Source: Syntrophomonadaceae bacterium
GTDB lineage: Bacteria; Bacillota; Syntrophomonadia; Syntrophomonadales; Syntrophomonadaceae
Assembly (NCBI GenBank): GCA_028706315.1
Contig: JAQWBP010000003.1
Location: 58,488-122,487 of the forward strand
Direction: 5' to 3'
DNA length: 64,000 nucleotides
Below the pieces are notes generated by a model. That model ran no database searches. It worked only from the letters and a program-made list of their open reading frames with translations, and was not told the origin of the DNA. A program made the translations under genes and the position numbers. Positions within the stretch are counted from its first letter, which is position 1, and every line of letters begins with the position of its first letter. Shown here one piece after another: positions 1 to 64,000 of this stretch.

Positions 1-1
1 A

Positions 2-38
2 AGCAGGATGAGCTTTCCATCCTGCTATAATTTTTTAT
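2..38 (+). terminator. Rho-independent terminator of an upstream gene
   Basis: A 9-bp perfect stem (AGCAGGATG / CATCCTGCT) with a 7-nt loop is followed by ATAATTTTTT. It probably ends transcription of a gene that lies left of the window. Confidence 0.8.
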
Positions 39-81
39 ACAATTAATATTGATTGTACTGCTAATCCCCCTAAACTAGCCT

Positions 82-397
82 GTTTGAATGCACCCTCCGG
101 GGCACTACTGATATTCACTCCGCTCACAATTAAGGAAAAAACACCCTGCGAAGGCGCCGCGGCGGAAGGGGGCGAGCGACACGGACGTCGCGAGCGGGTA
201 TACCCACAGGGCACAACTTATGTTCACTCCCGCTCACCACTAAGGTCGTTGAACATGGGTGTGAAGCTGCCCGGTACCCCTGTAGTCACCAGACAAGAAG
301 ATGGTGTTTCCCATGCGGAGAGTGGAGTCGGAATATTTATGCATCCTTAGTGGTGAGCTATGCGAACATCAGTGGTGCCCTGCGGGTGCATTCAAAC
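82..397. repeat. MITE-like element, copy A (316 bp, 14-bp terminal inverted repeats)
   Basis: The ends are a perfect 14-bp inverted repeat, GTTTGAATGCACCC (82-95) and GGGTGCATTCAAAC (384-397). The interior is GC-rich, and its left half (about 135-210) is repeated in inverted orientation in the copy at 5076-5214. Flanking sequence is also shared between copies: AAACYAGCCT on one side and a TATAACTTTTTTGCA-like tail (about 405-425) on the other, so the mobile unit may extend past the terminal repeats. No transposase is present. Open frames inside are low-complexity translations of the repeat and I do not regard them as genes. Confidence 0.75.
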
Positions 398-761
398 TAA
401 TGCCGTATAACTTTTTGCAGTGGAACCAATAATAATATATTTCGATAAAAGGCAAGAGTTTTTACCCTATGCTAGCATGCAACTGGCGAATTAAGTATAA
501 TTTACGGTATAGGCTAATGCTCATCTACCTGGCTTTTCGTGCAAAGTAATCCAGACTGCAACAAAACACATAGCCAAACTACGTTACAACAACCAGTGAT
601 AAATATGATACAGGCTAACCAAAAGACCTGCTCCGACTAGAGTAGCGGGTATTGTTTATCTATATTATATAGATGTAATAGAATTGGTTAAGGACTGCTT
701 ACGATGAGGTAGAGGATTTACGGGGGCACCAGCGAATAGTTTAATGTGAGGTGGACATGCA
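398..761. other. Intergenic region upstream of parA
   Basis: No gene is visible. The first about 30 bases are the tail of the repeat. An AT-rich inverted repeat, ATCTATAT-T-ATATAGAT (658-674), lies about 90 bases upstream of parA and could belong to its promoter region, but I cannot assign -35/-10 boxes with confidence. Confidence 0.4.
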
Positions 762-1523
762 ATGGGTAAAATAATTTCTATTGCTAATCAAAAAGGTGGT
801 GTAGGTAAAACAACTACAGCTGTGAATCTAGCTGCCTGTATTGCTATGCAAGGACATAAGGTCCTTCTTATTGATTGTGATCCCCAGGGTAATGCAACTA
901 GCGGATTAGGGATTAATCGGAGACGGCTTAAACAGTGCATTTATAATTTACTTATAGGGGAGATCACTATAAGTAAGGTAATTACAAAAACCAGGGTCGA
1001 TAACTTGGAATTAGTTCCGGCAACTATCCAGTTGGCAGGAGCGGAGGTAGAACTTGCTGCCGCTATTGGCAGAGAGCAGATAATGAAAAGCGCTCTGGAA
1101 GACGTAAAAGATTTTTATGAATATATCTTTATCGATTGTCCACCATCTTTAGGATTACTAACAGTTAATGCTTTAACGGCTAGTAATTCTGTTTTAATAC
1201 CTTTGCAATGTGAGTATTATGCACTGGAAGGATTAAGCCAGCTTATGGACACTATTACTATAGTTAGAAAACGTATAAATCGCAGCCTTTCTATCGAAGG
1301 AATTGTTTTTACTATGTTTGACGGGCGCACTAATTTATCTATTCAAGTAGTTGACGAAGTTAAAAAACATTTCCGCAAAGAAGTTTATCGCACTATTATC
1401 CCGCGTAATGTTCGGTTAAGTGAGGCGCCCAGTCATGGCTTACCGGTAGTTGTTTACGCGCCCCGTTCTAAAGGAGCAGAAGTATATATGGATTTAGCAT
1501 TGGAGGTGGTGCAACGTGCCTAG
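762..1523 (+). CDS. parA: ParA/Soj chromosome partitioning ATPase
   Basis: This 253-residue protein has the deviant Walker A motif KGGVGKTT (residues 11-18), the DPQGNATSG segment (40-48) and the Walker B-type sequence FIDCPPSLG typical of ParA/Soj. Family members bind DNA non-specifically as ATP dimers and work with ParB-parS in origin segregation and control of replication initiation. The ATG follows a GTGAGGTGG ribosome site. It overlaps parB by 8 bases, so the two form one transcript, and a parS site lies 214 bases after parB. Length and motifs are normal for the chromosomal type. Confidence 0.97.
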   Translation: MGKIISIANQKGGVGKTTTAVNLAACIAMQGHKVLLIDCDPQGNATSGLGINRRRLKQCIYNLLIGEITISKVITKTRVDNLELVPATIQLAGAEVELAAAIGREQIMKSALEDVKDFYEYIFIDCPPSLGLLTVNALTASNSVLIPLQCEYYALEGLSQLMDTITIVRKRINRSLSIEGIVFTMFDGRTNLSIQVVDEVKKHFRKEVYRTIIPRNVRLSEAPSHGLPVVVYAPRSKGAEVYMDLALEVVQRA

Positions 1524-2388
1524 AAAGGAGAGAGGTCTGGGACGCGGTTTAGATGCGTTATTATCAGGTGGGTTAGATATTTACGATGGCAATGGTCTCG
1601 AGGTTACACAGCTTGCCCCTGATAGAGTTCAACCACGTAATGATCAGCCACGTAAAAATTTTGATGAGGCTTCTTTACAGGAACTAGCTCAATCAATAAA
1701 GGAACACGGTATGCTGCAGCCTTTATTAGTCAGGCTGGCTGGAGATAGCGAAGATACATATCAAATTATTGCTGGTGAACGTCGCTGGCGGGCTGCTCAG
1801 GTGGCTGGGTTAACTGAGATTCCGGTTATTATTAAAGAAATAGACGATGCTGAGGCGGCTGAAATCTCCTTAATAGAAAACCTACAGAGAGACGATTTGA
1901 GCACGGTTGAAGAAGCTATGGCCTATAAAAATATAATGAATAGCTTTGGCTATACCCAGGAAATGCTGGCTGAAAGAATTGGTAAGAGTCGCGCGCACAT
2001 TGCTAATACTATCAGGATATTAAGCCTGCCGGCAGAAATATTGCAAATGGTGGAGCAGAAACAGATTACAGCCGGACATGCACGAGCAATTATCGGAGCA
2101 GGTAGTGCGAGTGAGCTAGTTCAGATGGCTAAGGCTATAGCTAACCGTGGGTTATCTGTTCGTGAGACAGAAGAATTAGTCAAGGCAGGCAAACAAGGAA
2201 AAACTACTACTAAAAGAATGCCAGATAAACCACCTGAGATTAATGAACTAGAAGAAACGTTACAGAAAGTTCTAGGTACGCGTGCAGAAATCGTCAGACA
2301 TAAAAAAGGCGGTAAGATTGAGATATCGTACTACAGTGATGACGATCTGGATAGAATTATGCAATTGTTTGGGATTAGTATCGAGTAA
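1516..2388 (+). CDS. parB: ParB/Spo0J chromosome partitioning CTPase
   Basis: This 290-residue protein has the N-terminal LGRGLDALL sequence, the ParB/Srx nucleotide-binding motifs GERRWRAA (87-94) and ENLQRDDLS (121-129), a central helix-turn-helix (about 146-170, QEMLAERIGKSRAHIANTIRIL) and a C-terminal dimerisation region. ParB loads at parS and spreads as a CTP-dependent clamp. A GTG start overlaps the end of parA and is preceded by GGAGGTGG. Gene order and an adjacent canonical parS place this window near oriC, although no oriC was found within it. Confidence 0.97.
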   Translation: MPRKERGLGRGLDALLSGGLDIYDGNGLEVTQLAPDRVQPRNDQPRKNFDEASLQELAQSIKEHGMLQPLLVRLAGDSEDTYQIIAGERRWRAAQVAGLTEIPVIIKEIDDAEAAEISLIENLQRDDLSTVEEAMAYKNIMNSFGYTQEMLAERIGKSRAHIANTIRILSLPAEILQMVEQKQITAGHARAIIGAGSASELVQMAKAIANRGLSVRETEELVKAGKQGKTTTKRMPDKPPEINELEETLQKVLGTRAEIVRHKKGGKIEISYYSDDDLDRIMQLFGISIE

Positions 2389-2521
2389 GCTTTAGCGTGA
2401 TTTCGTAAATTCCGCTACACAACCAGCATTTCAGAACATAGGTTTTAATACTTATGGGATTCTCTAAGGCAGAACTATTTTTCCATTGACTAGCAGGGGA
2501 GATTTTTATAAAGTGAAAAAG

Positions 2522-2546
2522 CAACCGGGCGCCAGGTTGTTTTTTA
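2522..2546 (+). terminator. Probable terminator after parAB
   Basis: A short stem, CAACC / GGTTG, with an 8-nt GC-rich loop is followed by TTTTTTA. It lies 134 bases after the parB stop and before parS. Confidence 0.55.
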
Positions 2547-2589
2547 TGTATATACTAATGAAATATCCGCACACTATTGCAGGAGTGAT

Positions 2590-2629
2590 CTTTTTATAAA
2601 ATGTTTCACGTGAAACATTTTATAAAAAG
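2590..2629. promoter_or_regulatory. parS site at the centre of a 40-bp perfect palindrome
   Basis: TGTTTCACGTGAAACA (2602-2617) matches the conserved Firmicute parS sequence exactly. The symmetry continues outwards through AT-rich arms without a mismatch to 2590 and 2629, a 40-bp perfect palindrome in total. Its position just after parB is typical. ParB loads here. The extended arms go well beyond the 16-bp consensus. Confidence 0.95.
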
Positions 2630-2631
2630 TT

Positions 2632-3035
2632 GACTGCACTGCAAAAAACTATATAGGGTTTTGGGCTGAATATGCCCTAGAGGGTATAACCTTAATAGGT
2701 AACGGGAGCGAACATAAGTGGTGTCCTAAGGGGAACAATATTAGTGGTGCATTGAGGGATATATCCCAATATCCATATTAAGGATTTTTGTAGGAAATCA
2801 AAGTTGATTCCCCTGCAAAAACCCCTTTCCCAATGCAACTTAATGAATACGTGGTTTAGAAATGGTGTTAAATCTTTTGTATTTGGCAATTATAAATTCT
2901 AAATTATAGCAGGGATAATCCATATTTATCTCTTTTTTAACGTTAACTAAAGCTACGTAATTCCTTGGAAAATCCGCGGATTCCGCGTTGAATTACTCAA
3001 GCTGGTGCATAATTAATACTTTTCGCAGTGGAATT
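2632..3035. repeat. Composite repeat, copy B; about 220 bp shared with 53565-53794 in inverted orientation
   Basis: The block is bounded by related inverted ends, CACTGCAAAAA at the left and CTTTTCGCAGTGGAA at the right. Bases about 2815-3035 are nearly identical (about ten differences by eye) to the reverse complement of 53565-53794. The left part (2690-2765) holds degenerate GCGAACATNAGTGGTG motifs also found in the MITE-like copies. I see no plausible coding sequence here. The promoter of the following endopeptidase gene must lie within or just after this element. Confidence 0.75.
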
Positions 3036-3089
3036 AAAGTTACACTGGTAAAAAAACAGTACCAGTAAGGGAACAAAGAAGAGGTTGTA

Positions 3090-4007
3090 ATGAAAAAGCG
3101 AAGAAAGAAAAACAGCAAAATTACGTTTTTAGTAATCCCCCAGGCTGCGGATAGTCCATTACAGGCTAGCTTTACCAGGAAGACCTTGATGATGATTATA
3201 ATACTGGCTGGGCTCATTATAATTTCAGGTGGCATTATAAGTTTCCTTTATTTTGACGGTCAGGCAGAGTTAAAAAGCGTCAATGCATTAAAAAAAGATA
3301 ATTATAATAAAGATGAAACCATCCAACAGTTGACTAAGGAAATAGAAGAAATAGAAGAGCAACAGCTTAATATAAGTAATAAGCAGGCGGAAATAAAGCA
3401 ATTAATGGGTATCGAAGCGAAAAAAAGTAGTACGGTTAAGCCTTCTCGGGGAGGGCAAGGCGGAGATGAAAGAACTAATAAGAGGCAGGAAGATGTCCAG
3501 CCTTTTTATTTAGCCCAGAATATAAAAACGACTCTGGCTAAGCAAGAAAAAGAACTTGATGATATGATAGCGGCAGTAAACAATAATACGACCTACTTTA
3601 GAAGAGTGCCTAACCAATGGCCAGTTGAAGGTGAGATAAGCTCAGAGTTTGGATGGAGAAAATCACCATTCGGAGGACGAGGGGAGAGCTTTCATGACGG
3701 AATCGATATCGCTGGTGATAGCGGAACTGAAATCGCGGCCGCTGGAGATGGAACGGTAATTTTTACCGGCTGGCAACCAGTATATGGAAAAACGATTATT
3801 ATAGAACACGGGTATGGTTTTAAAACAAAATACAGTCATAATAGTGCCATATTAGTCAATGAAGGTGAGAAGGTAAAGAAAGGACAACTAGTGGCCAAAA
3901 TGGGTAGTACCGGAAGAAGCACGGGTCCTCATTTGCATTTTTCAGTATACAAAGAGGACAACCCCCAGAACCCCCTGATATACCTTCCCCTGCCTGAGAA
4001 ACAATAA
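3090..4007 (+). CDS. Membrane-anchored M23 (LytM) peptidoglycan endopeptidase
   Basis: This 305-residue protein begins with a basic cytoplasmic tail and has one transmembrane segment (about 32-55), a Glu/Lys/Gln-rich coiled coil (about 60-165) and a C-terminal M23 zinc endopeptidase domain. The zinc and catalytic residues are present: H202 and D206 in HDGID, H250, and H281/H283 in HLHF. Such proteins cut or regulate cutting of peptide cross-bridges outside the membrane. With a bactofilin immediately downstream (13-base gap), a shared role in wall shape or sporulation morphogenesis is likely, as M23-bactofilin pairs are common. The ATG is preceded by GAGGTTG. Confidence 0.9.
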   Translation: MKKRRKKNSKITFLVIPQAADSPLQASFTRKTLMMIIILAGLIIISGGIISFLYFDGQAELKSVNALKKDNYNKDETIQQLTKEIEEIEEQQLNISNKQAEIKQLMGIEAKKSSTVKPSRGGQGGDERTNKRQEDVQPFYLAQNIKTTLAKQEKELDDMIAAVNNNTTYFRRVPNQWPVEGEISSEFGWRKSPFGGRGESFHDGIDIAGDSGTEIAAAGDGTVIFTGWQPVYGKTIIIEHGYGFKTKYSHNSAILVNEGEKVKKGQLVAKMGSTGRSTGPHLHFSVYKEDNPQNPLIYLPLPEKQ

Positions 4008-4020
4008 TAGGGGTGATTTT

Positions 4021-4410
4021 TTGCGTAAGCGAAACAATGAAAACCGCAATATGGAAAGTTTCATATCGCCGGGCGTGGAGATTAAGGGCGATATCATATC
4101 CAATGGGTCAATACGAGTTGACGGTTATGTTGAAGGAAAATTGCATAGTAAAGGCGATCTAGTTGTAGGAGAAAAAGGCAAAATTAAAGGAGAAGTCAAA
4201 GCTAGCAATTTAATTCTGGCCGGAAAAATAGAAGGGGATGCAAATATATCGGAGCGCCTGGAAATAGCTGCGTCGGGCAGTATGTTAGGGGAAGTTAGTT
4301 CCAAGATATTAAGCATAGAAGAAGGCGGATGTCTGGAAGGAACCTCTAAAATGAGTCGGCAGAAGGAAAAAGCGGAACCTGAAAGGGCTGGTCAAGCAAG
4401 GAAAAAATAG
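4021..4410 (+). CDS. Bactofilin family cytoskeletal protein
   Basis: This 129-residue protein has the bactofilin core (about 15-105): repeated short beta strands with regularly spaced glycine and hydrophobic residues, as in IKGDIISNGSIRVDGYVEGKL and GKIKGEVKASNLILAGKIEGD. Bactofilins polymerise without nucleotide into filaments that scaffold wall enzymes. The N-terminal tail is basic and polar and the C-terminal tail is Lys/Glu-rich. It starts at TTG after a GGGGTG ribosome site and follows the M23 endopeptidase by 13 bases, so co-transcription is likely. Confidence 0.92.
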   Translation: MRKRNNENRNMESFISPGVEIKGDIISNGSIRVDGYVEGKLHSKGDLVVGEKGKIKGEVKASNLILAGKIEGDANISERLEIAASGSMLGEVSSKILSIEEGGCLEGTSKMSRQKEKAEPERAGQARKK

Positions 4411-4417
4411 AAATTTT

Positions 4418-5023
4418 TCAGGCAAAGGAGTCACGAAAGTCTGCCAACCTGAGATTATCAAATTTGTAATGAGCCAGGGAAACACCTCTGGCTATAATTT
4501 CTGCCATTTTGTAAACTATGTGTAGGCGGGTATTCTGTAGAACCATAAACTCCAAAAACCCGCCTACATTGACAATTCCTGATATATGAAAATCGCCTAC
4601 CTGAGGCAATGTCTTGCCTAAAGCAGTTCCCGGTTTTAACCCACCTTGTTTTACATTTATATAACCTATTCTTTCCGATTTTCCCAGACAGGCATCTACT
4701 GCTACAATAAGTGGATTATCAAATGATGAAGATAAGTGCGCCAGGACGTTATCAAGATTGGCAGCATGTACCGGCTCCTCCAGGGTGCCGTAAATCAGGG
4801 CTGAGGGGATTAGGGTCTTCAGTCGGTTACCTACCAGCGGCCCCAGGCAATCCCCGGTAGCACGGTCAGTTCCCACACATAGATAAATGATGTTACGGGA
4901 CAAGCCTGGATTGAGGTTCATCATTAATGTGTATACCGCATCCTGCACCTGGTTAAAACATGCAGGGTCATCAAAATTAAAGGAATAATTTTCCTTGACA
5001 TCTAACTGCCGATTATACTGCAC
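4418..5023 (-). CDS. yyaC: YyaC-type putative sporulation protein (DUF1256, Gpr protease fold)
   Basis: This 201-residue protein has the DUF1256 signature: GTDRATGDCLGPLVG, a YGTLEEPVHAANL segment, VAVDACLG and a GDFHISGIVNVGG stretch. YyaC is encoded beside parAB (soj/spo0J) in many spore formers and resembles the germination protease Gpr in fold. Its biochemical role is not firmly established. It is convergent with the bactofilin gene (7-base gap). The ATG is preceded by an AGGAGGAATT ribosome site, read on the minus strand. It is one of the better pointers to an endospore-forming host. Confidence 0.9.
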   Translation of the reverse strand: MQYNRQLDVKENYSFNFDDPACFNQVQDAVYTLMMNLNPGLSRNIIYLCVGTDRATGDCLGPLVGNRLKTLIPSALIYGTLEEPVHAANLDNVLAHLSSSFDNPLIVAVDACLGKSERIGYINVKQGGLKPGTALGKTLPQVGDFHISGIVNVGGFLEFMVLQNTRLHIVYKMAEIIARGVSLAHYKFDNLRLADFRDSFA

Positions 5024-5049
5024 TATAATTCCTCCTGAATATAAATTAA

Positions 5050-5224
5050 GATTGCAAAAAAGTTATAGGGCATCAGTTTGAATGTACCCTGTGGGTATAC
5101 CCGCTCGCGACGTCCGTGTCGCGCCCCCTTCCACCGCTTCGCCTTCGCAGGGTGTTTCGTCCCTAATGGAGAGCGGGGCGAACATCAGTTGTGCCCCGGA
5201 GGGTACATTCAAACAGGCTGGTTT
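5050..5224. repeat. MITE-like element, copy C (139-bp core with 14-bp terminal inverted repeats)
   Basis: The core runs from GTTTGAATGTACCC (5076-5089) to GGGTACATTCAAAC (5201-5214), a perfect 14-bp inverted repeat differing from copy A by one base. The interior holds the same GC-rich block in opposite orientation to copy A. The TTGCAAAAAAGTTAT tail (about 5052-5066) and AGGCTGG flank (5215-5221) are also shared with copy A. Frames inside are not genes. The remaining bases to 5416 hold only small AT-rich inverted repeats (for example CATAAATA / TATTTATG near 5345-5368). Confidence 0.8.
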
Positions 5225-5416
5225 CTGGGCTGCCGCAGTGGATTTAAAATTACTCCCAGACATATCGAGTAGCTCGGCAAGCAGAATTGAGCCACATCAT
5301 TATATTAATATTCTGACCACTGGGAATATTTTTATGCTGTATTTCATAAATAAATGGAATATTTATGATATATAGAGCTGGCTAAGGGAAAGGGGAGGGC
5401 AGTTATAAAGGGACGA

Positions 5417-6493
5417 ATGATGGTGGTGATGGGATATCTCGGCGCTGTCATCGGTGCAGGATTTGCCTCAGGTCAGGAGATAGTGCAGTTTTTCGTGGAG
5501 TATGGCTCATGTGGCTTGAGAGGGACTATTTTAGCCACTCTCTTATTTGCAACTAGTGGGGGGATGCTTTTATATATAGCTCATCGCAAAAAGGCCTCCA
5601 ACTACCAGGATATTCTTACGCATATATTGGGTACCCGGGCGGGGAAAATAGTTGATCTGCTGCTGGCATTATTTTTATTTCTAGGCATTAGTACTATGCT
5701 TTCTGCTAGTGGAGCAGTTTTTTATGAACACCTTTATCTGCCCAAAACCCTGGGGATATTCCTGGCTTATGCCCTGGTCATAATCTTGCTAGTAACCGGA
5801 AAAAAAGGCTTGATAGTTTCTTTTAACCTGCTGGTGCCCATCAAATTACTATTACTGCTACTAATTACCGGATATGCCGCGTTATTTATTGATGGTAATG
5901 GGATTGCAACTTATACTACCTTTTTAAGTCCTGCTGAGACCAACTACTGGTTTATAGCCAGTCTATTATACGTAGCATATAATTTTTCCCTGGCTATGGT
6001 GGTATTAGCGGAATACCAGACGGTAACTAATGCACCTAATGGTATAGCGGGGGCAGCGTGGGGTGGTGTAATACTCGGGGGATTACTAGTATTGACTTAT
6101 CTGGCCCTAAGTAAATTTTTACCCATAGTAACCCATTATGAGGTACCGATGTTATATGTAGCTGGTATGATTTCTCCGCAGGCTAAGATTATATATACGT
6201 TGGTTTTATGGGTGGGAATATTAACTACGGCTATTGCTAATGCCTATGGCTTTTCTCAGCGGTTCGCCTCTTTTACTGATATGAGCTATAGTGCATGTTT
6301 GCTTATTTGTATGACTCTGGCCTTACCTGTTGCCATGCAAAGTTTTTCGGTTTTAGTAGGAACCGTGTATCCTTTATTTGGTTTTCTGGGCATAATCATA
6401 CTAGGTGCGCTTATATATAAGGCAACAAAAGACATGGCAGTAGAGATGTATTATAATATTAAAAAGCTAATAAAAGGCACCAGGGAGGCATGA
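5417..6493 (+). CDS. YkvI-family integral membrane transporter
   Basis: This 358-residue protein has about ten hydrophobic segments. Its N-terminal signature GAVIGAGFASGQEIVQFF is characteristic of the YkvI/COG3949 group, distant relatives of amino-acid/cation transporters of the LeuT-like fold. The substrate is unknown. Three in-frame start codons (5417, 5420, 5429) are close together. AAAGGGA at 5407-5413 fits 5420 slightly better, so the exact start is uncertain. It ends 1 base before selA and probably shares its transcript, but no functional link to selenium is known to me. Confidence 0.8.
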   Translation: MMVVMGYLGAVIGAGFASGQEIVQFFVEYGSCGLRGTILATLLFATSGGMLLYIAHRKKASNYQDILTHILGTRAGKIVDLLLALFLFLGISTMLSASGAVFYEHLYLPKTLGIFLAYALVIILLVTGKKGLIVSFNLLVPIKLLLLLLITGYAALFIDGNGIATYTTFLSPAETNYWFIASLLYVAYNFSLAMVVLAEYQTVTNAPNGIAGAAWGGVILGGLLVLTYLALSKFLPIVTHYEVPMLYVAGMISPQAKIIYTLVLWVGILTTAIANAYGFSQRFASFTDMSYSACLLICMTLALPVAMQSFSVLVGTVYPLFGFLGIIILGALIYKATKDMAVEMYYNIKKLIKGTREA

Positions 6494-6494
6494 A

Positions 6495-7895
6495 ATGATA
6501 AACTTTAAAAAAATACCAGCAATTGACGAAATACTTGTACAAACCAAAGTAGAAAAATTTATTAGTTTATATAACCGTGAGTTTGTTGTTGATATGGTCA
6601 GAAAAGCAGTTGATGAGCTGCGCCATGAACTACGGTCTATTGAAAATGAACTAGAAGCAGAAGTATTAATGCAGATTATACTTCAGAAAATGGAGAAAAA
6701 CATATTGCAAACTAGCCGGGGCACATTGCAAAAGGTTATTAATGGAACTGGTGTAGTACTACATACTAACCTGGGTAGAGCGCCGTTAGGATCCCGGGCC
6801 ATTGAATATATGATGGAAATGGCGACCAATTATAATAACCTGGAAATGAATTTGGAACAAGGGGAAAGGGGCTCACGCTACTGGCATGTTGAGGATTTAT
6901 TAGTTCGCCTGACCGGAGCTGAGGGTGCGCTGGTAGTTAATAATAATGCTGCCGCTGTTATGCTGGGACTAACAACTCTGGCCCGTGGCAGAGAGGTAAT
7001 AGTATCCCGGGGACAGCTGGTAGAAATAGGTGGGGCTTTCCGGATACCAGAAGTAATGAAGATGAGTGGAGCTGACCTGGTAGAGGTAGGAACTACTAAT
7101 AAAACTTATGTAACAGATTTTGCAGCAGCTATCAATGAAAATACGGCCCTACTTTTTGCAGCGCATACATCTAATTATAAAATATTAGGATTTAGCGAAG
7201 AAGTGCCCTTGGAAGATCTGGTTAAACTGGGCAAGAAATGCGACTTACCCGTTATGCAAGATCTGGGTAGTGGGATATTGTATAATCTCTGTGAATGGGG
7301 CTTAAAAGAAGAACCAACTGTACAGGATTGTGTTAGTTCAGGAGCAGATATAGTTACCTTCAGTGGAGATAAATTGCTGGGTGGCCCCCAGGCAGGCATA
7401 ATTGTCGGCAAGAAACCGTATATTGAGGCTATGAAAAAAAGCCAGCTGCTCCGCGCACTAAGAGTAGACAAGCTAACTATTGCTGCATTGGAAGGGACTT
7501 TACTTGAATACCTGGAAGGGAAACCGGGAGAAAATATTCCTGTTATTCATATGTTAAGTAGTAGCCGGGAGCAACTAAGGCAAAAGGCAGAAGATTTATG
7601 TCAATTATTAGAGAAAAAGCTTGCTTTATCAGATAAAATCGAGAAGATTGCTGTTGTCGAGCTTGAGGATATGGTAGGAGGAGGAGCATATCCGACCTAT
7701 AAAATTCCTGGTTCGGGAGTAGAGATAAAGTTTAAGCAAATACAACTGGAAAAGGTAGCTGCAAAATTGCGTTTAATGAATCCTGCCTTACTAACACGTA
7801 AACAAGATGATAAGATGTTAATAAGTGTTAGAACATTATTGGCAGAAGATATGGGTATTTTGACTGATATGATAATAAAGGTGCTCAATAGTTAG
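6495..7895 (+). CDS. selA: L-seryl-tRNA(Sec) selenium transferase SelA
   Basis: This 466-residue PLP enzyme converts seryl-tRNA(Sec) to selenocysteinyl-tRNA(Sec) using selenophosphate. The N-terminal tRNA-binding domain, the VINGTGVVLHTNLGRAPLG segment and the PLP-lysine motif SGDKLLGGPQAG (K293) are clear. The ATG overlaps the ykvI stop and follows AGGGAGG. selB begins 18 bases downstream. With tRNA-Sec at 18.9 kb and selD at 22.2 kb, the full bacterial selenocysteine pathway lies in this window. Confidence 0.97.
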   Translation: MINFKKIPAIDEILVQTKVEKFISLYNREFVVDMVRKAVDELRHELRSIENELEAEVLMQIILQKMEKNILQTSRGTLQKVINGTGVVLHTNLGRAPLGSRAIEYMMEMATNYNNLEMNLEQGERGSRYWHVEDLLVRLTGAEGALVVNNNAAAVMLGLTTLARGREVIVSRGQLVEIGGAFRIPEVMKMSGADLVEVGTTNKTYVTDFAAAINENTALLFAAHTSNYKILGFSEEVPLEDLVKLGKKCDLPVMQDLGSGILYNLCEWGLKEEPTVQDCVSSGADIVTFSGDKLLGGPQAGIIVGKKPYIEAMKKSQLLRALRVDKLTIAALEGTLLEYLEGKPGENIPVIHMLSSSREQLRQKAEDLCQLLEKKLALSDKIEKIAVVELEDMVGGGAYPTYKIPGSGVEIKFKQIQLEKVAAKLRLMNPALLTRKQDDKMLISVRTLLAEDMGILTDMIIKVLNS

Positions 7896-7913
7896 GCAAA
7901 GTGAGGGATAGAG

Positions 7914-9812
7914 ATGAAAAGGTTTATCATCGGCACTGCCGGACATATTGACCATGGAAAGACAACGCTGGTCAGGGCTTTAACTGGCATGGATACCGAC
8001 AGATTAAAAGAGGAAAGGCAACGAGGAATTTCAATAGAACTGGGATTTGCCCCTTTTCTCCTGCCGAGTGGGCAAAAAGCGGCTATTGTCGATATGCCCG
8101 GGCATGAGAAGTTTATCAAACATATGTTGGCAGGAGCTTTTGGCATAGATATGGTTTTATTTACCATAGCTGCTGATGAAGGAGTAATGCCGCAGACACG
8201 CGAACATATGGATATAATTGAACTACTAGGAGTAGAAAAAGGGATTATAGTCATCACCAAAAAAGATATGGTAGATGAAGAATGGCTGATGCTAGTAGAA
8301 GATGAGATAAGAGAATATATTGATAAAACTATATTAAAAAATGCTCCTATACATATTGTTTCAGCAGTTACTAAAGAAGGGATTCCTGAACTGATTGAAG
8401 CCATTGAAAAGCTATCAGGAGAAGTGGAAGAAAAATCGGATTTTGGGCATGCCCGGCTGCCCATCGATAGGGTATTTACTATTGCTGGTTTTGGGACAGT
8501 TATTACTGGTACACTCTGGTCAGGTCAGGTAAATGTTGGCGATGTACTAGAATTAATGCCAGTCAAAAGGCAGGTAAAAGTACGCAATATTCAGGTACAT
8601 AATGAGAAGACACCAACTGCTTATGCCGGTCAGCGCGTAGCAGTTAACTTGCAGGGAATTGAAGTAAGTGACATAAAAAGAGGATACCTCTTAGCATCAC
8701 CTGGTTTTCTTAACCCCAGCTACCGGGTGGATACCAAGTTAAGGCTTCTATCATCCAGCTCCAGAACTCTTAAAAACTGGAACCGGGTAAGATTTCATCT
8801 GGGAACTGACGAGACGCTGGGAAGAGTAGTATTGTTGGATAGAGATGAAATTAACCCAGGAGACGAAGCTTATGTGCAGATTGTTATGGAAAAACCAATA
8901 GTAGGCTATCAGGGTGACCCTTTTGTAATACGTTATTATTCACCAGTAACAACTATTGGTGGGGGTACTATTATTGACGCAAATGCGCCGAAACAGAAAA
9001 GGTTTAAAGAAGAAGTCCTTAGTGAACTGGCCATGAAAGAGGAAGGCAGTATATATGACCGGATACTTTATGAACTGGAATCAAAGCCAGAAGAAATGAT
9101 TGCCCTAGAAGAATTAATAAAGGCAACAGGTAATTCAGAAACAGAGGTAACAGAAACTATTAATCAGCTTCTGGAGGACAACAAAGTCATCGAAATCCGT
9201 AAAAAAGAGTATATTAGCACTTACGGTTTGCAGCAGATTAATGATAAAATAAATCTTACTCTGAAAAATTATCACCGGCTTTACCCGCTCCGCCAGGGAT
9301 ATCCTAAAGAAGACATGCGGAGCCGGTTGTTTAAAGAATTAAATTCTAAGAACTTTAACCTTATCCTTAAATATCTGGAAAAGGAGGGTAATCTGGTCAG
9401 CAAAACTAAGCATATCCTTCTGCCTGACCATCAACCTACTCCGGGTGATAAGGAAAAGGAGATTATTAAACACATAAATAGCGTGATGAACGAGCAGTTA
9501 TTTACACCACCAGCCCTAGAAGAGCTGCGTACTATGCTTAAAATAGATGAGCGGGATTTCCCTGAGATAATAACATATATGGTTAATGAAGGGCATATAT
9601 CAAAAATAAACCAGGAAATGCATTTTGCTACGCCAGCGATCGAAACAGGAAAGGAAATTCTTAATAAATACTTTGAACAGGAAAAGGAACTTAGCCTTGC
9701 AACTGCCAGGGATCTTTTTAATACTACTCGCAAGTATGCGCTCCCTCTGGTAGAATATTATGATAGAATTCGTTTTACACGTAGAGTAGGGGATATAAGG
9801 GTTAAAATGTAA
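7914..9812 (+). CDS. selB: Selenocysteine-specific translation elongation factor SelB
   Basis: This 632-residue protein has an EF-Tu-like GTPase domain with GHIDHGKTTL (P-loop), DMPGHEKF and TKKD motifs, two further beta-barrel domains, and a C-terminal half (about 370-632) made of tandem winged-helix domains that in this family bind SECIS hairpins. It delivers selenocysteinyl-tRNA to in-frame UGA codons. The spacing to selA (18 bases) and a GAGGGATAGAG ribosome site support one transcript. Length is typical. Confidence 0.97.
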   Translation: MKRFIIGTAGHIDHGKTTLVRALTGMDTDRLKEERQRGISIELGFAPFLLPSGQKAAIVDMPGHEKFIKHMLAGAFGIDMVLFTIAADEGVMPQTREHMDIIELLGVEKGIIVITKKDMVDEEWLMLVEDEIREYIDKTILKNAPIHIVSAVTKEGIPELIEAIEKLSGEVEEKSDFGHARLPIDRVFTIAGFGTVITGTLWSGQVNVGDVLELMPVKRQVKVRNIQVHNEKTPTAYAGQRVAVNLQGIEVSDIKRGYLLASPGFLNPSYRVDTKLRLLSSSSRTLKNWNRVRFHLGTDETLGRVVLLDRDEINPGDEAYVQIVMEKPIVGYQGDPFVIRYYSPVTTIGGGTIIDANAPKQKRFKEEVLSELAMKEEGSIYDRILYELESKPEEMIALEELIKATGNSETEVTETINQLLEDNKVIEIRKKEYISTYGLQQINDKINLTLKNYHRLYPLRQGYPKEDMRSRLFKELNSKNFNLILKYLEKEGNLVSKTKHILLPDHQPTPGDKEKEIIKHINSVMNEQLFTPPALEELRTMLKIDERDFPEIITYMVNEGHISKINQEMHFATPAIETGKEILNKYFEQEKELSLATARDLFNTTRKYALPLVEYYDRIRFTRRVGDIRVKM

Positions 9813-9996
9813 AAAACAGGCAGGGATTTCCTTATTTAATTCTCTTTTTCGAATAATACCTAAAAAATAGCAAAGGCGATGCAACGGTTGTCAAACCCGG
9901 CTGTTATGTTAGCGGGAAACGAAATATTAGTCAGGCATAGCTAGTGTAATTTATTTTATTATATCTATTTTTTGGGAGACCGGGAGGATTTGTAAA

Positions 9997-10989
9997 GTGG
10001 CTAAAATAGGTATTCCGCGCACTCTGGCATATTTTCTGTACTATCCACTGTGGAAAACTTTTTTCGAAGACCTCAACCATGAAATAGTTATTTCACCTCC
10101 TACTACACGGGCAATTCTTGATGCAGGTGTTAAAGAGGCTGTCAACGATGCCTGTATACCTATAAAATTATATCATGGCCATGTTGCTTACCTAGCCGAT
10201 AAAGCGGATTATATATTCTGCCCCCGGCTGGTTAGCGTCCGCAAGCATGGAGATTTTGGCACGGAGACATTTTGTCCCAAGTTTCTAGGACTGCCAGATA
10301 TGATTCGTTTTGGCATAGATCACTTACCTGAAATAATTGATACACGGGTTGACCTAAAGAAAGGTAAAAAAGAACTTTTTAATGTTTTCTGTGAAATAGG
10401 ATCGCAAATTGGCAATACCCATGAGGAGATCAAAAGAGCCTTTTCAAAGGCCTTAAAGGTACAGAAACAATTCGATAATCTACTTTATCAAGAAATACTA
10501 CCTCCTGAAGCTATGGATATAGTTTTTAACCACAAACCTGCGCAAGTTTCTCATGATAATTGTGATTTAACAATAGCAATAATAGGATACCCGTATGTTC
10601 TTTATGATTCCTATATTAATGCAGGGTTAATACGCCTGCTGGAAAAAGAAAATGTAAAAATACTTACCCAGGATATGTTAAGCGATAAAACTATGAATCG
10701 ACAGGCCAAAACTCTGCCTAAGAGCCTATTCTGGTATTTTTCTAATCGGGCGGTATATGGGGGCTTACATTTTATGGCCAGGCCAGATGTGGATGGCATC
10801 ATCCACGTTACTGCCTTTGCCTGCGGACCTGATTCCCTGGTAGACCGGATGGTAGAAATCGAAGCACGGCGGAGAAGGGGAATGCCATACTTGTCAATCG
10901 CAGTAGACGAGCATACTGGAGAAGCTGGTGTACGGACGCGTATAGAGGCATTTTTAGATATGCTAAGGTATCGGAGGGATAAGATATGA
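9997..10989 (+). CDS. 2-hydroxyacyl-CoA dehydratase-related protein (DUF2229/COG3580 type)
   Basis: This 330-residue protein starts MAKIGIPRTL and contains paired-cysteine segments (NDACIPIKLYHGH, FCPRLVS, FACGPDSLVDR) with the C-terminal SIAVDEHTGEAGVRTRIEAF sequence found in activase-associated proteins. In many bacteria this region is fused to an activase ATPase. Here it is a separate gene overlapping the next by 4 bases. The cysteines suggest an iron-sulfur cluster as in HgdAB-like dehydratase or reductase components. The substrate is unknown. GTG start after GGGAGG. Confidence 0.8.
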   Translation: MAKIGIPRTLAYFLYYPLWKTFFEDLNHEIVISPPTTRAILDAGVKEAVNDACIPIKLYHGHVAYLADKADYIFCPRLVSVRKHGDFGTETFCPKFLGLPDMIRFGIDHLPEIIDTRVDLKKGKKELFNVFCEIGSQIGNTHEEIKRAFSKALKVQKQFDNLLYQEILPPEAMDIVFNHKPAQVSHDNCDLTIAIIGYPYVLYDSYINAGLIRLLEKENVKILTQDMLSDKTMNRQAKTLPKSLFWYFSNRAVYGGLHFMARPDVDGIIHVTAFACGPDSLVDRMVEIEARRRRGMPYLSIAVDEHTGEAGVRTRIEAFLDMLRYRRDKI

Positions 10990-12086
10990 AAATAAGCTTT
11001 CCGCATATGGGCTATTCATATATTGCTTTTAAATGGCTGGTAGAGAATATGGGGCATGAATGTATAGTTCCCCCGGAGCCAAGTTCAAGAACCCTTGACC
11101 TAGGAGTTCGGTATGCGCCCGAATTTGCCTGTATACCTTTTAAAATACTGTTGGGGACTTATCTGGAAGTAGTGGAAATGGGAGCAGAAGTAATAATTTC
11201 TTCCGGGGGGATGGGCCCTTGTAGAGCAGGTTATTACTGGGTTATGCACAAGTACCTTCTGGAAGAGGCAGGTAAAGATGTAAAAGTAGTAGCATTTGAA
11301 TTGCCCCGCTCTGATATTATGGACTTCTGGAAAAAGCTCCGCTGGCTGAGGAAAACGGGGGGGATTTCCGTAAAAGAGTTTATCCGGGTTTTCAAAACAG
11401 CCTGGAATAAAATTATGGTCATTGATGATGTCGAAATGCGATCGCATGAAATAAGGCCTTATGAAATTCACCGGGGTGATACTACCCGGGGATTATGGAC
11501 GGCCCTAGATATGATCGACAAAGCTAATACGCTACAGGAAATTCAAGAAGCCCGGGTTGAAGGCTTAAGACAGCTTAATCAGATCGAGCAGGATAGAAGT
11601 AGAAAGCCTTTAAAAATAGGAATTATCGGTGAAATATACGTAGTACTTGAACCGGCAGCCAATCATTACATACAGATTATGCTGGGAGAAATGGGTGTGC
11701 AAACTGATCGCTCTATTTACCTCACATCTTATGCCAGGAAAAACACCATTGTAAATCTTGAGGGAGATGTCTTTGAGGTGGCCAAGCCATACCTAAACGA
11801 AGCGCCGATAGGAGGACATGGGGTTAATAGTATAGGCGAAACTATTCTCTACGCAAAACACGGTTTTGATGGTGTAGTTCAACTGGCTCCGTTTGCTTGT
11901 ATACCGGAGATAGTTGCCAAAAGCATAATTCCCACGGTCAGTAAAGATTACAGTATTCCTGTACTAACATTATTTATAGATGAGCAGACCGGAAAAGCTG
12001 GTGTACAAACGCGACTGGAAGCTTTTGTGGACCTACTAGAAAGCCGCCGGGAAGTTAGAGAAAGACACGAGAGGTTGGTTATATGA
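10986..12086 (+). CDS. 2-hydroxyacyl-CoA dehydratase-related protein (COG3581 type)
   Basis: This 366-residue paralogue-like partner of the preceding protein begins with MKISFPHMGYSYIAFKWLVE. It contains FACIPFKILLG, GGMGPCRAGYYW and FACIPEIVAKS, followed by the TLFIDEQTGKAGVQTRLEAF segment that parallels the upstream gene. The conserved cysteines are compatible with cluster binding. Overlap with both neighbours (4 bases each) indicates translational coupling and a complex. The role of such stand-alone sets is not established. They may form an ATP-driven electron-activating reductase. Confidence 0.8.
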   Translation: MKISFPHMGYSYIAFKWLVENMGHECIVPPEPSSRTLDLGVRYAPEFACIPFKILLGTYLEVVEMGAEVIISSGGMGPCRAGYYWVMHKYLLEEAGKDVKVVAFELPRSDIMDFWKKLRWLRKTGGISVKEFIRVFKTAWNKIMVIDDVEMRSHEIRPYEIHRGDTTRGLWTALDMIDKANTLQEIQEARVEGLRQLNQIEQDRSRKPLKIGIIGEIYVVLEPAANHYIQIMLGEMGVQTDRSIYLTSYARKNTIVNLEGDVFEVAKPYLNEAPIGGHGVNSIGETILYAKHGFDGVVQLAPFACIPEIVAKSIIPTVSKDYSIPVLTLFIDEQTGKAGVQTRLEAFVDLLESRREVRERHERLVI

Positions 12087-13039
12087 TAAAAGCTTATCTA
12101 GGAGTTGACGTAGGGTCAGTAAGTACTAATCTAGTTATACTCGATGCAAATAATCAAGTAATAGCAGGTACATATCTGCGTACTAATGGTAAACCTATTG
12201 TAGTCGTTCAGGAAGGACTTCACCAAATAGGGCAGGAGATTAGTAAGGATATCGAAATCTGCGGCGTGGGAGCCACTGGAAGTGCCCGGTATTTAACCAG
12301 CCTTATCATTGGCGCTGATATAGTTAAAAATGAAATCACTGCTCATGCTATGGCTGCATCAACTGTTATCGATGATGTAAAAACCATTATCGAGATAGGT
12401 GGACAAGACTCCAAGATAATCATTATGCGTGATGGAGTGGTAACTGATTTTGCCATGAATACTGTTTGTGCCGCTGGTACAGGCTCGTTTTTGGACCAAC
12501 AGGCTAATCGGCTATGTATACCTATTGAACATTTTGGTGATTATGCATTGCGGGCTAAGACGCCAGTCAGGATAGCAGGACGCTGCGCGGTATTTGCAGA
12601 ATCAGATATGATACACAAACAGCAGCTCGGATATAACACAGAAGATATTATTGCAGGTTTATGCGAGGCTCTAGTCCGTAACTATATGAATAATGTGGGT
12701 AAAGGTAAGGATATTAAGCCCCCGGTTATATTTCAGGGAGGAGTGGCAGCCAACCAGGGACTTGTACGAGCTTTTAATAAATACCTGGGTGTAGAAGTTA
12801 TTGTGCCAGAGGCATACGGTATTATGGGGGCTATAGGTGCAGCAATGCTGGCCCGGAGGGCTAGCAAGAAGAAAGGTAAGACTAAATTTAAGGGCTTTAA
12901 TATACAGGAAATAGAGTTTAAGACGACTAGTTTTGAATGTAAGGGTTGCTCAAATGCTTGTGAAGTTGTACAATTCTTTGAAAACGAAGAACTAGCAGCC
13001 CGCTGGGGAGATCGTTGTGGGAGGTGGGAACTTCATTAA
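12083..13039 (+). CDS. Acyl-CoA dehydratase activase (BadF/BadG/HgdC ATPase family)
   Basis: This 318-residue ASKHA-fold ATPase has LGVDVGSVSTNLVI (phosphate 1), IIEIGGQDSK and the two cysteines that hold the inter-subunit [4Fe-4S] cluster in HgdC-type activases: C129 in NTVCAAGTGSF and C168 in AGRCAVFAESDM. The C-terminal tail has CKGCSNACEV and GDRCGRW, cysteine motifs usual when the partner proteins are the DUF2229/COG3581 type. It should drive ATP-dependent one-electron transfer to the two upstream proteins. A terminator follows. Confidence 0.9.
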   Translation: MIKAYLGVDVGSVSTNLVILDANNQVIAGTYLRTNGKPIVVVQEGLHQIGQEISKDIEICGVGATGSARYLTSLIIGADIVKNEITAHAMAASTVIDDVKTIIEIGGQDSKIIIMRDGVVTDFAMNTVCAAGTGSFLDQQANRLCIPIEHFGDYALRAKTPVRIAGRCAVFAESDMIHKQQLGYNTEDIIAGLCEALVRNYMNNVGKGKDIKPPVIFQGGVAANQGLVRAFNKYLGVEVIVPEAYGIMGAIGAAMLARRASKKKGKTKFKGFNIQEIEFKTTSFECKGCSNACEVVQFFENEELAARWGDRCGRWELH

Positions 13040-13071
13040 AGCAGAGGTTTTAATAGTTCAAAGAACGGCTA

Positions 13072-13104
13072 AAACCCTGGTGAATGAACCAGGGTTTATT
13101 TTTT
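13072..13104 (+). terminator. Terminator after the activase operon
   Basis: A 9-bp perfect stem, AAACCCTGG / CCAGGGTTT, with an 8-nt loop is followed by ATTTTTTC. Confidence 0.9.
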
Positions 13105-13249
13105 CTGTAGGGTGGTCTGATAACCAGATCTGTCAATAACTAGCCGCAGTATTATCCATAAACTTACTATATAAACATTTTCTGTCCGTGCATCGTTTCG
13201 TAAAAGGTGCAATAATAGATGGAAATTATGCGAAAACTCGTCTTTAATA

Positions 13250-13278
13250 TTGCCCAGAGCCAAAGAACAAGGCATAAT
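13250..13278 (+). promoter_or_regulatory. Candidate sigma-A promoter of the liv operon
   Basis: TTGCCC (13250-13255), a 17-base spacer and CATAAT (13273-13278) lie about 130 bases upstream of livK. The rest of the 300-base gap (13105-13407) shows no gene. Confidence 0.5.
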
Positions 13279-13407
13279 ATGGAATAACACTTTTTATTAG
13301 GCGCTATACGGTCTGGATCGGAACATCCCGGATAGTTTAAAGGTTATCATCGTCTTTCTACAATCCTTGTGGATTGTGAAAAATTAGAAAAGGGAGGATT
13401 ACCAGAA

Positions 13408-14583
13408 ATGAAGAAATCTTTAACCAAGGTGACTATGTTAGTTCTCATGTTATTCGTGCTGGGTATTGTAGCTGGGTGTGGTGGCAATGCCGGAGACGGT
13501 GGAGGCGATGCAGCAGACATCCCCATAGGCATTAACTGTGAACTATCTGGTGGAGTAGCAAGTTATGGTACGAATGCCTACTCTGGGGCAGAATTAGCTG
13601 TTGAGCAAATTAATGCCGCAGGTGGAGTTCTAGGTAAACAATTAAGAATAGTGAAACGCGATAACAAATCACTAGCTGAAGAAGCTGCCAGTGTTAGTGC
13701 CTCAATGGTAGAAGAAGGCATTGTTGCTCAGGTAGGTCCGCTAGTAAGTAGTAATGTTCAGGCTTGTACACCTATCTTAATGGAAAGCCAGATTCCTCTG
13801 ATAGCTCCGGCGGCAACAGCAACTAATGTTACGGTTAATAAAAATGATAAGACTTTCGATTATATCTTTAGAGTATGTTTTATAGACCCTTTCCAGGGCA
13901 CATTAATGGCCAGGTTCGCCAAAGATGATTTAAATGCCAAGACTGCTGTTATATATAAAGACACTTCAAGTGATTATGCCAAGGGATTGGCCGAATACTT
14001 CAAAAAGACTTTTGAAGCAGATGGCGGAACAATTCTTACAGAAGAGGGCTTTGTAAAAGATGACAGAGACTTCAAGGCAACTCTGACCAAAATTAAGACT
14101 AAGAACCCTGATTTTATATATGTTCCTGGTTATTATCAGGAAGTAGCGCCTCTGCTTAAACAAGCACGTGAACTAGGCATTACTATTCCTATAGGCGGTG
14201 GCGATGGATGGGATTCTCCGGACATGCTCAAAGTCGCAGGACCGGCAGCACTCAACAATTCATTCTTTACTAACCATTATTCATCTCAAGACAAGGATCC
14301 TAAAATAGTTAGCTTTGTAGATACTTTTAAAGCAAAATATAATAAAGAACCAGATGCATTCGCAGCGCTGGGATATGACTCTGTACAAATCCTCGTTCAG
14401 GCAATTAAAGATGCTGGAGAGGCAGATCCTGTAAAAATTAAAGATGCTTTAGCTAATATAAAAGACTTTGAAGGCATTACCGGAAAGATGACTATAGATG
14501 AACAGCATAACCCGGTTAAAGCAGGCGTAATACTGGAGTACAAAGATGGAAATCAGGTTATGAATACTAGAATTCAACCCTAA
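13408..14583 (+). CDS. livK: Branched-chain amino-acid ABC transporter, substrate-binding lipoprotein
   Basis: The 391-residue protein has a lipoprotein signal peptide (basic start, hydrophobic core, lipobox GIVAGC) followed by a type I periplasmic-binding fold of the Leu/Ile/Val family, with IPIGINCELSGGVASYGTNAYSGAELAVEQINAAGG-like features (described in part), VAQVGPLVSS and PDAFAALGYDS. The ATG at 13408 has AGGGAGG eight bases upstream. An in-frame GTG at 13369 has no ribosome site and would block signal-peptide placement. It heads a five-gene operon, livKHMGF. Confidence 0.93.
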   Translation: MKKSLTKVTMLVLMLFVLGIVAGCGGNAGDGGGDAADIPIGINCELSGGVASYGTNAYSGAELAVEQINAAGGVLGKQLRIVKRDNKSLAEEAASVSASMVEEGIVAQVGPLVSSNVQACTPILMESQIPLIAPAATATNVTVNKNDKTFDYIFRVCFIDPFQGTLMARFAKDDLNAKTAVIYKDTSSDYAKGLAEYFKKTFEADGGTILTEEGFVKDDRDFKATLTKIKTKNPDFIYVPGYYQEVAPLLKQARELGITIPIGGGDGWDSPDMLKVAGPAALNNSFFTNHYSSQDKDPKIVSFVDTFKAKYNKEPDAFAALGYDSVQILVQAIKDAGEADPVKIKDALANIKDFEGITGKMTIDEQHNPVKAGVILEYKDGNQVMNTRIQP

Positions 14584-14656
14584 AAATACGGTAAAGGGAG
14601 GGGTAGCAACCTCCTCTCTTTACAATTAACGCACAATGGAAAAGGAAGTGGCTATC

Positions 14657-15538
14657 TTGCTGGAATTCTTGCAACAAATAATAAACGGGTTATCACTCGG
14701 AGCAATATATGCATTGATAGCACTGGGATATACCATGGTCTACGGAATTATAAATCTGATTAACTTTGCCCATGGCGATATTATGATGATTGGGGCATAT
14801 GTAGGATTTTTCTCGGTATCTATTCTAGGAAGCAATATATGGGTGGCCATGCTTTTTGCCATGATAACCTGTGCCGTACTTGGTGTGGTAATCGAAAAAA
14901 TTGCGTACCGGCCTCTGCGTAATTCGACCAGAATTGCTGCTCTGATCACGGCCATAGGTGTGTCGCTCTTTCTAGAGTACACGACTATATTTCTCCTTGG
15001 TCCTAATCAGAGGGTATTTCCCAGTGAGGTATTTCCCATGGAAACATATAATGTTATGGGAATGTTAGTTTCAAATAAAGAAATCTTTATATTCGTATCT
15101 GCCGTAATTCTTATGCTGATACTACAATATATTATCAAAAAGACTAAAACGGGTAAGGCCATGCGTGCCGTTTCTGTTGACCAGGAGGCAGCTGTTCTTA
15201 TGGGTATAAGTGTTGATAGAACCATATCTATCACCTTTGCAATTGGTTCAGCCCTGGCGGCAGCAGCCGGAGTTATGGTGGGAATATATTACAACACAAT
15301 TAATCCCTTAATGGGAATCATACCAGGGTTAAAGGCCTTTGTGGCTGCTGTATTGGGAGGAATCGGAATAGTCCCAGGGGCCATGGTAGGCGGCTTTTTA
15401 ATGGGGATATTAGAGACGCTAGTCAGTGGCTACGGCAGCAGTTTATACCGGGATGCAGTAGCATTCGGCGTATTGATATTAATATTAATAATTAAACCCA
15501 CCGGTTTATTTGGCAAGAACACCGGCGAAAAAGTGTAG
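14657..15538 (+). CDS. livH: Branched-chain amino-acid ABC transporter permease LivH
   Basis: This hydrophobic protein (about 293 residues from the TTG at 14657) has the LivH signature LQQIINGLSLGAIYALIALGY near its start, the NFAHGDIMMIGAY segment, and a C-terminal GIGIVPGAMVGGFLMG loop. TTG 14657 is preceded by AAAAGGAAG at good spacing and gives the usual LivH N-terminus. An in-frame ATG at 14636 lacks a good site. It ends where livM begins. Confidence 0.92.
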   Translation: MLEFLQQIINGLSLGAIYALIALGYTMVYGIINLINFAHGDIMMIGAYVGFFSVSILGSNIWVAMLFAMITCAVLGVVIEKIAYRPLRNSTRIAALITAIGVSLFLEYTTIFLLGPNQRVFPSEVFPMETYNVMGMLVSNKEIFIFVSAVILMLILQYIIKKTKTGKAMRAVSVDQEAAVLMGISVDRTISITFAIGSALAAAAGVMVGIYYNTINPLMGIIPGLKAFVAAVLGGIGIVPGAMVGGFLMGILETLVSGYGSSLYRDAVAFGVLILILIIKPTGLFGKNTGEKV

Positions 15539-16516
15539 GTGAGAAAAGTGCATGAAAAAAAAGTAACTTGGGGCAGGGCCTTAATTGAAATAGCGATACT
15601 TGTAGCCTTATTTACCCTGGTACAATATTTTATAACAACTGGTTTACTCAATAGATATTACCAGATAAATCTTACGGTAATGTGTATAAATATAATACTG
15701 GCAGTAAGTCTTAACATTATTAACGGCTTTACTGGCCAGCTTTCCTTGGGACATGCTGGCTTTATGGCTATTGGGGCATATGCATCAGTAATAATGACCA
15801 CCATGCTTGATCAGCCATTTATTATTGGCATATTAGCTGCCTGTGTTATAGCTGCTCTAGCGGGGTTCATCATCGGCGTTCCAACCCTTAGATTAAAAGG
15901 TGATTATCTTGCTATAGCTACACTGGCCTTTGGAGAGATTATCCGGGTAGTTTTACAGAACATCGATTATGTAGGCGGCCCGGCAGGTATTGTAGGCATT
16001 CCGAAGCTTACTACCTGGCCACTATTATTTGGAGCCACTATTATTACTATAGTAGTTATAGTAAATATTATTAATTCCAGCTACGGACGCGCTATAATAT
16101 CAGTAAGGGAAGATGAAATAGCTGCAGAGTTAATGGGCGTAAATACGACCAAGTATAAAGTACTAGGCTTTGTGGTCGGGGCATTATTTGCCGGTTTAGC
16201 CGGAGCCATGTATGCTCACTATTTTTACATTATAAAGCCAGAGACTTTTAACTTCTTAAAGTCATTTGATATACTAGTTATTGTTGTTCTGGGTGGTTTG
16301 GGAAGTACCACTGGCGCTGTGATAGCAGCTGTATTTATAACTTTACTAAATGCTTTCTTACAAAAATATGCTGCAGTACGTATGATTCTTTATGCATTAA
16401 CCTTAATTATAGTTATGATCTATAGACCACAGGGATTAATGGGAAATAAAGAACTCAGCAGAAAAACATTTAGTAGGATTTGGAGTGGGAAAAATGGCCC
16501 TGTTAGAAATAAATAA
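15539..16516 (+). CDS. livM: Branched-chain amino-acid ABC transporter permease LivM
   Basis: This 325-residue multi-spanning permease has the LivM signatures [22 protein letters not shown] and [11 protein letters not shown], plus the cytoplasmic EAA-like loop [20 protein letters not shown] that contacts the ATPases. GTG 15539 directly abuts the livH stop. GTG 15548 is an alternative. Its end overlaps livG by 23 bases. Confidence 0.92.
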
Positions 16517-17261
16517 CCTTAATAAATCATTTGGAGGCCTGAGTGCCGTCCTGAACTTTAACTTTAAAATCGAAAATAACGAACTGGTAGGCCTGATTGG
16601 GCCGAATGGCGCCGGCAAAACAACGGTGTTTAACCTGATAACAGGAGTATATAAACCAGACGAAGGAAATATAGTATTTGTCGGGCAGAATATCACCAGT
16701 TTACCTCCTTATGACATCTGTTCTCGGGGAATAGCCAGGACATTTCAAAATATCAGGTTGTTTAAAGATATAAGCGTTCTAGATAATGTTAAAATCGCAT
16801 TTCATAAGAACGTTAATTATCCATTATTAAGTGCAGTACTTAGAACCGGATCGTTTTTCCGGGGAGAAACAGAAATTGAAGAAAAAGCCATGGAATATCT
16901 GCGCATTTTTAACCTTGATAGCAAAAAGGATGAAATAGCATCTAGTTTACCTTACGGAGAGCAAAGACGATTAGAAATAGCCCGGGCACTAGCTACTATG
17001 CCTACATTACTAATCCTTGATGAGCCTGCTGCAGGTATGAATCCGAACGAAACAAACGATCTAATGGAACTGATCCAGTGGATTCGAAAGGAATTTAATT
17101 TGGGCATACTTCTCATCGAGCATGATATGTCACTAGTAATGGGAGTATGTGAACGTATTTACGTTCTAGACTACGGGCAGGTAATAGCAGAAGGATTGCC
17201 AGAAGAAATAAGAAATAATAAAAAAGTAATCGAAGCTTATCTGGGAGAGGAGGTAGAGTAG
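16494..17261 (+). CDS. livG: Branched-chain amino-acid ABC transporter ATP-binding protein LivG
   Basis: This roughly 255-residue ATPase has Walker [10 protein letters not shown], an [15 protein letters not shown] signature region (variant of LSGGQ, usual in LivG), Walker [14 protein letters not shown] and a switch histidine in LIEHDM. The ATG at 16494 has GGAG eight bases upstream; GTG 16485 overlaps that site and is less likely. The gene overlaps both livM and livF by a few bases, fitting tight translational coupling. Confidence 0.94.
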
Positions 17262-17965
17262 TGCTTCAAGTAAAAGATATAGAGGTCTATTATGGGGCAA
17301 TTCATGCCTTGAAAAAGCTCTCGATAGAAGTTGAGCAGGGTACTATAGTCACGCTTATAGGCGCAAATGGAGCCGGCAAAACTACTACTTTAAAAACTAT
17401 CTCGGGGTTACTGCGCTCTAAAAGTGGTTCCATCACATTCAATAATACAGATATAACTAAAGTAGCACCCGAAAAAATAGTTGATATGGGAATATCACAA
17501 GTGCCAGAAGGGCGCCGCGTATTTCCTACAATGACAGTACTGGAAAATCTGGAAATGGGAGCTTACTTACGCAAAGATAAAAAAGCAATTGATGACGATA
17601 TGGATAATATATTTACCCGGTTTCCGCGTTTAAAAGAACGCAGAAAACAGCTGGCTGGTACCTTAAGCGGTGGTGAGCAGCAGATGTTGGCTATAGGTAG
17701 AGCTCTGATGGCGCGTCCGCAATTAATGCTTATGGATGAGCCTTCCATGGGCTTAGCTCCCTTGCTGGTAAAAGAAATCTTTGAGATTGTTAAGGATATT
17801 AATGCTAAAGGAACAACTATCCTACTCGTGGAGCAGAATGCTAAAATGGCTTTATCCATAGCCCATAAGGCATATGTTATAGAGACCGGCGAAATCGTCC
17901 TGGAAGGCAATGCCGCAGATTTAATGAAGAGTGATGAAGTTAAAAAGGCATATCTCGGTGGTTAA
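17261..17965 (+). CDS. livF: Branched-chain amino-acid ABC transporter ATP-binding protein LivF
   Basis: This 234-residue ATPase has Walker A GANGAGKTT, signature LSGGEQQMLAIGRAL, Walker B LMLMDEPSMGLAP and LLVEQNAKMAL. It starts at a GTG that overlaps the livG stop and is preceded by GGGAGAGGAGG. It completes the livKHMGF importer. Substrate could be branched-chain, aromatic or related amino acids, since the family is broad. Confidence 0.94.
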   Translation: MLQVKDIEVYYGAIHALKKLSIEVEQGTIVTLIGANGAGKTTTLKTISGLLRSKSGSITFNNTDITKVAPEKIVDMGISQVPEGRRVFPTMTVLENLEMGAYLRKDKKAIDDDMDNIFTRFPRLKERRKQLAGTLSGGEQQMLAIGRALMARPQLMLMDEPSMGLAPLLVKEIFEIVKDINAKGTTILLVEQNAKMALSIAHKAYVIETGEIVLEGNAADLMKSDEVKKAYLGG

Positions 17966-17986
17966 GAAGAGGAGGTTTTACAGCTA

Positions 17987-18652
17987 ATGAAGGTAAAAGA
18001 TCGTATGACCAGAAATGTTAAGACGGTAGAGTTAGATACTAACATTAACGAAGCATTTCGGCTTATGAAAGAAAATAATATCCGCAGGCTCCCGGTCTTG
18101 AACAAGAGTCAGCTGGTAGGAATCATTACCCTTTCCGATTTAAACCAGGCCGCACCTTCCTCGGCTACCAGCCTGAGTATTCATGAGCTTAATTATTTGC
18201 TCGCTAAGACAAAAATTAAGGATATACTGCCTAAAAAACAAAAAGTAGTAACCGTAAAACCAGATAACTATATTGAAACTGCAGCCAAAATAATGCGGCA
18301 ATACACGGTTAGTGGACTCCCGGTTGTGGAAAATGGACAGGTGGTTGGGCTGGTAACTGAGACTGATATTTTTGGTGCCCTGATTGATATCCTAGGGGTA
18401 CAAAAACCACACAGCCGTATTGATGTCTATGCCATAGACCGCCCCGGGAACCTGGCCGAAATTATTTCTATTATCGCTAAGCACGGAATTAATATCTTAA
18501 ATACCGTCGTGTACTATGATGAAAAGAAAGATAAGTATAAAATAATCTTGCGTATTGAAGCCCTCGAATGTGAAAAAATTGCTAAGGAAATAGAAACTAG
18601 TGGTTATGAGATAGAATCTATAATTGTCCGTGAGCATGGGGAAGAAATCTAA
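17987..18652 (+). CDS. CBS-domain pair plus ACT domain protein (AcuB-like)
   Basis: This 221-residue protein has two CBS motifs (about 1-60, VKDRMTRNVKTVELDTNINEAF, and about 75-135, with the GLPVVENGQVVGLVTETDIF repeat) and an ACT domain (about 140-215, IDVYAIDRPGNLAEIISIIAKHGINI). CBS pairs sense adenine nucleotides and ACT domains sense amino acids, so it may report energy or amino-acid state. It begins 21 bases after livF, after AGAGGAGG, and probably belongs to the same transcript, suggesting a regulatory link to amino-acid uptake. Confidence 0.85.
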   Translation: MKVKDRMTRNVKTVELDTNINEAFRLMKENNIRRLPVLNKSQLVGIITLSDLNQAAPSSATSLSIHELNYLLAKTKIKDILPKKQKVVTVKPDNYIETAAKIMRQYTVSGLPVVENGQVVGLVTETDIFGALIDILGVQKPHSRIDVYAIDRPGNLAEIISIIAKHGINILNTVVYYDEKKDKYKIILRIEALECEKIAKEIETSGYEIESIIVREHGEEI

Positions 18653-18816
18653 GAGAAGTTATCTTAGTAATGGGCAATGCGCGAAAAGTGCACTTACTTA
18701 TGTTTACTTATTAAAACTAAAGGCAAAAATAATGGTAAGTACAATAAGAATAAAAAAGCAGTTTCACCTATGTAATTCGCGGTTATTAGAAGATATTGCT
18801 AAAAAACCACACAGAT

Positions 18817-18845
18817 TTGACAATTACAAAAAACCATTATATACT
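18817..18845 (+). promoter_or_regulatory. Promoter of tRNA-Sec
   Basis: TTGACA (18817-18822), a 17-base spacer and TATACT (18840-18845) are a near-consensus sigma-A promoter. The tRNA begins 27 bases after the -10 box. Confidence 0.85.
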
Positions 18846-18871
18846 TTTTTACGCGGAAACAATTACTATAT

Positions 18872-18970
18872 GGAAGCGGATCGGTCCTGGTGGGTCGCCT
18901 GGACTTCAAATCCAGTTTGCGCGGCGGTGATCCCGTCGCGGGTGAGTTCGATTCTCACACGCTTCCGCCA
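18872..18970 (+). tRNA. selC: tRNA-Sec (anticodon TCA)
   Basis: This 99-base tRNA has an acceptor stem GGAAGCG / CGCTTCC, an anticodon stem CTGGA / TCCAG around loop CTTCAAA (anticodon TCA, 18906-18908), a long variable arm, the T-loop TTCGATT, discriminator G and an encoded CCA. The over-length shape and TCA anticodon identify the selenocysteine tRNA. It reads UGA with SelB, and the window contains a UGA-bearing target in selD. It has its own promoter and terminator. Confidence 0.97.
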
Positions 18971-18980
18971 AATATAATAA

Positions 18981-19035
18981 AAAACCCCTTTTCATTGGTG
19001 GGCACGAAACAATGAAAAGGGGTTTTATTATTATC
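18981..19035 (+). terminator. Strong terminator after tRNA-Sec
   Basis: A 17-bp perfect stem (left arm 18981-18997, right arm 19010-19026), ACCCCTTTTCATTG paired with CAATGAAAAGGGGT, runs into TTTTATTATTATT. Confidence 0.92.
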
Positions 19036-19205
19036 AGAGTAGATTTGTGTTTAAGCAGTTAAAGTCGCAGGTCAGTAGTTCTTAGGGAAGAAAGGAAGAT
19101 ATTTAGGCAGACACGAAGTTTTACAAGTGCTTTTTCTTTTTTATATGACTTGATAAATTATTTCCCGGGAAATATTTACACCATGTGGTAAATAAAAAGT
19201 AAAAA

Positions 19206-19233
19206 CTGGCCGATAAATATATTTATCGGCCAG
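19206..19233 (-). terminator. Terminator of the VTT-domain gene
   Basis: A 28-base perfect palindrome with CTGGCCGATAAA arms is followed, on the minus strand, by TTTTTAC. It lies 35 bases after the stop of the minus-strand gene. Confidence 0.85.
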
Positions 19234-19267
19234 GTAGTAAGCAAAGTTTAAATAAGCAAGCTCTGGA

Positions 19268-19861
19268 TTAAGCGAAAGGATTAAACTGTTTCCTGGTAGC
19301 CAGACGTCCGACTAACACTAGGGCCAGAATGAAACCCAGGATAGTTAAAGTAAGTTTGATATCTCGGGTTTGGAAAAGACAAATCCCCAGGCCGGTATAA
19401 AGAATAGCCGAAGGTATTTTTCCGATAGCGGAAGAAAGGAAAAAATTCCAAAAGGGAACACCGCTAAAAGCGGCTGCGACGTTAATTATTGGCGTTGGCA
19501 CTATCGGAATAATACGAGCAATAATAATTGTCCAGAAGGCAATTTCTGAGTCGACTTTTTTAACATTATAGTGAAAACGTTTTTGCATCCAGGAGGTTAG
19601 ACGATTATTGTCTACCCACCGGCAAAGCCAGTAAGCCAGGCAAGCGCCCATCAAGGCTCCTAACCAGGACAACAAAAAGCCCGTTTTAAAACCAAAGAGT
19701 AATCCACCTGCTGCAGCTAAAACAATATAGGGAAATATCGGTACAGCTGCCTGAACTACGAATAAAACAAAAGCAACTGCCGGAGCTAGTAAACCAAAAG
19801 TCTTTATATAGCTGCAGACCATAGATATGCTTAAAGAACTAACGTTTTCGAAAAAATCCAT
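19268..19861 (-). CDS. TVP38/TMEM64-family (VTT domain) membrane protein
   Basis: This 197-residue protein has about five to six hydrophobic segments and the VTT/DedA-like features: FPYIVLAAAGGLLFG, a conserved GALMGACLAYWLCRW re-entrant region, and ARIIPIVPTPIINVAAAFSGVPFWNFFLSS-type sequence (given here in pieces: RIIPIVPTP, AFSGVPFW). Members move lipids such as undecaprenyl phosphate or phospholipids across the membrane. The specific substrate here is not known. It is a single-gene minus-strand unit. Confidence 0.85.
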   Translation of the reverse strand: MDFFENVSSLSISMVCSYIKTFGLLAPAVAFVLFVVQAAVPIFPYIVLAAAGGLLFGFKTGFLLSWLGALMGACLAYWLCRWVDNNRLTSWMQKRFHYNVKKVDSEIAFWTIIIARIIPIVPTPIINVAAAFSGVPFWNFFLSSAIGKIPSAILYTGLGICLFQTRDIKLTLTILGFILALVLVGRLATRKQFNPFA

Positions 19862-20036
19862 GCTTAAATCACACTTCCGCTTATAGTTTTACACAATTCC
19901 AAAATATCAAGAAACGCCATGCTTTGTCAAGAACTATAATAAGGGAAGTTTTGATGTTTATCACCATCTATATGACCTTATAACAGCCGAAATTAAGCGT
20001 AAAGACAAGTATATAAATCGGAGGAAAAGTTGTGTA

Positions 20037-20045
20037 TGCTATAAT
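20037..20045 (+). promoter_or_regulatory. Extended -10 promoter element upstream of cvpA
   Basis: TGCTATAAT is a perfect extended -10 box (TGN-TATAAT) 31 bases before the cvpA start. A clear -35 box is not visible, as is common with extended -10 promoters. Confidence 0.55.
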
Positions 20046-20075
20046 TATGGTAATTTGTAGAGCCAGGGTGATAAA

Positions 20076-20708
20076 ATGATTTTTAATCTTTTGGATTATA
20101 TTATTCTTGCTGTAATAGTGTTAAGTGCTATGGCTGGCTTGTACAAGGGGCTGGTTAAGGCTGTTGGGGGAATCGTAAGTATCGTGGCTGGTATTCTGGT
20201 CGCGGCTCGTTTTTATGGAACTTGCTTGCTATACATAGAAAAGTCCTTTGGTGTAATCAGTTTATTGGCTGCAGCCATCAGGAACCGGGTGCCACTAACG
20301 GCTCTTTCCTTGATGCCAGGTTTTTCAACTAAGGTTAACTTGAACCAGCCTTTTGTGGATACGGCTCAATGGCTGGCCAACATGTTAGTGTTAGCTGTTT
20401 GTTTTTTACTAATATTTCTGGTTAGCAGTAAGCTGGTAAATTTGTGTTTCGATCTGGTAGGCTCGTTGTTTAACCGGGGGATTTTTTCGTGGGTAAATCG
20501 GTTGCTGGGCATGGCGTTAATTATGGCCAAGAATATAATAATTATGGCGGTAGTTTTAGGATTGTTATACCCATCTATTGAGCTGGCGAGTAGGATGGGT
20601 TTTCATAATGCCTTAGAGGCCAGCAGGTATTTACAAGCATCTCTGCTGGTCGATAACTTATTAGTACTATTTAATCTACTTAAAGTAATGCTGGGAATTA
20701 GTGTATAG
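20076..20708 (+). CDS. CvpA family membrane protein
   Basis: This 210-residue protein has four to five membrane segments. The N-terminal LDYIILAVIVLSAMAGLYKGLVKAVGGI-like start (LDYIILAVIVL, GLYKGLVKAVGG) is diagnostic of CvpA, as is the FNRGIFSWVNRLLGMALIMAKN stretch. CvpA is linked to colicin V export and envelope homeostasis in enterobacteria. Its role in Firmicutes is uncertain. The next gene starts 55 bases downstream. Confidence 0.82.
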   Translation: MIFNLLDYIILAVIVLSAMAGLYKGLVKAVGGIVSIVAGILVAARFYGTCLLYIEKSFGVISLLAAAIRNRVPLTALSLMPGFSTKVNLNQPFVDTAQWLANMLVLAVCFLLIFLVSSKLVNLCFDLVGSLFNRGIFSWVNRLLGMALIMAKNIIIMAVVLGLLYPSIELASRMGFHNALEASRYLQASLLVDNLLVLFNLLKVMLGISV

Positions 20709-20763
20709 ATTATTGCCGTAAAAGGGAAATATAAATGGAAGTAATAAAGGAGGCCTCGTTTTA

Positions 20764-22149
20764 ATGGGCGAAAATGAACTGGCAAAAAAAAATGCCTGGT
20801 TACAGATGAATAAGGAAGAAGTAGAGGATGCATATAAGTTTAACCAGGGATATTTGAGTTTCTTAACTAAGGTTAAAACTGAACGGGAAGCAGTGGATTT
20901 TATTACTGCGGTGGCAGAACAAAAGGGTTTTATTAACCTGGATAAAATAGAAAAATTAAAACCCGGGCAAAAAATCCTAATTAGTTTTAAAAATAAAGTT
21001 TGTGCCTTGCTCGTCATAGGAAGAACACCTTTAACCGAGGGTATCAATCTGATCGCTTCACATATCGATTCTCCTCGTCTGGATTTAAAGGCACGACCAT
21101 TATATGAAACTGATGGTCTGGCATTATTTAAAACCCACTATTATGGTGGTATAAAGAAATATCAGTGGGTAGCAATGCCCCTGGCTTTACATGGAGTTGT
21201 GGTTAAAGAAGATGGACAGGTAATTAACGTTAGCATGGGCGAAAAAGATGATGATTTTGTTTTTACCATTGCTGATCTGCTTCCCCACCTGGCCAAAGAC
21301 CAGATGGAAAAGAAAATGAGCGAAGCAGTAAAGGGAGAAGACTTAAATATTCTGATCGGGAGCCGGCCATTACAAGTTGAGGAAAATAGTTCGGTAAAAA
21401 GTTATATAGCTCAGATTTTAAAAGAGAAATATAATATCGAAGACGATGACTTCACCAGTGCTGAGCTAGAGCTGGTACCAGCGTATGCAGCTAGAGAAGT
21501 AGGCTTTGACCGGAGCATGATCGGGGCTTATGGGCAGGATGACCGGGTAAGCGCTTATACGTCTTTACAGGCGATTCTGGAAGTAGAAAACCCGGAAAGG
21601 ACAGCTGTATGTCTTTTTGTTGATAAAGAGGAGATTGGCAGTACTGGTAATACCGGCTTACAATCCTTAATAATTGAAAACATTCTAGCCGAGCTTATGC
21701 ATATAGCGGGTGAACATGATTATTTTCTGCTCCGCAAGGCCTTAACCAATACATTTGCTCTGTCTGCCGATGTTAATGCAGCTGTAGACCCTACTTATCC
21801 CGAGGTTTTTGAAAAAATGAACTGCAGTTTCCTGGGTAATGGAGTAGTCATGACAAAATATACTGGCGCGCGGGGTAAGTCGGAATCTAATGATGCTAAT
21901 CCGGAATACCTGGGCAGAGTTCGTCGGCTGTTTGCTAATAATAAAGTAATATGGCAGGTGGGTGAACTGGGCAAAGTTGACATTGGTGGCGGCGGAACAG
22001 TTGCCCAATATATGGCCGCCTACGGAATGGAAGTAGTAGACTGTGGGGTAGCAGTGCTGGGGATGCATTCTCCATTTGAAGTAGTAAGTAAGGCTGATGT
22101 CTACATGGCTTATCGTGCCTACAAATCCTTTATGCAGTCGTTTGATTAG
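20764..22149 (+). CDS. M18 family aminopeptidase
   Basis: This 461-residue protein has M18 zinc aminopeptidase signatures: ASHIDSPRLDLKARPLYE (metal-ligand His and Asp), GQDDRVSAYTSL (bridging Asp), DKEEIGSTG (catalytic and ligand Glu residues) and a C-terminal CGVAVLGMHSPFEVVSKAD (final His ligand). It should cleave N-terminal acidic or neutral residues from peptides in the cytosol. The ATG is preceded by AAAGGAGG. Confidence 0.93.
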   Translation: MGENELAKKNAWLQMNKEEVEDAYKFNQGYLSFLTKVKTEREAVDFITAVAEQKGFINLDKIEKLKPGQKILISFKNKVCALLVIGRTPLTEGINLIASHIDSPRLDLKARPLYETDGLALFKTHYYGGIKKYQWVAMPLALHGVVVKEDGQVINVSMGEKDDDFVFTIADLLPHLAKDQMEKKMSEAVKGEDLNILIGSRPLQVEENSSVKSYIAQILKEKYNIEDDDFTSAELELVPAYAAREVGFDRSMIGAYGQDDRVSAYTSLQAILEVENPERTAVCLFVDKEEIGSTGNTGLQSLIIENILAELMHIAGEHDYFLLRKALTNTFALSADVNAAVDPTYPEVFEKMNCSFLGNGVVMTKYTGARGKSESNDANPEYLGRVRRLFANNKVIWQVGELGKVDIGGGGTVAQYMAAYGMEVVDCGVAVLGMHSPFEVVSKADVYMAYRAYKSFMQSFD

Positions 22150-22225
22150 GATGGTCTTGCATAAAAATATAAGAGCCGATAATATATACTATATAAACAA
22201 GTAATCGAAGTTGGGAGAAGTAGTT

Positions 22226-23263
22226 ATGCAAGAAGTTAAACTGACTCAGATGGTTAGAGCTGCAGGGTGAGCGGCTAAAATAGGGCCGGGGACCCTGGAA
22301 CAAATATTAGGAGATTTTGAATATCCTACCCATCCTAATCTATTAGTAGGGATAGAAACTAGAGATGATGCAGGGATATACAAAATAACTGATGATATAG
22401 CTGTTATACAGACGATAGATTTTTTTACTCCTATGGTCGATGATCCATTTATGTTCGGCCAGATAGCAGCTGTTAATGCTATTAATGATATATATGCTAT
22501 GGGTGGCAGCCCATTACTAGCGACGAATATAGTATGTTATCCTAAGTGTGCAGATATGAATGTTTTAAAACGAATCCTGGCCGGAGGACTGGCTAAAGTA
22601 AAAGAAGCAGGTGCTTACCTGGTCGGAGGCCATACGGTTGATGATAATGAACCCAAATTTGGTCTTTCCGTTTGTGGCTTGGTCCATCCGGATAAAATCT
22701 TAAGTAATTGTAACGCTCGTCCGGGAGATCTTCTGTTTCTTAGCAAACCAATTGGTAACGGAATAATTTCCACCAGTATTAAGGCGGAAATGGCCTCCCA
22801 GGAGGCTTATGATGAGGCAATTAAGTGGATGTCTACTCTAAATAAGGAAGCGAGTGAAGCTGTTCAGGCAACCGGAGTAAATGCTCTCACTGATGTTACT
22901 GGGTTTGGTTTAATGGGACATCTGTATGAAATGGCCTCCGGAAGTAATGTAGAAGTGGAGATATACGCTGGCAAAGTGCCTTTTATGACCGGTACTCTGG
23001 AGTACGGCAGTATGGGTCTGATACCGGGAGGAGCTTATACTAATCGGGAATACCTGGAGAATAAGTTCGAATGTGAGAAAACCGTCGATGATACTCTGCG
23101 CGACCTGCTTTTTTCACCGGAGACGGCCGGAGGGCTTTTAATTTCTGTAGCCGAAGGTAAGGCAGATCAGCTGCAGGAGGAAATGAAAAACAGAGGATGC
23201 CAGTGTGTTATGATCGGCCGGGTAGTTAAAGAAGACTTCCGTCCAATTAAGATAAAAAGATGA
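22226..23263 (+). CDS. selD: Selenide, water dikinase SelD containing selenocysteine (UGA codon 15)
   Basis: This 345-residue protein is read through an in-frame TGA at 22268-22270. Upstream of it, MQEVKLTQMVRAAG aligns with the start of SelD. Downstream, AAKIGPGTLEQIL continues the same frame into the dikinase core (SPETAGGLL, DVTGFGLMGHL, VGGHTVDDNEPKFGLSV). In E. coli SelD the equivalent residue is the catalytic Cys17; here it is encoded as selenocysteine, with Ala in place of the second Cys. SelD makes selenophosphate from selenide and ATP, feeding SelA. An ORF finder that stops at TGA would miss the first 69 codons. The ATG follows TTGGGAGAAG. Confidence 0.96.
22268..22300 (+). promoter_or_regulatory. 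Sec UGA and putative bacterial SECIS hairpin in selD
   Basis: The UGA is followed 11 bases later by AGGG (22282-22285) and CCCT (22293-22296), enclosing a seven-base G-rich loop. The distance from UGA to loop (about 15 nt) is within the usual range for SelB-bound bacterial SECIS hairpins. The fold was not computed. Confidence 0.65.
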
Positions 23264-23351
23264 TTATATTCGGCTCCACTCCGCAGGGGAAACACCAACT
23301 AACTGCTTGCCTTGCGGATATAGGAGTACCGAAGATGGGGAGGTAGCCGGG

Positions 23352-23549
23352 ATGGAAAGGAAACTTTTTAATCTGGGAGATATAGTTCGTATGAAGAAAA
23401 AACATCCCTGTGGCAGCTACAACTGGGAAGTAATCCGTATGGGAGCCGATATAAAAATTAAGTGTATGGGATGTGGCCGTATAGTTATGCTCCCACGGCT
23501 AAAGTTTGAAAAAAACATGCAACGTGTAGAAAATAGTTGCGAAGGCTAA
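23352..23549 (+). CDS. DUF951 family protein
   Basis: This 65-residue protein, MERKLFNLGDIVRMKKKHPCGSYNWEV and onward (described in part), carries the DUF951 pattern: a KKxHPCGS motif, then RMGADIKIKCMGCGR and a basic MLPRLKFEKNM end. The three cysteines may bind zinc. DUF951 genes are usually found just upstream of rpsF, as here; the function is unknown. ATG 23352 follows GGGGAGG. The longer frame beginning at 23307 has no ribosome site. Confidence 0.85.
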   Translation: MERKLFNLGDIVRMKKKHPCGSYNWEVIRMGADIKIKCMGCGRIVMLPRLKFEKNMQRVENSCEG

Positions 23550-23607
23550 CATATATTCCCGTTGGTGCATAAAATAAAGTAAAATAATGTGCCCGGGAGT
23601 GATGAAA

Positions 23608-23820
23608 ATGAAGGGAAAGGATGCCAATCAAGAAAACCGTAAGTTTGCTAAGGGTGATCTGGTCATGGTAAAAAGCATACCTGGCGGGGAACGTTTCTGT
23701 ATAATTGGATTTAAGAATAATAAGGAGATAGCTATCTTAAAAGCATTATTTAATGACACATATATTATAGAAAAGCCAGTGTCTGAATTAAAAAGCCTTC
23801 TAATCAAAGGGCTTCTTTAG
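23608..23820 (+). CDS. Small hypothetical protein between DUF951 and rpsF
   Basis: This roughly 70-residue protein has a polar N-terminus (MKGKDANQENRKFAKGDL) and then a compact alternating hydrophobic region (VMVKSIPGGERFCIIGFKNN, EIAILKALF, YIIEKPVSEL). The pattern GDLVMVKS...GGERFCIIGF resembles a small beta-barrel, but I do not recognise the family. The start at 23608 is chosen because CGGGAGTG lies about nine bases upstream; ATG 23602 and 23587 are alternatives. Reality rests on frame, ribosome site and position in a conserved block. Confidence 0.6.
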   Translation: MKGKDANQENRKFAKGDLVMVKSIPGGERFCIIGFKNNKEIAILKALFNDTYIIEKPVSELKSLLIKGLL

Positions 23821-23831
23821 TAACGAGAGCC

Positions 23832-23860
23832 TTGCACAGCTTTAATAATACTGATATAAT
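23832..23860 (+). promoter_or_regulatory. Promoter of the rpsF-ssb-rpsR operon
   Basis: TTGCAC (23832-23837), a 17-base spacer and a perfect TATAAT (23855-23860) lie about 75 bases before rpsF. The start of transcription is expected near 23867. Confidence 0.85.
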
Positions 23861-23866
23861 AATCAG

Positions 23867-23938
23867 AAGTCCCTGCTCCGGTCTAAACCGGAGCCGAATC
23901 CATGGTAATGGATTAGTCCGTAGGGAGGAGGTGTAACG
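23867..23938 (+). ncRNA. S6:S18 ribosomal protein leader (autoregulatory mRNA structure)
   Basis: Between the promoter and the rpsF start, the leader holds a GCTCCGGT / ACCGGAGC hairpin, a CCGAATCC segment, an AATCCAT / ATGGATT hairpin and a TAGTCCGTAGGGAGG region that reaches the ribosome site. This arrangement, with its conserved CCG, resembles the known S6:S18-binding leader upstream of rpsF, through which the S6-S18 complex represses its own operon. Recognition is from memory of the motif; a covariance model search is needed to settle it. Confidence 0.65.
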
Positions 23939-24232
23939 ATGCGCACGTATGAAATATTATTTATTCTCAAGCCAGATCTTGCTGAAGAGGTATTTGCTGA
24001 AACCAAAGAAAGATTGCAGAAAATTATTGCTGACTTTGGTGGCGAATTTATTAACGAGGCAGACGGCTGGGGAAAGAAACGCCTTGCTTATAGTATTGAA
24101 GACTATATGGAAGGCATTTATAGTTTATGGAACTTTAAAGGACAACCGGAAACTGTCGCTGAGTTAGACAGAGTTATAAAGTTATCTGATAAGTTCTTGC
24201 GTCATATGATAATACGCCAAGATGAAAAATAG
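23939..24232 (+). CDS. rpsF: 30S ribosomal protein bS6
   Basis: This 97-residue protein begins MRTYEILFILKPDL and contains GWGKKRLAY, both hallmarks of bS6, and ends with VIKLSDKFLRHMIIR. It binds bS18 on the platform of the 30S subunit. It is the first gene of rpsF-ssb-rpsR, preceded by GGGAGGAGG and the candidate autoregulatory leader. Confidence 0.97.
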   Translation: MRTYEILFILKPDLAEEVFAETKERLQKIIADFGGEFINEADGWGKKRLAYSIEDYMEGIYSLWNFKGQPETVAELDRVIKLSDKFLRHMIIRQDEK

Positions 24233-24262
24233 TGTTTGGTATATTCGAGGGGGGGATTAGCT

Positions 24263-24706
24263 TTGTTAAACAGGGTTATTTTGATTGGTCGATTAACTCG
24301 TGATCCAGAACTCAGGTATACTCCAAATGGAACTGCAGTCGCAAAATTCACGCTAGCAATAAATCGCAAGTTCAATAGGGACGAAACGGATTTTATTGAT
24401 ATTGTTACATGGAGGGGACTGGCAGAGAATTGTGCTAATTACCTGGGGAAAGGCAGGCTGGCCGCAGTAGAAGGCAGGTTGCAGATAAGGAATTATGAAA
24501 CCCAGGAAGGGCAGAAAAGAAGGGCTACCGAGGTAATTGCTGATGATGTCAGATTCCTGGATAAAGCGGGAGGGACAGGCTCTAGTCCAGGTTCTGCCAA
24601 ACAGGCTAATTCAAGTAAAGATGATTGGAACGATCTAGGCCGTGAAGTAAGCTTGGAAGATATCGATATAGTAGATGAAAACGGTGACGATGAAATACCT
24701 TTCTAA
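24263..24706 (+). CDS. ssb: Single-stranded DNA-binding protein SSB
   Basis: This roughly 147-residue protein has the OB-fold sequence LNRVILIGRLTRDPELRYTPNG and FTLAINRKF, a flexible middle (about 105-135) and the conserved acidic tip DDEIPF that docks partner proteins. The TTG at 24263 gives the standard N-terminus and follows a GAGGGGGGG site. The upstream in-frame GTG at 24236 would add nine residues foreign to SSB. It lies between rpsF and rpsR in the conserved order. Confidence 0.95.
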   Translation: MLNRVILIGRLTRDPELRYTPNGTAVAKFTLAINRKFNRDETDFIDIVTWRGLAENCANYLGKGRLAAVEGRLQIRNYETQEGQKRRATEVIADDVRFLDKAGGTGSSPGSAKQANSSKDDWNDLGREVSLEDIDIVDENGDDEIPF

Positions 24707-24724
24707 GCAAAGGAGGGAAAATAT

Positions 24725-24949
24725 TTGAAAAAAGATAGACGTAAAAAAAGAAGACAGTGTAACTTCTGTGCTGACAAAATAGAGCACATAGATTATAAGG
24801 ATATACCAAAGTTGCGCCGGTATATTACTGAGAGGGGTAAGATCCTCCCCCGCAGAATAACCGGAAACTGTGCAAACCATCAGAGACAGCTTACTGCTGC
24901 CGTAAAAAAGGCAAGAAATATGGCCCTTTTACCATATACATCTGATTAA
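24725..24949 (+). CDS. rpsR: 30S ribosomal protein bS18
   Basis: This 74-residue basic protein has CNFCADK at 13-19 and the core [21 protein letters not shown] and [11 protein letters not shown] (in part) typical of bS18. The C-x-x-C pair and further cysteine suggest the zinc-binding version. It starts at TTG after AAAGGAGGG and is followed by a strong terminator. Confidence 0.96.
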
Positions 24950-24952
24950 AAC

Positions 24953-24986
24953 AAATAAGCCCTCTTTTAATGGAGGGCTTATTTTT
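24953..24986 (+). terminator. Terminator of rpsF-ssb-rpsR
   Basis: A 12-bp perfect stem, AAATAAGCCCTC / GAGGGCTTATTT, with an 8-nt loop ends in TTTTT. Confidence 0.95.
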
Positions 24987-25059
24987 ATAAGAGCTTATAC
25001 ACTTCCCGGGAAGGAAAATTAATACGGGTGAAGAACAGGATAAGTGGGAGGTGTAGTTG

Positions 25060-25380
25060 GTGGCGAAAAGCAGGGTAAAAGAATTAGACATCACCAGAAA
25101 CTTAAAGGTTGTTGAATGGTTAAAAGCAGAACTGGTAGATTCAGTAGGTGTACTTTTCAAGGCGTTTCTTAAAACTGGAAATGAGGCTAAAAGTGATGCC
25201 CTGGCTACAATTATCATCATTGCCTATCTAATAGGACATAAAACCGGTCTTAGTTTTTCCCATATAGATAAAAAAATATTGAACAAGCTGGATACCAGCA
25301 TTGATGCCTCTTGCGAGGAGGAACAATGGTATGCGGATCTGGCCGATCTGTTAAATTACCTGGAGCATAAAAAGAGGTGA
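25060..25380 (+). CDS. MazG-like family protein
   Basis: This roughly 106-residue helical protein has TRNLKVVEWLKAELVDSVG and ATIIIIAYLIGHKTGLSF, which match the MazG-like group found in Clostridia upstream of yybS. The acidic residues needed for nucleotide pyrophosphatase activity in true MazG are only partly apparent, so catalytic function is uncertain. GTG 25060 or the adjacent TTG 25057 can serve as start after GTGGGAGGTG. The end overlaps the next gene by a few bases. Confidence 0.75.
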   Translation: MAKSRVKELDITRNLKVVEWLKAELVDSVGVLFKAFLKTGNEAKSDALATIIIIAYLIGHKTGLSFSHIDKKILNKLDTSIDASCEEEQWYADLADLLNYLEHKKR

Positions 25381-25382
25381 AA

Positions 25383-26345
25383 ATGTTGCCTGCATTTATA
25401 ATATTTACAATGATTACTTCGGTGCTTTGTTTATTACTAGCGGGCATACCTTCATTAACGTTTATCATGGCGATAATGTGGGGAGCTGCTCTGATTTTAG
25501 GTGGGTTATATCTTAAACAGAGCCAGATACTGGTTATATACGGAATTAACACCTTGTTGTTATACGTTATAGCCGGAGGTAGTGGTTTATTTTTTTATCT
25601 TTTCTTTTTCGGTATAGCTGCGTTTACCATGGGGCTTTTAGTAGTTAATAAAAAGACTTATTATGATGTGCAAAAGTGGGGGATAATAACTGCCGTAATT
25701 ACTGTTTCGCTATTTATAGGTATGATTTACCTAAATACTGGTGGGATTGGCGTTGAAGAGATGGAATCCCAGTTGAATAACTATTTGGAGGAAACCATCG
25801 AGGCTTATGAGGAGTCTGGCATCATGGATTTCTATGAAGATCGGGGACTTAGCCAAACTGATATAGAACAAACTTTTAGCCATATAGTTGCTACTATGGC
25901 TAAGCACTTGCCGGCGTTTTACTATCTTCAGGCTATTCTGGCAGTATTTTTCATGCTTATTCTAGCTTCATTTGTGAGCCAAAAACGCAAAATAGAACGT
26001 CTAAAGAAGAGACCTTACGATCAGGAGGTAATGCCTTGGCAGCTGGTGTGGGTAGTTATAGCTGGACTGAGCCTCTGGCTAATCGGCCGGGAAGAGATGT
26101 CTTTAGTATACTATACCGGTTCTAATCTACTTGTCGTACTTGTACCCATAGCAGTATATTTCGGGCTAGCCACTGTAATATACAAACTAAAACAACGTAA
26201 AACATCAACCCGGAATTGGATTATAACATTCCTGGTGATCATAACGGTTATATTTCCTTTATCAGCCATTATATTCTTAGCTGTGGTAGGATTATTTGAT
26301 TCATTGCTTGATCATCGCAAATTGCGTGTAGAAAAGGGGGATTAA
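25383..26345 (+). CDS. yybS: YybS-type polytopic membrane protein (DUF2232)
   Basis: This roughly 320-residue protein has about eight membrane segments and an acidic extracytoplasmic loop (about 120-175, ELESQ- and [11 protein letters not shown]-like). Position directly ahead of rplI, after the rpsF-ssb-rpsR block, is the conserved place of yybS in Firmicutes. Its role is unknown; DUF2232 proteins have been suggested to be transport components. ATG 25383 lies in the sequence GAGGTGAAAATG; GTG 25377 is an alternative start. Confidence 0.8.
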
Positions 26346-26346
26346 C

Positions 26347-26793
26347 ATGAAAGTAATTCTTCAACAGGATGTTAAAAAATTAGGAAAAGAAGGCGAAGTA
26401 AAAGAAGTTCAGGAGGGTTATGCCCGTAACTTCTTATTGCCTAAAGGATTAGCGATACAGGCTAACCAGGCCAATTTAAAAGAAAATCAGGAAAGAACTA
26501 CCAAGGCTGAGAAGAAAAAGGAAAAACAAAAAAAGTCAGCTGAGACTTTAAAGGGTAAGGTTGATGGGAAAACAGTGACTATTAAGGCCAAAACGGGTGG
26601 CGGGGACAAGCTTTTTGGAGCAGTTACAGCTAAAGAAATTGCTGAAGTATTGAAAAAACAGCTAGGTGTAGATGTAGATAAGAAAAAAATCGAAATAGGA
26701 GAACCTATTAAACATTTAGGTAAATACCCGGTAAAACTAAAAATTTACCCTTCAGTACAGGCAGAGGTTACAGTAATAGTCGCAGCAGAATAA
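26347..26793 (+). CDS. rplI: 50S ribosomal protein bL9
   Basis: This 148-residue protein has the bL9 signature [22 protein letters not shown] (in part) in its N-terminal domain, a long Lys/Glu-rich connecting helix (about 50-75) and the C-terminal RNA-binding domain. ATG follows AGGGGGATTAAC one base after yybS. Confidence 0.97.
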
Positions 26794-26809
26794 TTCTAGG
26801 AGGAAAAAG

Positions 26810-28711
26810 GTGGAACAGTATCTAGTAGATTGTGGCAAAGAGAAACGGTTTAATCATAGCAAGGAAAAAAGACTAAGCTGGCTCATAGACTCCATGTATA
26901 AAAACCTGACTAACCTTTATGGTGCCCAGGGTTTAATACTCAGGGCCAGTAAACTAGATGCGATAGATTTGATGAACTCATCTGATCTCATGGAGCGGCT
27001 CGTAGCACTAGAAAAGATATTGCGTGAAAATCCTGCCATAAAGGATTTACAGGGAAGGGAACCGGCAGAAGTTCTAAAGGAGTTAGAAGAACTTATGGCC
27101 GATACTTATGCGCGTAAGACGGTAGAAGAAGAGCTACAGCAGCGTATTCAGGAAAAAATGGATCAGAGACAAGATGAGTATTTCCGGCAGATCAAGAGGC
27201 AGGTAATAAAAGAACAGCAGTCCAGCACGGAAAATGCTGCAACCCTAAAAAAACTGGGACAATTAGAAATAATGGAAAGGACCAGTTTAAACCAGTCGGC
27301 ACTAGAAATTCTCAGGCCGTCTTGTCTGGAAGAAATAATTGGACAGGAACAGGCCCTAAAATCCTTAATATCGAAATTAAACACCCCGTACCCGCAGCAT
27401 ATATTATTATATGGTCCGCCCGGGGTGGGTAAGACTACCTGCGCACGCCTGGCCTTAGAACTAATCAAAGGCAAAAAAGAAAGCTCATTTAAGGAAAGCG
27501 CGCCTTTTATTGAAGTTGATGGTACTACCCTGCGCTGGGACCCGCGAGAATCTACTAACCCTCTCTTAGGATCGGTACACGACCCTATCTATCAGGGAGC
27601 GAAACGGGAGCTGGCTGATGAAGGGATACCTGAACCTAAAATGGGGTTAGTATCAGAGGCTCACGGAGGAATCTTATTCATTGATGAAATAGGAGAAATG
27701 GACCTGCTATTGCAGAATAAACTGCTCAAGGTTATGGAAGATAAACGAGTATTCTTCGAATCATCTTACTATGATCCCCATGATGAAAAGATACCCCAGT
27801 ACATAAAACATATGTTTAACCAGGGAGTTCCGGCCGACTTTGTCCTGATAGGAGCAACTACCAGGAGAAGGGAAGACATTAGTCCAGCTTTCAGGTCACG
27901 TTGTATGGAGATCTTTTTTGAGCCGCTTACGGCGGATCATATTAAACAAATCGTAGCTAATTCTTCCCGCAAACTCGGAATAGACATAGAAAAAGAGACC
28001 GGTGAAATTATTAGTAGGTATACAGCTGACGGCAGAGGGGCAAATAAGATTCTGGTAGATGCCTATGCTATTGCCTTAAACCAGAATAACACCAGGCCAG
28101 TTAAAGTCAGCAGTGACCATATCTATGCAGCAATTCATAATAGCCGCATAACTCCGCATATATTTGGTCAGGCTTCTGCCGATAAGGAAATAGGGAAAAT
28201 ATTTGGGGTAGGAGCCGCAGGATACCTGGGTACAATATTAGAACTCGAGGCGATAGCATTCTCGGCCGAAACAGGGGCGCAGGGCAAAATTCGCTTTAAC
28301 GATACAGCTGGATCTATGGTTAGAGATTCAGTTTTTAACGCAGCTTCGGTACTTAGAAAAGAAAGCGGCAAAAATCTTTATGATTATGATCTACATGTAA
28401 ATATAATTGGCGGTGGCTGTGTGGATGGACCGTCTGCCGGGGCAGCTATATATCTGGCCATATTTAGCGCTATAGAACAAAAACTTGTACGTCAGGATGT
28501 AGCCATTACCGGAGAATTGTCGATTCAGGGAAAAGTAAAGCCTGTTGGAGCCTTACATGAAAAAATTTATGGTGCTAAACAGGCAGGTATAAAAGAATTC
28601 CTGATTCCTGCGGAAAACTTAAAAGATATACCCCAGGGAATAGCAGGAATTGATATTATTCCAATTCAATACATAAACGAAGCTTACAGTCATGTATTTG
28701 TGAATGACTAA
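26810..28711 (+). CDS. lonC: LonC-type ATP-dependent protease
   Basis: This 633-residue protein lacks the long N-terminal Lon domain and instead has a helical/coiled-coil region (about 1-170). An AAA+ module follows, with Walker A GPPGVGKTT, Walker B GGILFIDEIGEMD and an arginine finger region AFRSRCMEIFF. The C-terminal Lon protease domain has the catalytic serine in GPSAGAA (S542) and the partner lysine in HEKIYGAKQAG. This matches LonC, the third Lon type, often located between rplI and dnaB. Here dnaB is not seen and purA follows after 394 bases. GTG start after TAGGAGG. Confidence 0.9.
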   Translation: MEQYLVDCGKEKRFNHSKEKRLSWLIDSMYKNLTNLYGAQGLILRASKLDAIDLMNSSDLMERLVALEKILRENPAIKDLQGREPAEVLKELEELMADTYARKTVEEELQQRIQEKMDQRQDEYFRQIKRQVIKEQQSSTENAATLKKLGQLEIMERTSLNQSALEILRPSCLEEIIGQEQALKSLISKLNTPYPQHILLYGPPGVGKTTCARLALELIKGKKESSFKESAPFIEVDGTTLRWDPRESTNPLLGSVHDPIYQGAKRELADEGIPEPKMGLVSEAHGGILFIDEIGEMDLLLQNKLLKVMEDKRVFFESSYYDPHDEKIPQYIKHMFNQGVPADFVLIGATTRRREDISPAFRSRCMEIFFEPLTADHIKQIVANSSRKLGIDIEKETGEIISRYTADGRGANKILVDAYAIALNQNNTRPVKVSSDHIYAAIHNSRITPHIFGQASADKEIGKIFGVGAAGYLGTILELEAIAFSAETGAQGKIRFNDTAGSMVRDSVFNAASVLRKESGKNLYDYDLHVNIIGGGCVDGPSAGAAIYLAIFSAIEQKLVRQDVAITGELSIQGKVKPVGALHEKIYGAKQAGIKEFLIPAENLKDIPQGIAGIDIIPIQYINEAYSHVFVND

Positions 28712-28717
28712 GAATTA

Positions 28718-28750
28718 ATTCCACTGCAAAAAAGTTATCCGGCGTTAGAG
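28718..28750. repeat. Short end-fragment of the dispersed repeat family
   Basis: TTCCACTGCAAAAAAGTTAT (28720-28739) and the following CCGGCGTTAG match the outer end of the repeat family seen at 405-430, 5050-5075 and 53565. The rest of the element is missing. Confidence 0.6.
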
Positions 28751-28798
28751 TGCGGGACATCTTACCCGGAGAAACAACTCGATAATTAATATGTAAAG

Positions 28799-28832
28799 AC
28801 GCTGGCCGTAACTGCTATAGGCCAGCGTATTT
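28799..28832 (+). terminator. Probable terminator after lonC
   Basis: A 9-bp perfect stem, ACGCTGGCC / GGCCAGCGT, with a 12-nt loop is followed by ATTTATG. The T-run is short. Confidence 0.7.
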
Positions 28833-28999
28833 ATGTAAGCCCTTATATAAAAATTATTCCTCTTTAAAAACTCTTTTCCTACCTGAGTATGTAAATATCC
28901 ACTACATAAGTAAAACAAAATTAATTCACTAAATGGATTTTAAACACATGAATTACAAACACTAAAATAGCCAGGCCAGCTCGCTATTTAATTCTTAAA

Positions 29000-29046
29000 G
29001 CACTGGAATAGACTATATTGACACTATCCAGTGCGTTTGCTAATAT
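29000..29046 (+). promoter_or_regulatory. purA promoter overlapped by an inverted repeat
   Basis: TTGACA (29018-29023), a 17-base spacer and TAATAT (29041-29046) form a good sigma-A promoter 60 bases before purA. An inverted repeat, GCACTGG-A-ATAG (29000-29011) and CTAT-CCAGTGC (29024-29034), brackets the -35 box and could be an operator. The preceding stretch 28833-28999 holds nothing that I can recognise. Confidence 0.6.
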
Positions 29047-29105
29047 TATTCTGCTAGTTTGGTGCAAAATTCCAGACCAGGAATTAATAATCAGGGGGTG
29101 AGTCC

Positions 29106-30386
29106 GTGTCAGCTATAGTATTAGTAGGTGCCCAGTGGGGAGATGAAGGGAAAGGCAAGATAACTGATTATCTTTCTGCCCGGGCCGATTGTGTAGTTAG
29201 ATATCAAGGAGGCAGTAATGCCGGACATACTGTAGCAGTACATAATGAAAAGTTTATGCTGCATCTGATACCGTCCGGTATATTATACCCCGAGACCCTT
29301 TGCATAGTAGGAAATGGTGTAGTTGTAGATATGGAAAAAGTCCTGGCGGAACTGCAAGGTTTGCAGCAGAGAGGGATAGACACTAGCAATCTGCGCATAA
29401 GCCTTAGAGCGCCAGTAGTTATGCCTTACCATAAGAAAATAGATGCTCTGGAAGACCGGAGCAGTAACATAGGAACAACAAAAAAAGGCATAGGGCCAAC
29501 TTATGCAGATAAAATCAACCGTATAGGATTTCGCTTTTGTGATCTGGTTGGTGATCGAGAGTACTTTGCTACCAGACTTAAAACTATGGTTGAATATAAG
29601 AACCGCATTATCCAGGAGATATACCATGAAGAAGGCTTTGACTATAAAGAATTAATGGATCAGTTGCTAAGCCAGGCCGATCAACTAAAAAAATACCTGG
29701 CAGATACATCTTATCTAGTTTATTCAGCCATAAGGGATGGAAAAAGAGTAATTTTTGAAGGTGCACAGGGGACCCTGCTCGACATTGATCACGGAACTTA
29801 TCCCTATGTAACATCCTCCCATCCTACTGCTGGGGGCGCATGTGTCGGCGCCGGTATAGGACCTACCTATATAAACCGGGTACTAGGTATCGCCAAGGCT
29901 TATACCACCAGAGTGGGCGAAGGCCCTTTCCCCACGGAACTCTTTGATGAAACTGGTCAGCAACTCCTGAAAAGAGGAGCCGAATTTGGGGTGACTACTG
30001 GCAGGCAAAGGCGTTGCGGTTGGCTTGATACCGTAATACTGCGCTATGCAGAACGTATAAATGGGCTAACAGATATAGCTATAACGAAACTAGATGTTCT
30101 CGATACTTTTAAAACCATTAAAGTTTGTGTAGCCTATCGCTATAAAGGGACCTTAATTCATGAGTTCCCCGAAGACATTAAAATCCTGAAAGAATGCGAA
30201 CCCGAGTATATAGAACTGCCAGGGTGGCAGGAGGATATTACCGGCATTACCCGGTACGAAGATCTGCCCCTTAAAGCTAGAGCATATCTGGCTAAAATCG
30301 AAGAAATTACCGGGGTTAAGCAGTCAATAATCGCAGTAGGACCAAAAAGGAGCCAGACTATTGTACGCGATTTAATGTATATGTAG
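29106..30386 (+). CDS. purA: Adenylosuccinate synthetase
   Basis: This 426-residue protein has the P-loop GAQWGDEGKGK near its start, the catalytic sequence QGGSNAGHTV, GTTKKGIGPTYADK and TTGRQRRCGWLD. It makes adenylosuccinate from IMP, aspartate and GTP. GTG start after AGGGGGTGAG. Full length with no defects seen. Confidence 0.97.
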   Translation: MSAIVLVGAQWGDEGKGKITDYLSARADCVVRYQGGSNAGHTVAVHNEKFMLHLIPSGILYPETLCIVGNGVVVDMEKVLAELQGLQQRGIDTSNLRISLRAPVVMPYHKKIDALEDRSSNIGTTKKGIGPTYADKINRIGFRFCDLVGDREYFATRLKTMVEYKNRIIQEIYHEEGFDYKELMDQLLSQADQLKKYLADTSYLVYSAIRDGKRVIFEGAQGTLLDIDHGTYPYVTSSHPTAGGACVGAGIGPTYINRVLGIAKAYTTRVGEGPFPTELFDETGQQLLKRGAEFGVTTGRQRRCGWLDTVILRYAERINGLTDIAITKLDVLDTFKTIKVCVAYRYKGTLIHEFPEDIKILKECEPEYIELPGWQEDITGITRYEDLPLKARAYLAKIEEITGVKQSIIAVGPKRSQTIVRDLMYM

Positions 30387-30387
30387 T

Positions 30388-30416
30388 TTGAATATACCAG
30401 GCATAAGTGCTAAAAT
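30388..30416 (+). promoter_or_regulatory. Promoter of tRNA-Val
   Basis: TTGAAT (30388-30393), a 17-base spacer and TAAAAT (30411-30416), 13 bases before the tRNA. Confidence 0.6.
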
Positions 30417-30429
30417 TTAGATAAATAAT

Positions 30430-30504
30430 GGGCGCATAACTCAGCGGGAGAGTGCCACCTTCACACGGTGGAAGTCGAGGGTTCGAAACCCCCTGCGCCC
30501 ACCA
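30430..30504 (+). tRNA. tRNA-Val (anticodon CAC)
   Basis: The acceptor stem GGGCGCA / TGCGCCC, anticodon stem CCACC / GGTGG around loop TTCACAC (anticodon CAC), T-loop TTCGAAA and encoded CCA are all present. It marks the left edge of the accessory island. Confidence 0.95.
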
Positions 30505-30517
30505 TAGGAAGATAGTA

Positions 30518-30548
30518 ATACCGGTAGTTTTAAGCTACCGGTATTTTT
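30518..30548 (+). terminator. Terminator after tRNA-Val
   Basis: A 10-bp perfect stem, ATACCGGTAG / CTACCGGTAT, with a 7-nt loop is followed by TTTTG. Confidence 0.9.
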
Positions 30549-30724
30549 GCGTCCAAAGTGGTTTTTATCGCTTGTCCATAAATTTGCTCATCTTCGCTAT
30601 TCGCCAATTAATTTCAGCTAGACTTCTCAGATAAGAAATACTAGAATTGTTTATAATTAATAATTATCGTGGCTATAATTATAAGCATAAACGCCAGGCA
30701 TACCCGATGTTTTATATCATCAAA

Positions 30725-30768
30725 TTAGTAGAAAATTAGTAGAAAGTTAGTAAAAAATTAGTCTTAAA
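30725..30768 (+). repeat. Four 11-bp direct repeats (TTAGTAGAAAA type) upstream of the Fic gene
   Basis: TTAGT begins at 30725, 30736, 30747 and 30758, an exact 11-base period; the units read TTAGTAGAAAA, TTAGTAGAAAG, TTAGTAAAAAA and TTAGTCTTAAA. The array ends at the AGGAGGTG ribosome site of the Fic gene, so it may be an operator or lie in the 5' leader. Confidence 0.75.
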
Positions 30769-30781
30769 AGGAGGTGTAAAT

Positions 30782-32023
30782 ATGGACATCGATATGATTA
30801 AGTACATTAAGGAGTTTACTGACGAAAGATACCTAAACAAAAAAGAAGTTATGTATCGTTTGCCTGCCCCTCTAACGATCAATGATTTTTGGCCAACTTT
30901 ACTTGAACATAGGAAACAGAAAAGTATTGAGACCATTTTTGAAGATCAGCGCGACCGACATTTCTGGTTTGTGTTAACCGAAGAAATAAGGAAACGGTTG
31001 GAGTTGATAGAAAACGAGGCAACCAAAAACACTTTCTCCTTTGTTGATAAGCAAACTCAACATGAGGCGATACTTAATGCTTTGATTGATGAGGCATTTT
31101 TTTCGAGCGTAATCGAGGGTGCTTTTTCGACCAAGAAAAAAACAGCTGAAATGATTAACAAAAAGCTCAAACCTAAAGATAAAAGTGAACAAATGATTTT
31201 GAATAATTATTTTGCCTTAGAATACATACTTGAAAATCTGTCTGCTCCAATTGATGAATATATGATTTTGAAAATCTATAATATTGTAACGGAAAACACG
31301 CTGGCCCCCGATGATATCGTAGAAAAATACCGTAACGATTACGTTTATGTAATGAATAACATGGGTGATCGGGTTATTTATCAACCTCCCCATCATTCTC
31401 AAGTACAAAATCTAATAAATGAACTCGTTGCTTTCATAAATACTGATGATGGGCAACATCCAATTATTAAAGCTTGTATAATTCATTTTTATTTTGTCTA
31501 TATTCATCCGTTCTTTGACGGCAACGGTAGAACTGCAAGGGCTATCTCCTATATGTACCTTTTGAAAAATGGATATAACTTCTTTAAATTTTTCTCTATA
31601 TCCAGCGTGATCAATTCGGAAAAGCAAAAATATTATAAAGCCCTTAAAGACACAGAAGACTATGAAGCTGATTTAACTTACTTTATTGACTTCTATTCAA
31701 GGATGATATTGAATTCTATTGCCAGAATCGAAGAAAAATTTGCAAAGGAATTTCACAAGAAAGTAATACAGGTCTTTCTCGACAGGCAAAATATTGCCTT
31801 GACTAAACGTCAGAGAAAATTTATAGAGTTTAGCATTAGATCCAATAAACATATTATTTCTATTGAAGAATATCAGAAGAAATTCAAGGTGTCCTATGAA
31901 ACAGCTCGTACAGATCTTAACCATTTAACAGAATATGGTTTGCTTAAAAAAAGCAAACAAGGGAAAAAATATATTTATCGTTTGGCTGATTACAACGAAA
32001 TTTCGGCAATGCTTGAGGAATAA
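30782..32023 (+). CDS. Fic family protein (class II, N-terminal inhibitory motif)
   Basis: This 413-residue protein has the Fic active-site motif HPFFDGNGRTAR (H242 onward), which in most members transfers AMP from ATP to a target hydroxyl. The inhibitory motif S108-x3-E112-G113 lies upstream in the chain, making it a class II, self-inhibited enzyme. The C-terminus (about 340-410) looks like a winged helix (YQKKFKVSYETARTDLNHL), as is common for Fic proteins that bind DNA or act in regulation. The gene is AT-rich compared with its neighbours and lies alone in a tRNA-flanked island, pointing to horizontal gain. The target is unknown. ATG after AAAAGGAGGTG. Confidence 0.9.
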   Translation: MDIDMIKYIKEFTDERYLNKKEVMYRLPAPLTINDFWPTLLEHRKQKSIETIFEDQRDRHFWFVLTEEIRKRLELIENEATKNTFSFVDKQTQHEAILNALIDEAFFSSVIEGAFSTKKKTAEMINKKLKPKDKSEQMILNNYFALEYILENLSAPIDEYMILKIYNIVTENTLAPDDIVEKYRNDYVYVMNNMGDRVIYQPPHHSQVQNLINELVAFINTDDGQHPIIKACIIHFYFVYIHPFFDGNGRTARAISYMYLLKNGYNFFKFFSISSVINSEKQKYYKALKDTEDYEADLTYFIDFYSRMILNSIARIEEKFAKEFHKKVIQVFLDRQNIALTKRQRKFIEFSIRSNKHIISIEEYQKKFKVSYETARTDLNHLTEYGLLKKSKQGKKYIYRLADYNEISAMLEE

Positions 32024-32031
32024 CCTTACGT

Positions 32032-32058
32032 AAGCGGGGGTCTAAACTCCGCTTTTTT
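32032..32058 (+). terminator. Terminator of the Fic gene
   Basis: AAGCGG / CCGCTT with an 11-nt loop is followed by TTTT, eight bases after the Fic stop. Confidence 0.75.
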
Positions 32059-32214
32059 GGGTCTCCTTCTGTCGTTCAGCAAACTCTTCCGCTGTCACCT
32101 CCCAACAGCAATCTACTGTCTTCCATTTATGCCTAATTGTCGTTCAACTTGCGATTTATTAAGGCCTCGTTTCTTAAGTTGTTGAATATCTTAATACACT
32201 GGCCATCCCTTCAT
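32056..32214 (-). pseudogene. Degenerate 5' fragment of an IS21-family transposase (istA)
   Basis: Read on the minus strand from a possible ATG at 32214, the two pieces DIQQLKKRGLNKSQVERQLGIN and KTVDCCWEVTAEEFAERQKETQK (given in part: QLKKRGLNKSQVERQLGIN) fit the N-terminal helix-turn-helix of IstA. The frame is interrupted by a TAA near the start and a +1 shift between the pieces. Only about 50 residues remain of a protein normally about 400-500 long. It is therefore a dead relic of an IS21-type element. It was too broken to appear as an open frame. Confidence 0.65.
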
Positions 32215-32293
32215 TTATTCCACCTCACCTAGGAACGATGAATTCCTACTGCATAAAGTCTAGCCTTCACGGGGCTATATAGCCTATACCCGT

Positions 32294-32431
32294 ATGAAAG
32301 AGAAATTCAAAAATCAGTATAATAATCTTATAAGAGAAAAAGAACGTGTATTAGATATGATGAATAATATAGAAATAGTAAATGGATTTAATGAAACCGG
32401 TATAGATGCTTATCAAGAAAGCCTGATATAG
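32294..32431 (+). CDS. Possible 45-residue peptide, function unknown
   Basis: The frame from ATG 32294 encodes 45 residues beginning MKEKFKNQYNNLIREKERVL, predicted helical, and ending ETGIDAYQESLI. No clear ribosome site precedes it, so it could be a fragment of a lost gene or spurious. It lies between the IS21 relic and the toxin-antitoxin operator. Confidence 0.3.
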   Translation: MKEKFKNQYNNLIREKERVLDMMNNIEIVNGFNETGIDAYQESLI

Positions 32432-32464
32432 GCGCTGTTATAGCGTTAAAATTGGAAAAAATTT

Positions 32465-32504
32465 TGTAATCAATTGATTACATATAAATAGATGTGGCAT
32501 AATA
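32465..32504 (+). promoter_or_regulatory. Promoter and palindromic operator of the toxin-antitoxin operon
   Basis: An 18-bp perfect palindrome, TGTAATCAATTGATTACA (32465-32482), overlaps the -35 hexamer TTGATT (32474-32479). An 18-base spacer leads to CATAAT (32498-32503). Such overlap is what is expected for autorepression by the antitoxin's helix-turn-helix domain. Confidence 0.7.
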
Positions 32505-32536
32505 TTATTGTAAAGAATATGTGGGAGAATATAAAT

Positions 32537-32893
32537 ATGACAGTATCTTCACAGGATGAGGTGGTTTTTTACTTAGCTAAAGTAAAGCGGTTACTGGCTG
32601 ATAATAAATATGACTTTGTTCCTCGTAAGGTGAACCTTGAAGCACTAGCCGAGCTGGGATGGGCTCTAGATTACTTTTTTAAAGATTATCTGATGCAACT
32701 AACTTTGCTTAATTACGTTAATGGTCCAGAAACTGATAGGGACGATTATGATGAAGATGTGTGGGTGTTTGGGGATGACATAGAAACGGATCAGTATTAC
32801 ATAAAGATAAAAATACGAACCCATGTTAAGCAGGAAGTGGTTTGTATTTCCTTCCACAAAGCCAAATTTCCTTTGAATTTTCCGTGGAAATAG
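32537..32893 (+). CDS. Putative MqsR-like toxin
   Basis: This 118-residue protein has FYLAKVKRLLADNKY, a stretch with WALDYFFKDYLMQLTLLNYV, and a C-terminal YYIKIKIRTHVKQEVVCISFHKAK strand pattern (in pieces: YYIKIKI, VVCISFHKA). This resembles MqsR-family mRNA interferases (the Y-K...VISFK end is typical). The assignment is moderate because similarity is in pattern only. The ATG at 32537 follows GGGAGA; an upstream ATG at 32492 lies in the -10 region and cannot be the start. The antitoxin gene follows after 12 bases. Confidence 0.6.
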   Translation: MTVSSQDEVVFYLAKVKRLLADNKYDFVPRKVNLEALAELGWALDYFFKDYLMQLTLLNYVNGPETDRDDYDEDVWVFGDDIETDQYYIKIKIRTHVKQEVVCISFHKAKFPLNFPWK

Positions 32894-32905
32894 GAGGTTT
32901 TAACG

Positions 32906-33898
32906 ATGAGAGAGGTATATTGTCCGGTTTGTCAAACCATTACCATGGCAGAATCTGTTACAAAAAAGGAAATCTATATGGTACGAGGGGCAGACATTAC
33001 GATTGATGCAACTGTATTAACATGTAAGACTTGCCAAACAGATATATTTGATCCGGATATTGATGCAGCTAATTTAGCACAAGCTTATCAAATATACTGT
33101 GCAAAGAACGAAGTAATATCAGCCGAGGATATAAAGGGTTTAAGAGACCGGTATGCGATGAGTCAACGTACATTGGCTAAGTTACTAAACTGGAGCCCTG
33201 CTACGATATATCGTTATGAAAAAGGCAATATCCCGACCCCGGCACACAACGACTGCTTAAAACGGCTTTTTGATCCTATGGAATTCGATAAACTCGTACA
33301 ATCTAAAGAATATGTTCTCACAGAGAATGAAAAGCAAAACTTATTAATGGGCAATCGGGAATCTTGTAATAGTACCGAAAAGTACATTGAAAGAGTTTTA
33401 CTGGAATTACCCCCCTGTGAAGAAAACGGCTATAAAAGACTAGACCTGAAGAAACTTATTAATATGATGACTTTTTTCACTCAAAAAGGAATATCCAAAA
33501 CCGTATTAATGAAACATCTGTGGCTAGCGGATTTTACCCATTATAAAGAATATGGAACACCAATAAGCGGCGCGGTATATGCTGCATTGCCTAACGGCCC
33601 GGCTTTGGATAACTGGTATCTAATTTTACAGCTTGCAGTAAATGAACAAATGATTAGCTTAGAGCCAATTTACTATAATGAAGTAGAAGGTGAGCTGGTT
33701 AAAGCGAATAAATCCTACCAACCAGAGATTTTCACAACGTCTGAGATGGATACGCTGGAAAAAGTAGCAAAAAAACTAAACGGGAAAACAGCCAGACAGC
33801 TTTCAAATTTGTCGCATGATGAAGATGCCTATAAGTTAACTCAAAAAAACAAGTTAATTTCCTATGAGCACGCATTTTCGCTGCAAATGGCACCATAA
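32906..33898 (+). CDS. MqsA-like antitoxin with Panacea (SocA-type, DUF4065) domain
   Basis: This 330-residue protein has three parts. A YgiT/MqsA-type zinc finger has C6/C9 and C40/C43 (two C-x-x-C knuckles). An XRE-like helix-turn-helix follows (about 75-105, SQRTLAKLLNWSPATIYRYEKG, in part). The C-terminal region (about 160-330, KLINMMTFFTQKGISKT...LWLADF...GTPISGAVYAALPNGP) matches the DUF4065/Panacea domain. Panacea domains are antitoxin modules known to pair with many different toxins. The upstream palindrome is the likely binding site. Full-length and intact. Confidence 0.8.
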   Translation: MREVYCPVCQTITMAESVTKKEIYMVRGADITIDATVLTCKTCQTDIFDPDIDAANLAQAYQIYCAKNEVISAEDIKGLRDRYAMSQRTLAKLLNWSPATIYRYEKGNIPTPAHNDCLKRLFDPMEFDKLVQSKEYVLTENEKQNLLMGNRESCNSTEKYIERVLLELPPCEENGYKRLDLKKLINMMTFFTQKGISKTVLMKHLWLADFTHYKEYGTPISGAVYAALPNGPALDNWYLILQLAVNEQMISLEPIYYNEVEGELVKANKSYQPEIFTTSEMDTLEKVAKKLNGKTARQLSNLSHDEDAYKLTQKNKLISYEHAFSLQMAP

Positions 33899-34023
33899 AA
33901 AGCGAAACATATAAACGTGGATTGTGAATGGGAGTTAGAACTGTGATTTTGCAATTCGAATTTCATGTTGATTCGCTTGCATTTTTGCGCCTTATTTGTT
34001 ACTATTATGCTGCAGTTAATTGC

Positions 34024-34099
34024 GGAGCCGTGGTGTAGCGGTTAACATGCCGGCCTGTCACGCCGGAGATCGTGGGTTCAAATCCCATCGGCTTCGCCA
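34024..34099 (+). tRNA. tRNA-Asp (anticodon GTC)
   Basis: The acceptor stem is GGAGCCG / CGGCTTC, the anticodon stem CCGGC / GCCGG encloses loop CTGTCAC (anticodon GTC), and CCA is encoded. It bounds the accessory island on the right. Confidence 0.95.
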
Positions 34100-34132
34100 T
34101 TTTTATTTTCTGGATTTTAGGTAAGGTGTAGT

Positions 34133-34160
34133 TTGACTAATCGCAGTAAAATATTATAAA
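34133..34160 (+). promoter_or_regulatory. Promoter of tRNA-Gly
   Basis: TTGACT (34133-34138), a 16-base spacer and TATAAA (34155-34160), 13 bases before the tRNA. Confidence 0.6.
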
Positions 34161-34173
34161 ATATTTATATTAA

Positions 34174-34248
34174 GCGGGAGTAGCTCAGTGGTAGAGCACC
34201 GGCTTCCCAAGCCGGGTGTCGCGGGTTCGACCCCCGTTTCCCGCTCCA
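34174..34248 (+). tRNA. tRNA-Gly (anticodon CCC)
   Basis: The acceptor stem is GCGGGAG / TTCCCGC, the anticodon stem CCGGC / GCCGG encloses loop TTCCCAA (anticodon CCC), the discriminator is T, and CCA is encoded. Confidence 0.95.
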
Positions 34249-34340
34249 TTAATTGTTTACGAAAGTAAACATCTGTGTGCCCTAGGGGTGCTCCATTAAT
34301 TGTTCACGAACGTGAACATCAGTTGTGCCCTGGAGGGCTA
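34243..34340. repeat. Tandem 47-bp repeat beginning with the tRNA-Gly 3' end
   Basis: Two units start at 34243 and 34290 with GCTCCATTAATTGTT, the first six bases being the tRNA 3' end including CCA. Each holds a 7-bp hairpin: TGTTTAC-GAAA-GTAAACA (34254-34271) and TGTTCAC-GAAC-GTGAACA (34301-34318). A compensatory T-A to C-G change keeps the stem. The tail GTTGTGCCCTGGAGGG belongs to the MITE-like family. The rest of the gap to 34435 shows no gene. Confidence 0.7.
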
Positions 34341-34435
34341 TTGATTGTGGATGTTATTATTTACTAGTCAAATTAGCAACTTACATTACATATCTATTAA
34401 TACGGTAATTATTTTTCGGGAAGGAGATCAGGTTT

Positions 34436-34579
34436 GTGAAGAAACATATTATTACTATGGTTAAGCCGAATTTAAAAAGAGATCTTAATAAGATTAATTG
34501 CAGGGAATGTGCAACTTCTTGCCAATCTGCTTGTAAGACCTCCTGTACAGTTGGTAACCAGAGTTGTAAAAACCAGTAA
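34436..34579 (+). CDS. SCIFF ranthipeptide precursor (six cysteines in forty-five residues)
   Basis: This 47-residue peptide begins MKKHIITMVKPNLKRDL and ends with a core holding six cysteines (C22, C25, C29, C33, C37, C44) with the sequence ATSCQSACKTSCTV, the hallmark of SCIFF peptides. These are modified by a dedicated radical SAM enzyme to form sulfur-to-carbon thioether links. The matching maturase follows. GTG start after GGGAAGGAGATC. The frame is too short for most ORF callers. A terminator separates it from the maturase. Confidence 0.93.
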   Translation: MKKHIITMVKPNLKRDLNKINCRECATSCQSACKTSCTVGNQSCKNQ

Positions 34580-34594
34580 TTAAGTTAGATATAA

Positions 34595-34622
34595 GAGGGG
34601 GAGAACAAACCCCCTTTTTTTG
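34595..34622 (+). terminator. Terminator between SCIFF peptide and maturase genes
   Basis: GGGGG (34597-34601) pairs with CCCCC (34610-34614), and seven T follow. Partial read-through would give far more peptide than maturase. Confidence 0.85.
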
Positions 34623-34656
34623 TGCCTATTTATGGCATAGTTGGGAGGAGAATTAG

Positions 34657-36033
34657 GTGTTTTCACTAAGTGCATATGATTTTGCGGCAAATCTGCATTT
34701 ATACCGCTGGAAAGATTTAAATATATTACTCGATGTAAATAGCGGAGCTATTCATCTGCTCGATGATTTAGCTTATGAAACAGTAGAAAAAATCGCTTAT
34801 TATCAAGGGGATAGAAGTCGGGCTTTAGAAGACCTGAGCAGTAAATACCCTGAAGATGAAGTACAGCAGGTTATGACGGAGCTAGGAGCTTTGTATGAAC
34901 AAGGAGGGTTATTTTCAGCTGACGAAACCCCTCGTGTTGATTTATCCTCGATGCATGTTAAGGCTATATGTCTTAATGTGGCGCATGCTTGTAATATGCG
35001 GTGCTACTACTGTTTTGCCAGTCAGGGCGATTTTGGGATGAAACCATGCCTTATGGATCTGGAAACAGGGAAAAAGGCTATGGAGTTTTTAATAGCTAAT
35101 AGCGGCAAAATAAAAAACCTGGAGGTAGATTTCTTCGGGGGAGAGCCGTTACTAGTTGCTGATATGCTAAAAGACCTGGTCAGTTATTGCCGGCAACGGG
35201 AAAAGGAAACAGGTAAACGTTTTAATTTTACTTTAACGACTAACTCCTTGCTGCTGGATGATGAGATTAGCGACTGGGTAATTAAGAATGATATCAGCCT
35301 AATTTTAAGCCTGGATGGCAGAAAAGAAGTAAATGACCAGCATCGGGTGTTACCAAATGGGCAGGGCACTTATGATATGATCATGCCCCATATAAAAGGG
35401 GTGGTAGACAAAAACCCGGTTAGTTATTATGTCCGCGGGACTTTTACCAGAAAAAATCTAGATTTTGCCAGTGATTTACAGCATATGATTGACCTGGGAT
35501 TTGATTGTATTTCGGTTGAACCGGCAGTTGGTCCGGATAACGGATTTTCCATCATGGAAGAAAACCTTCCCCAGGTACTGACAGAATACGAAAGACTTAC
35601 TGATAGTTTGCTGGATGCTTATTTAGCAGGTAAAGAGATTAATTTTTTTCACTATAATTTAAATCTGCAGAAGGGCCCCTGTTTGGCTAAACGTAGTACG
35701 GGCTGTGGTGCTGGCATTGAATATCTGGTTATAACGCCGGAAGGGGATATTTATCCCTGCCATCAGTTTGTAGGCGAAGAAGAATTTTATATGGGAAATA
35801 TTTATGCAGATAACCTCAATATAGAAATAAGGAAGAAATTCGAGAATAACCAGCTTAAGGATAAAGAATGTATAAGCTGCTGGGCTAGAAACTTCTGTGG
35901 CGGTGGATGCCATGCTAATAGTCTGCATGCCAACGGTGATATGAGTAAACCCCATAAGGTAAGCTGTGTTATGCATAAGAAAAGAGTAGAAGGAGCTATA
36001 TATCTGGAACTACAAAAACAACTTCATGGGTAG
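34657..36033 (+). CDS. SCIFF radical SAM maturase (SPASM/twitch family thioether synthase)
   Basis: This 458-residue enzyme has an N-terminal peptide-recognition (RRE-like) region (about 1-95), the radical SAM cluster motif C112-NMR-C116-YY-C119, a GGEPL motif, and a C-terminal SPASM domain with many cysteines (GPCLAKRSTGCGAG, YPCHQF, CISCWARNFCGGGCHANS in pieces). It is expected to convert the upstream six-cysteine peptide into a ranthipeptide. The biological role of SCIFF products is still unclear. GTG start after GGGAGGAG. Confidence 0.93.
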   Translation: MFSLSAYDFAANLHLYRWKDLNILLDVNSGAIHLLDDLAYETVEKIAYYQGDRSRALEDLSSKYPEDEVQQVMTELGALYEQGGLFSADETPRVDLSSMHVKAICLNVAHACNMRCYYCFASQGDFGMKPCLMDLETGKKAMEFLIANSGKIKNLEVDFFGGEPLLVADMLKDLVSYCRQREKETGKRFNFTLTTNSLLLDDEISDWVIKNDISLILSLDGRKEVNDQHRVLPNGQGTYDMIMPHIKGVVDKNPVSYYVRGTFTRKNLDFASDLQHMIDLGFDCISVEPAVGPDNGFSIMEENLPQVLTEYERLTDSLLDAYLAGKEINFFHYNLNLQKGPCLAKRSTGCGAGIEYLVITPEGDIYPCHQFVGEEEFYMGNIYADNLNIEIRKKFENNQLKDKECISCWARNFCGGGCHANSLHANGDMSKPHKVSCVMHKKRVEGAIYLELQKQLHG

Positions 36034-36119
36034 CAATAAAAATAACTAATTAGCAGGATTTTTCGATAATAGGTAGAATTTAAATATTGGTGGCAAAAAA
36101 TTTATAATGGAGAGATATT

Positions 36120-37457
36120 ATGTTAGATTATGTACGGCAGAATAAGCAGGTGTCCATCGGAGCTGCTGTAATATTTGTTTTTGCATTAGTTCTTATATGG
36201 CTGGTGGGAATCAAAACTCCAGCATATACAGTAGTTATTGATGGAAAAGAAAAGTATACGATAAAAAACCAGGGTGAAGTTAAAAAAATTATAGCGGAAA
36301 TAGAGAAACAATCGGAGAAAAAGACCAGGAGTGACCTGGAGTTAAATACGAAAGTTGAATATCGGAGGACTTTTGCTAGCAGGAATTCCATTATGAAATC
36401 TGAGCAGCTAAAAAACGAACTGCAAAAGGATGTACGCTTTCTGGCTAATGCTACGGCTATTCAGGTAAATGGTAAAACAGTTGCCTGTGTTAAAAGTAAA
36501 GCGATTGCTGATAAACTGCTGGAAGACTTGAAAAAAGAATATGGGCAGGTGGATGAGAACGAAAAACTGGTGGAAGTTTCATTTGCCGAAGATGTAAAGA
36601 TTACAGAGAAAAAGGTTGATACTAAAGATATCATCAGTGAAGAAAAAGCCCGAGATTTGATTACTATCGGAACGGACAATCCTGAAAGATACATAGTAAA
36701 AGAAGGAGACTCTTTGTGGCTCATAGCACGCCGCAATGACATGTATGTCGATGATATTCTCAAGGTCAATCGTTTGCAAACGGATAAATTATCTCTTGAT
36801 CAGGAATTAATCCTAGTTAAGAGTAAGCCTTATATTAATGTCTTGGCTAAGGTTGAAGGGGAAAAGATCGAAGAAATTCCTTTTGAAACTAAAGTTGTAG
36901 TTGATAAAAATTCACCAACCCGAGTAAGGGTAAAGCAGGCCGGGCAAAATGGTGAAAAACATATAGTATATGTGGCCAGCAAAATAAATGGGATCACTGA
37001 GGAACGAGAAATTAAAGAAGAAACCATCATTAAAGAAGCGGTAACTAAGATATTAGTTAAAGGAACCCAGGTTACCCAGGTAGCTTCCCGTGGTGGTGGC
37101 TCAGGCAGTCTGGACTGGCCAGTATATGGTACTATAACCCAGTATTATAAGAGTGGACATTCGGGACTTGATATTGGGGGTAGAAATGGTACACCCATTC
37201 GGGCGGCAGATAGCGGATATGTTACCTTTGCAGGTTACCAGGGTAATTATGGCAGGTTTATTGTTATAGACCATGGCAATGGCATTGTAACCCGCTATGC
37301 ACATTGCTCCAGCCTTAATGCGTCAGTTGGACAGAAGGTGGCTCGCGGAGCGACTATTGCCAAGATGGGGTCAACTGGCAGGAGTAGCGGACCTCACCTG
37401 CATTTTGAAGTGCTGGCTAATGGTTCATTTAGAAACCCGCTGAATTATTTACGCTAA
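36120..37457 (+). CDS. Membrane-anchored LysM-G5-M23 endopeptidase
   Basis: This 445-residue protein has a single N-terminal membrane segment (about 12-32), a long spacer, a LysM-like wall-binding unit (YIVKEGDSLWLIARRNDM, about 191-236), a G5-like region (about 245-315, EEIPFETKVVVDKNS and GINGITEEREIKEE-like), and a C-terminal M23 domain with HSGLDIGG, YAHCSSL and GPHLHFEV metal-binding motifs. This arrangement resembles clostridial and SpoIIQ-like or CwlP-like wall hydrolases. Single gene with a downstream terminator. Confidence 0.88.
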   Translation: MLDYVRQNKQVSIGAAVIFVFALVLIWLVGIKTPAYTVVIDGKEKYTIKNQGEVKKIIAEIEKQSEKKTRSDLELNTKVEYRRTFASRNSIMKSEQLKNELQKDVRFLANATAIQVNGKTVACVKSKAIADKLLEDLKKEYGQVDENEKLVEVSFAEDVKITEKKVDTKDIISEEKARDLITIGTDNPERYIVKEGDSLWLIARRNDMYVDDILKVNRLQTDKLSLDQELILVKSKPYINVLAKVEGEKIEEIPFETKVVVDKNSPTRVRVKQAGQNGEKHIVYVASKINGITEEREIKEETIIKEAVTKILVKGTQVTQVASRGGGSGSLDWPVYGTITQYYKSGHSGLDIGGRNGTPIRAADSGYVTFAGYQGNYGRFIVIDHGNGIVTRYAHCSSLNASVGQKVARGATIAKMGSTGRSSGPHLHFEVLANGSFRNPLNYLR

Positions 37458-37468
37458 ATTATGGCAAA

Positions 37469-37506
37469 ATAACCCTGACCCTATCTAAGGGCAGGGTTAT
37501 TATTTT
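37469..37506 (+). terminator. Terminator after the LysM-M23 gene
   Basis: A 9-bp perfect stem, ATAACCCTG / CAGGGTTAT, with a 14-nt loop is followed by TATTTT. Confidence 0.85.
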
Positions 37507-37528
37507 CTGAGTAAAAGGGGTGCTTACT

Positions 37529-38434
37529 ATGTATGATGTAATAATTATTGGTGCTGGACCAGCAGGATTAACCGCGGCAATTTATACTGGCCGGGCGAGA
37601 TTGAAAACATTGATACTGGAAGGTAACATTGTTGGAGGTAATGCGGCCGTAACTGATATTATAGAAAATTACCCCGGTTTTCCTTTTGGGGTAAATGGGG
37701 CGGACTTAATAGAGAGTTTTCTCAAGCAAGCTGAACGTTTCGGCGCTGAGCTAAGGTTTGAGGGAGCGACTTCTATAGAAGTGGTACCGGAGGGTAAGAA
37801 GGTGATCACCAGTGAGGGTGAATACCTAGCTCGGGTGGTTATAATTACTGCCGGAGCAAGTCGTAGAGAACTTGAAGTTGCAGGAGAAAAGGAGTTTATG
37901 GGCCGGGGGGTCTCCTACTGTGCTACGTGTGACGGCTCCTTTTTCCAAAAATGTCCCGTCGCGGTGGTCGGTGGCGGGGACACTGCCGTAAAAGAAGCTC
38001 TATATTTAGCTGATATAGCTTCGAAAGTCTATCTGATTCATCGCAGGGAAGGTTTCCGAGCCAGCCAGATAGCAGTAGATAAAATGCTAGAAAATGATAA
38101 TATAGAGTTAAAACTAAATAAAGTAGTCAACCGTATTGAGGGAGATTCAGATATGAGAACCGTTGTACTGCAGGACGTCAGAAACGGGGAAGAAGAGAAG
38201 CTGGAAGTCGAGGGACTTTTTGTGAGTATTGGGATGGTTTCTGCAGCAGGTTTTATTAGTAATCTGGTTGAAACGCAGAATGGATATATTGTAACTGATG
38301 AAAACATGGAGAGCTCGGTTAAGGGTATTTTTGCTGCGGGTGATATTCGCTCCAAGAAAGCCCGGCAGGTAGCAACTGCTGTTGGTGATGGCGCATTAGC
38401 TGCAATTGCTGTAACTGAATATCTGAAGGAGTAA
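37529..38434 (+). CDS. trxB: Thioredoxin-disulfide reductase family flavoprotein
   Basis: This 301-residue protein has the FAD-binding GAGPAG near residue 8, a redox-active CATCDG and a second nucleotide-binding GGGDTAVKEALYL, then GIFAAGDIRSKKARQVATAVGDG. It reduces thioredoxin, or related small redox proteins, with NADPH or another donor. ATG 37529 has AAAAGGGG eight bases upstream; GTG 37520 is part of that site. No thioredoxin gene is adjacent. Confidence 0.92.
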   Translation: MYDVIIIGAGPAGLTAAIYTGRARLKTLILEGNIVGGNAAVTDIIENYPGFPFGVNGADLIESFLKQAERFGAELRFEGATSIEVVPEGKKVITSEGEYLARVVIITAGASRRELEVAGEKEFMGRGVSYCATCDGSFFQKCPVAVVGGGDTAVKEALYLADIASKVYLIHRREGFRASQIAVDKMLENDNIELKLNKVVNRIEGDSDMRTVVLQDVRNGEEEKLEVEGLFVSIGMVSAAGFISNLVETQNGYIVTDENMESSVKGIFAAGDIRSKKARQVATAVGDGALAAIAVTEYLKE

Positions 38435-38446
38435 TACCAGTATTTG

Positions 38447-38495
38447 CCTCCCCTCCTGAAATAGTCCGCATAGTATAATGTATGCGGAGGGGAGG
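38447..38495 (+). promoter_or_regulatory. Hairpin that pairs the Shine-Dalgarno sequence of the following gene
   Basis: CCTCCCCT (38447-38454) pairs with AGGGGAGG (38488-38495), which is the ribosome site of the next gene, and CCGCATA (38466-38472) pairs with TATGCGG (38481-38487) directly inside it. Fifteen base pairs thus mask the whole site. A TATAAT sequence in the loop might instead be a -10 box. Confidence 0.6.
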
Positions 38496-38503
38496 TCTAA
38501 TTA

Positions 38504-39340
38504 ATGTTGGGGATAAAATCATTGGCTCCAGGTAAAACTGGTGTCTTAGTTCTTGTATTAATTCTTTTAGTATGCATTTTACTGGCCCGCAACAGCCATA
38601 CGCTCATGAGATTTATGGTGGGGCAGGAAATAAATCTGAAAACAGCTAATTTCAATGAAATACAGACTACTCATTTTAGGATAAAATATCTTCCGGTAGA
38701 CGAGGCATATATCGATCTAATAGCTGCTAGTGTTGAAGATGCATATTCGTCAGTAAGCAGTGTGTTTGGGGAAGAACCTGCTGGCTTGACGACGGTAGTA
38801 GTTTATCCTGACAGCACTAGTCTGGCCAAAAGTTTTGGCTGGGATAAAGACGAAAAAGCCATGGGAGTTTACTGGGGAGGTACTATCCGTATTTTGTCAC
38901 CAGGGGTCTGGGCCTCGGGTCCCGATATTACGCAACAATTTATGGAGGAAGGGCCCATTGTACATGAATTTACGCATTTAATGGTTGACGAAACAACTGC
39001 GGGAAATTATAATCGCTGGTGGACAGAAGGAATAGCTCAATATATAGAGAAGAAGATAACAGGGTTTGAGTTCGCTGACCCTTTTGCAAGTGGAAGAAAG
39101 TTTGAGTATTATAAACTAGATGAGCTGGGCAAGAATTTCGATAGTAAAGACCAGCAAATAGCTTATTGGGAATCACTGAAGGTAGTTGAATATATTGCTG
39201 ATGAGTATGGCGAAGAAAGTCTGTTTGACATACTCTCCAGTCTGGGTTATAGATATAGTTTAAGCCAGGCAATTGAAAAAGACCTGAAGATAGATTTCAG
39301 GACTTTTGAGCAGAATTTTTACTGTAGTCTGGAAAATTAA
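38504..39340 (+). CDS. Membrane-anchored peptidase MA-like zinc metalloprotease
   Basis: This 278-residue protein has an N-terminal signal anchor (about 12-32) and an extracytoplasmic gluzincin-type domain with the zinc motif HEFTH followed by WWTEGIAQYIE, where the Glu is the expected third ligand. It fits the peptidase MA family. No substrate is known. It overlaps the extended murA frame but ends 16 bases before the chosen murA start. ATG after GGGGAGG, which is masked by a hairpin. Confidence 0.78.
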   Translation: MLGIKSLAPGKTGVLVLVLILLVCILLARNSHTLMRFMVGQEINLKTANFNEIQTTHFRIKYLPVDEAYIDLIAASVEDAYSSVSSVFGEEPAGLTTVVVYPDSTSLAKSFGWDKDEKAMGVYWGGTIRILSPGVWASGPDITQQFMEEGPIVHEFTHLMVDETTAGNYNRWWTEGIAQYIEKKITGFEFADPFASGRKFEYYKLDELGKNFDSKDQQIAYWESLKVVEYIADEYGEESLFDILSSLGYRYSLSQAIEKDLKIDFRTFEQNFYCSLEN

Positions 39341-39356
39341 TGGCGAGAGGTGTATT

Positions 39357-40610
39357 TTGTTGAAAGACAGTTTACTGGTAGAGGGGGGTCATCCTCTATA
39401 TGGTAAGGTTAGAGTAAGTGGTGCCAAAAATGCTGGTCTGGTATTAATGACTGCCAGTATAATGGCCGACGGGGAGACTATACTAGATAACTTGCCCCGG
39501 ATACGTGATGTTGAAGTAATGATTCAAATTCTTAATGATATAGGCGCTAAAAGTAAATGGAATGAGGATGGGAGCCTTTCCATATGCTCACCTGCTGGTA
39601 GCTTAAAAAACCCCACATCATATGAGCTCGCTAAAAAACTGCGGGCTTCCAATCTGTTTTTAGGCGCTATGCTGGGTAGGCAGGCAGAAGCCGTAGTTTC
39701 TTTACCGGGTGGCTGTGACATCGGATCGCGCCCTATGGATTTGCACCTTAAAGGGGTACAGGCTCTGGGCGCAGAAACGCAAATTGAGCATGGTTATATA
39801 TATGCTTCCATGAAGCATGGGCGCGGGGGACGTGTATACTTAGATTTCCCCAGCGTAGGTGCTACGGAAAATATAATGATGCTGGCAGCCAAAACCCCGG
39901 GGATAACTATTATCGAAAATGCGGCCAAAGAACCAGAAATTGTTGATTTGGCTAATTTCCTCAACGCTATGGGTGCTAAAATTAGGGGAACGGGCACCGA
40001 TGTAATTAAGGTAGAAGGAGTAGAGGAGCTAAAAGCTATACGTCATGCTATCATTCCTGATCGGATAGAAGCGGGGACATTCATGGTGGCAGCGGCGATT
40101 TCCGGGGGTGAAATACTGGTGGAGAATGTTATCCCTACGCATCTTCATCCAGTAGTGGCTAAATTAAAGGAAATGGGAGCATTTGTGGAGGAGAATGACC
40201 AGGGTATTTTAGTTCGGGCCGGGGAAAAAGTTATGCCAGTTGATATTAAAACTCTGCCTTATCCTGGTTTCCCTACTGATATGCAGTCACAGATGATGGC
40301 TTTATTATGCCTAAGTCGGGGTTCCAGCATAATAGTAGAAAACGTTTTTGAAAACCGGTTTCAAATCGTAGATGAATTAAATCGTATGGGAGCAAAAATA
40401 AAGGTAGAAGGACATACAGCAGTAGTCGAAGGGGTTAAAACTCTATATGGCACCCGGGTAAAAGCTACTGATTTGCGGGCGGGAGCAGCTCTGGTACTTG
40501 CAGCACTAGCAGCCAGAGGGCAAACTGTTATAGAAAATGCTATTCATATTTTCCGGGGATATGAAAATTTAAGTGAAAAACTAAACCAGCTGGGAGCTAA
40601 AGTACAATAA
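39357..40610 (+). CDS. murA: UDP-N-acetylglucosamine 1-carboxyvinyltransferase
   Basis: This roughly 417-residue enzyme catalyses the first committed step of peptidoglycan synthesis. The VSGAKNAGL motif (UDP-GlcNAc binding), the active-site cysteine in LPGGCDIGSRPMDLHLKG and the GYPGFPTDMQSQ-type sequence (YPGFPTDMQSQ) are present. The cysteine predicts fosfomycin sensitivity. TTG 39357 or 39360 follows GGCGAGAGGTG; a longer frame starting at 39306 runs through the end of the upstream gene. Confidence 0.95.
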   Translation: MLKDSLLVEGGHPLYGKVRVSGAKNAGLVLMTASIMADGETILDNLPRIRDVEVMIQILNDIGAKSKWNEDGSLSICSPAGSLKNPTSYELAKKLRASNLFLGAMLGRQAEAVVSLPGGCDIGSRPMDLHLKGVQALGAETQIEHGYIYASMKHGRGGRVYLDFPSVGATENIMMLAAKTPGITIIENAAKEPEIVDLANFLNAMGAKIRGTGTDVIKVEGVEELKAIRHAIIPDRIEAGTFMVAAAISGGEILVENVIPTHLHPVVAKLKEMGAFVEENDQGILVRAGEKVMPVDIKTLPYPGFPTDMQSQMMALLCLSRGSSIIVENVFENRFQIVDELNRMGAKIKVEGHTAVVEGVKTLYGTRVKATDLRAGAALVLAALAARGQTVIENAIHIFRGYENLSEKLNQLGAKVQ

Positions 40611-40642
40611 ACCCGGCTGGGAAAATATTAAAAAGTAACCAA

Positions 40643-40675
40643 AAGGAGCTTATCAAGAGCTTCTTTTATTTTTTC
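40643..40675 (+). terminator. Terminator after murA
   Basis: AAGGAGCT / AGCTTCTT (one G-T pair) with a 7-nt loop precedes TTATTTTTTC. Confidence 0.75.
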
Positions 40676-40819
40676 TGCATAGTCTTTAGTTACTTAACCA
40701 CCGTACTTACCGATGTTGACCTATCGCATATCTGCTATGGCTAACAATATTTAATCTAATAATGGAATATATTGAACGGTATATTATCATCGTGCTCGTA
40801 AAAAATATCTGTACCGGTG

Positions 40820-40858
40820 ATAAACTCTTCGCCGGTCGGACCGGACTGAAGAGTTTAT
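40820..40858. promoter_or_regulatory. Inverted repeat upstream of htrA
   Basis: ATAAACTCTTC (40820-40830) pairs perfectly with GAAGAGTTTAT (40848-40858), and the inside contains a second self-complementary block, CCGGTCGGACCGG (40832-40844). It ends 30 bases before the htrA start and could be an operator or an mRNA leader hairpin. The rest of the gap 40676-40819 shows nothing clear. Confidence 0.6.
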
Positions 40859-40888
40859 TAAAATGATAATGATTATAGGGGGAATTTT

Positions 40889-41962
40889 ATGAACGAAAAA
40901 GCCACCAGAGGAGCCCTGTATTTCGTATTGTTTTTCTGTCTTGGGATTAGTCTTTTTACATTGTTTGACTCCCTGGTAGCGCCCAGCAAACCTATGGTAA
41001 ATGACGAACAGCAGATGGCTATAGGCAGTATTAGTGATGTAGCTGCCCAGGTTAGTCCTTCAGTAGTTGGTATTACTAATTTAAGCCGTGATGGGGATAT
41101 GTTTAACCAGAGAAGTGTCGAGACAACTGGTTCAGGAGTGATAATAGATAAAGATGGCTATATAGTAACTAATAACCATGTAGTTAAAGGGGCTGAAAAA
41201 ATAATTGCAACCCTGGCAGACGGGAACGAAGAGATAGCAAAGTTAATCGGTACTGATCCACGTACTGATCTGGCAGTTATTAAGATAAAAGTTGATCATC
41301 ATGTAACCCCGGCCCAATTTGGAGATTCGGAAAAACTGGTAGTAGGGCAGGAGGTTATAGCCATTGGTAACCCCATGGGTCTCAGGTTTGCCCGCTCAGT
41401 TACTGCTGGCATAGTTAGCGGCTTAAATCGTGTGCTGACAACAGAGGAAGGGTTCATCTTTCATTTATTACAAACAGATGCGGCGATTAACCCGGGGAAT
41501 AGTGGTGGTGCCCTGGTAAACCTGGATGGACAGGTAGTAGGAATCAATACCGTAAAAATAGCTGCAGAAGGGTTTGAGGGGATGGGTTTCTCGATACCAT
41601 CTAATCAGGTACAAACAGTAGTTGCCGATATCAAAAAGCACGGACAAGTTTTACGACCGGTAATGGGAATTACAATTCTCGGAGAAATAACTCGGGATCA
41701 GGCTAGTTATTATAACATGCCTATTGCCAACGGTGTTGCAATAGACCCTTTACCCGGCGGTCCGGCAGCTAAAGCAGGTATGAAAAAGTACGATATAATA
41801 ACTAAAATTGATAATCAAGCTGTACAGACTGGCCTAGAGCTCCAGCAGAAGATTTTTAGTAAAAAAATTGGACAATCAGTTAAGGTGCAATTTATCCGGT
41901 TGCCGCGTACAGAAAATAGTAAATCAACCATGAATAATATTGCAATTAAACTTACAAAATGA
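40889..41962 (+). CDS. HtrA/DegP-type membrane-anchored serine protease
   Basis: This 357-residue protein has an N-terminal membrane anchor (about 8-28), a trypsin-like domain with the triad H97 (NNHVV), D127 (TDLAV) and S205 (GNSGGAL), and one PDZ domain (about 255-340). It should degrade or refold damaged exported proteins. ATG follows TAGGGGGAATT. In Bacillus, an htrA homologue is also close to rlmH and walJ, as here. Confidence 0.93.
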   Translation: MNEKATRGALYFVLFFCLGISLFTLFDSLVAPSKPMVNDEQQMAIGSISDVAAQVSPSVVGITNLSRDGDMFNQRSVETTGSGVIIDKDGYIVTNNHVVKGAEKIIATLADGNEEIAKLIGTDPRTDLAVIKIKVDHHVTPAQFGDSEKLVVGQEVIAIGNPMGLRFARSVTAGIVSGLNRVLTTEEGFIFHLLQTDAAINPGNSGGALVNLDGQVVGINTVKIAAEGFEGMGFSIPSNQVQTVVADIKKHGQVLRPVMGITILGEITRDQASYYNMPIANGVAIDPLPGGPAAKAGMKKYDIITKIDNQAVQTGLELQQKIFSKKIGQSVKVQFIRLPRTENSKSTMNNIAIKLTK

Positions 41963-42000
41963 GCGTTAAAGAGCTTTTGACTTGGATCCGCTTATCTGCA

Positions 42001-42031
42001 AGCGTCACCTTTGCGGTGGCGCTTTAATTTT
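42001..42031 (+). terminator. Terminator after htrA
   Basis: A 9-bp stem, AGCGTCACC / GGTGGCGCT (one G-T pair), with a 5-nt loop precedes TTAATTTT. Confidence 0.8.
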
Positions 42032-42143
42032 CAATGGTAATTATGGTTCCACTGCCCGCTCGTCCCCTCCCGCTGCGGTGCATCCGCAATGGAATCAATT
42101 ATGTGATAAGATGGTTTTAAAAGTTTTAAGGGGTGGTTTTTAA

Positions 42144-42623
42144 TTGAAATATAGAATTATTTCTGTGGGCAAAATACGGGAGCCTTTTTACCGGGATGGC
42201 ATAAATGAATATCTAAAACGCCTGGGAGGCTATACTAATATAGAACTGGTAGATGGCCTGGAAGAAAAACTTAATCCGCGGGCGGGAGAGAAGGAAATTG
42301 CCAGAGTATTGCAAAAGGAAGGGGAAAAGATCCTTAATCTGGTGGGGGATAACGAAATCCTGGTTATTCTGGATATCCAGGGAAAAAGCCTCAGCTCGGA
42401 GAACCTGGCCGCCCAGATCGGGGAGTGGAATTTAACGGGTAAAAGTCGTGTTAATCTGGTTGTTGGCGGGTCTTATGGGGTGGCAGATGCAGTGAAAAAG
42501 CAGGCTAATAATAAAATATCTTTTTCCCGTATGACTTTTCCACATCAGATGGCAGTGCTAATTTTAACTGAGCAAATTTACCGCGGATACAAAATTCTTA
42601 AAGGTGAACCATATCACAAGTAA
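42144..42623 (+). CDS. rlmH: 23S rRNA (pseudouridine-1915-N3) methyltransferase RlmH
   Basis: This 159-residue SPOUT methyltransferase begins MKYRIISVGKIREPFY and has the knot sequences LVVGGSYGVADAV and FSRMTFPHQMAVLILTEQIYRGYKI (in pieces: SRMTFPHQM, LTEQIYRGY), ending GEPYHK as nearly all RlmH proteins do. TTG start after AAGGGGTGG. Confidence 0.97.
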   Translation: MKYRIISVGKIREPFYRDGINEYLKRLGGYTNIELVDGLEEKLNPRAGEKEIARVLQKEGEKILNLVGDNEILVILDIQGKSLSSENLAAQIGEWNLTGKSRVNLVVGGSYGVADAVKKQANNKISFSRMTFPHQMAVLILTEQIYRGYKILKGEPYHK

Positions 42624-42748
42624 AAGTGCTGCTTTTCAGAAAGCGAATAAAATGGTAATCTAAAAGGGAATTTGTGGTCATAGTTACCCCGGCTTTTAGT
42701 TGGGGAAAGGTGTATTGCCCAAAATGGTCAGAGGAGAGGAGAATAAAA

Positions 42749-43336
42749 GTGAAAAAAATTCTGGGTATTTTTTTAAAGGGGATTTTTGTCTTAGTCCCGA
42801 TCGTACTCACTTTTTTCATAGTTTTTAAGGTATATGAATTTACTGATGGTTTATTTCGAGAGTGGCTTGAATATGCAGGTTTTTACTTTCCGGGGCTGGG
42901 TGTGTTAGTAACACTGGCTGTGATTTTTCTGATTGGGTTGCTAGCTTCCAACTGGATAACAGGTAAAGTAGTAAATTGGTTTGATAAGCTTATTATTAAA
43001 ATACCTTTAATCGGGAGTGTTTATGCAATTATCAAGGATACGGTTAACTCTTTTTCATCTAGTAAGAAAGGGTTTTCGCGTCTGGTGATGGTTAATTTAC
43101 CGAATGAGATGAAACTATTAGGGTTTCTTACCAACGATGAGCAGAGTATAATCGTTCCGCCAGGTTACGCTGCTGTGTACCTGATGCAATCCATGCAATG
43201 GGCAGGCAACCTAATCCTGGTACCAGAGAAGCTGGTACAGCCAGTTGATGTACCTGCCGAAGAGGCATTGAAATTTATTGCTTCAGCTGGGTTAATAAAG
43301 GTAAATGCTACAAACCATAAGGTAATTGGTGATTAG
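42749..43336 (+). CDS. DUF502 family membrane protein
   Basis: This 195-residue protein has two N-terminal membrane segments (about 5-25 and 48-68, ending LLASNWITG) followed by a soluble domain with IPLIGSVYAIIKD and PNEMKLLGFLT, as in DUF502 proteins. The function is unknown. GTG 42749 follows GAGGAGAGGAG; the frame upstream to 42674 is not supported by a ribosome site. Confidence 0.85.
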   Translation: MKKILGIFLKGIFVLVPIVLTFFIVFKVYEFTDGLFREWLEYAGFYFPGLGVLVTLAVIFLIGLLASNWITGKVVNWFDKLIIKIPLIGSVYAIIKDTVNSFSSSKKGFSRLVMVNLPNEMKLLGFLTNDEQSIIVPPGYAAVYLMQSMQWAGNLILVPEKLVQPVDVPAEEALKFIASAGLIKVNATNHKVIGD

Positions 43337-43376
43337 CATTACAAGGCAAAAGTAAGTTAACGGTTATATATAACCG

Positions 43377-43412
43377 AATCCCGTACCACCTTTAAGTGAT
43401 ACGGGATTTTTT
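43377..43412 (+). terminator. Terminator after the DUF502 gene
   Basis: AATCCCGTA / TACGGGATT, continued by CAC / GTG, with T6 at the end. A further palindrome, CGGTTATATATAACCG, precedes it. Confidence 0.88.
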
Positions 43413-43468
43413 AGGGATTTGCTTACGGAGATTGACCTTTTGAGACAGTTTCTTAGTATAACTAGTGA

Positions 43469-43849
43469 TTAATTTTGTCTTTGCTTGAGAAGATCGCGTA
43501 TTTCTGTAAGTAAAACTTCTTCTTTACCAGGTGCAGGTTCAGCTATTTCAACTTCTTCTTTTTTTCTTTTTGCTTTATTAAGGAGTTTGACAAAAAGGAA
43601 AATTGTAAAGGCAATGATTAAGAAGTCGACTATACTTTGCACGAAAGCGCCATATTTGATAGTGGCAGCGCCAAATTGGTATTGCAAGTTGGTAAAACTA
43701 ACTCCTCCCATGACTAAGCCAATAATAGGCATAATCAAATCTTCGACCAGGGATGTTACAATCTTTCCGAAGGCGCCTCCGATAATAACCGCGATAGCTA
43801 AGTCTAAAACATTGCCTTTCATAGCAAATTGTTTAAATTCTTCCCACAT
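43469..43849 (-). CDS. mscL: Large-conductance mechanosensitive channel MscL
   Basis: This 126-residue protein starts [21 protein letters not shown] (in part) and has the TM1 sequence [21 protein letters not shown], a periplasmic loop, TM2 [17 protein letters not shown] and a C-terminal basic/acidic helix bundle. It opens under osmotic downshock. ATG follows GGGAGG on the minus strand. Confidence 0.97.
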
Positions 43850-44195
43850 GCTTTGAAACCTCCCATGTTTTTAATATAATCGTTGGCAAAACTAGTTATT
43901 GGTGTAATTCATAATCAAGCATGATGTTTATTTTCAGGTTCTAAAAGTTTTAAAGGAAAAGGTTATTCGCGTGTAAAGTCCTGAATAGAACTTTTATCAT
44001 CATAATATAAAAGCAGGGGAGAGTACAACCATAATTGTGTTACGTAACTCTAAAAGTCCTTAAAATTACTTGACCGTATAAATCCTCTATGGCCGGGCCC
44101 TGAATTAGGTGTGAGCGAAAAATCACCCAGCCCGAAGGGCCTATAACTGACAACATATTATAATAGGTATAATGGCAAATATAATTTTAGTTTAG

Positions 44196-44316
44196 TTAAC
44201 CGGAATGTGGTTTATCAAGAGAGTATCTGGTCGATATCCGTTATTAAGTGGGTACCGGTTAAGTAAAACGAACAAATCCCCTGTAGAGTGATTAAAGCCT
44301 CTACAGGGGATTTTTA
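44196..44316 (+). ncRNA. Candidate small RNA or orphan structured leader with terminator
   Basis: TTAACCGG (44196-44203) pairs with CCGGTTAA (44255-44262) and encloses a smaller hairpin (GTATC / GATAT, about 44223-44237). Twelve bases later a 15-bp perfect terminator stem (44274-44288 with 44299-44313) ends in TTTTT. TATAAT-like boxes occur at about 44158-44172. No coding frame fits. The terminator may also serve the minus-strand gene ending at 44339. The wider gap 43850-44195 has no gene. Confidence 0.4.
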
Positions 44317-44338
44317 TACTGAAATGTTTGGTCCTCAA

Positions 44339-45895
44339 TTACTTGAATACATTTGGCTCAACTATATTAGGGTCACCCTTGGCATGGTGAAGGCGGTTAG
44401 TAGCAGGGCCTTCGACAATATCGCCTTCATAAGTAAAGCGGGAACCGTGGCAGGGACAATCCCAGGTCCTCTCCGCATCATTCCAGGTTAATTCACAGCC
44501 CATGTGGGTACAAGTCGTATCAACCATGTGAAGTTGTCCCTGTTCATCTCTATAAGCACCCACCTTTTTCCCCTCTACTTCGATTATCCGGGCTTCTCCT
44601 TTTTCTATTTCTGCACTTTCAGGAGCCGCTAATTTTCCGCCGATGAAGTGCTTGGCTACGGTGGCATTTTGCACGATAAAATTCACGATAGAGGCAGCCG
44701 AGGAAAACCGGGAAGGGTTATAAACTGGTGCCCAGGGGCTCTCGCCTTTAGTTATCAAATCAGTTAACAGCATACCTGCGACTGTACCGTTAGAAATCCC
44801 CCATTTGCCAAAACCGGTGGCAACATACAAGTTAGGACTCCGGGAGGTGAGATTGCCAATGTACGGAACTCCATCCATGGTCATGCAGTCCTGGGTGGAC
44901 CAGCGGTAAATAATATCTTCTACCTGAAAAGTATCTTTGGCAAAACTGATTAAATTTTGGTAGTGAATATTAGTATTCTCATTTTCGCCTGTACGGTGAT
45001 GCTCACCGGCTATCAGGATTAATTCACCATTATCACAATTCTGCGACCGTAGGGAGCGGCCCGGGTCTTCGGCTGTGATAAACATACCTTCTGGGAACCT
45101 ATCTTTGGCTTTAAGCCCAATGATATACGATTTTTCGGCGTACATCCGGGCAAAGTATAATCCGCCTCCGTCAAAAAACGGAAAATGAGAGGCAATTATC
45201 ACCTTTGATGCAGTTACTTTCTTACCAGTCCGGGTAGTAACTGTACAAGGTTCACCATCGGCGATATCTACTGCTTCGGTATTTTCAAATATATAGCTGC
45301 CGCTATTTTTTACATCCTCAGCCAGAGCCAGGAGGTATTTGACCGGGTGAAACTGAGCCTGCTCATCAAATCGTACGGCTGACTGAATGGAAAAAGGCAG
45401 AGGAATATCTTCCAGATAAGAGGCTTTTATTCCCAGACTGGCAGCTGCATCTACTTCGTCTTCAATTTTCTTAACATATTTATTAGACTGGGTATAAACA
45501 TAGGCCGGACGCCATGCAAAATCACAATCAATTTTTTTCTCCTGTACGATACTGGCAATTTTATGAATAGCGCTTTCATTAGCATCAGCATACTGCTTAG
45601 CCAGTTCTTTGCCCATTTCTTTTTTTAAGCGGGCATAAATAAGCGAGTGCTGGGAAGTAATTTTAGCAGTACTATGCCCGGTAGTACCCTGAAGAATTCT
45701 ATCAGCTTCGATTACAGCAACCTTTAATCCGGATTTAGTCAAGAGATAGGCAGTTGTTATTCCGACTATACCTCCGCCTACAATAGCGACATCAACAGAA
45801 AAATCTTTATCTAGGCCAGGATAATCAGTTCCAGGCGCAGATGCTATCCAGTACGGGCTGGGAGGGTCATTAAATTCGTGGTTAGTCTTATTCAT
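44339..45895 (-). CDS. FAD-dependent oxidoreductase with C-terminal Rieske [2Fe-2S] domain
   Basis: This 518-residue protein has an N-terminal D-amino-acid-oxidase-like fold with FAD-binding VAIVGGGIVGITTAYLL and a C-terminal Rieske domain with CTHMGC and CPCHGS cluster motifs. It resembles Bacillus YhfW. The substrate is unknown; the Rieske centre likely passes electrons from the flavin. The ATG at 45895 has AGGTG six bases upstream; GTG 45904 is part of that site. It is divergent from the efflux operon. Confidence 0.88.
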   Translation of the reverse strand: MNKTNHEFNDPPSPYWIASAPGTDYPGLDKDFSVDVAIVGGGIVGITTAYLLTKSGLKVAVIEADRILQGTTGHSTAKITSQHSLIYARLKKEMGKELAKQYADANESAIHKIASIVQEKKIDCDFAWRPAYVYTQSNKYVKKIEDEVDAAASLGIKASYLEDIPLPFSIQSAVRFDEQAQFHPVKYLLALAEDVKNSGSYIFENTEAVDIADGEPCTVTTRTGKKVTASKVIIASHFPFFDGGGLYFARMYAEKSYIIGLKAKDRFPEGMFITAEDPGRSLRSQNCDNGELILIAGEHHRTGENENTNIHYQNLISFAKDTFQVEDIIYRWSTQDCMTMDGVPYIGNLTSRSPNLYVATGFGKWGISNGTVAGMLLTDLITKGESPWAPVYNPSRFSSAASIVNFIVQNATVAKHFIGGKLAAPESAEIEKGEARIIEVEGKKVGAYRDEQGQLHMVDTTCTHMGCELTWNDAERTWDCPCHGSRFTYEGDIVEGPATNRLHHAKGDPNIVEPNVFK

Positions 45896-46041
45896 TACGG
45901 TCACCTCATAAATAATTACTTTTACTTTAGCTCAGTTAGTCTTGGCAAAGCGCGACATAAAATGCTAGTCAAACAAAAGGAAACAGAATAAAGAAGTTTG
46001 GGGAAGAAAAATATTTACTTTTATATGGTTTGCTAATCCTC

Positions 46042-46067
46042 TAAATATATTCATGAGAATATATTTA
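46042..46067. promoter_or_regulatory. 26-bp perfect inverted repeat between divergent genes
   Basis: TAAATATATTC and GAATATATTTA are perfect 11-bp arms around a 4-base centre. It lies between the FAD/Rieske gene and the efflux operon and looks like a dimeric repressor operator. The remaining sequence (45896-46289) holds a short AGCTTACT / AGTAAGTT hairpin near 46217-46235 and no gene. Confidence 0.5.
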
Positions 46068-46289
46068 AATCGGGTATTCTACCATTATGTTCTCTTGTGA
46101 GTAGAAGAGGTTATAGTTTACAATTAAAGTAATTGGAGCCTGCGCGCAAAACTGCCCCGTAGGTGCGGTTATAGTAAATCCGGGAGTTGGGTGAGCTCAG
46201 GCCATCATAAAAGGCAAGCTTACTGGAAGTAAGTTTAATTGTGATTGTGGCTGTTAACCCTTAGGGCAGAGTGTAAATGAGGTGGATTA

Positions 46290-47000
46290 ATGGCGGGACA
46301 AGAATTAATACGGCTGGAAAAGGTGAGTAAAACTTATCTTATGGGCGAGGTGACGGTGGCAGCTCTGCAAGAAACTTCGGTGACTATCTACCAGGGAGAA
46401 CTGCTCGTTATACTGGGCCCCAGCGGATCAGGTAAAAGCACGATGCTTAACCTTATCGGTGGTATGGATAAGCCTACCGCAGGGAAAATAATTTATAGGG
46501 ATAGAGATTTGAGCCAGGCCCATGACCGGGAATTAACTAGTTACCGACGCCAGGATGTCGGTTTCGTATTCCAGTTTTATAATCTGATTCCTGACCTTAC
46601 TGCTACTGAAAATGTTGCTTTAGCCGCAGATCTGGTCGAGAATCCTTTACCAGTCGCCCAGGTTATGGAGGATGTAGGACTGGGGGATAGGAAAGAACAT
46701 TTCCCAGCCCAGTTGAGTGGTGGCGAGCAGCAGCGGGTTGCCATTGCCCGGGCTATAGTAAAACGGCCAGAATTACTTTTGTGTGATGAACCTACCGGAG
46801 CCCTGGATTACCAGACGGGTAAGATTGTGCTGAATTTTCTTTACCAGATAAGGCGCCAGGGTGAAAGTACGGTTATCATAGTAACCCATAATACCGCCAT
46901 TGCCCGGATGGCCGATAGAGTTTTCCGCATGCGCAGCGGACAGATTAGCGAAGTTGTTGCCAATCCCAATCCACTTTCGCCCGAAAGGATTGACTGGTAA
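46290..47000 (+). CDS. ABC transporter ATP-binding protein (MacB/LolD type)
   Basis: This 236-residue ATPase has Walker [10 protein letters not shown], signature [15 protein letters not shown], Walker [13 protein letters not shown] and a switch His in VTHN. It resembles the ATPases that work with FtsX-like permeases. The stop overlaps the permease start. With the permease and adaptor it forms a three-gene export system. Confidence 0.92.
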
Positions 47001-49378
47001 TGAAAACTCTTAACCGGAAGTTATTGCGTACTATCCAGTCTACCCGGGGTCAGTTTCTGGCTCTGGCCATAATTATTATGTTAGGCATGCTTATCTATAT
47101 AGGGATGAGTACAGCTTATAAAAACCTGGCCGTTTCACAGCAGACTTTTTACACAGAAAATAATTTTGCCGATTATAATTTCCAGGTAGTCAAGGCACCT
47201 GCCGCAGTTATAAAAAGCGTCGAGAACATCCCCGGGGTTATCAGAGCGACTAGTCGTATACAGCAAGATGTGTCAATAATAAAACCAGGCAATGAACGTG
47301 CTACTGGACGTTTAACCGGTTACAGTCTGCCGCTGGACCGTGAAGTTAATCGCCTGCACATTCTTACTGGTCGGATGTTTGAGCAGGATTCATCCGGGGG
47401 AAAAATTGATGTACTTGTAGACCCACAATATGCTGCAGCTAATAATCTTCAGCCTGGAGATAGTATTAGCATCGTAGCTGCAGGAAAAACCATTCCTCTG
47501 CATGTAGTAGGAACTGCTACCAGCCCCGAATTTATCTATGCTATAAGAGATGCCTCCAGTCTTATGCCTGAACCGGATACTTTTGCCATTATCATGATGG
47601 AGCAGCATCAGGTGGCACAAATCCTTAATTCGCAGGGACAAATAAACCAGATAGTAGTACAGCTAGCTCCGGGAGTAGACGAGGAAGCAGTGAAAAAAGA
47701 TATAGAAAAAATCCTTAAACCCTATGGTCTGCTAGCCAGTTACCCACGCAAAGACCAGTTAAGCCATGCAGTGTTACAGGTAGAACTTGATCAACTCCAG
47801 AAGATTTCCCACTCATTGCCGCTAATATTTTTCCTCATTGCAGCAGCGATACAATTTATCATCCTCAGTCGATTAATCAAATCCCAGCGGTTACAGATAG
47901 GGGTAATGAAGGCTCTGGGATATGATAATTTTCGCATCATTGCTCTTTATACTGGCTATGCTCTGTGCGTAAGTTTAGCAGGAGCAGTTCTCGGTATAGG
48001 GATGGGTTTATTAACTGCTGCGGCCATGACTAATCTGTATGCCCAGTTTTTTAGTCTCCCTCAAAATATAGGAGGAATTAACGGGCAGGTAGTAGTATTG
48101 AGTGTATTAATAAGTTTGGCTTTTGGGCTTAGTTCTGGCTATCTGGCTTCCCGATCGGTTATTAACATAAATCCAGCCGAGGCTATGCGATCTGAAGCTC
48201 CAGTAACGGGTAGAAGAATAATAATTGAAAACTGGCACTGGCTCTGGCAAAGACTTGATAGTACCTGGAAAATGAGCCTGCGTTCTATTTTTCGTAACCG
48301 AACCAGGTTTGCTATTACTGTTCTAGGGGTAATGAGTGCAGTTGTTATTTTAGTTTTAGCCTCCTTTTTTAATGATGCTATTGATTATATGATGAAACAG
48401 AATTTCCAAGAAGTTAACCGCTATGATTATATGGTGCGTTTCAACCACCTGATCAGCCAGCGGGAAGTATTATACTGGAGCCAGTGGGATGAAGTTACCA
48501 AAGTGGAACCTATGCTGGAAATACCAGTGGAAATAATACACAAAGGAAATACCGAGGAGGATTTGCTGGTAGGGATGAACCCTGCCGGAGATTTAAAGGG
48601 AATTTTTAATCAGAAGGGTCAGCCGCTTTCTATACCGGAGGATGGTGTCTTAATCAGCGAGCGGACTGCCAAAAAATTAGGGGTACAAGTTGGTGACCAG
48701 GTAATAGTGAAAACTAAGCTGACTACAGGACCAGCACGAACGGCCCGGTTAAAGGTATTAGGCAAGAATGACCAGCTACTAGGACAGGGAGCTTTTGTAT
48801 CACTTAAAACTGCCAACCAGGTACTGGGGGAGAGCCAGGTAATAAGTGCAGTTATGCTCAAGGTCGAACCGGGGGGTGGCCTGGTATTAGAAGAGCGTTT
48901 TAATGAGATGACCGGGGTACGTTCCGTATTAAGCCGCCAGAAGGAGCAGCAGAATTTCGAGGAATTGCTGGATAGTTCGATGGCTTTTATCTGGATTATG
49001 ATGTTATTAGGCGGGGTGCTGGGGTTAGTTATTGTTTATAATTCCTCTATTATGACTTTTAACGAACGAAGTAAGGAACTGGCTTCCTTGAGGATAATGG
49101 GTTTTTCGCAGCGGGAGGTTTCCGGACTGCTGGTGAAAGAGACCTGGTTTCAGGCTGCCACTGGGATTTTGCTGGGACTTCCTGCTGGCAGGGCGGTAGG
49201 AGCAGCTTATGTAGCCAGCGTAAGCACTGATTTTTTTAGTTTCCCGGTAATAATTTATCCACGTACCTATATTATAGCTTCCTTATCAGCAGTAGTTTTT
49301 GTCTTAATAGGCTTATGGTTTGTCACGCGTCGGGTGAAAGAACTTGATATGCTGGAGGTCTTAAAAAACAGGGATTAA
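47000..49378 (+). CDS. ABC transporter permease with two FtsX domains
   Basis: This 792-residue protein has an N-terminal membrane segment, a large outside domain (about 45-250), and two FtsX-type four-helix regions (about 265-390 and 650-785) separated by a second outside domain. This is the eight- to ten-span layout of lipoprotein or peptide exporters (type VII ABC). The ATPase precedes and an HlyD-like adaptor follows. The cargo is unknown. Confidence 0.9.
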   Translation: MKTLNRKLLRTIQSTRGQFLALAIIIMLGMLIYIGMSTAYKNLAVSQQTFYTENNFADYNFQVVKAPAAVIKSVENIPGVIRATSRIQQDVSIIKPGNERATGRLTGYSLPLDREVNRLHILTGRMFEQDSSGGKIDVLVDPQYAAANNLQPGDSISIVAAGKTIPLHVVGTATSPEFIYAIRDASSLMPEPDTFAIIMMEQHQVAQILNSQGQINQIVVQLAPGVDEEAVKKDIEKILKPYGLLASYPRKDQLSHAVLQVELDQLQKISHSLPLIFFLIAAAIQFIILSRLIKSQRLQIGVMKALGYDNFRIIALYTGYALCVSLAGAVLGIGMGLLTAAAMTNLYAQFFSLPQNIGGINGQVVVLSVLISLAFGLSSGYLASRSVININPAEAMRSEAPVTGRRIIIENWHWLWQRLDSTWKMSLRSIFRNRTRFAITVLGVMSAVVILVLASFFNDAIDYMMKQNFQEVNRYDYMVRFNHLISQREVLYWSQWDEVTKVEPMLEIPVEIIHKGNTEEDLLVGMNPAGDLKGIFNQKGQPLSIPEDGVLISERTAKKLGVQVGDQVIVKTKLTTGPARTARLKVLGKNDQLLGQGAFVSLKTANQVLGESQVISAVMLKVEPGGGLVLEERFNEMTGVRSVLSRQKEQQNFEELLDSSMAFIWIMMLLGGVLGLVIVYNSSIMTFNERSKELASLRIMGFSQREVSGLLVKETWFQAATGILLGLPAGRAVGAAYVASVSTDFFSFPVIIYPRTYIIASLSAVVFVLIGLWFVTRRVKELDMLEVLKNRD

Positions 49379-49389
49379 GGGGGAGAGAC

Positions 49390-50544
49390 ATGAAAAATAA
49401 GAAGTGGTTACTAGGCGGGGGAATCCTGCTGGTTATAGTAATTAGCAGCCTGATATTAGGTGACCGGCAGGCAGTAGAGGTGGCCAAGGTAACGCAAGGG
49501 ACCTTGATCCAGCAAGTTGAGGACTCAGGTTACATCGAGGAGGTAGAAGACTACCAGCTCCAGGCTACCCAGCAGGGACGGGTAACCCAGGTTTTAGTTG
49601 AAATTGGTCAAAAGATAAAACCGGGGGAAAAACTAATCGTACTGGAGAATCTGGATCTAGCTGTAGAAACAGATGGAGTTCTAGCTCAGGTGGCTCAGGT
49701 TAAGGCCCAGCTCGATGCTGGTATAGCAGAGCTAGAAATAGCTCGGACAGAATTACAACAGGCAGAAACTGATCAGCACAGGCAGAAAAAACTTCTCGAC
49801 AGTGGCGCTCTTTCTCCTGCCGAATATGAACAGTTCGTTCTAAGTGTAGATAAATTAAGCAAGACGGTATCTCAGCAAATTTTCTATGTAGAGAATTTAA
49901 CAGCTCAATTATCAAGCCTGGAAAATATGCACCAAAATCTCACTACCAGGAACCAGCAGCTTTCCATTGAGAGTCCCACTCAGGGAATTATCCTTGACTT
50001 ACCAGTTAAAAGCGGGCAGGTCGTCAGCCCGGGAACTCTGCTGGCACAGGTGGGGACTGGTGAACTAGAGGCTAGAGCTGATATTTTAAGTGATGATTTA
50101 AAAGAGGTTAAAGTTGGCCAAAAGGTCTCAATTACTGCCCCGTTATTAGGTGATGCAGTAATTGCTGGGCAGGTTAAAAAAATATACCCGCAGGCTTATG
50201 AGAAAACATCAGCCCTGGGGGTAGTGCAACGCCGGGTACCAGTAATCATTACTATGAATGAACCGGGAAAATTGCGACCCGGTTATGAAGTTAGGGTAAG
50301 TATTCAAACCCTCGAAAAGCCAGATGTCCTTCTAGTTCCCCGGGAAGCCGTACGCAGCGACGGAAAAGGCGGAGATGAGGTTCTGGCGGTACTTAAGGGG
50401 CGGATTCATTATAAAAAGGTTATAGTAGGGCTTAAAAATCCGGACAAGGTAGAGATAACTGGAGGACTAGATGCGGGCGAAATTATTATTCGTGATGCTA
50501 GTATTAACCTTGAAGAAGGAAGTAAAGTGAAAATGCTCCCCTAG
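49390..50544 (+). CDS. MacA/HlyD-like membrane fusion (adaptor) protein
   Basis: This 384-residue protein has an N-terminal anchor (about 5-22), a lipoyl-like half (VTQVLVEIGQKIKPGEKLIVLEN in pieces), a coiled-coil hairpin (about 95-180), the second lipoyl half (GIILDLPVKSGQVVSPGTLLAQVG in pieces), and beta-barrel and membrane-proximal domains with LVPREAVRSDG. It links the permease to substrate extrusion. It starts 11 bases after the permease. Confidence 0.9.
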   Translation: MKNKKWLLGGGILLVIVISSLILGDRQAVEVAKVTQGTLIQQVEDSGYIEEVEDYQLQATQQGRVTQVLVEIGQKIKPGEKLIVLENLDLAVETDGVLAQVAQVKAQLDAGIAELEIARTELQQAETDQHRQKKLLDSGALSPAEYEQFVLSVDKLSKTVSQQIFYVENLTAQLSSLENMHQNLTTRNQQLSIESPTQGIILDLPVKSGQVVSPGTLLAQVGTGELEARADILSDDLKEVKVGQKVSITAPLLGDAVIAGQVKKIYPQAYEKTSALGVVQRRVPVIITMNEPGKLRPGYEVRVSIQTLEKPDVLLVPREAVRSDGKGGDEVLAVLKGRIHYKKVIVGLKNPDKVEITGGLDAGEIIIRDASINLEEGSKVKMLP

Positions 50545-50553
50545 ATGCAGAGC

Positions 50554-51402
50554 TTATTCGATGGCAGTAAAGCCTTCACCCAGGACTTCGTGGGTATTTT
50601 GCACTGATATAAAGGCTCGTTTATCATGCTGTCTGATAAAATTACGCAGCTTTATAAATTCCCTCCGGTCGACTATAGTCATAATAACATCCCATTCTTT
50701 ACCGGAGAAGGCTCCTTGGGCTTTATAAATAGTGGCACTACGGTCTAGTTCTTTTACAATATACTCGCTTACGGCCTTGCTTTCCGCGGTAATAATAGTT
50801 ACATGTTTACTCATGCTGAATCCTTCTATGACGGCATCAATGGTAAAGCCATATAAAATTACCCCGAGGAGAGCATACATGCCTTTTTCGATACCAAAGG
50901 TAGCACCAGCAGCGATAGTAATGAAGAAATCAATGATTAATAATCCTTTGCCCAGGTCTATATGGTAAAATTTATTTAATATTCGGGCAGCAATATCAGT
51001 TCCACCGCTGGAGGCATTCTGGTTAAAAAGTATGGCCAGACCTACCCCGGAAAGGAGCACACCAAAAATCAACTGGACAAGGATATCATCTGTGATTGGA
51101 CTAGTCAGGGGATATATGTTTTCCATAAACCAGATTAGTACCGGGATGAGAATGCTGCAATAAATAGTCTTAATGCCAAAAGTAGTTCCAATAAGGATAA
51201 AGCCGATTATAAGCAGTATAATACTCATAATTAACACTAAGAATCCTAGTGGCAATCCGGGAAAATACTTGTTTAAGACTAGGGCCAGGCCATTGATACC
51301 TCCTGCAGCTATTTGGTTAGGGGCCAGGAAAAAGTAAAAACCAGCTGCATCCAGGAAGGATCCGAGGTTAAGTAGTAAAAAATCGCTTCCATATCTTTTC
51401 AT
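50554..51402 (-). CDS. YitT family membrane protein (DUF161/DUF2179)
   Basis: The 282-residue protein has five or six membrane segments beginning LLLNLGSFLDAAGFYFFLAPNQIAAGG, with NQNASSGGTDIAARIL, and a C-terminal DUF2179 domain (about 200-282, SEYIVKELDRSATIYKAQGAFSG in pieces). The role is unknown. ATG 51402 has AGAGGA upstream on the minus strand; a longer frame reaching 51534 has no ribosome site and would place 44 polar residues before the first helix. Confidence 0.85.
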   Translation of the reverse strand: MKRYGSDFLLLNLGSFLDAAGFYFFLAPNQIAAGGINGLALVLNKYFPGLPLGFLVLIMSIILLIIGFILIGTTFGIKTIYCSILIPVLIWFMENIYPLTSPITDDILVQLIFGVLLSGVGLAILFNQNASSGGTDIAARILNKFYHIDLGKGLLIIDFFITIAAGATFGIEKGMYALLGVILYGFTIDAVIEGFSMSKHVTIITAESKAVSEYIVKELDRSATIYKAQGAFSGKEWDVIMTIVDRREFIKLRNFIRQHDKRAFISVQNTHEVLGEGFTAIE

Positions 51403-51722
51403 GTATTCAAATCCTCTGTTTTTGTTTATTATTGCCATCAAGGTCTTATTTATTGCGTTTAATTCAGAAGGTGGCAGGGTGTTTCGTTTGCCATATATAT
51501 AGATGTTCTTATGTAAGGAGAGAGCTGTGGCCATGCTATATGATTTTTTAAAGTGGGAACTAATTTATCAGTTATGATATTTTATCTGCATGATATAATA
51601 AAAGCTGGTTGATAGTGTAATAATTAAATGAGAAGGTATATAAAGGCTGTATTTCTGGCCTTGTGATAAATAGTGGGAAATGAATAATAAATTTTAACTA
51701 AAATATAAAGGGAGACAGGTAT

Positions 51723-53444
51723 ATGACTACAAGTAATTCAGAGTTACCCGTTAATTTTGTTCAGAGTATTATTACCGAAGACCTGAAAACAGGTAAAAAT
51801 AACAGTCGGGTTCATACCCGCTTTCCACCGGAACCGAATGGTTACCTGCATATAGGCCATGCCAAGTCTATCTGCCTGAACTTTGGGCTGGCCAGGGCTA
51901 ACGGGGGAATTACTAACTTACGTTTTGACGATACTAACCCGAGTAAAGAAGAGGTGGAATATGTAGATTCCATAAAAGCAGACGTGCACTGGCTAGGTTT
52001 TGATTGGGATGATCGCATGTATTATGCCTCAGACTATTTCGAACAGCTCTATCAGTTTGCAGTGCAGTTAATCAAGGCAGGTAAAGCGTACATTTGTGAT
52101 TTGAGTGCGGAGGAAATAAGGGCATATCGCGGCACACTTACCGAGGCAGGTAAAGAGAGTCCTTATCGCAGCCGTCCTATAGAAGAAAATCTGGATTTAT
52201 TCGAACGGATGAGAGCGGGTGAGTTCCCTGATGGTTCAAGAGTGCTCAGGGCTAAAATTGATATGGCTTCACCGAATCTTAATATGCGTGATCCGGTAAT
52301 CTATAGAATCCTCCGGGCTACTCATCACCGGACCGGAGATAAATGGTGCATTTATCCCATGTATGATTATGCCCATCCATTATCTGATGCGTTGGAGAGT
52401 ATAACTCATTCCGTCTGTACTCTGGAGTTTGCTGACCACCGGCCATTATACGACTGGGTGCTAGATAATGTCGATTATCATATAGTAGAAGGAGTCGAAG
52501 GGCGACCCCGGCAGATAGAATTTGCCCGGCTTAATCTAAACTATACAGTTATGAGTAAGCGTAAGCTGAGAGAACTGGTGGAAGGCGGCTATGTGAACGG
52601 GTGGGATGACCCGCGTATGCCGACTATTTCCGGTTTAAGAAGGAGAGGTTATACTCCGGAAGCTATTCGTGATTTTTGTGAGCGTATTGGTGTAGCTAAA
52701 AGAGATAGTGTTGTTGATATCGGCTTACTGGAACATTGTGTGCGTGAAGACTTGAACCGAAGAGCGCTGCGGGCCATGGCCGTACTGCGGCCTCTTAAAG
52801 TTGTTATAGATAATTATCCTGAGGGTCAGGTGGAATGGCTGGATGCGGAGAATAATCCGGAAGATCCTATTGCCGGAACTCGCAAAATTCCATTTTCCCG
52901 GGAGATATATATTGAGCAGGAGGATTTTATGGAAGATCCGCCGAGAAAATTCTATCGTCTAGCTCCAGATCGGGAAGTTAGACTTAAGAGTGCCTATATA
53001 ATTAAGTGTGAAAAGGTCATAAAAGATGAAAAGACTGGCGATATAATCGAATTACATTGTACTTATGATCCGGATTCCAAAAGCGGCGGTGCTACTGCCG
53101 GGCGTAAGGTAAAAGGAACCTCACATTGGGTATCGGCCCCGCATGCAGTACCTGCGGAGATACGTTTATATGACAATCTATTCTCGAGTGAGAACCCGGA
53201 TGACGACGAGGATGGATTAGATTATAAAGCTAAATTAAATCCCGACTCCCGGGAAGTTTTAACTTCTAGTATGGTAGAACCGGGATTAGCAGAGGCAAAA
53301 CCAGGTGACAGATTCCAGTTTTTAAGGCAGGGATATTTCTGTGTAGATCTGGATTCATCTACGGAAAAACTTGTTTTTAACCGTATTGTGTCCCTGCGGG
53401 ACACCTGGGCTAAACTGCAAAAATCAAAAGTAAAACAAAAATAA
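51723..53444 (+). CDS. glnS: Glutaminyl-tRNA synthetase
   Basis: This 573-residue class I synthetase has [16 protein letters not shown] (HIGH motif), [10 protein letters not shown], and VMSKRKL (KMSKS motif), with the two beta-barrel anticodon domains in the C-terminal third. GlnRS is less common in Firmicutes, which often use the amidotransferase route, so its presence is of taxonomic interest. No T-box leader was seen upstream. ATG follows AAAGGGAGACAGG. Confidence 0.95.
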
Positions 53445-53450
53445 ACACCT

Positions 53451-53480
53451 AAAAAGGATGGGATTATACCATCCTTTTTT
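53451..53480 (+). terminator. Terminator after glnS
   Basis: An 11-bp perfect stem, AAAAAGGATGG / CCATCCTTTTT, with a 7-nt loop; the T-run is part of the right arm. Confidence 0.9.
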
Positions 53481-53494
53481 AATCGGGAATTTAT

Positions 53495-53794
53495 ACAGCG
53501 TTAATTTGAATGTACCCGCAGGGTATATTCTCACCATAATTAAAAAATTATAATTAAAAATTGATTCCACTGCGAAAAGTATTAATTATGCACCAGCTTG
53601 AGTAATTCAACGCGGAATCCGCGGATTTTCCAAGGAATTACGCGGCTTTAGTTAACGTTAAAAAAGAGCGAAATATGGATTATTCCTGCTATAATTTAGA
53701 ACTTATAATTGCCAAATACAAAAGATTTAACACCATTTTAAAACCACGTATTCATTAAGTTGCATTGGGAAAGGGGTTTTTGCAGGGGAATCAA
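53495..53794. repeat. Composite repeat, copy F; inverted match to 2815-3035
   Basis: TTTGAATGTACCC at 53508 matches the MITE-like terminal repeat. From TTCCACTGCGAAAAGT (53566) to GCAGGGGAATCAA (53794), about 220 bases repeat the block at 2815-3035 on the opposite strand with about ten differences. The remaining gap to gldA at 53949 contains no gene. Confidence 0.75.
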
Positions 53795-53949
53795 AATTAA
53801 AAATTCTATAGAAAATTACCTTGCCGGGTAGTTTTTCCCGCCAGTACTTTTGTAATAAAGCGCAGATTAGTGGTGACATTATTCATAGAGGAATCATTTA
53901 ACGTTCTTTTTATATTTTTACTATATATGCAAAAAGGAGTGTTGCCGTA

Positions 53950-55050
53950 ATGACTAGTACCACTTTTTTCCCCGGACGCTATATCCAGGGCAAAGGTGCA
54001 ATGGGACGTATGCATCAAGAGATGGCACGCCTGGGTAAAAGAGTCTTTATTATAGCAGGTAATACCGCACTAAAAAAGATACTACCGCCTTATTTACCCG
54101 AGATGGAGAAACAATTAAAAGTTAAAGTAGCCCGATTCGGTGGAGAATGTTGTGAACCAGAGATTGATGCGCTGATGTCCCAGGTCGAAGATTTTGGAGC
54201 AGATTTAGTCGTAGGTCTGGGGGGAGGAAAAGTTATTGATACCGCGAAAATAATTAGCGATAAACTAGCTGTCAGCAATATGATTATTCCTACCCTGGCT
54301 TCTTCTGATGCACCCTGCAGTGCTATAGCTGTCCTTTATACTTCTGATGGTAAATTTCAAAGAGGAGTAAAAATAAAAAATAATCCTCAGGTGGTTCTGG
54401 TCGATACAGAAGTTATCGCCCATGCCCCGGTTAGATTATTAGTAGCAGGGATGGGGGATGCACTGGCTACCTGGTTTGAGGCCGAGTCTTCCCGGCAGAC
54501 TGGCGCGGCTAATTTTACCCTGACGGGTGATTCTGGTTCTATGACTGCTTATGCTCTAGCCCGGCTTTGTTACGATACCCTGATTAAATATGGACTGGCC
54601 GCTAAAATATCATGTGAAACACAGGCGGTAACTCCGGCTCTGGAAAAAGTTGTGGAAGCTAATATACTATTAAGTGGTATCGGCTTTGAAAGTGGTGGAC
54701 TGGCAACTGCCCATTCTATCCATGATGGTATGACTATTCTGGCAGATCTTCATGATTTGTACCATGGGGAGAAGGTAGCTTTTGGCACCCTGACATCCCT
54801 GTTTTTAACTGATAAAGAGATGCCCCTTATTGATGAAGTTTATGCATTTTGTGAGTCAGTGGGGCTACCTACTACTTTTTACGAATTAGGTATAGCAAAC
54901 ATTTCTGATGAGCAATTGCGAAAAATTGCCGAAGCCAGTTGCAATAAATATAAACCTATCCATAATGAACCATTCAAGGTACTCCCCGAAGGTGTAGTAG
55001 ACGCGATGAAAGCAGCTGATAAATGGGGAAGTAGAAGAAAAGGAATGTAA
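53950..55050 (+). CDS. gldA: Glycerol dehydrogenase family enzyme (iron/zinc-containing alcohol dehydrogenase fold)
   Basis: This 366-residue protein has the GldA N-terminal FPGRYIQGKGA, the nucleotide-binding GLGGGKVIDTAKII, PTLASSDAPCSA, and metal ligands in GMGDALATWFEAESS and GLATAHSIHDGM with a later HGEKVAFG. It oxidises glycerol to dihydroxyacetone with NAD, or the reverse; related enzymes act on other polyols. It is a single gene. ATG follows AAAAAGGAG. Confidence 0.9.
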   Translation: MTSTTFFPGRYIQGKGAMGRMHQEMARLGKRVFIIAGNTALKKILPPYLPEMEKQLKVKVARFGGECCEPEIDALMSQVEDFGADLVVGLGGGKVIDTAKIISDKLAVSNMIIPTLASSDAPCSAIAVLYTSDGKFQRGVKIKNNPQVVLVDTEVIAHAPVRLLVAGMGDALATWFEAESSRQTGAANFTLTGDSGSMTAYALARLCYDTLIKYGLAAKISCETQAVTPALEKVVEANILLSGIGFESGGLATAHSIHDGMTILADLHDLYHGEKVAFGTLTSLFLTDKEMPLIDEVYAFCESVGLPTTFYELGIANISDEQLRKIAEASCNKYKPIHNEPFKVLPEGVVDAMKAADKWGSRRKGM

Positions 55051-55055
55051 TACAG

Positions 55056-55085
55056 GAACAGTGGGACGGTTTTGCCCCACTGTTC
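55056..55085 (+). terminator. Probable terminator after gldA
   Basis: A 10-bp perfect stem, GAACAGTGGG / CCCACTGTTC, with a 10-nt loop, but no T-run (ATCCCCC follows), so termination is uncertain. The gap 55086-55237 shows no gene. Confidence 0.5.
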
Positions 55086-55237
55086 ATCCCCCTAGCTTAA
55101 GGCTACTTTTTCCAAGTCCTTTTCTAAAATAATTTCCACTAAGTAAAGGTCGGTATATTTCCTTTGTTCATTACCTATCTGGATAAAAGCATTATCCCTC
55201 CCCTACCATTTTTTCTAATTTGTACAAAAAGGTATAG

Positions 55238-55299
55238 TTTTCCTGCTAGATGAAACAGATGTATCTGTTCCAAATGTTTCGCGGATTATAGCAGGAAAA
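55238..55299. promoter_or_regulatory. Structured element upstream of the MoSto-like operon
   Basis: TTTTCCTGCTA (55238-55248) pairs perfectly with TAGCAGGAAAA (55289-55299). Inside, GAAACA (55252-55257) can pair with TGTTTC (55275-55280), or AACAGA with TCTGTT in a competing fold. It lies about 90 bases before the first gene of the operon and may be a leader switch, an operator or a small mobile repeat. Confidence 0.45.
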
Positions 55300-55387
55300 A
55301 GGGAAGTTTAGGAGAAAATACTATAGTATAACATGTTTCACCAATATAGAATAGTAGATTGGGATTATATGCAAAGGAGCGATGAAA

Positions 55388-55600
55388 TTGGATAAACCAT
55401 TAATTTTTGTCCGGGAACGTCGGAAAGTTGTGGAAGGGGAGAAAAAGCCCCGCTTTGCAGTTGTTGGAGTGACTGGCACTGATCTGAAGATATATGCCAA
55501 ACATATTCGTAAAATGGAGATTGAAGAAATAGCGAAATACCTTGAGGCTGAAGTAGTATATTTAAACGCGGGAAAAGAAGATGAAGAAGAACTAGATTAA
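55388..55600 (+). CDS. Small protein preceding the MoSto-like gene, function unknown
   Basis: This 70-residue protein has a basic beginning (MDKPLIFVRERRK), a likely beta strand PRFAVVGVTGTDLKIYAKHI and an acidic C-terminus ending KEDEEELD. I do not recognise the family. TTG 55388 has AAAGGAG eight bases upstream, whereas ATG 55382 overlaps that site. The next gene follows after 26 bases, so the two are probably co-transcribed and may act together. Confidence 0.7.
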   Translation: MDKPLIFVRERRKVVEGEKKPRFAVVGVTGTDLKIYAKHIRKMEIEEIAKYLEAEVVYLNAGKEDEEELD

Positions 55601-55626
55601 AATTTTAGAAAGAAGGTTAACATGGC

Positions 55627-56460
55627 ATGGCTCTTATCCGTGAAAAGGATAGTAAAAGGCTCCATTTAAAAAGTAAATTAATGGGGGAGTCTTTAGTCAG
55701 TAAGAGTTTTATTAAATCTTTGGAATACACGGAACCATTCCGGCTTTTACCAGAAGTAAATGTTTTAAAAATAGGTGGGCAAAGTATCACGGATATTGGC
55801 GCAAAGGCGATAATTCCGATCATTAATGAAATAGTAGAAAATAAAAACCAGCATAAAATGATTATTTCCACCGGCGGGGGTACCAGATCTCGTCATGTTT
55901 ATGCTATTGCGATGGAACTCGGCATGCCAACCGGAATTATCGCTACTCTGGGGCAGAGTGTCTCTGAGCAAAATGCCCTGATGATATCAACTTTGCTAAG
56001 TCCCTATGGAGGCATTAAAGTAGGACATGATGATATCCCTAAGCTGGCCGGTTATTTTGCTCAGGGCTGTATTCCGGTTATACATGGGATGCCTCCCTAC
56101 GGTTACTGGGAACATCCCCCTAAAGAGGGTCGTATTCCTCCTAATCGCACTGATGTAGGGGCTTATTTGCTGGCGGAAGTGGTGGGAGCTAAACAGTGTA
56201 TATTCATCAAGGATGTTGATGGCTTGTATACTGATAATCCCAAGGTTGATCCAGATGCTGAATTTATACCTCGTATAGGAGCCGGGGAACTTCTGGAGAA
56301 GGATTTTGATGATCTAGTTATTGAGCGGCCCGTTCTGGATTCTCTTTTATACTCCAATAGTGTAACCGAGATTCAGATAATTAATGGTCTAAAGAGCGGC
56401 AATATAACCAGGGCTCTTAATGGAGAACATGTAGGCACTATAATTTATAAAGACAAATAG
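55627..56460 (+). CDS. Amino-acid-kinase-fold protein, molybdenum storage protein (MosA/MosB)-like
   Basis: This 277-residue protein has the kinase-fold pattern NVLKIGGQSITDIGAKAI, IISTGGGTRSRHVYAI, GRIPPNRTDVGAYLLAE and IKDVDGLYTDNP, ending with a NGLKSGNITRALNGEHVGT segment. The PP-R-TDxGA-LLA and GEHVGT segments recall the MosA and MosB subunits of the molybdenum/tungsten storage protein rather than true uridylate kinases. Only one such gene is present, so a homomeric cage is possible. Mo or W would be needed for formate dehydrogenases of a syntrophic anaerobe, which are often selenoproteins. The functional call is inference. Confidence 0.7.
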   Translation: MALIREKDSKRLHLKSKLMGESLVSKSFIKSLEYTEPFRLLPEVNVLKIGGQSITDIGAKAIIPIINEIVENKNQHKMIISTGGGTRSRHVYAIAMELGMPTGIIATLGQSVSEQNALMISTLLSPYGGIKVGHDDIPKLAGYFAQGCIPVIHGMPPYGYWEHPPKEGRIPPNRTDVGAYLLAEVVGAKQCIFIKDVDGLYTDNPKVDPDAEFIPRIGAGELLEKDFDDLVIERPVLDSLLYSNSVTEIQIINGLKSGNITRALNGEHVGTIIYKDK

Positions 56461-56485
56461 CGGGGATAAAATAAGGGGGTACTTT

Positions 56486-56556
56486 GAATCAAGCGGGGAC
56501 GGTTCTTGACTTGAATTTTATGGAAATTCAAGTCAAGAACCGTCCCCGCTTGATTC
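56486..56556. terminator. 33-bp perfect hairpin between convergent genes
   Basis: A 33-base left arm (56486-56518) starting GAATCAAGCGGGGACGG pairs without mismatch with the right arm (56524-56556) around a 5-base loop. The GGGGACGGTTCTTGACTTG wording is a REP-like repeat that I recall from many clostridial genomes. It lies between the MoSto-like gene and paaK and probably acts as a two-way terminator. Confidence 0.75.
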
Positions 56557-56563
56557 CTAATTT

Positions 56564-57850
56564 CTAATCTAGATTGCGCCGATCAAAAACTCTTTTGGTC
56601 TTTTTCTCGCTGCGAGGTAAATCTTGATAAGGTACTACATCAACATCAGCGATAATATTTATGATAGCTTTAATATTATATTGAAATTCCCGGGCAGCAT
56701 GCTCATAAGGATGCAGAGGGTCGGCTTCGACTTTAATTAGAACATTGTCTTTGCCGGCTTCCCGTTCAATAATCATCTGGTATTCACTTGAAAGGCCAGG
56801 AGACATGCGAATCACATCTTCAATCTGGCCAGGATAGACATTTATTCCTTTTATTTTTACAGTATCATCACTGCGGCCTAGTATCCGGCCAGTTTGCGGG
56901 TAAGGTAGGCCGCACTTACATGGTTCAGCTTTTATATACGTCAGGTCATGGGTGCGGTAGCGTACCAGGGGCATACCTTCCTTAACCAGAGTAGTTATAA
57001 CTAGCTCGCCCAGCTGACCAGGAGGCAGGACTTTACCTGTTTCCGGATCAATTATTTCAAAGTAAAGATATTCCGGGAAGTAGTGGATTCCATCATGATA
57101 ATCACAGTCAATACCGATTCCGGGGCCATAAACTTCAGTTAATCCGTATATATCATAGCTTTCTACTCCCAGTAATTCTTCTAGCCGGGTGCGCATTTTC
57201 TCGCCCCAGCGTTCGGAACCAAGTACTGCTTTTTTTAATTTAACCTGTTCTTTTAAATCACGCTTATTTATTTCTTCTGCCAATAACAGTGCATAAGAGG
57301 CGGTACCGATTAAGGCAGTAGCCTGTAAGTCAACCATCATAGCTAGCTGTTTTTCGGTATTACCAGGGCCCATGGGAATAGCCATCGCGCCCAGACGTTC
57401 ACATCCGTTTTGGAAACCTACACCGGCTGTCCATAACCCATAGCCCGGGGTTATCTGGACCCGATCATGATTAGTCAGCCCGGCTATACTCAGACAACGC
57501 TGCATCATATCAGCCCAGTCTTCCACATCCTGCTGCGTGTAGGGGACAATTACCGGCTTACCAGTAGTTCCAGATGTGGAATGTATCCTGACAATCTCTT
57601 CTTCCGGGGCAGCACGTAAAGCTAGTGCTTCTTCCTGACGTAATTCGTCTTTTTCGGTAAAGGGCAGATATTTAATATCATCAACCGTTTTCACATCGCT
57701 AAAGCTAATTCCAGCTTTATTAAATTTACTTTGATAAAACTGCGAATACTCCTGCAGTCGATTCATTAATTTACGCAAGCGAAAAGACTGCATCTCAACT
57801 AAACCAGGGGATTCAAAATGCTCATTTACTAATGATAAACCCTGTCTCAT
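56564..57850 (-). CDS. paaK: Phenylacetate-CoA ligase family protein
   Basis: This 428-residue adenylate-forming enzyme has HSTSGTTGKPVIVPYT (phosphate-binding loop), YGLTEVYGPGIG, VRYRTHDLTYI and GRSDDTVKIKGINVYPGQIED, the usual PaaK pattern. It joins CoA to arylacetates such as phenylacetate or indoleacetate with ATP, and could also run in reverse to gain ATP. It is the third gene of iorA-iorB-paaK, 5 bases after iorB. ATG follows GGAGGG. Confidence 0.92.
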   Translation of the reverse strand: MRQGLSLVNEHFESPGLVEMQSFRLRKLMNRLQEYSQFYQSKFNKAGISFSDVKTVDDIKYLPFTEKDELRQEEALALRAAPEEEIVRIHSTSGTTGKPVIVPYTQQDVEDWADMMQRCLSIAGLTNHDRVQITPGYGLWTAGVGFQNGCERLGAMAIPMGPGNTEKQLAMMVDLQATALIGTASYALLLAEEINKRDLKEQVKLKKAVLGSERWGEKMRTRLEELLGVESYDIYGLTEVYGPGIGIDCDYHDGIHYFPEYLYFEIIDPETGKVLPPGQLGELVITTLVKEGMPLVRYRTHDLTYIKAEPCKCGLPYPQTGRILGRSDDTVKIKGINVYPGQIEDVIRMSPGLSSEYQMIIEREAGKDNVLIKVEADPLHPYEHAAREFQYNIKAIINIIADVDVVPYQDLPRSEKKTKRVFDRRNLD

Positions 57851-57855
57851 CTCAT

Positions 57856-58434
57856 CTATCCCTCCGCATAAGTTTTTCCCAGCTCAAAGGCTCGGGTATT
57901 AATATCTTTTAATTTCTCGGGTAGTTTCTCAATTAGTTCATTAGCTATTTCTGCAGCAGCTATCTCGGAGTATACTGCAGAAAAGGCACCCAGCATAACT
58001 GCACTGACGGCTTTAAGGTTTCCGGCCTGGCGGGCCAGCTCCAGTGCATCGATCAAAATTAGGGTAGGTACCTGCTTTTGCAGATAATCCAGCAAAGCTG
58101 GTTCATTATATGACGAGGCACCCAGGTAGCAGGAAGGGGGTACTATCTTTTGCGTATTGACTATAGCTATGCCCTGGGGGCCTAATTTTTCCAAGTTTCT
58201 TACTGATTCAGCTAATTCAAAACCGAGGAAGAAATCAGCGGCCTGGTCCGGAATTAACGGCCCATTCAAGTCATGGCCAATTCTTACCTGGGAAACTACC
58301 GAACCTTCACGTTGTGACATGCCGATAATCTCTGAGGTTCTTACCTGGAAACCTTGTTTCATGGCGGTATCTCCCAGGACTCTGGAGGCCAGAACTGTTC
58401 CCTGTCCGCCTACACCACACATTATTATATCCAT
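57856..58434 (-). CDS. iorB: Indolepyruvate:ferredoxin oxidoreductase, beta subunit
   Basis: This 192-residue protein starts MDIIMCGVGGQGTVLASRVLG and has EIIGMSQREGSVVSQVRIG, the gamma-domain pattern of 2-oxoacid:ferredoxin oxidoreductases. With IorA it oxidatively decarboxylates aryl pyruvates to aryl-acetyl-CoA. The start overlaps the iorA stop. Confidence 0.95.
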   Translation of the reverse strand: MDIIMCGVGGQGTVLASRVLGDTAMKQGFQVRTSEIIGMSQREGSVVSQVRIGHDLNGPLIPDQAADFFLGFELAESVRNLEKLGPQGIAIVNTQKIVPPSCYLGASSYNEPALLDYLQKQVPTLILIDALELARQAGNLKAVSAVMLGAFSAVYSEIAAAEIANELIEKLPEKLKDINTRAFELGKTYAEG

Positions 58435-60239
58435 TATCTACCACCTCCTTGGATGGCATCAAAGGGACAAACTTCTACACACAACCCGCAGCCCACACAA
58501 GTTTCAAATACCCGGGGTTTTTGCCCCTTTTCCATGACTAGGGCCGGGCAGCCTATTTCTGTAACACACAAACCACAATCACGGCATTTTTGCTCATCAA
58601 CAAAGACTGGATTACTGGCAGCTTTATGGCCGGGTAAGTTTATGCATTCTCTTTTCATAATGACTACAGAAGGTTCCTGGTAGTCCAGAGATTCCTTAAC
58701 CGCCTGAACTGCAGCTTTGAGGTTAACCGGATCGACAATTTTAATCGATTTTACCCCACAGCCTTCGATTAGCTTTACCATATCTACTATGGGAACTTCT
58801 TCTCCCATGGCCGTTTGTCCGGTACCAGGATGAGGCTGAAATCCGGTCATCGCAGTAGTGCTGTTATCAAGTATTACCAGGGTCAGGGGGTACTGGTTAT
58901 AAACTGCGTTAATTAAGCCGGGAATTCCGGTATGATAAAAAGTCGAATCCCCCAGTACGGCGATAGTTTTCCGGCCTGGTTCAGCTCGCCCGATACCCTG
59001 AGCTTCAGTTATAGAGGCTCCCATGCACAGGCAGGTATCAACTGCTGACAGAGGAGGCATCGTACCCAGGGTATAGCAGCCAATATCACCAGTGAAAACC
59101 ACATCTGATTTTTTCCCAGCTGCTTTGCGAATAGCGTAGAATGAGGCCCGGTGTGGACATCCCGCACAAAGGATCGGGGCACGGGCTGGTAATTCGGGTT
59201 TTTCTGCTACCGACATTTCTGGAAGGGATTTACCTAGCCAGGTAGCAATAACCTTTTCAACCAGGTCAACGTTTAATTCGCCAACTCCGGGAACTAGACG
59301 ATCGTTTTTCCCATGTAATTCCGTTTTTATACCAGTTTTTCCGACCAGCCGGAAAATTTCATTCTCCAGCACTGGATCAAGTTCTTCTACTACCAGTAGG
59401 GATTGCTTATCCTTTATAAATGAGGTCACTAGTTTATCAGGGAAAGGATAAGGAGTACCAATCTTAAGCACTGCCGGCTTAACCTGTAACCGTTGTAAAG
59501 CCTCTTTGACGTAATAATAACTGACACCAGAACAGACAATTCCCCGGTCATCTTCGCCCTCAGTAAGGTTAAAGGCAGAAGTAGAAAAGTCCTCACTTAT
59601 GTTCTGGAGGGTATCAATTAAATCACTATGTTTCCGCCTTGATACATTAGGAAAGATGACATAGTCTGACCCTTTTTCAAAACGAGCCTTGGGGGATGTA
59701 AAATATGTTTCCGGTATGTTTACATCCTGGCATACATGACATACCCGGGTAGTAGGACGGAGTATTACCGGCAAGTGGTAACGTTCTGATATATTAAATG
59801 CTTCTATAGTCATGTCTAGAGCTTCCTGAGGATCTGCCGGGTCGAATACTGGTACTTTGGCAAAATTAGCAAAGTTCCTGGTATCCTGCTCGGTCTGTGA
59901 GCTATGTGGACCTGGATCATCTGCCACTACGATCACCAGTCCCCCTTTAACACCAAGGTAGGTACCAGTTAGTAATGGATCTGCTGCCACATTTAGCCCC
60001 ACCTGTTTCATAGAAACCAGACTGCGGGCTCCACTAATTGCTGCACCATAGGCAATCTCCAGGGCAACTTTTTCATTAACACACCATTCAGCATGAAAAT
60101 CAAATTCTTCTGCGAAATTTATCAGGGTAGAGAAAACCTCGGTAGACGGTGTCCCTGGGTAAGCTGTTGCCACCCTGATACCAGCCTTTATTGCTCCGTG
60201 AGCTATTGCTTCATTACCAAGAAGTAATTTCCTTGTCAA
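58434..60239 (-). CDS. iorA: Indolepyruvate:ferredoxin oxidoreductase, alpha subunit
   Basis: This roughly 601-residue protein begins TRKLLLGNEAIAHGAIKAG, with AYPGTPSTEV, a TPP-binding region (GDIGCYTLG, GDSTFYHTGIPGLINAVYN) and two C-terminal [4Fe-4S] clusters (CRDCGLCVTEIGCP and CVGCGLCVEVCP). It uses TPP, CoA and ferredoxin with indolepyruvate, phenylpyruvate or hydroxyphenylpyruvate. TTG 60239 has GGAAGCGAGG eight bases upstream; TTG 60266 lies at the end of the leader terminator and has no ribosome site. The leader carries a TRAP-like array and terminator. Confidence 0.95.
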   Translation of the reverse strand: MTRKLLLGNEAIAHGAIKAGIRVATAYPGTPSTEVFSTLINFAEEFDFHAEWCVNEKVALEIAYGAAISGARSLVSMKQVGLNVAADPLLTGTYLGVKGGLVIVVADDPGPHSSQTEQDTRNFANFAKVPVFDPADPQEALDMTIEAFNISERYHLPVILRPTTRVCHVCQDVNIPETYFTSPKARFEKGSDYVIFPNVSRRKHSDLIDTLQNISEDFSTSAFNLTEGEDDRGIVCSGVSYYYVKEALQRLQVKPAVLKIGTPYPFPDKLVTSFIKDKQSLLVVEELDPVLENEIFRLVGKTGIKTELHGKNDRLVPGVGELNVDLVEKVIATWLGKSLPEMSVAEKPELPARAPILCAGCPHRASFYAIRKAAGKKSDVVFTGDIGCYTLGTMPPLSAVDTCLCMGASITEAQGIGRAEPGRKTIAVLGDSTFYHTGIPGLINAVYNQYPLTLVILDNSTTAMTGFQPHPGTGQTAMGEEVPIVDMVKLIEGCGVKSIKIVDPVNLKAAVQAVKESLDYQEPSVVIMKRECINLPGHKAASNPVFVDEQKCRDCGLCVTEIGCPALVMEKGQKPRVFETCVGCGLCVEVCPFDAIQGGGR

Positions 60240-60267
60240 GATATAAACCTCGCTTCCTAGTCTCAAT

Positions 60268-60295
60268 AAAAAAACCAGATCCTAGTAGATCTGGT
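60268..60295 (-). terminator. Leader (attenuator) terminator upstream of iorA
   Basis: On the minus strand ACCAGATC (60295-60288) pairs with GATCTGGT (60281-60274) around a 6-base loop, followed by seven T. It ends 29 bases before the iorA start codon, so it must be bypassed for the operon to be expressed. Confidence 0.88.
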
Positions 60296-60309
60296 ACTAT
60301 TTCCATTAA

Positions 60310-60352
60310 CTAAGCTCAACTATTCTCATCTCAACTCATCTCTACTAAACTC
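60310..60352 (-). promoter_or_regulatory. TRAP (MtrB)-like binding site: nine (G/U)AG triplets at 5-nt spacing
   Basis: Read on the minus strand, the triplets are GAG, UAG, GAG, GAG, GAG, GAG, UAG, GAG, UAG, each separated by exactly two bases over 43 bases. TRAP, the tryptophan-activated RNA-binding attenuation protein, wraps RNA with 9-11 such triplets separated by two or three bases. The array is directly upstream of an intrinsic terminator. A UAGUAGA segment in triplets 2-3 (60347-60341) can pair with UCUACUA in the terminator (60289-60283), a weak antiterminator that covers only two bases of the stem. Confidence 0.8.
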
Positions 60353-60371
60353 ATCTTATTTTATTTACTTA

Positions 60372-60401
60372 ATTTTATCATTAGCCGTAAGCAAATGTAA
60401 A
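60372..60401 (-). promoter_or_regulatory. Possible promoter of the ior operon
   Basis: On the minus strand TTTACA (60401-60396) and TAAAAT (60377-60372) are 18 bases apart, placing the start just upstream of the triplet array. The match is only moderate. Confidence 0.4.
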
Positions 60402-60550
60402 TAGGAGAAGTGTATAAGCACGAAATATTCCAGGCATAATATGGAGATTTCTGCATTTGCGGTGTAAAACTTAAATTTTAAGCGGAGGGAATTAAATTGA
60501 TTTGCGTTCAGGGAGGGGGCAAAGAGTAGATAAAAGTAATGCTGTAATTA

Positions 60551-60588
60551 AATGGAGCAGAGAATTTTTAGAAGATTCCCTGCTCCAA
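60551..60588 (-). terminator. Probable terminator of the Gln-rich protein gene
   Basis: GGAGCAG / CTGCTCC plus GAAT / ATTC with one mismatch; on the minus strand ATTTAATT follows. The T-run is weak. Confidence 0.55.
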
Positions 60589-60594
60589 AACTGT

Positions 60595-60882
60595 CTAGGA
60601 TAATGTATTGCCGGCATCGAAGGCCTGGGATTCCCGGCGTAGCATGGTTTCTGCTTGTTGCAGTTCCATTTGCTGTTGGGCGGATAGACTAGATCCGGAG
60701 TTTTGCAGAGCCTGTTGGACCTGTTGAATAGCAGTGTTTAATTGTTGCTCAGCAGCTTGGATCTGCTGGGAGTTTAGGCTAGCCTGAGCCTGTTGTGCAG
60801 TCCGCCTGGCCTGCTGCGCGGTGAGGATTGCCTGCTGTGCAGTCTGGTTTGCCTGGGATAACTGTTGCTCTTGGGCGTCCAT
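60595..60882 (-). CDS. Gln/Ala-rich heptad-repeat protein, function unknown
   Basis: This 95-residue protein (from ATG 60882, after GGAGGTAAT) is largely Gln and Ala and contains three exact seven-residue steps of TAQQA. A long coiled coil with amphipathic spacing is expected. No signal peptide, enzyme motif or membrane segment is seen. An in-frame start at 60927 lacks a ribosome site. I do not recognise the family; a role in spore coat or envelope is possible but unproven. Confidence 0.7.
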   Translation of the reverse strand: MDAQEQQLSQANQTAQQAILTAQQARRTAQQAQASLNSQQIQAAEQQLNTAIQQVQQALQNSGSSLSAQQQMELQQAETMLRRESQAFDAGNTLS

Positions 60883-61142
60883 AGATTCATTACCTCCTTC
60901 ATATAAACATCGCGGACAACTTAGCATGAGTATGCCAAAGTATTCTTCTTTATATCTTGTGCCGTTAACGGATAAATTATTAGGTTGTCAAATCAAATTT
61001 TAAGTGTTATAGGTTAGCATGGTTTTGTATAATAGATTTAAGGTTGCCCAGTTCCCGAGGGGCGGGAAAAAGTGTATTATAGTAGTCATAACTATATGGC
61101 ATACCTGTTCGGTAAAGGTAAAGTATAAATGAGGAGTTGTAT

Positions 61143-61814
61143 ATGAATAACATCATGGTTTTTGCCCCACATCCCGATGATGATATAATTGGGTGCGGTG
61201 GTAGCATTGCCCAACATGTAAAAAAGGGTAATAAGGTATCAATAGTATATATGAGCTCCGGGGATGCAGGCAGCTTGCAATATGACAAAAAACAATTGGC
61301 GGAAATTAGGGAACAAGAAGCCAGTAGAGCAGCTGAAGTACTAGGGGTAAAAGATATAATATTTTTACGCAACCCGGATGGTTATATTGACTACAATCGT
61401 GATAACTTGATTCAGCTCACCAGCATTATTAGAACAAAAAAGCCGGACACTGTTTATGTACCTCATGCACAGGATTGTGTACAAGACCACATTACGACAC
61501 ATAAACTAGTTGTCGAAGCCTGTAACCGGGCAGCAGGTCCGTGGTTTCAAGAATGCAGCGGTCAGCCATGCCCGATTAACAATATCCTTGGCTATGAGGT
61601 ATGGACTCCACTGCCGAAAGTATCTTATGTAGAGGATATTAGTGATTTTATGGAGCTGAAAATTGCTGCCTTAAGGATGCACGTTTCACAGCTGGCAGAC
61701 ATTAATTATGATGAAGCTATCAAAGGCTTGAACAGATACCGGGGCATGATGACTAGACGGGGAAATTATTGCGAGTGTTTTGAAATAATCAAAATAAAAA
61801 ATATAGGAGTTTAA
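61143..61814 (+). CDS. PIG-L/LmbE family deacetylase
   Basis: This roughly 223-residue protein has the zinc motif APHPDDDIIGCGG near its start, with a later histidine in QDHITTHKLV. These enzymes remove acetyl groups from GlcNAc-containing small molecules, as in bacillithiol or mycothiol synthesis. The glycosyltransferase gene begins 6 bases after its stop, so the pair likely builds one glycoside. ATG 61143 has GAGGAG six bases upstream. Confidence 0.9.
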   Translation: MNNIMVFAPHPDDDIIGCGGSIAQHVKKGNKVSIVYMSSGDAGSLQYDKKQLAEIREQEASRAAEVLGVKDIIFLRNPDGYIDYNRDNLIQLTSIIRTKKPDTVYVPHAQDCVQDHITTHKLVVEACNRAAGPWFQECSGQPCPINNILGYEVWTPLPKVSYVEDISDFMELKIAALRMHVSQLADINYDEAIKGLNRYRGMMTRRGNYCECFEIIKIKNIGV

Positions 61815-61820
61815 GTAGCA

Positions 61821-62867
61821 TTGGTACAAGAAAAACAAACCGGAAAGATATTAATAATTACTCCCTTCCACAGAAGCAGGCGTGGGAATAGTCTTACTAG
61901 TGAAAGGATTCAGGCAGGGCTCATTAAGCAGGGCTTTACTATTGGAATAGTATCTCTGGAGGAAAATAACTGGTTAAATAAACTCCACTATGACCTGGCT
62001 ACCAGGAAGTATGCTTTAATACACGGTTTCCATGCTGCGCACTGTGGCCGCGTTTTGGAAATGGTGCCAGAACTGCAAGAATTGCCGCTAGTGTTAACTA
62101 TGACTGGAACGGATATTAATTATGACTTAAAAAAGCTGGAGAATTACAGTTTGATTCGGACCTTACAATTAGTAAAAAGAATTGTGGTTTTTAATGCGGA
62201 TTTTAAAGAAGTACTGGTAGGGATAAATCCGGAATGGGAAAATAAAGTTGTTATTATACCTCAGGGGGTTATGTTGGAAACAGGTAACCCGAAAAGCCGG
62301 TCAGAATTTGGCCTGACTCTGGATGATTTTGTTTTTCTTCTTCCCAGCGGGTTGCGGCCGGTAAAGCATATAGAACTGGCGATAGACGCACTGGAAAAGC
62401 TACAAGAGCAATATCCTGAAGTTAGATTAATTATTATTGGTACAACAATTGACCCTGAGTACAGCAGGCAAATTATTAAGCGGATAGAAAATCTTTCCTG
62501 GGTAACTTATCTGGGAGAAGTCCCTCATGAAGAAATGAAAAACATCCTGCTGCTGGGTGATGTAGTTATAAATACTTCGTGGGCTGAAGGGCAGCCCCAG
62601 GGGGCACTGGAGGCTATGAGCCTAGGTAAACCAGCTATATTAACTGCGGTCCCGGGGAACCTGAATATTATTACCCCAGGGCAAGAAGGCTTTTATATAA
62701 AAGATGTAGAAGAATTGCGTACAGCCGCAGAAACTCTAGTCAGGGATTCTGCACTCAGGCAAATCATGGGGGATAGGGCGCAAAAACTGGTGGAAACGAG
62801 ATTTACCACCAGCCAGGAGATAAACAGATATGAAGAGTTATACTGTGGGATTCTTAGGGGCTGTTAA
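61821..62867 (+). CDS. GT4 family glycosyltransferase
   Basis: This 348-residue GT-B protein has an N-terminal acceptor domain with LTMTGTDINYD and a C-terminal nucleotide-sugar domain with LRPVKHIELAIDAL, the sequence NTSWAEGQPQGALEAMSLGKP (E-x7-E pattern) and PGNLNIITPGQEGF. It pairs with the deacetylase, resembling the BshA/BshB1 logic, although the N-terminus is unlike BshA. The TGTD and E-G-x-P-Q-G-A-L-E-A features also recall selenosugar-synthase (SenB)-type GT4 proteins. The true substrate is unknown. TTG start after AGGAG. Confidence 0.85.
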   Translation: MVQEKQTGKILIITPFHRSRRGNSLTSERIQAGLIKQGFTIGIVSLEENNWLNKLHYDLATRKYALIHGFHAAHCGRVLEMVPELQELPLVLTMTGTDINYDLKKLENYSLIRTLQLVKRIVVFNADFKEVLVGINPEWENKVVIIPQGVMLETGNPKSRSEFGLTLDDFVFLLPSGLRPVKHIELAIDALEKLQEQYPEVRLIIIGTTIDPEYSRQIIKRIENLSWVTYLGEVPHEEMKNILLLGDVVINTSWAEGQPQGALEAMSLGKPAILTAVPGNLNIITPGQEGFYIKDVEELRTAAETLVRDSALRQIMGDRAQKLVETRFTTSQEINRYEELYCGILRGC

Positions 62868-62921
62868 CTACATAAATTTTAGATTATTAATTAAGGAATA
62901 CATATAAAGGAGTTTTTATAT

Positions 62922-63698
62922 ATGCAGGTCCATGTCCTGGCCAGTGGCAGCACTGGTAATGCTGTTTTTTTTCAATTTGGCCATACTAAAATCCTGGTTG
63001 ATGCCGGTATTAGTACACGCAGGATTGAAAAAGGATTAGCAGAAGTAGGGGTAAAAGCTGGTGACCTTGATGGGGTACTTATTACTCATGAACATACTGA
63101 CCATATTAAAGGACTTGATGTATTAATAAGAAGATACGAGATACCGGTTTATGCCCGGAGCAAAACATGGGGGATGATTAAATGCCGGGATAAGTTCTCG
63201 CCGTGTTGCCGGGTGGAAATGCCGGAGAGTTTCGATATAGGTGGGGTAAAAGTAGAGCCTTTCAGCACGCCTCATGATGCGGTTGATCCGGTCGGATTTT
63301 GCTTTTATTACCAGCAGGGCAAATACGTGCTGGCAACTGACCTGGGGATAGTTACCCCCAGCGTTGCCGAGGCGCTTACCCTGGCAGATGTGGCCGTGAT
63401 GGAGTCTAATCATGACCTGGAGATGCTCATTATGGGGCCCTACCCGGGTTTTTTAAAGCAGAGGATAAGGGGTAATAATGGCCACTTGTCTAATCATGAT
63501 GCCGGCAAGGTGCTGGCCAGTATTCCCCGTAAGAAAGGTATGCAAGTATTTCTGGCTCATCTCAGTCAGCAGAATAATCTGCCCATGCTGGCCGAGAAAA
63601 CTGTGGCTGATATACTTTTGCAAAGTAATTGTGCCGTTGGGGAAGAAGTAATTCTACACCGCACTTACCCGAACCGTAGAGCTAGTTTTAGCGGATAA
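62922..63698 (+). CDS. walJ: WalJ/YycJ-type metallo-beta-lactamase-fold hydrolase
   Basis: This 258-residue protein begins MQVHVLASGSTGNAVFF and has THEHTDHIKG (metal ligands), ATDLGIVT and ESNHDLEML, then SNHDAGKVL and LAHLSQQNN, all as in WalJ. WalJ homologues belong to the walRK region near the origin and are linked to wall and replication control; they are probable 5'-3' exonuclease-like hydrolases. ATG after AAAGGAG. No walRK genes are in the window. Confidence 0.92.
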   Translation: MQVHVLASGSTGNAVFFQFGHTKILVDAGISTRRIEKGLAEVGVKAGDLDGVLITHEHTDHIKGLDVLIRRYEIPVYARSKTWGMIKCRDKFSPCCRVEMPESFDIGGVKVEPFSTPHDAVDPVGFCFYYQQGKYVLATDLGIVTPSVAEALTLADVAVMESNHDLEMLIMGPYPGFLKQRIRGNNGHLSNHDAGKVLASIPRKKGMQVFLAHLSQQNNLPMLAEKTVADILLQSNCAVGEEVILHRTYPNRRASFSG

Positions 63699-63805
63699 GT
63701 GAATATATTACCAGCGATATCGGGATGACAGACTATGACTTTTCATATATAATTGGAGAAATATAAAATTAATTCCGCAGTCGAATCAAAATTTAATAAA
63801 AGCGA

Positions 63806-63908
63806 CCTTATCAAGAGAGGTTGAGGGACGGGCCCGATGACACCCGGCAACAACCAGTTAACTGGAAATGTGCCAATTCCTGCAGGATATTTTCCTGAGA
63901 GATAAGAA
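63806..63908 (+). ncRNA. SAM-I riboswitch (S-box) aptamer
   Basis: The conserved core is clear: CTTATCAAGAGAGGTTGAGGG (in part: ATCAAGAGAGG, GAGGGACGGGCCCGATGA), CCCGGCAACAACC, GTGCCAATTCC and CTGAGAGATAAG, with P1 CTTATC (63807-63812) / GATAAG (63901-63906). It should switch off a downstream methionine or SAM-related gene, which lies beyond the window. Confidence 0.95.
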
Positions 63909-63923
63909 GTTTGATTATTACAG

Positions 63924-63955
63924 GCGTTTCTTATCTTTTAAGAAACGCTTTTCTT
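63924..63955 (+). terminator. SAM riboswitch expression-platform terminator
   Basis: GCGTTTCTT (63924-63932) pairs with AAGAAACGC (63940-63948) before TTTTCTT. The P1 3' strand GATAAGAA (63901-63908) can instead pair with TTCTTATC (63928-63935), giving the antiterminator when SAM is absent. Confidence 0.92.
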
Positions 63956-64000
63956 ATATGGCTTAACCTGCCAACCTAAGCTGTAGGTATTTGGTAGTAA

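Follow-up and report, generated by a model that had tools for sequence, protein, structure and literature searches.

The ior operon and its leader

The DNA analysed here, a stretch of 64,000 nucleotides from a Syntrophomonadaceae genome (the window), carries on its minus strand the genes iorA, iorB and a paaK-like gene, preceded by a leader with a run of (G/U)AG triplets and an intrinsic terminator (Table 1). IorA, which has TPP and 4Fe-4S domains, matched TIGR03336 with 783.7 bits, above the curated cutoff of 650.9. For IorB, the best NCBIfam matches were to beta-subunit models of indolepyruvate oxidoreductase (187.7 bits; cutoff, 237), and the PaaK-like protein, a relative of phenylacetate-CoA ligase, scored 382.5 bits against TIGR02155 (cutoff, 646.3). 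The substrates are thus uncertain, since both proteins score below the equivalog cutoffs, though both are clear family members whose domains agree. The operon ends ahead of a convergent gene (55627-56460, plus strand) similar to molybdenum storage protein beta (PDB 2ogx_B, E=8e-76), which a 72-aa ORF at 55382-55600 adjoins. The window also contains, on the plus strand, a SAM riboswitch (63805-63908; RF00162, 88 bits) and a selenocysteine tRNA (18872-18966; RF01852, 71.9 bits).

Table 1. Features of the ior operon and its leader in the window
Feature	Positions	Strand	Basis
Candidate promoter, TTTACA-18-TAAAAT	60372..60401	-	10/12 consensus
Predicted TRAP binding site, nine (G/U)AG triplets, 2-nt spacers	60310..60352	-	Sequence, shuffles, conservation in relatives
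Triplets 1-5	GAG 60352-60350, TAG 60347-45, GAG 60342-40, GAG 60337-35, GAG 60332-30	-	Sequence
Triplets 6-9	GAG 60327-25, TAG 60322-20, GAG 60317-15, TAG 60312-10	-	Sequence
Candidate antiterminator 5' strand, UUUAGUAGA (triplet 2 and part of triplet 3)	60341..60349	-	Sequence, truncated-transcript fold
Candidate antiterminator 3' strand, UCUACUAGG, overlapping the terminator	60281..60289	-	Sequence, truncated-transcript fold
Intrinsic terminator, 9-bp stem 60295-60274, T-run 60274-60268	60268..60295	-	Sequence, fold, terminator scan
Likely ribosome binding site, AGGAAGCGAGG	60248..60258	-	8 nt before TTG; similar site before the TTG of relatives
iorA, indolepyruvate:ferredoxin oxidoreductase alpha, 601 aa from TTG	58434..60239	-	TIGR03336
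iorB, beta subunit	57856..58434	-	NCBIfam, PF01558
paaK-like, AMP-forming arylacetate-CoA ligase	56564..57850	-	TIGR02155, PF00501, PF14535

The start of iorA was placed at the TTG at 60239 because homologues at three other loci (L099, L101 and L103) begin at the equivalent TTG; the listed ORF start at 60266 falls within the leader. The leader from 60356 to 60237 reads AGATGAGTTTAGTAGAGATGAGTTGAGATGAGAATAGTTGAGCTTAGTTAATGGAAATAGTACCAGATCTACTAGGATCTGGTTTTTTTATTGAGACTAGGAAGCGAGGTTTATATCTTG on the minus strand, and its nine triplets follow one another at an exact period of 5 nt, all of the spacers being exactly 2 nt. Two promoter-like sites were found in 60200-60600 against a shuffle mean of 1.3, so the candidate promoter is weak evidence alone, and TTTACA-18-TAGAAT can be read at the equivalent place in leaders of genus g22. 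A six-triplet pattern gave four overlapping matches in the window, all at the ior leader, and none in 100 dinucleotide shuffles, by which a chance origin of nine exact triplets is not expected. Dinucleotide shuffles were used instead of a pattern-reversed control, which is not independent for all-GAG runs because GAG reversed is GAG.

TRAP and the distribution of its predicted sites

The genome holds one intact mtrB gene, which encodes TRAP (PF02081, E=5.1e-39, 133.6 bits). Its product matched the solved TRAP structure 1c9s with E=1.6e-28 and carries the segments HHxEKLDKGEV and AIKIRG, which we take to hold the RNA-binding residues Lys37, Lys56 and Arg58. Anti-TRAP (rtpA, PF15777) was not convincingly found in the genome, the only match being below the cutoff and within a 407-aa open frame. 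Searching the 2.5 Mb genome with a seven-triplet pattern and at most one mismatch returned only three loci, namely the leader of trpE-trpD-trpC-trpF-trpB-trpA, the beginning of a TrpB-like gene (the run there overlaps its start codon) and the ior leader. That these runs mark the tryptophan genes and ior, and nothing else, already makes a strong case. In the trp leader (L011, about 6483-6600), the terminator falls within the mechanically called start of the trpE ORF, and the true trpE start is thus probably further downstream. At locus L009, a run of N lies in the contig shortly downstream of mtrB, inside a phosphofructokinase-like gene.

Within the order, mtrB is present in 45 of 63 genomes and a seven-triplet run in 21 of 63; the sites examined precede trpE, trpB/A, trpD, TrpB-like, TrpX-like transporter or iorA genes. 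Across the order and the phylum, nearly all of the other TRAP-like runs examined precede trpE/D/B, trpB-like, TrpX, TrpP or DAHP synthase genes. Simple repeats (G164, G445, G411, G183 and G148) and one match in a coding region (G425) were set aside as non-TRAP. Three TRAP-like runs (G100:C14, G373:C1 and G431:C4; L228, L226 and L230) lie just downstream of mtrB and upstream of a DAHP synthase gene or trpE, with mtrB positioned as if heading an operon under its own control. Another locus (L183, G016:C64) has a pair of TRAP-like sites flanking a terminator, between trpB-trpA and trpD-trpC. Before TrpX-like ABC transporter genes (L185, G007:C32; L014, G010:C71), the run ends near the ribosome binding site, and no terminator was seen in these two leaders, an arrangement resembling translational control.

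Three genera (g1, g5 and g22), whose named family members are Syntrophomonadaceae MAGs, have the order triplets-terminator-iorA-iorB-paaK in common. The window-type iorA orthologues of g5 (G015) and g22 (G053-G057) are preceded by the run and then the terminator, and are followed by iorB and paaK wherever the contig extends far enough. When the leaders of the window and g22 were held in a nine-unit register, which required the removal of one inserted base in L041, the triplets differed in 0% of pairwise comparisons at G, 9% at A and 43% at the K position, and the two spacer positions in 39% and 31%. The terminator sequences of the genera are unrelated, with the stems ACCAGATC, CGGATCG and GGCCAGGTCAAC. 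One window-type orthologue (L047 in G036) has iorA-iorB-paaK and lacks a TRAP-like leader.

In a phylum sample of 399 genomes, iorA was located in 251, and triplet chains were scored in about 320 bases upstream of approximately 120 iorA copies, including a few from duplicate genome records. The scores were sharply split: the window's own family reached 4.3-9 and other families up to 8, while nearly all other copies scored 1-3. TRAP-like runs before iorA (score of at least 4) occurred in about a dozen families besides its own, with top scores of 8 in G284 and G202 and lower positive scores in G245, G064, G307, G236, G316, G119, G078, G096, G095, G134 and G268. The leaders of family f16 (scores of 4-6.8, mostly only 4-7 triplets) are mostly shorter and are weaker evidence than the other positives. 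Every leader scoring at least 4 had a shuffle frequency of 0.0025 or less.

A careful maximum-likelihood tree of 67 IorA sequences placed all TRAP-positive leaders in clade A (support 100/99; 24 of 39 rows). None of the 25 rows of clade B (support 100/100) was positive, and this clade includes the second iorA copy of the source genome (L179), which has neither a TRAP site nor an adjacent paaK. The difference between the clades (Fisher p = 1e-7) is uncorrected for phylogeny and inflated by relatedness. The leader label requires 10 changes on the tree and is therefore patchy within clade A, where no recognisable site precedes the iorA of L047, L249, L268 and L271; among the negatives, L255, L258 and L265 have partial runs, and others lie immediately downstream of other genes. 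The mtrB gene is present in all 20 genomes of the phylum sample that have a TRAP-like leader before ior, against 200 of 399 overall (uncorrected for kinship). Many clade A negatives also have mtrB, and the co-occurrence indicates compatibility rather than a tight match of presence and absence.

These data bear on the possibility that the run is a chance or simple-sequence feature before an ordinary terminator. Pure repeats do yield pattern matches in a few genomes (e.g., G164 and G445). However, the spacers of the ior leader are varied and form no repeat, the shuffles gave no match, and conservation in three genera together with recurrence across families before the same gene contradicts this explanation, leaving it all but excluded. 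The original prediction had judged nine regular triplets unlikely by chance, which held, and had named checks, of which the two that rest on sequence were passed: the presence of mtrB in the genome and its relatives, and the conservation of the triplets in related ior leaders. In these leaders the spacers drift, and the terminator sequence is entirely different.

Terminator, antiterminator and the attenuation model

The terminator is ACCAGATCT-ACTA-GGATCTGGT followed by T7 (-12.1 kcal/mol); a scan of 60200-60600 detected no other, and shuffles gave a mean of 0.2. The original prediction of nine (G/U)AG triplets at a 5-base period from 60352 to 60310 on the minus strand held to the base, as did a terminator ending 29 bases before iorA; the gap between the last triplet and the terminator stem is 14 bases rather than the 15 it gave. 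Its description of the antiterminator as weak, with seven pairs, held only in part. The candidate UUUAGUAGA/UCUACUAGG has nine pairs, two of them G-U, and the truncated leader, in which the 3' arm of the terminator is not yet made, was predicted to fold at -10.3 kcal/mol with triplets 2-3 paired with the terminator arm and loop, compared to -1.4 kcal/mol with the triplets blocked, so that the structure is less weak than had been supposed. The terminator and antiterminator folds are mutually exclusive in the model. Because the minimum-energy fold of the full-length leader (-16.4) contains the terminator and the antiterminator overlaps only part of it, anti-termination must be kinetic.

A terminator, taken as the best hairpin with a T-run in a search without a null, separates the triplets from iorA in each of the 29 leaders examined, and in most of them its arm or its loop forms pairs with the triplet region. 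When triplet regions and terminators were swapped among 16 leaders, matched pairs surpassed swapped ones both in ddG (11.6 vs 9.4, p = 0.001) and in the number of paired nucleotides (10.2 vs 6.9, p = 0.0005). This advantage is real but modest, the swapped leaders also showing a large effect, since GAG-rich RNA pairs with many partners.

Considering these results, we propose the following scenario. When tryptophan is plentiful, the MtrB ring loaded with tryptophan would wrap the nine triplets of the nascent RNA and bar them from pairing with the ascending arm and loop of the terminator, which would then form and halt transcription before iorA. When tryptophan is scarce, the leader RNA would pair with itself as the antiterminator, and iorA-iorB-paaK would be transcribed. 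The ior leader is very likely a TRAP-dependent transcription attenuator, as originally predicted for this operon, though binding, termination and the effect of tryptophan on it are inferred, no binding or expression data being available.

TRAP may also bind and act mainly without an antiterminator switch, the bound ring provoking termination or affecting ior translation, which remains possible. TRAP of Bacillus subtilis can bring about termination with no need of the attenuator hairpin (PMC3913778), the overlap between antiterminator and terminator at the ior leader is partial, and TrpB-like sites in the family overlap the start codon, making translational control by TRAP plausible in the same genome. 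Against this stand the terminator present in 29 of 29 leaders and the advantage of matched over swapped pairs; furthermore, direct blocking of the ribosome binding site is unlikely, since the last triplet lies about 50 nt from it. Another kind of tryptophan-sensing leader, a T-box or ribosome-mediated attenuation through a leader peptide, is practically ruled out. Such attenuators control tryptophan genes in other bacteria. An Rfam scan of the ior leader, however, returned no T-box or other RNA family, and the only short reading frame seen in the leader, ATGAGTTTAGTAGAGATGAGTTGA, has no Trp codon.

The TRAP attenuator thus remains the preferred reading, and it resembles the trpEDCFBA leader of B. 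subtilis, which likewise has short-spaced (G/U)AG triplets upstream of a terminator, in a genome that likewise has mtrB; the competition of that terminator with a triplet-containing antiterminator has a computed, candidate counterpart in the ior leader. The two differ in that the ior leader has nine triplets without a 3-nt spacer, whereas the B. subtilis trp leader has 11 with spacers of 2-3 nt, and in that the former would control iorAB-paaK with a terminator sequence of its own and the latter controls the trp genes. ycbK is a TRAP target of B. subtilis. The sites of B. subtilis trpG, trpP and ycbK are similar to the ior site in triplet number (9-11 reported) and in belonging to tryptophan-metabolism genes, but they block the ribosome binding site, whereas the ior site precedes a terminator, away from the ribosome binding site.

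Direction of the ior pathway

In the pathway that we infer, PaaK would turn aryl acids (indoleacetate, phenylacetates) into aryl-CoA, Ior would reductively carboxylate aryl-CoA to arylpyruvates, and an aminotransferase would convert these to Trp, Phe or Tyr. The operon is likely an anabolic, tryptophan-repressed salvage route to aromatic amino acids, the direction of flux being inferred. This direction is favoured because TRAP lowers expression at high tryptophan, because PaaK-type ligases spend ATP in making aryl-CoA, and because of an association with trpP: in G179, a TRAP-like site is followed by a TrpP-family gene (PF17099), two ATPase genes, an ECF T component gene and then iorA-iorB-paaK. 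The statement in the original prediction that the genes handle indolepyruvate and arylacetates is refined in that the operon more probably makes than degrades aromatic amino acids. An archaeal precedent is Methanococcus maripaludis, which can also obtain its aromatic amino acids from aryl acids by way of indolepyruvate oxidoreductase (Porat et al., cited in PMC4162585).

Alternatively, the attenuator may be real and the operon catabolic, with Ior oxidizing indolepyruvate from the breakdown of tryptophan. Ior is commonly regarded as an oxidative enzyme, and its reaction is reversible. This reading is nevertheless unlikely, as TRAP switches its targets off at high tryptophan, when a degradation pathway would need to be on, and activation of the acid by an AMP-forming ligase costs ATP, as is well established for PaaK-type enzymes. 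Clade A, moreover, is linked to TRAP and in G179 apparently shares an operon with trpP, whereas the clade B copy L179 has neither the leader nor an adjacent paaK, and the synthesis of aromatic amino acids from aryl acids by M. maripaludis also speaks against a catabolic role.

Returning to the biosynthetic reading, TRAP attenuators are already known, and iorAB-paaK would be a new target pathway within the scope of the open-access literature. The TRAP targets named in the literature searched are trp, trpG and trpP; to our knowledge, TRAP targets are few and all concern the classical synthesis or uptake of tryptophan. For the aryl-acid route, known from archaea, no report of control by tryptophan through TRAP was found, either for archaea or for bacteria. 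The open-access literature searched likewise held no report of TRAP with ior, an absence that is not proof. If true, a recurring TRAP leader on iorAB-paaK enlarges the TRAP regulon and offers a regulatory argument for the direction of an Ior clade in bacteria, from aryl acids to aromatic amino acids rather than degradation.

A bolder reading, towards which the balance tips only slightly and as a whole, is that IorAB of clade A and a PaaK-type ligase may constitute a branch of the TRAP regulon devoted to biosynthesis in about a dozen families of the phylum, regenerating aromatic amino acids from aryl acids (for example, indoleacetate) that the cell scavenges, under repression by tryptophan, with at least one lineage apparently having the pathway in the same operon as a TrpP-type ECF transporter. 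Where the flanks of clade A loci were inspected, iorB and paaK usually come next after iorA. The coding sequences abutting iorA in G260, G210 and G144 resemble the ECF T component of G179, and in G374 a triplet run likewise precedes a paaK-like gene.
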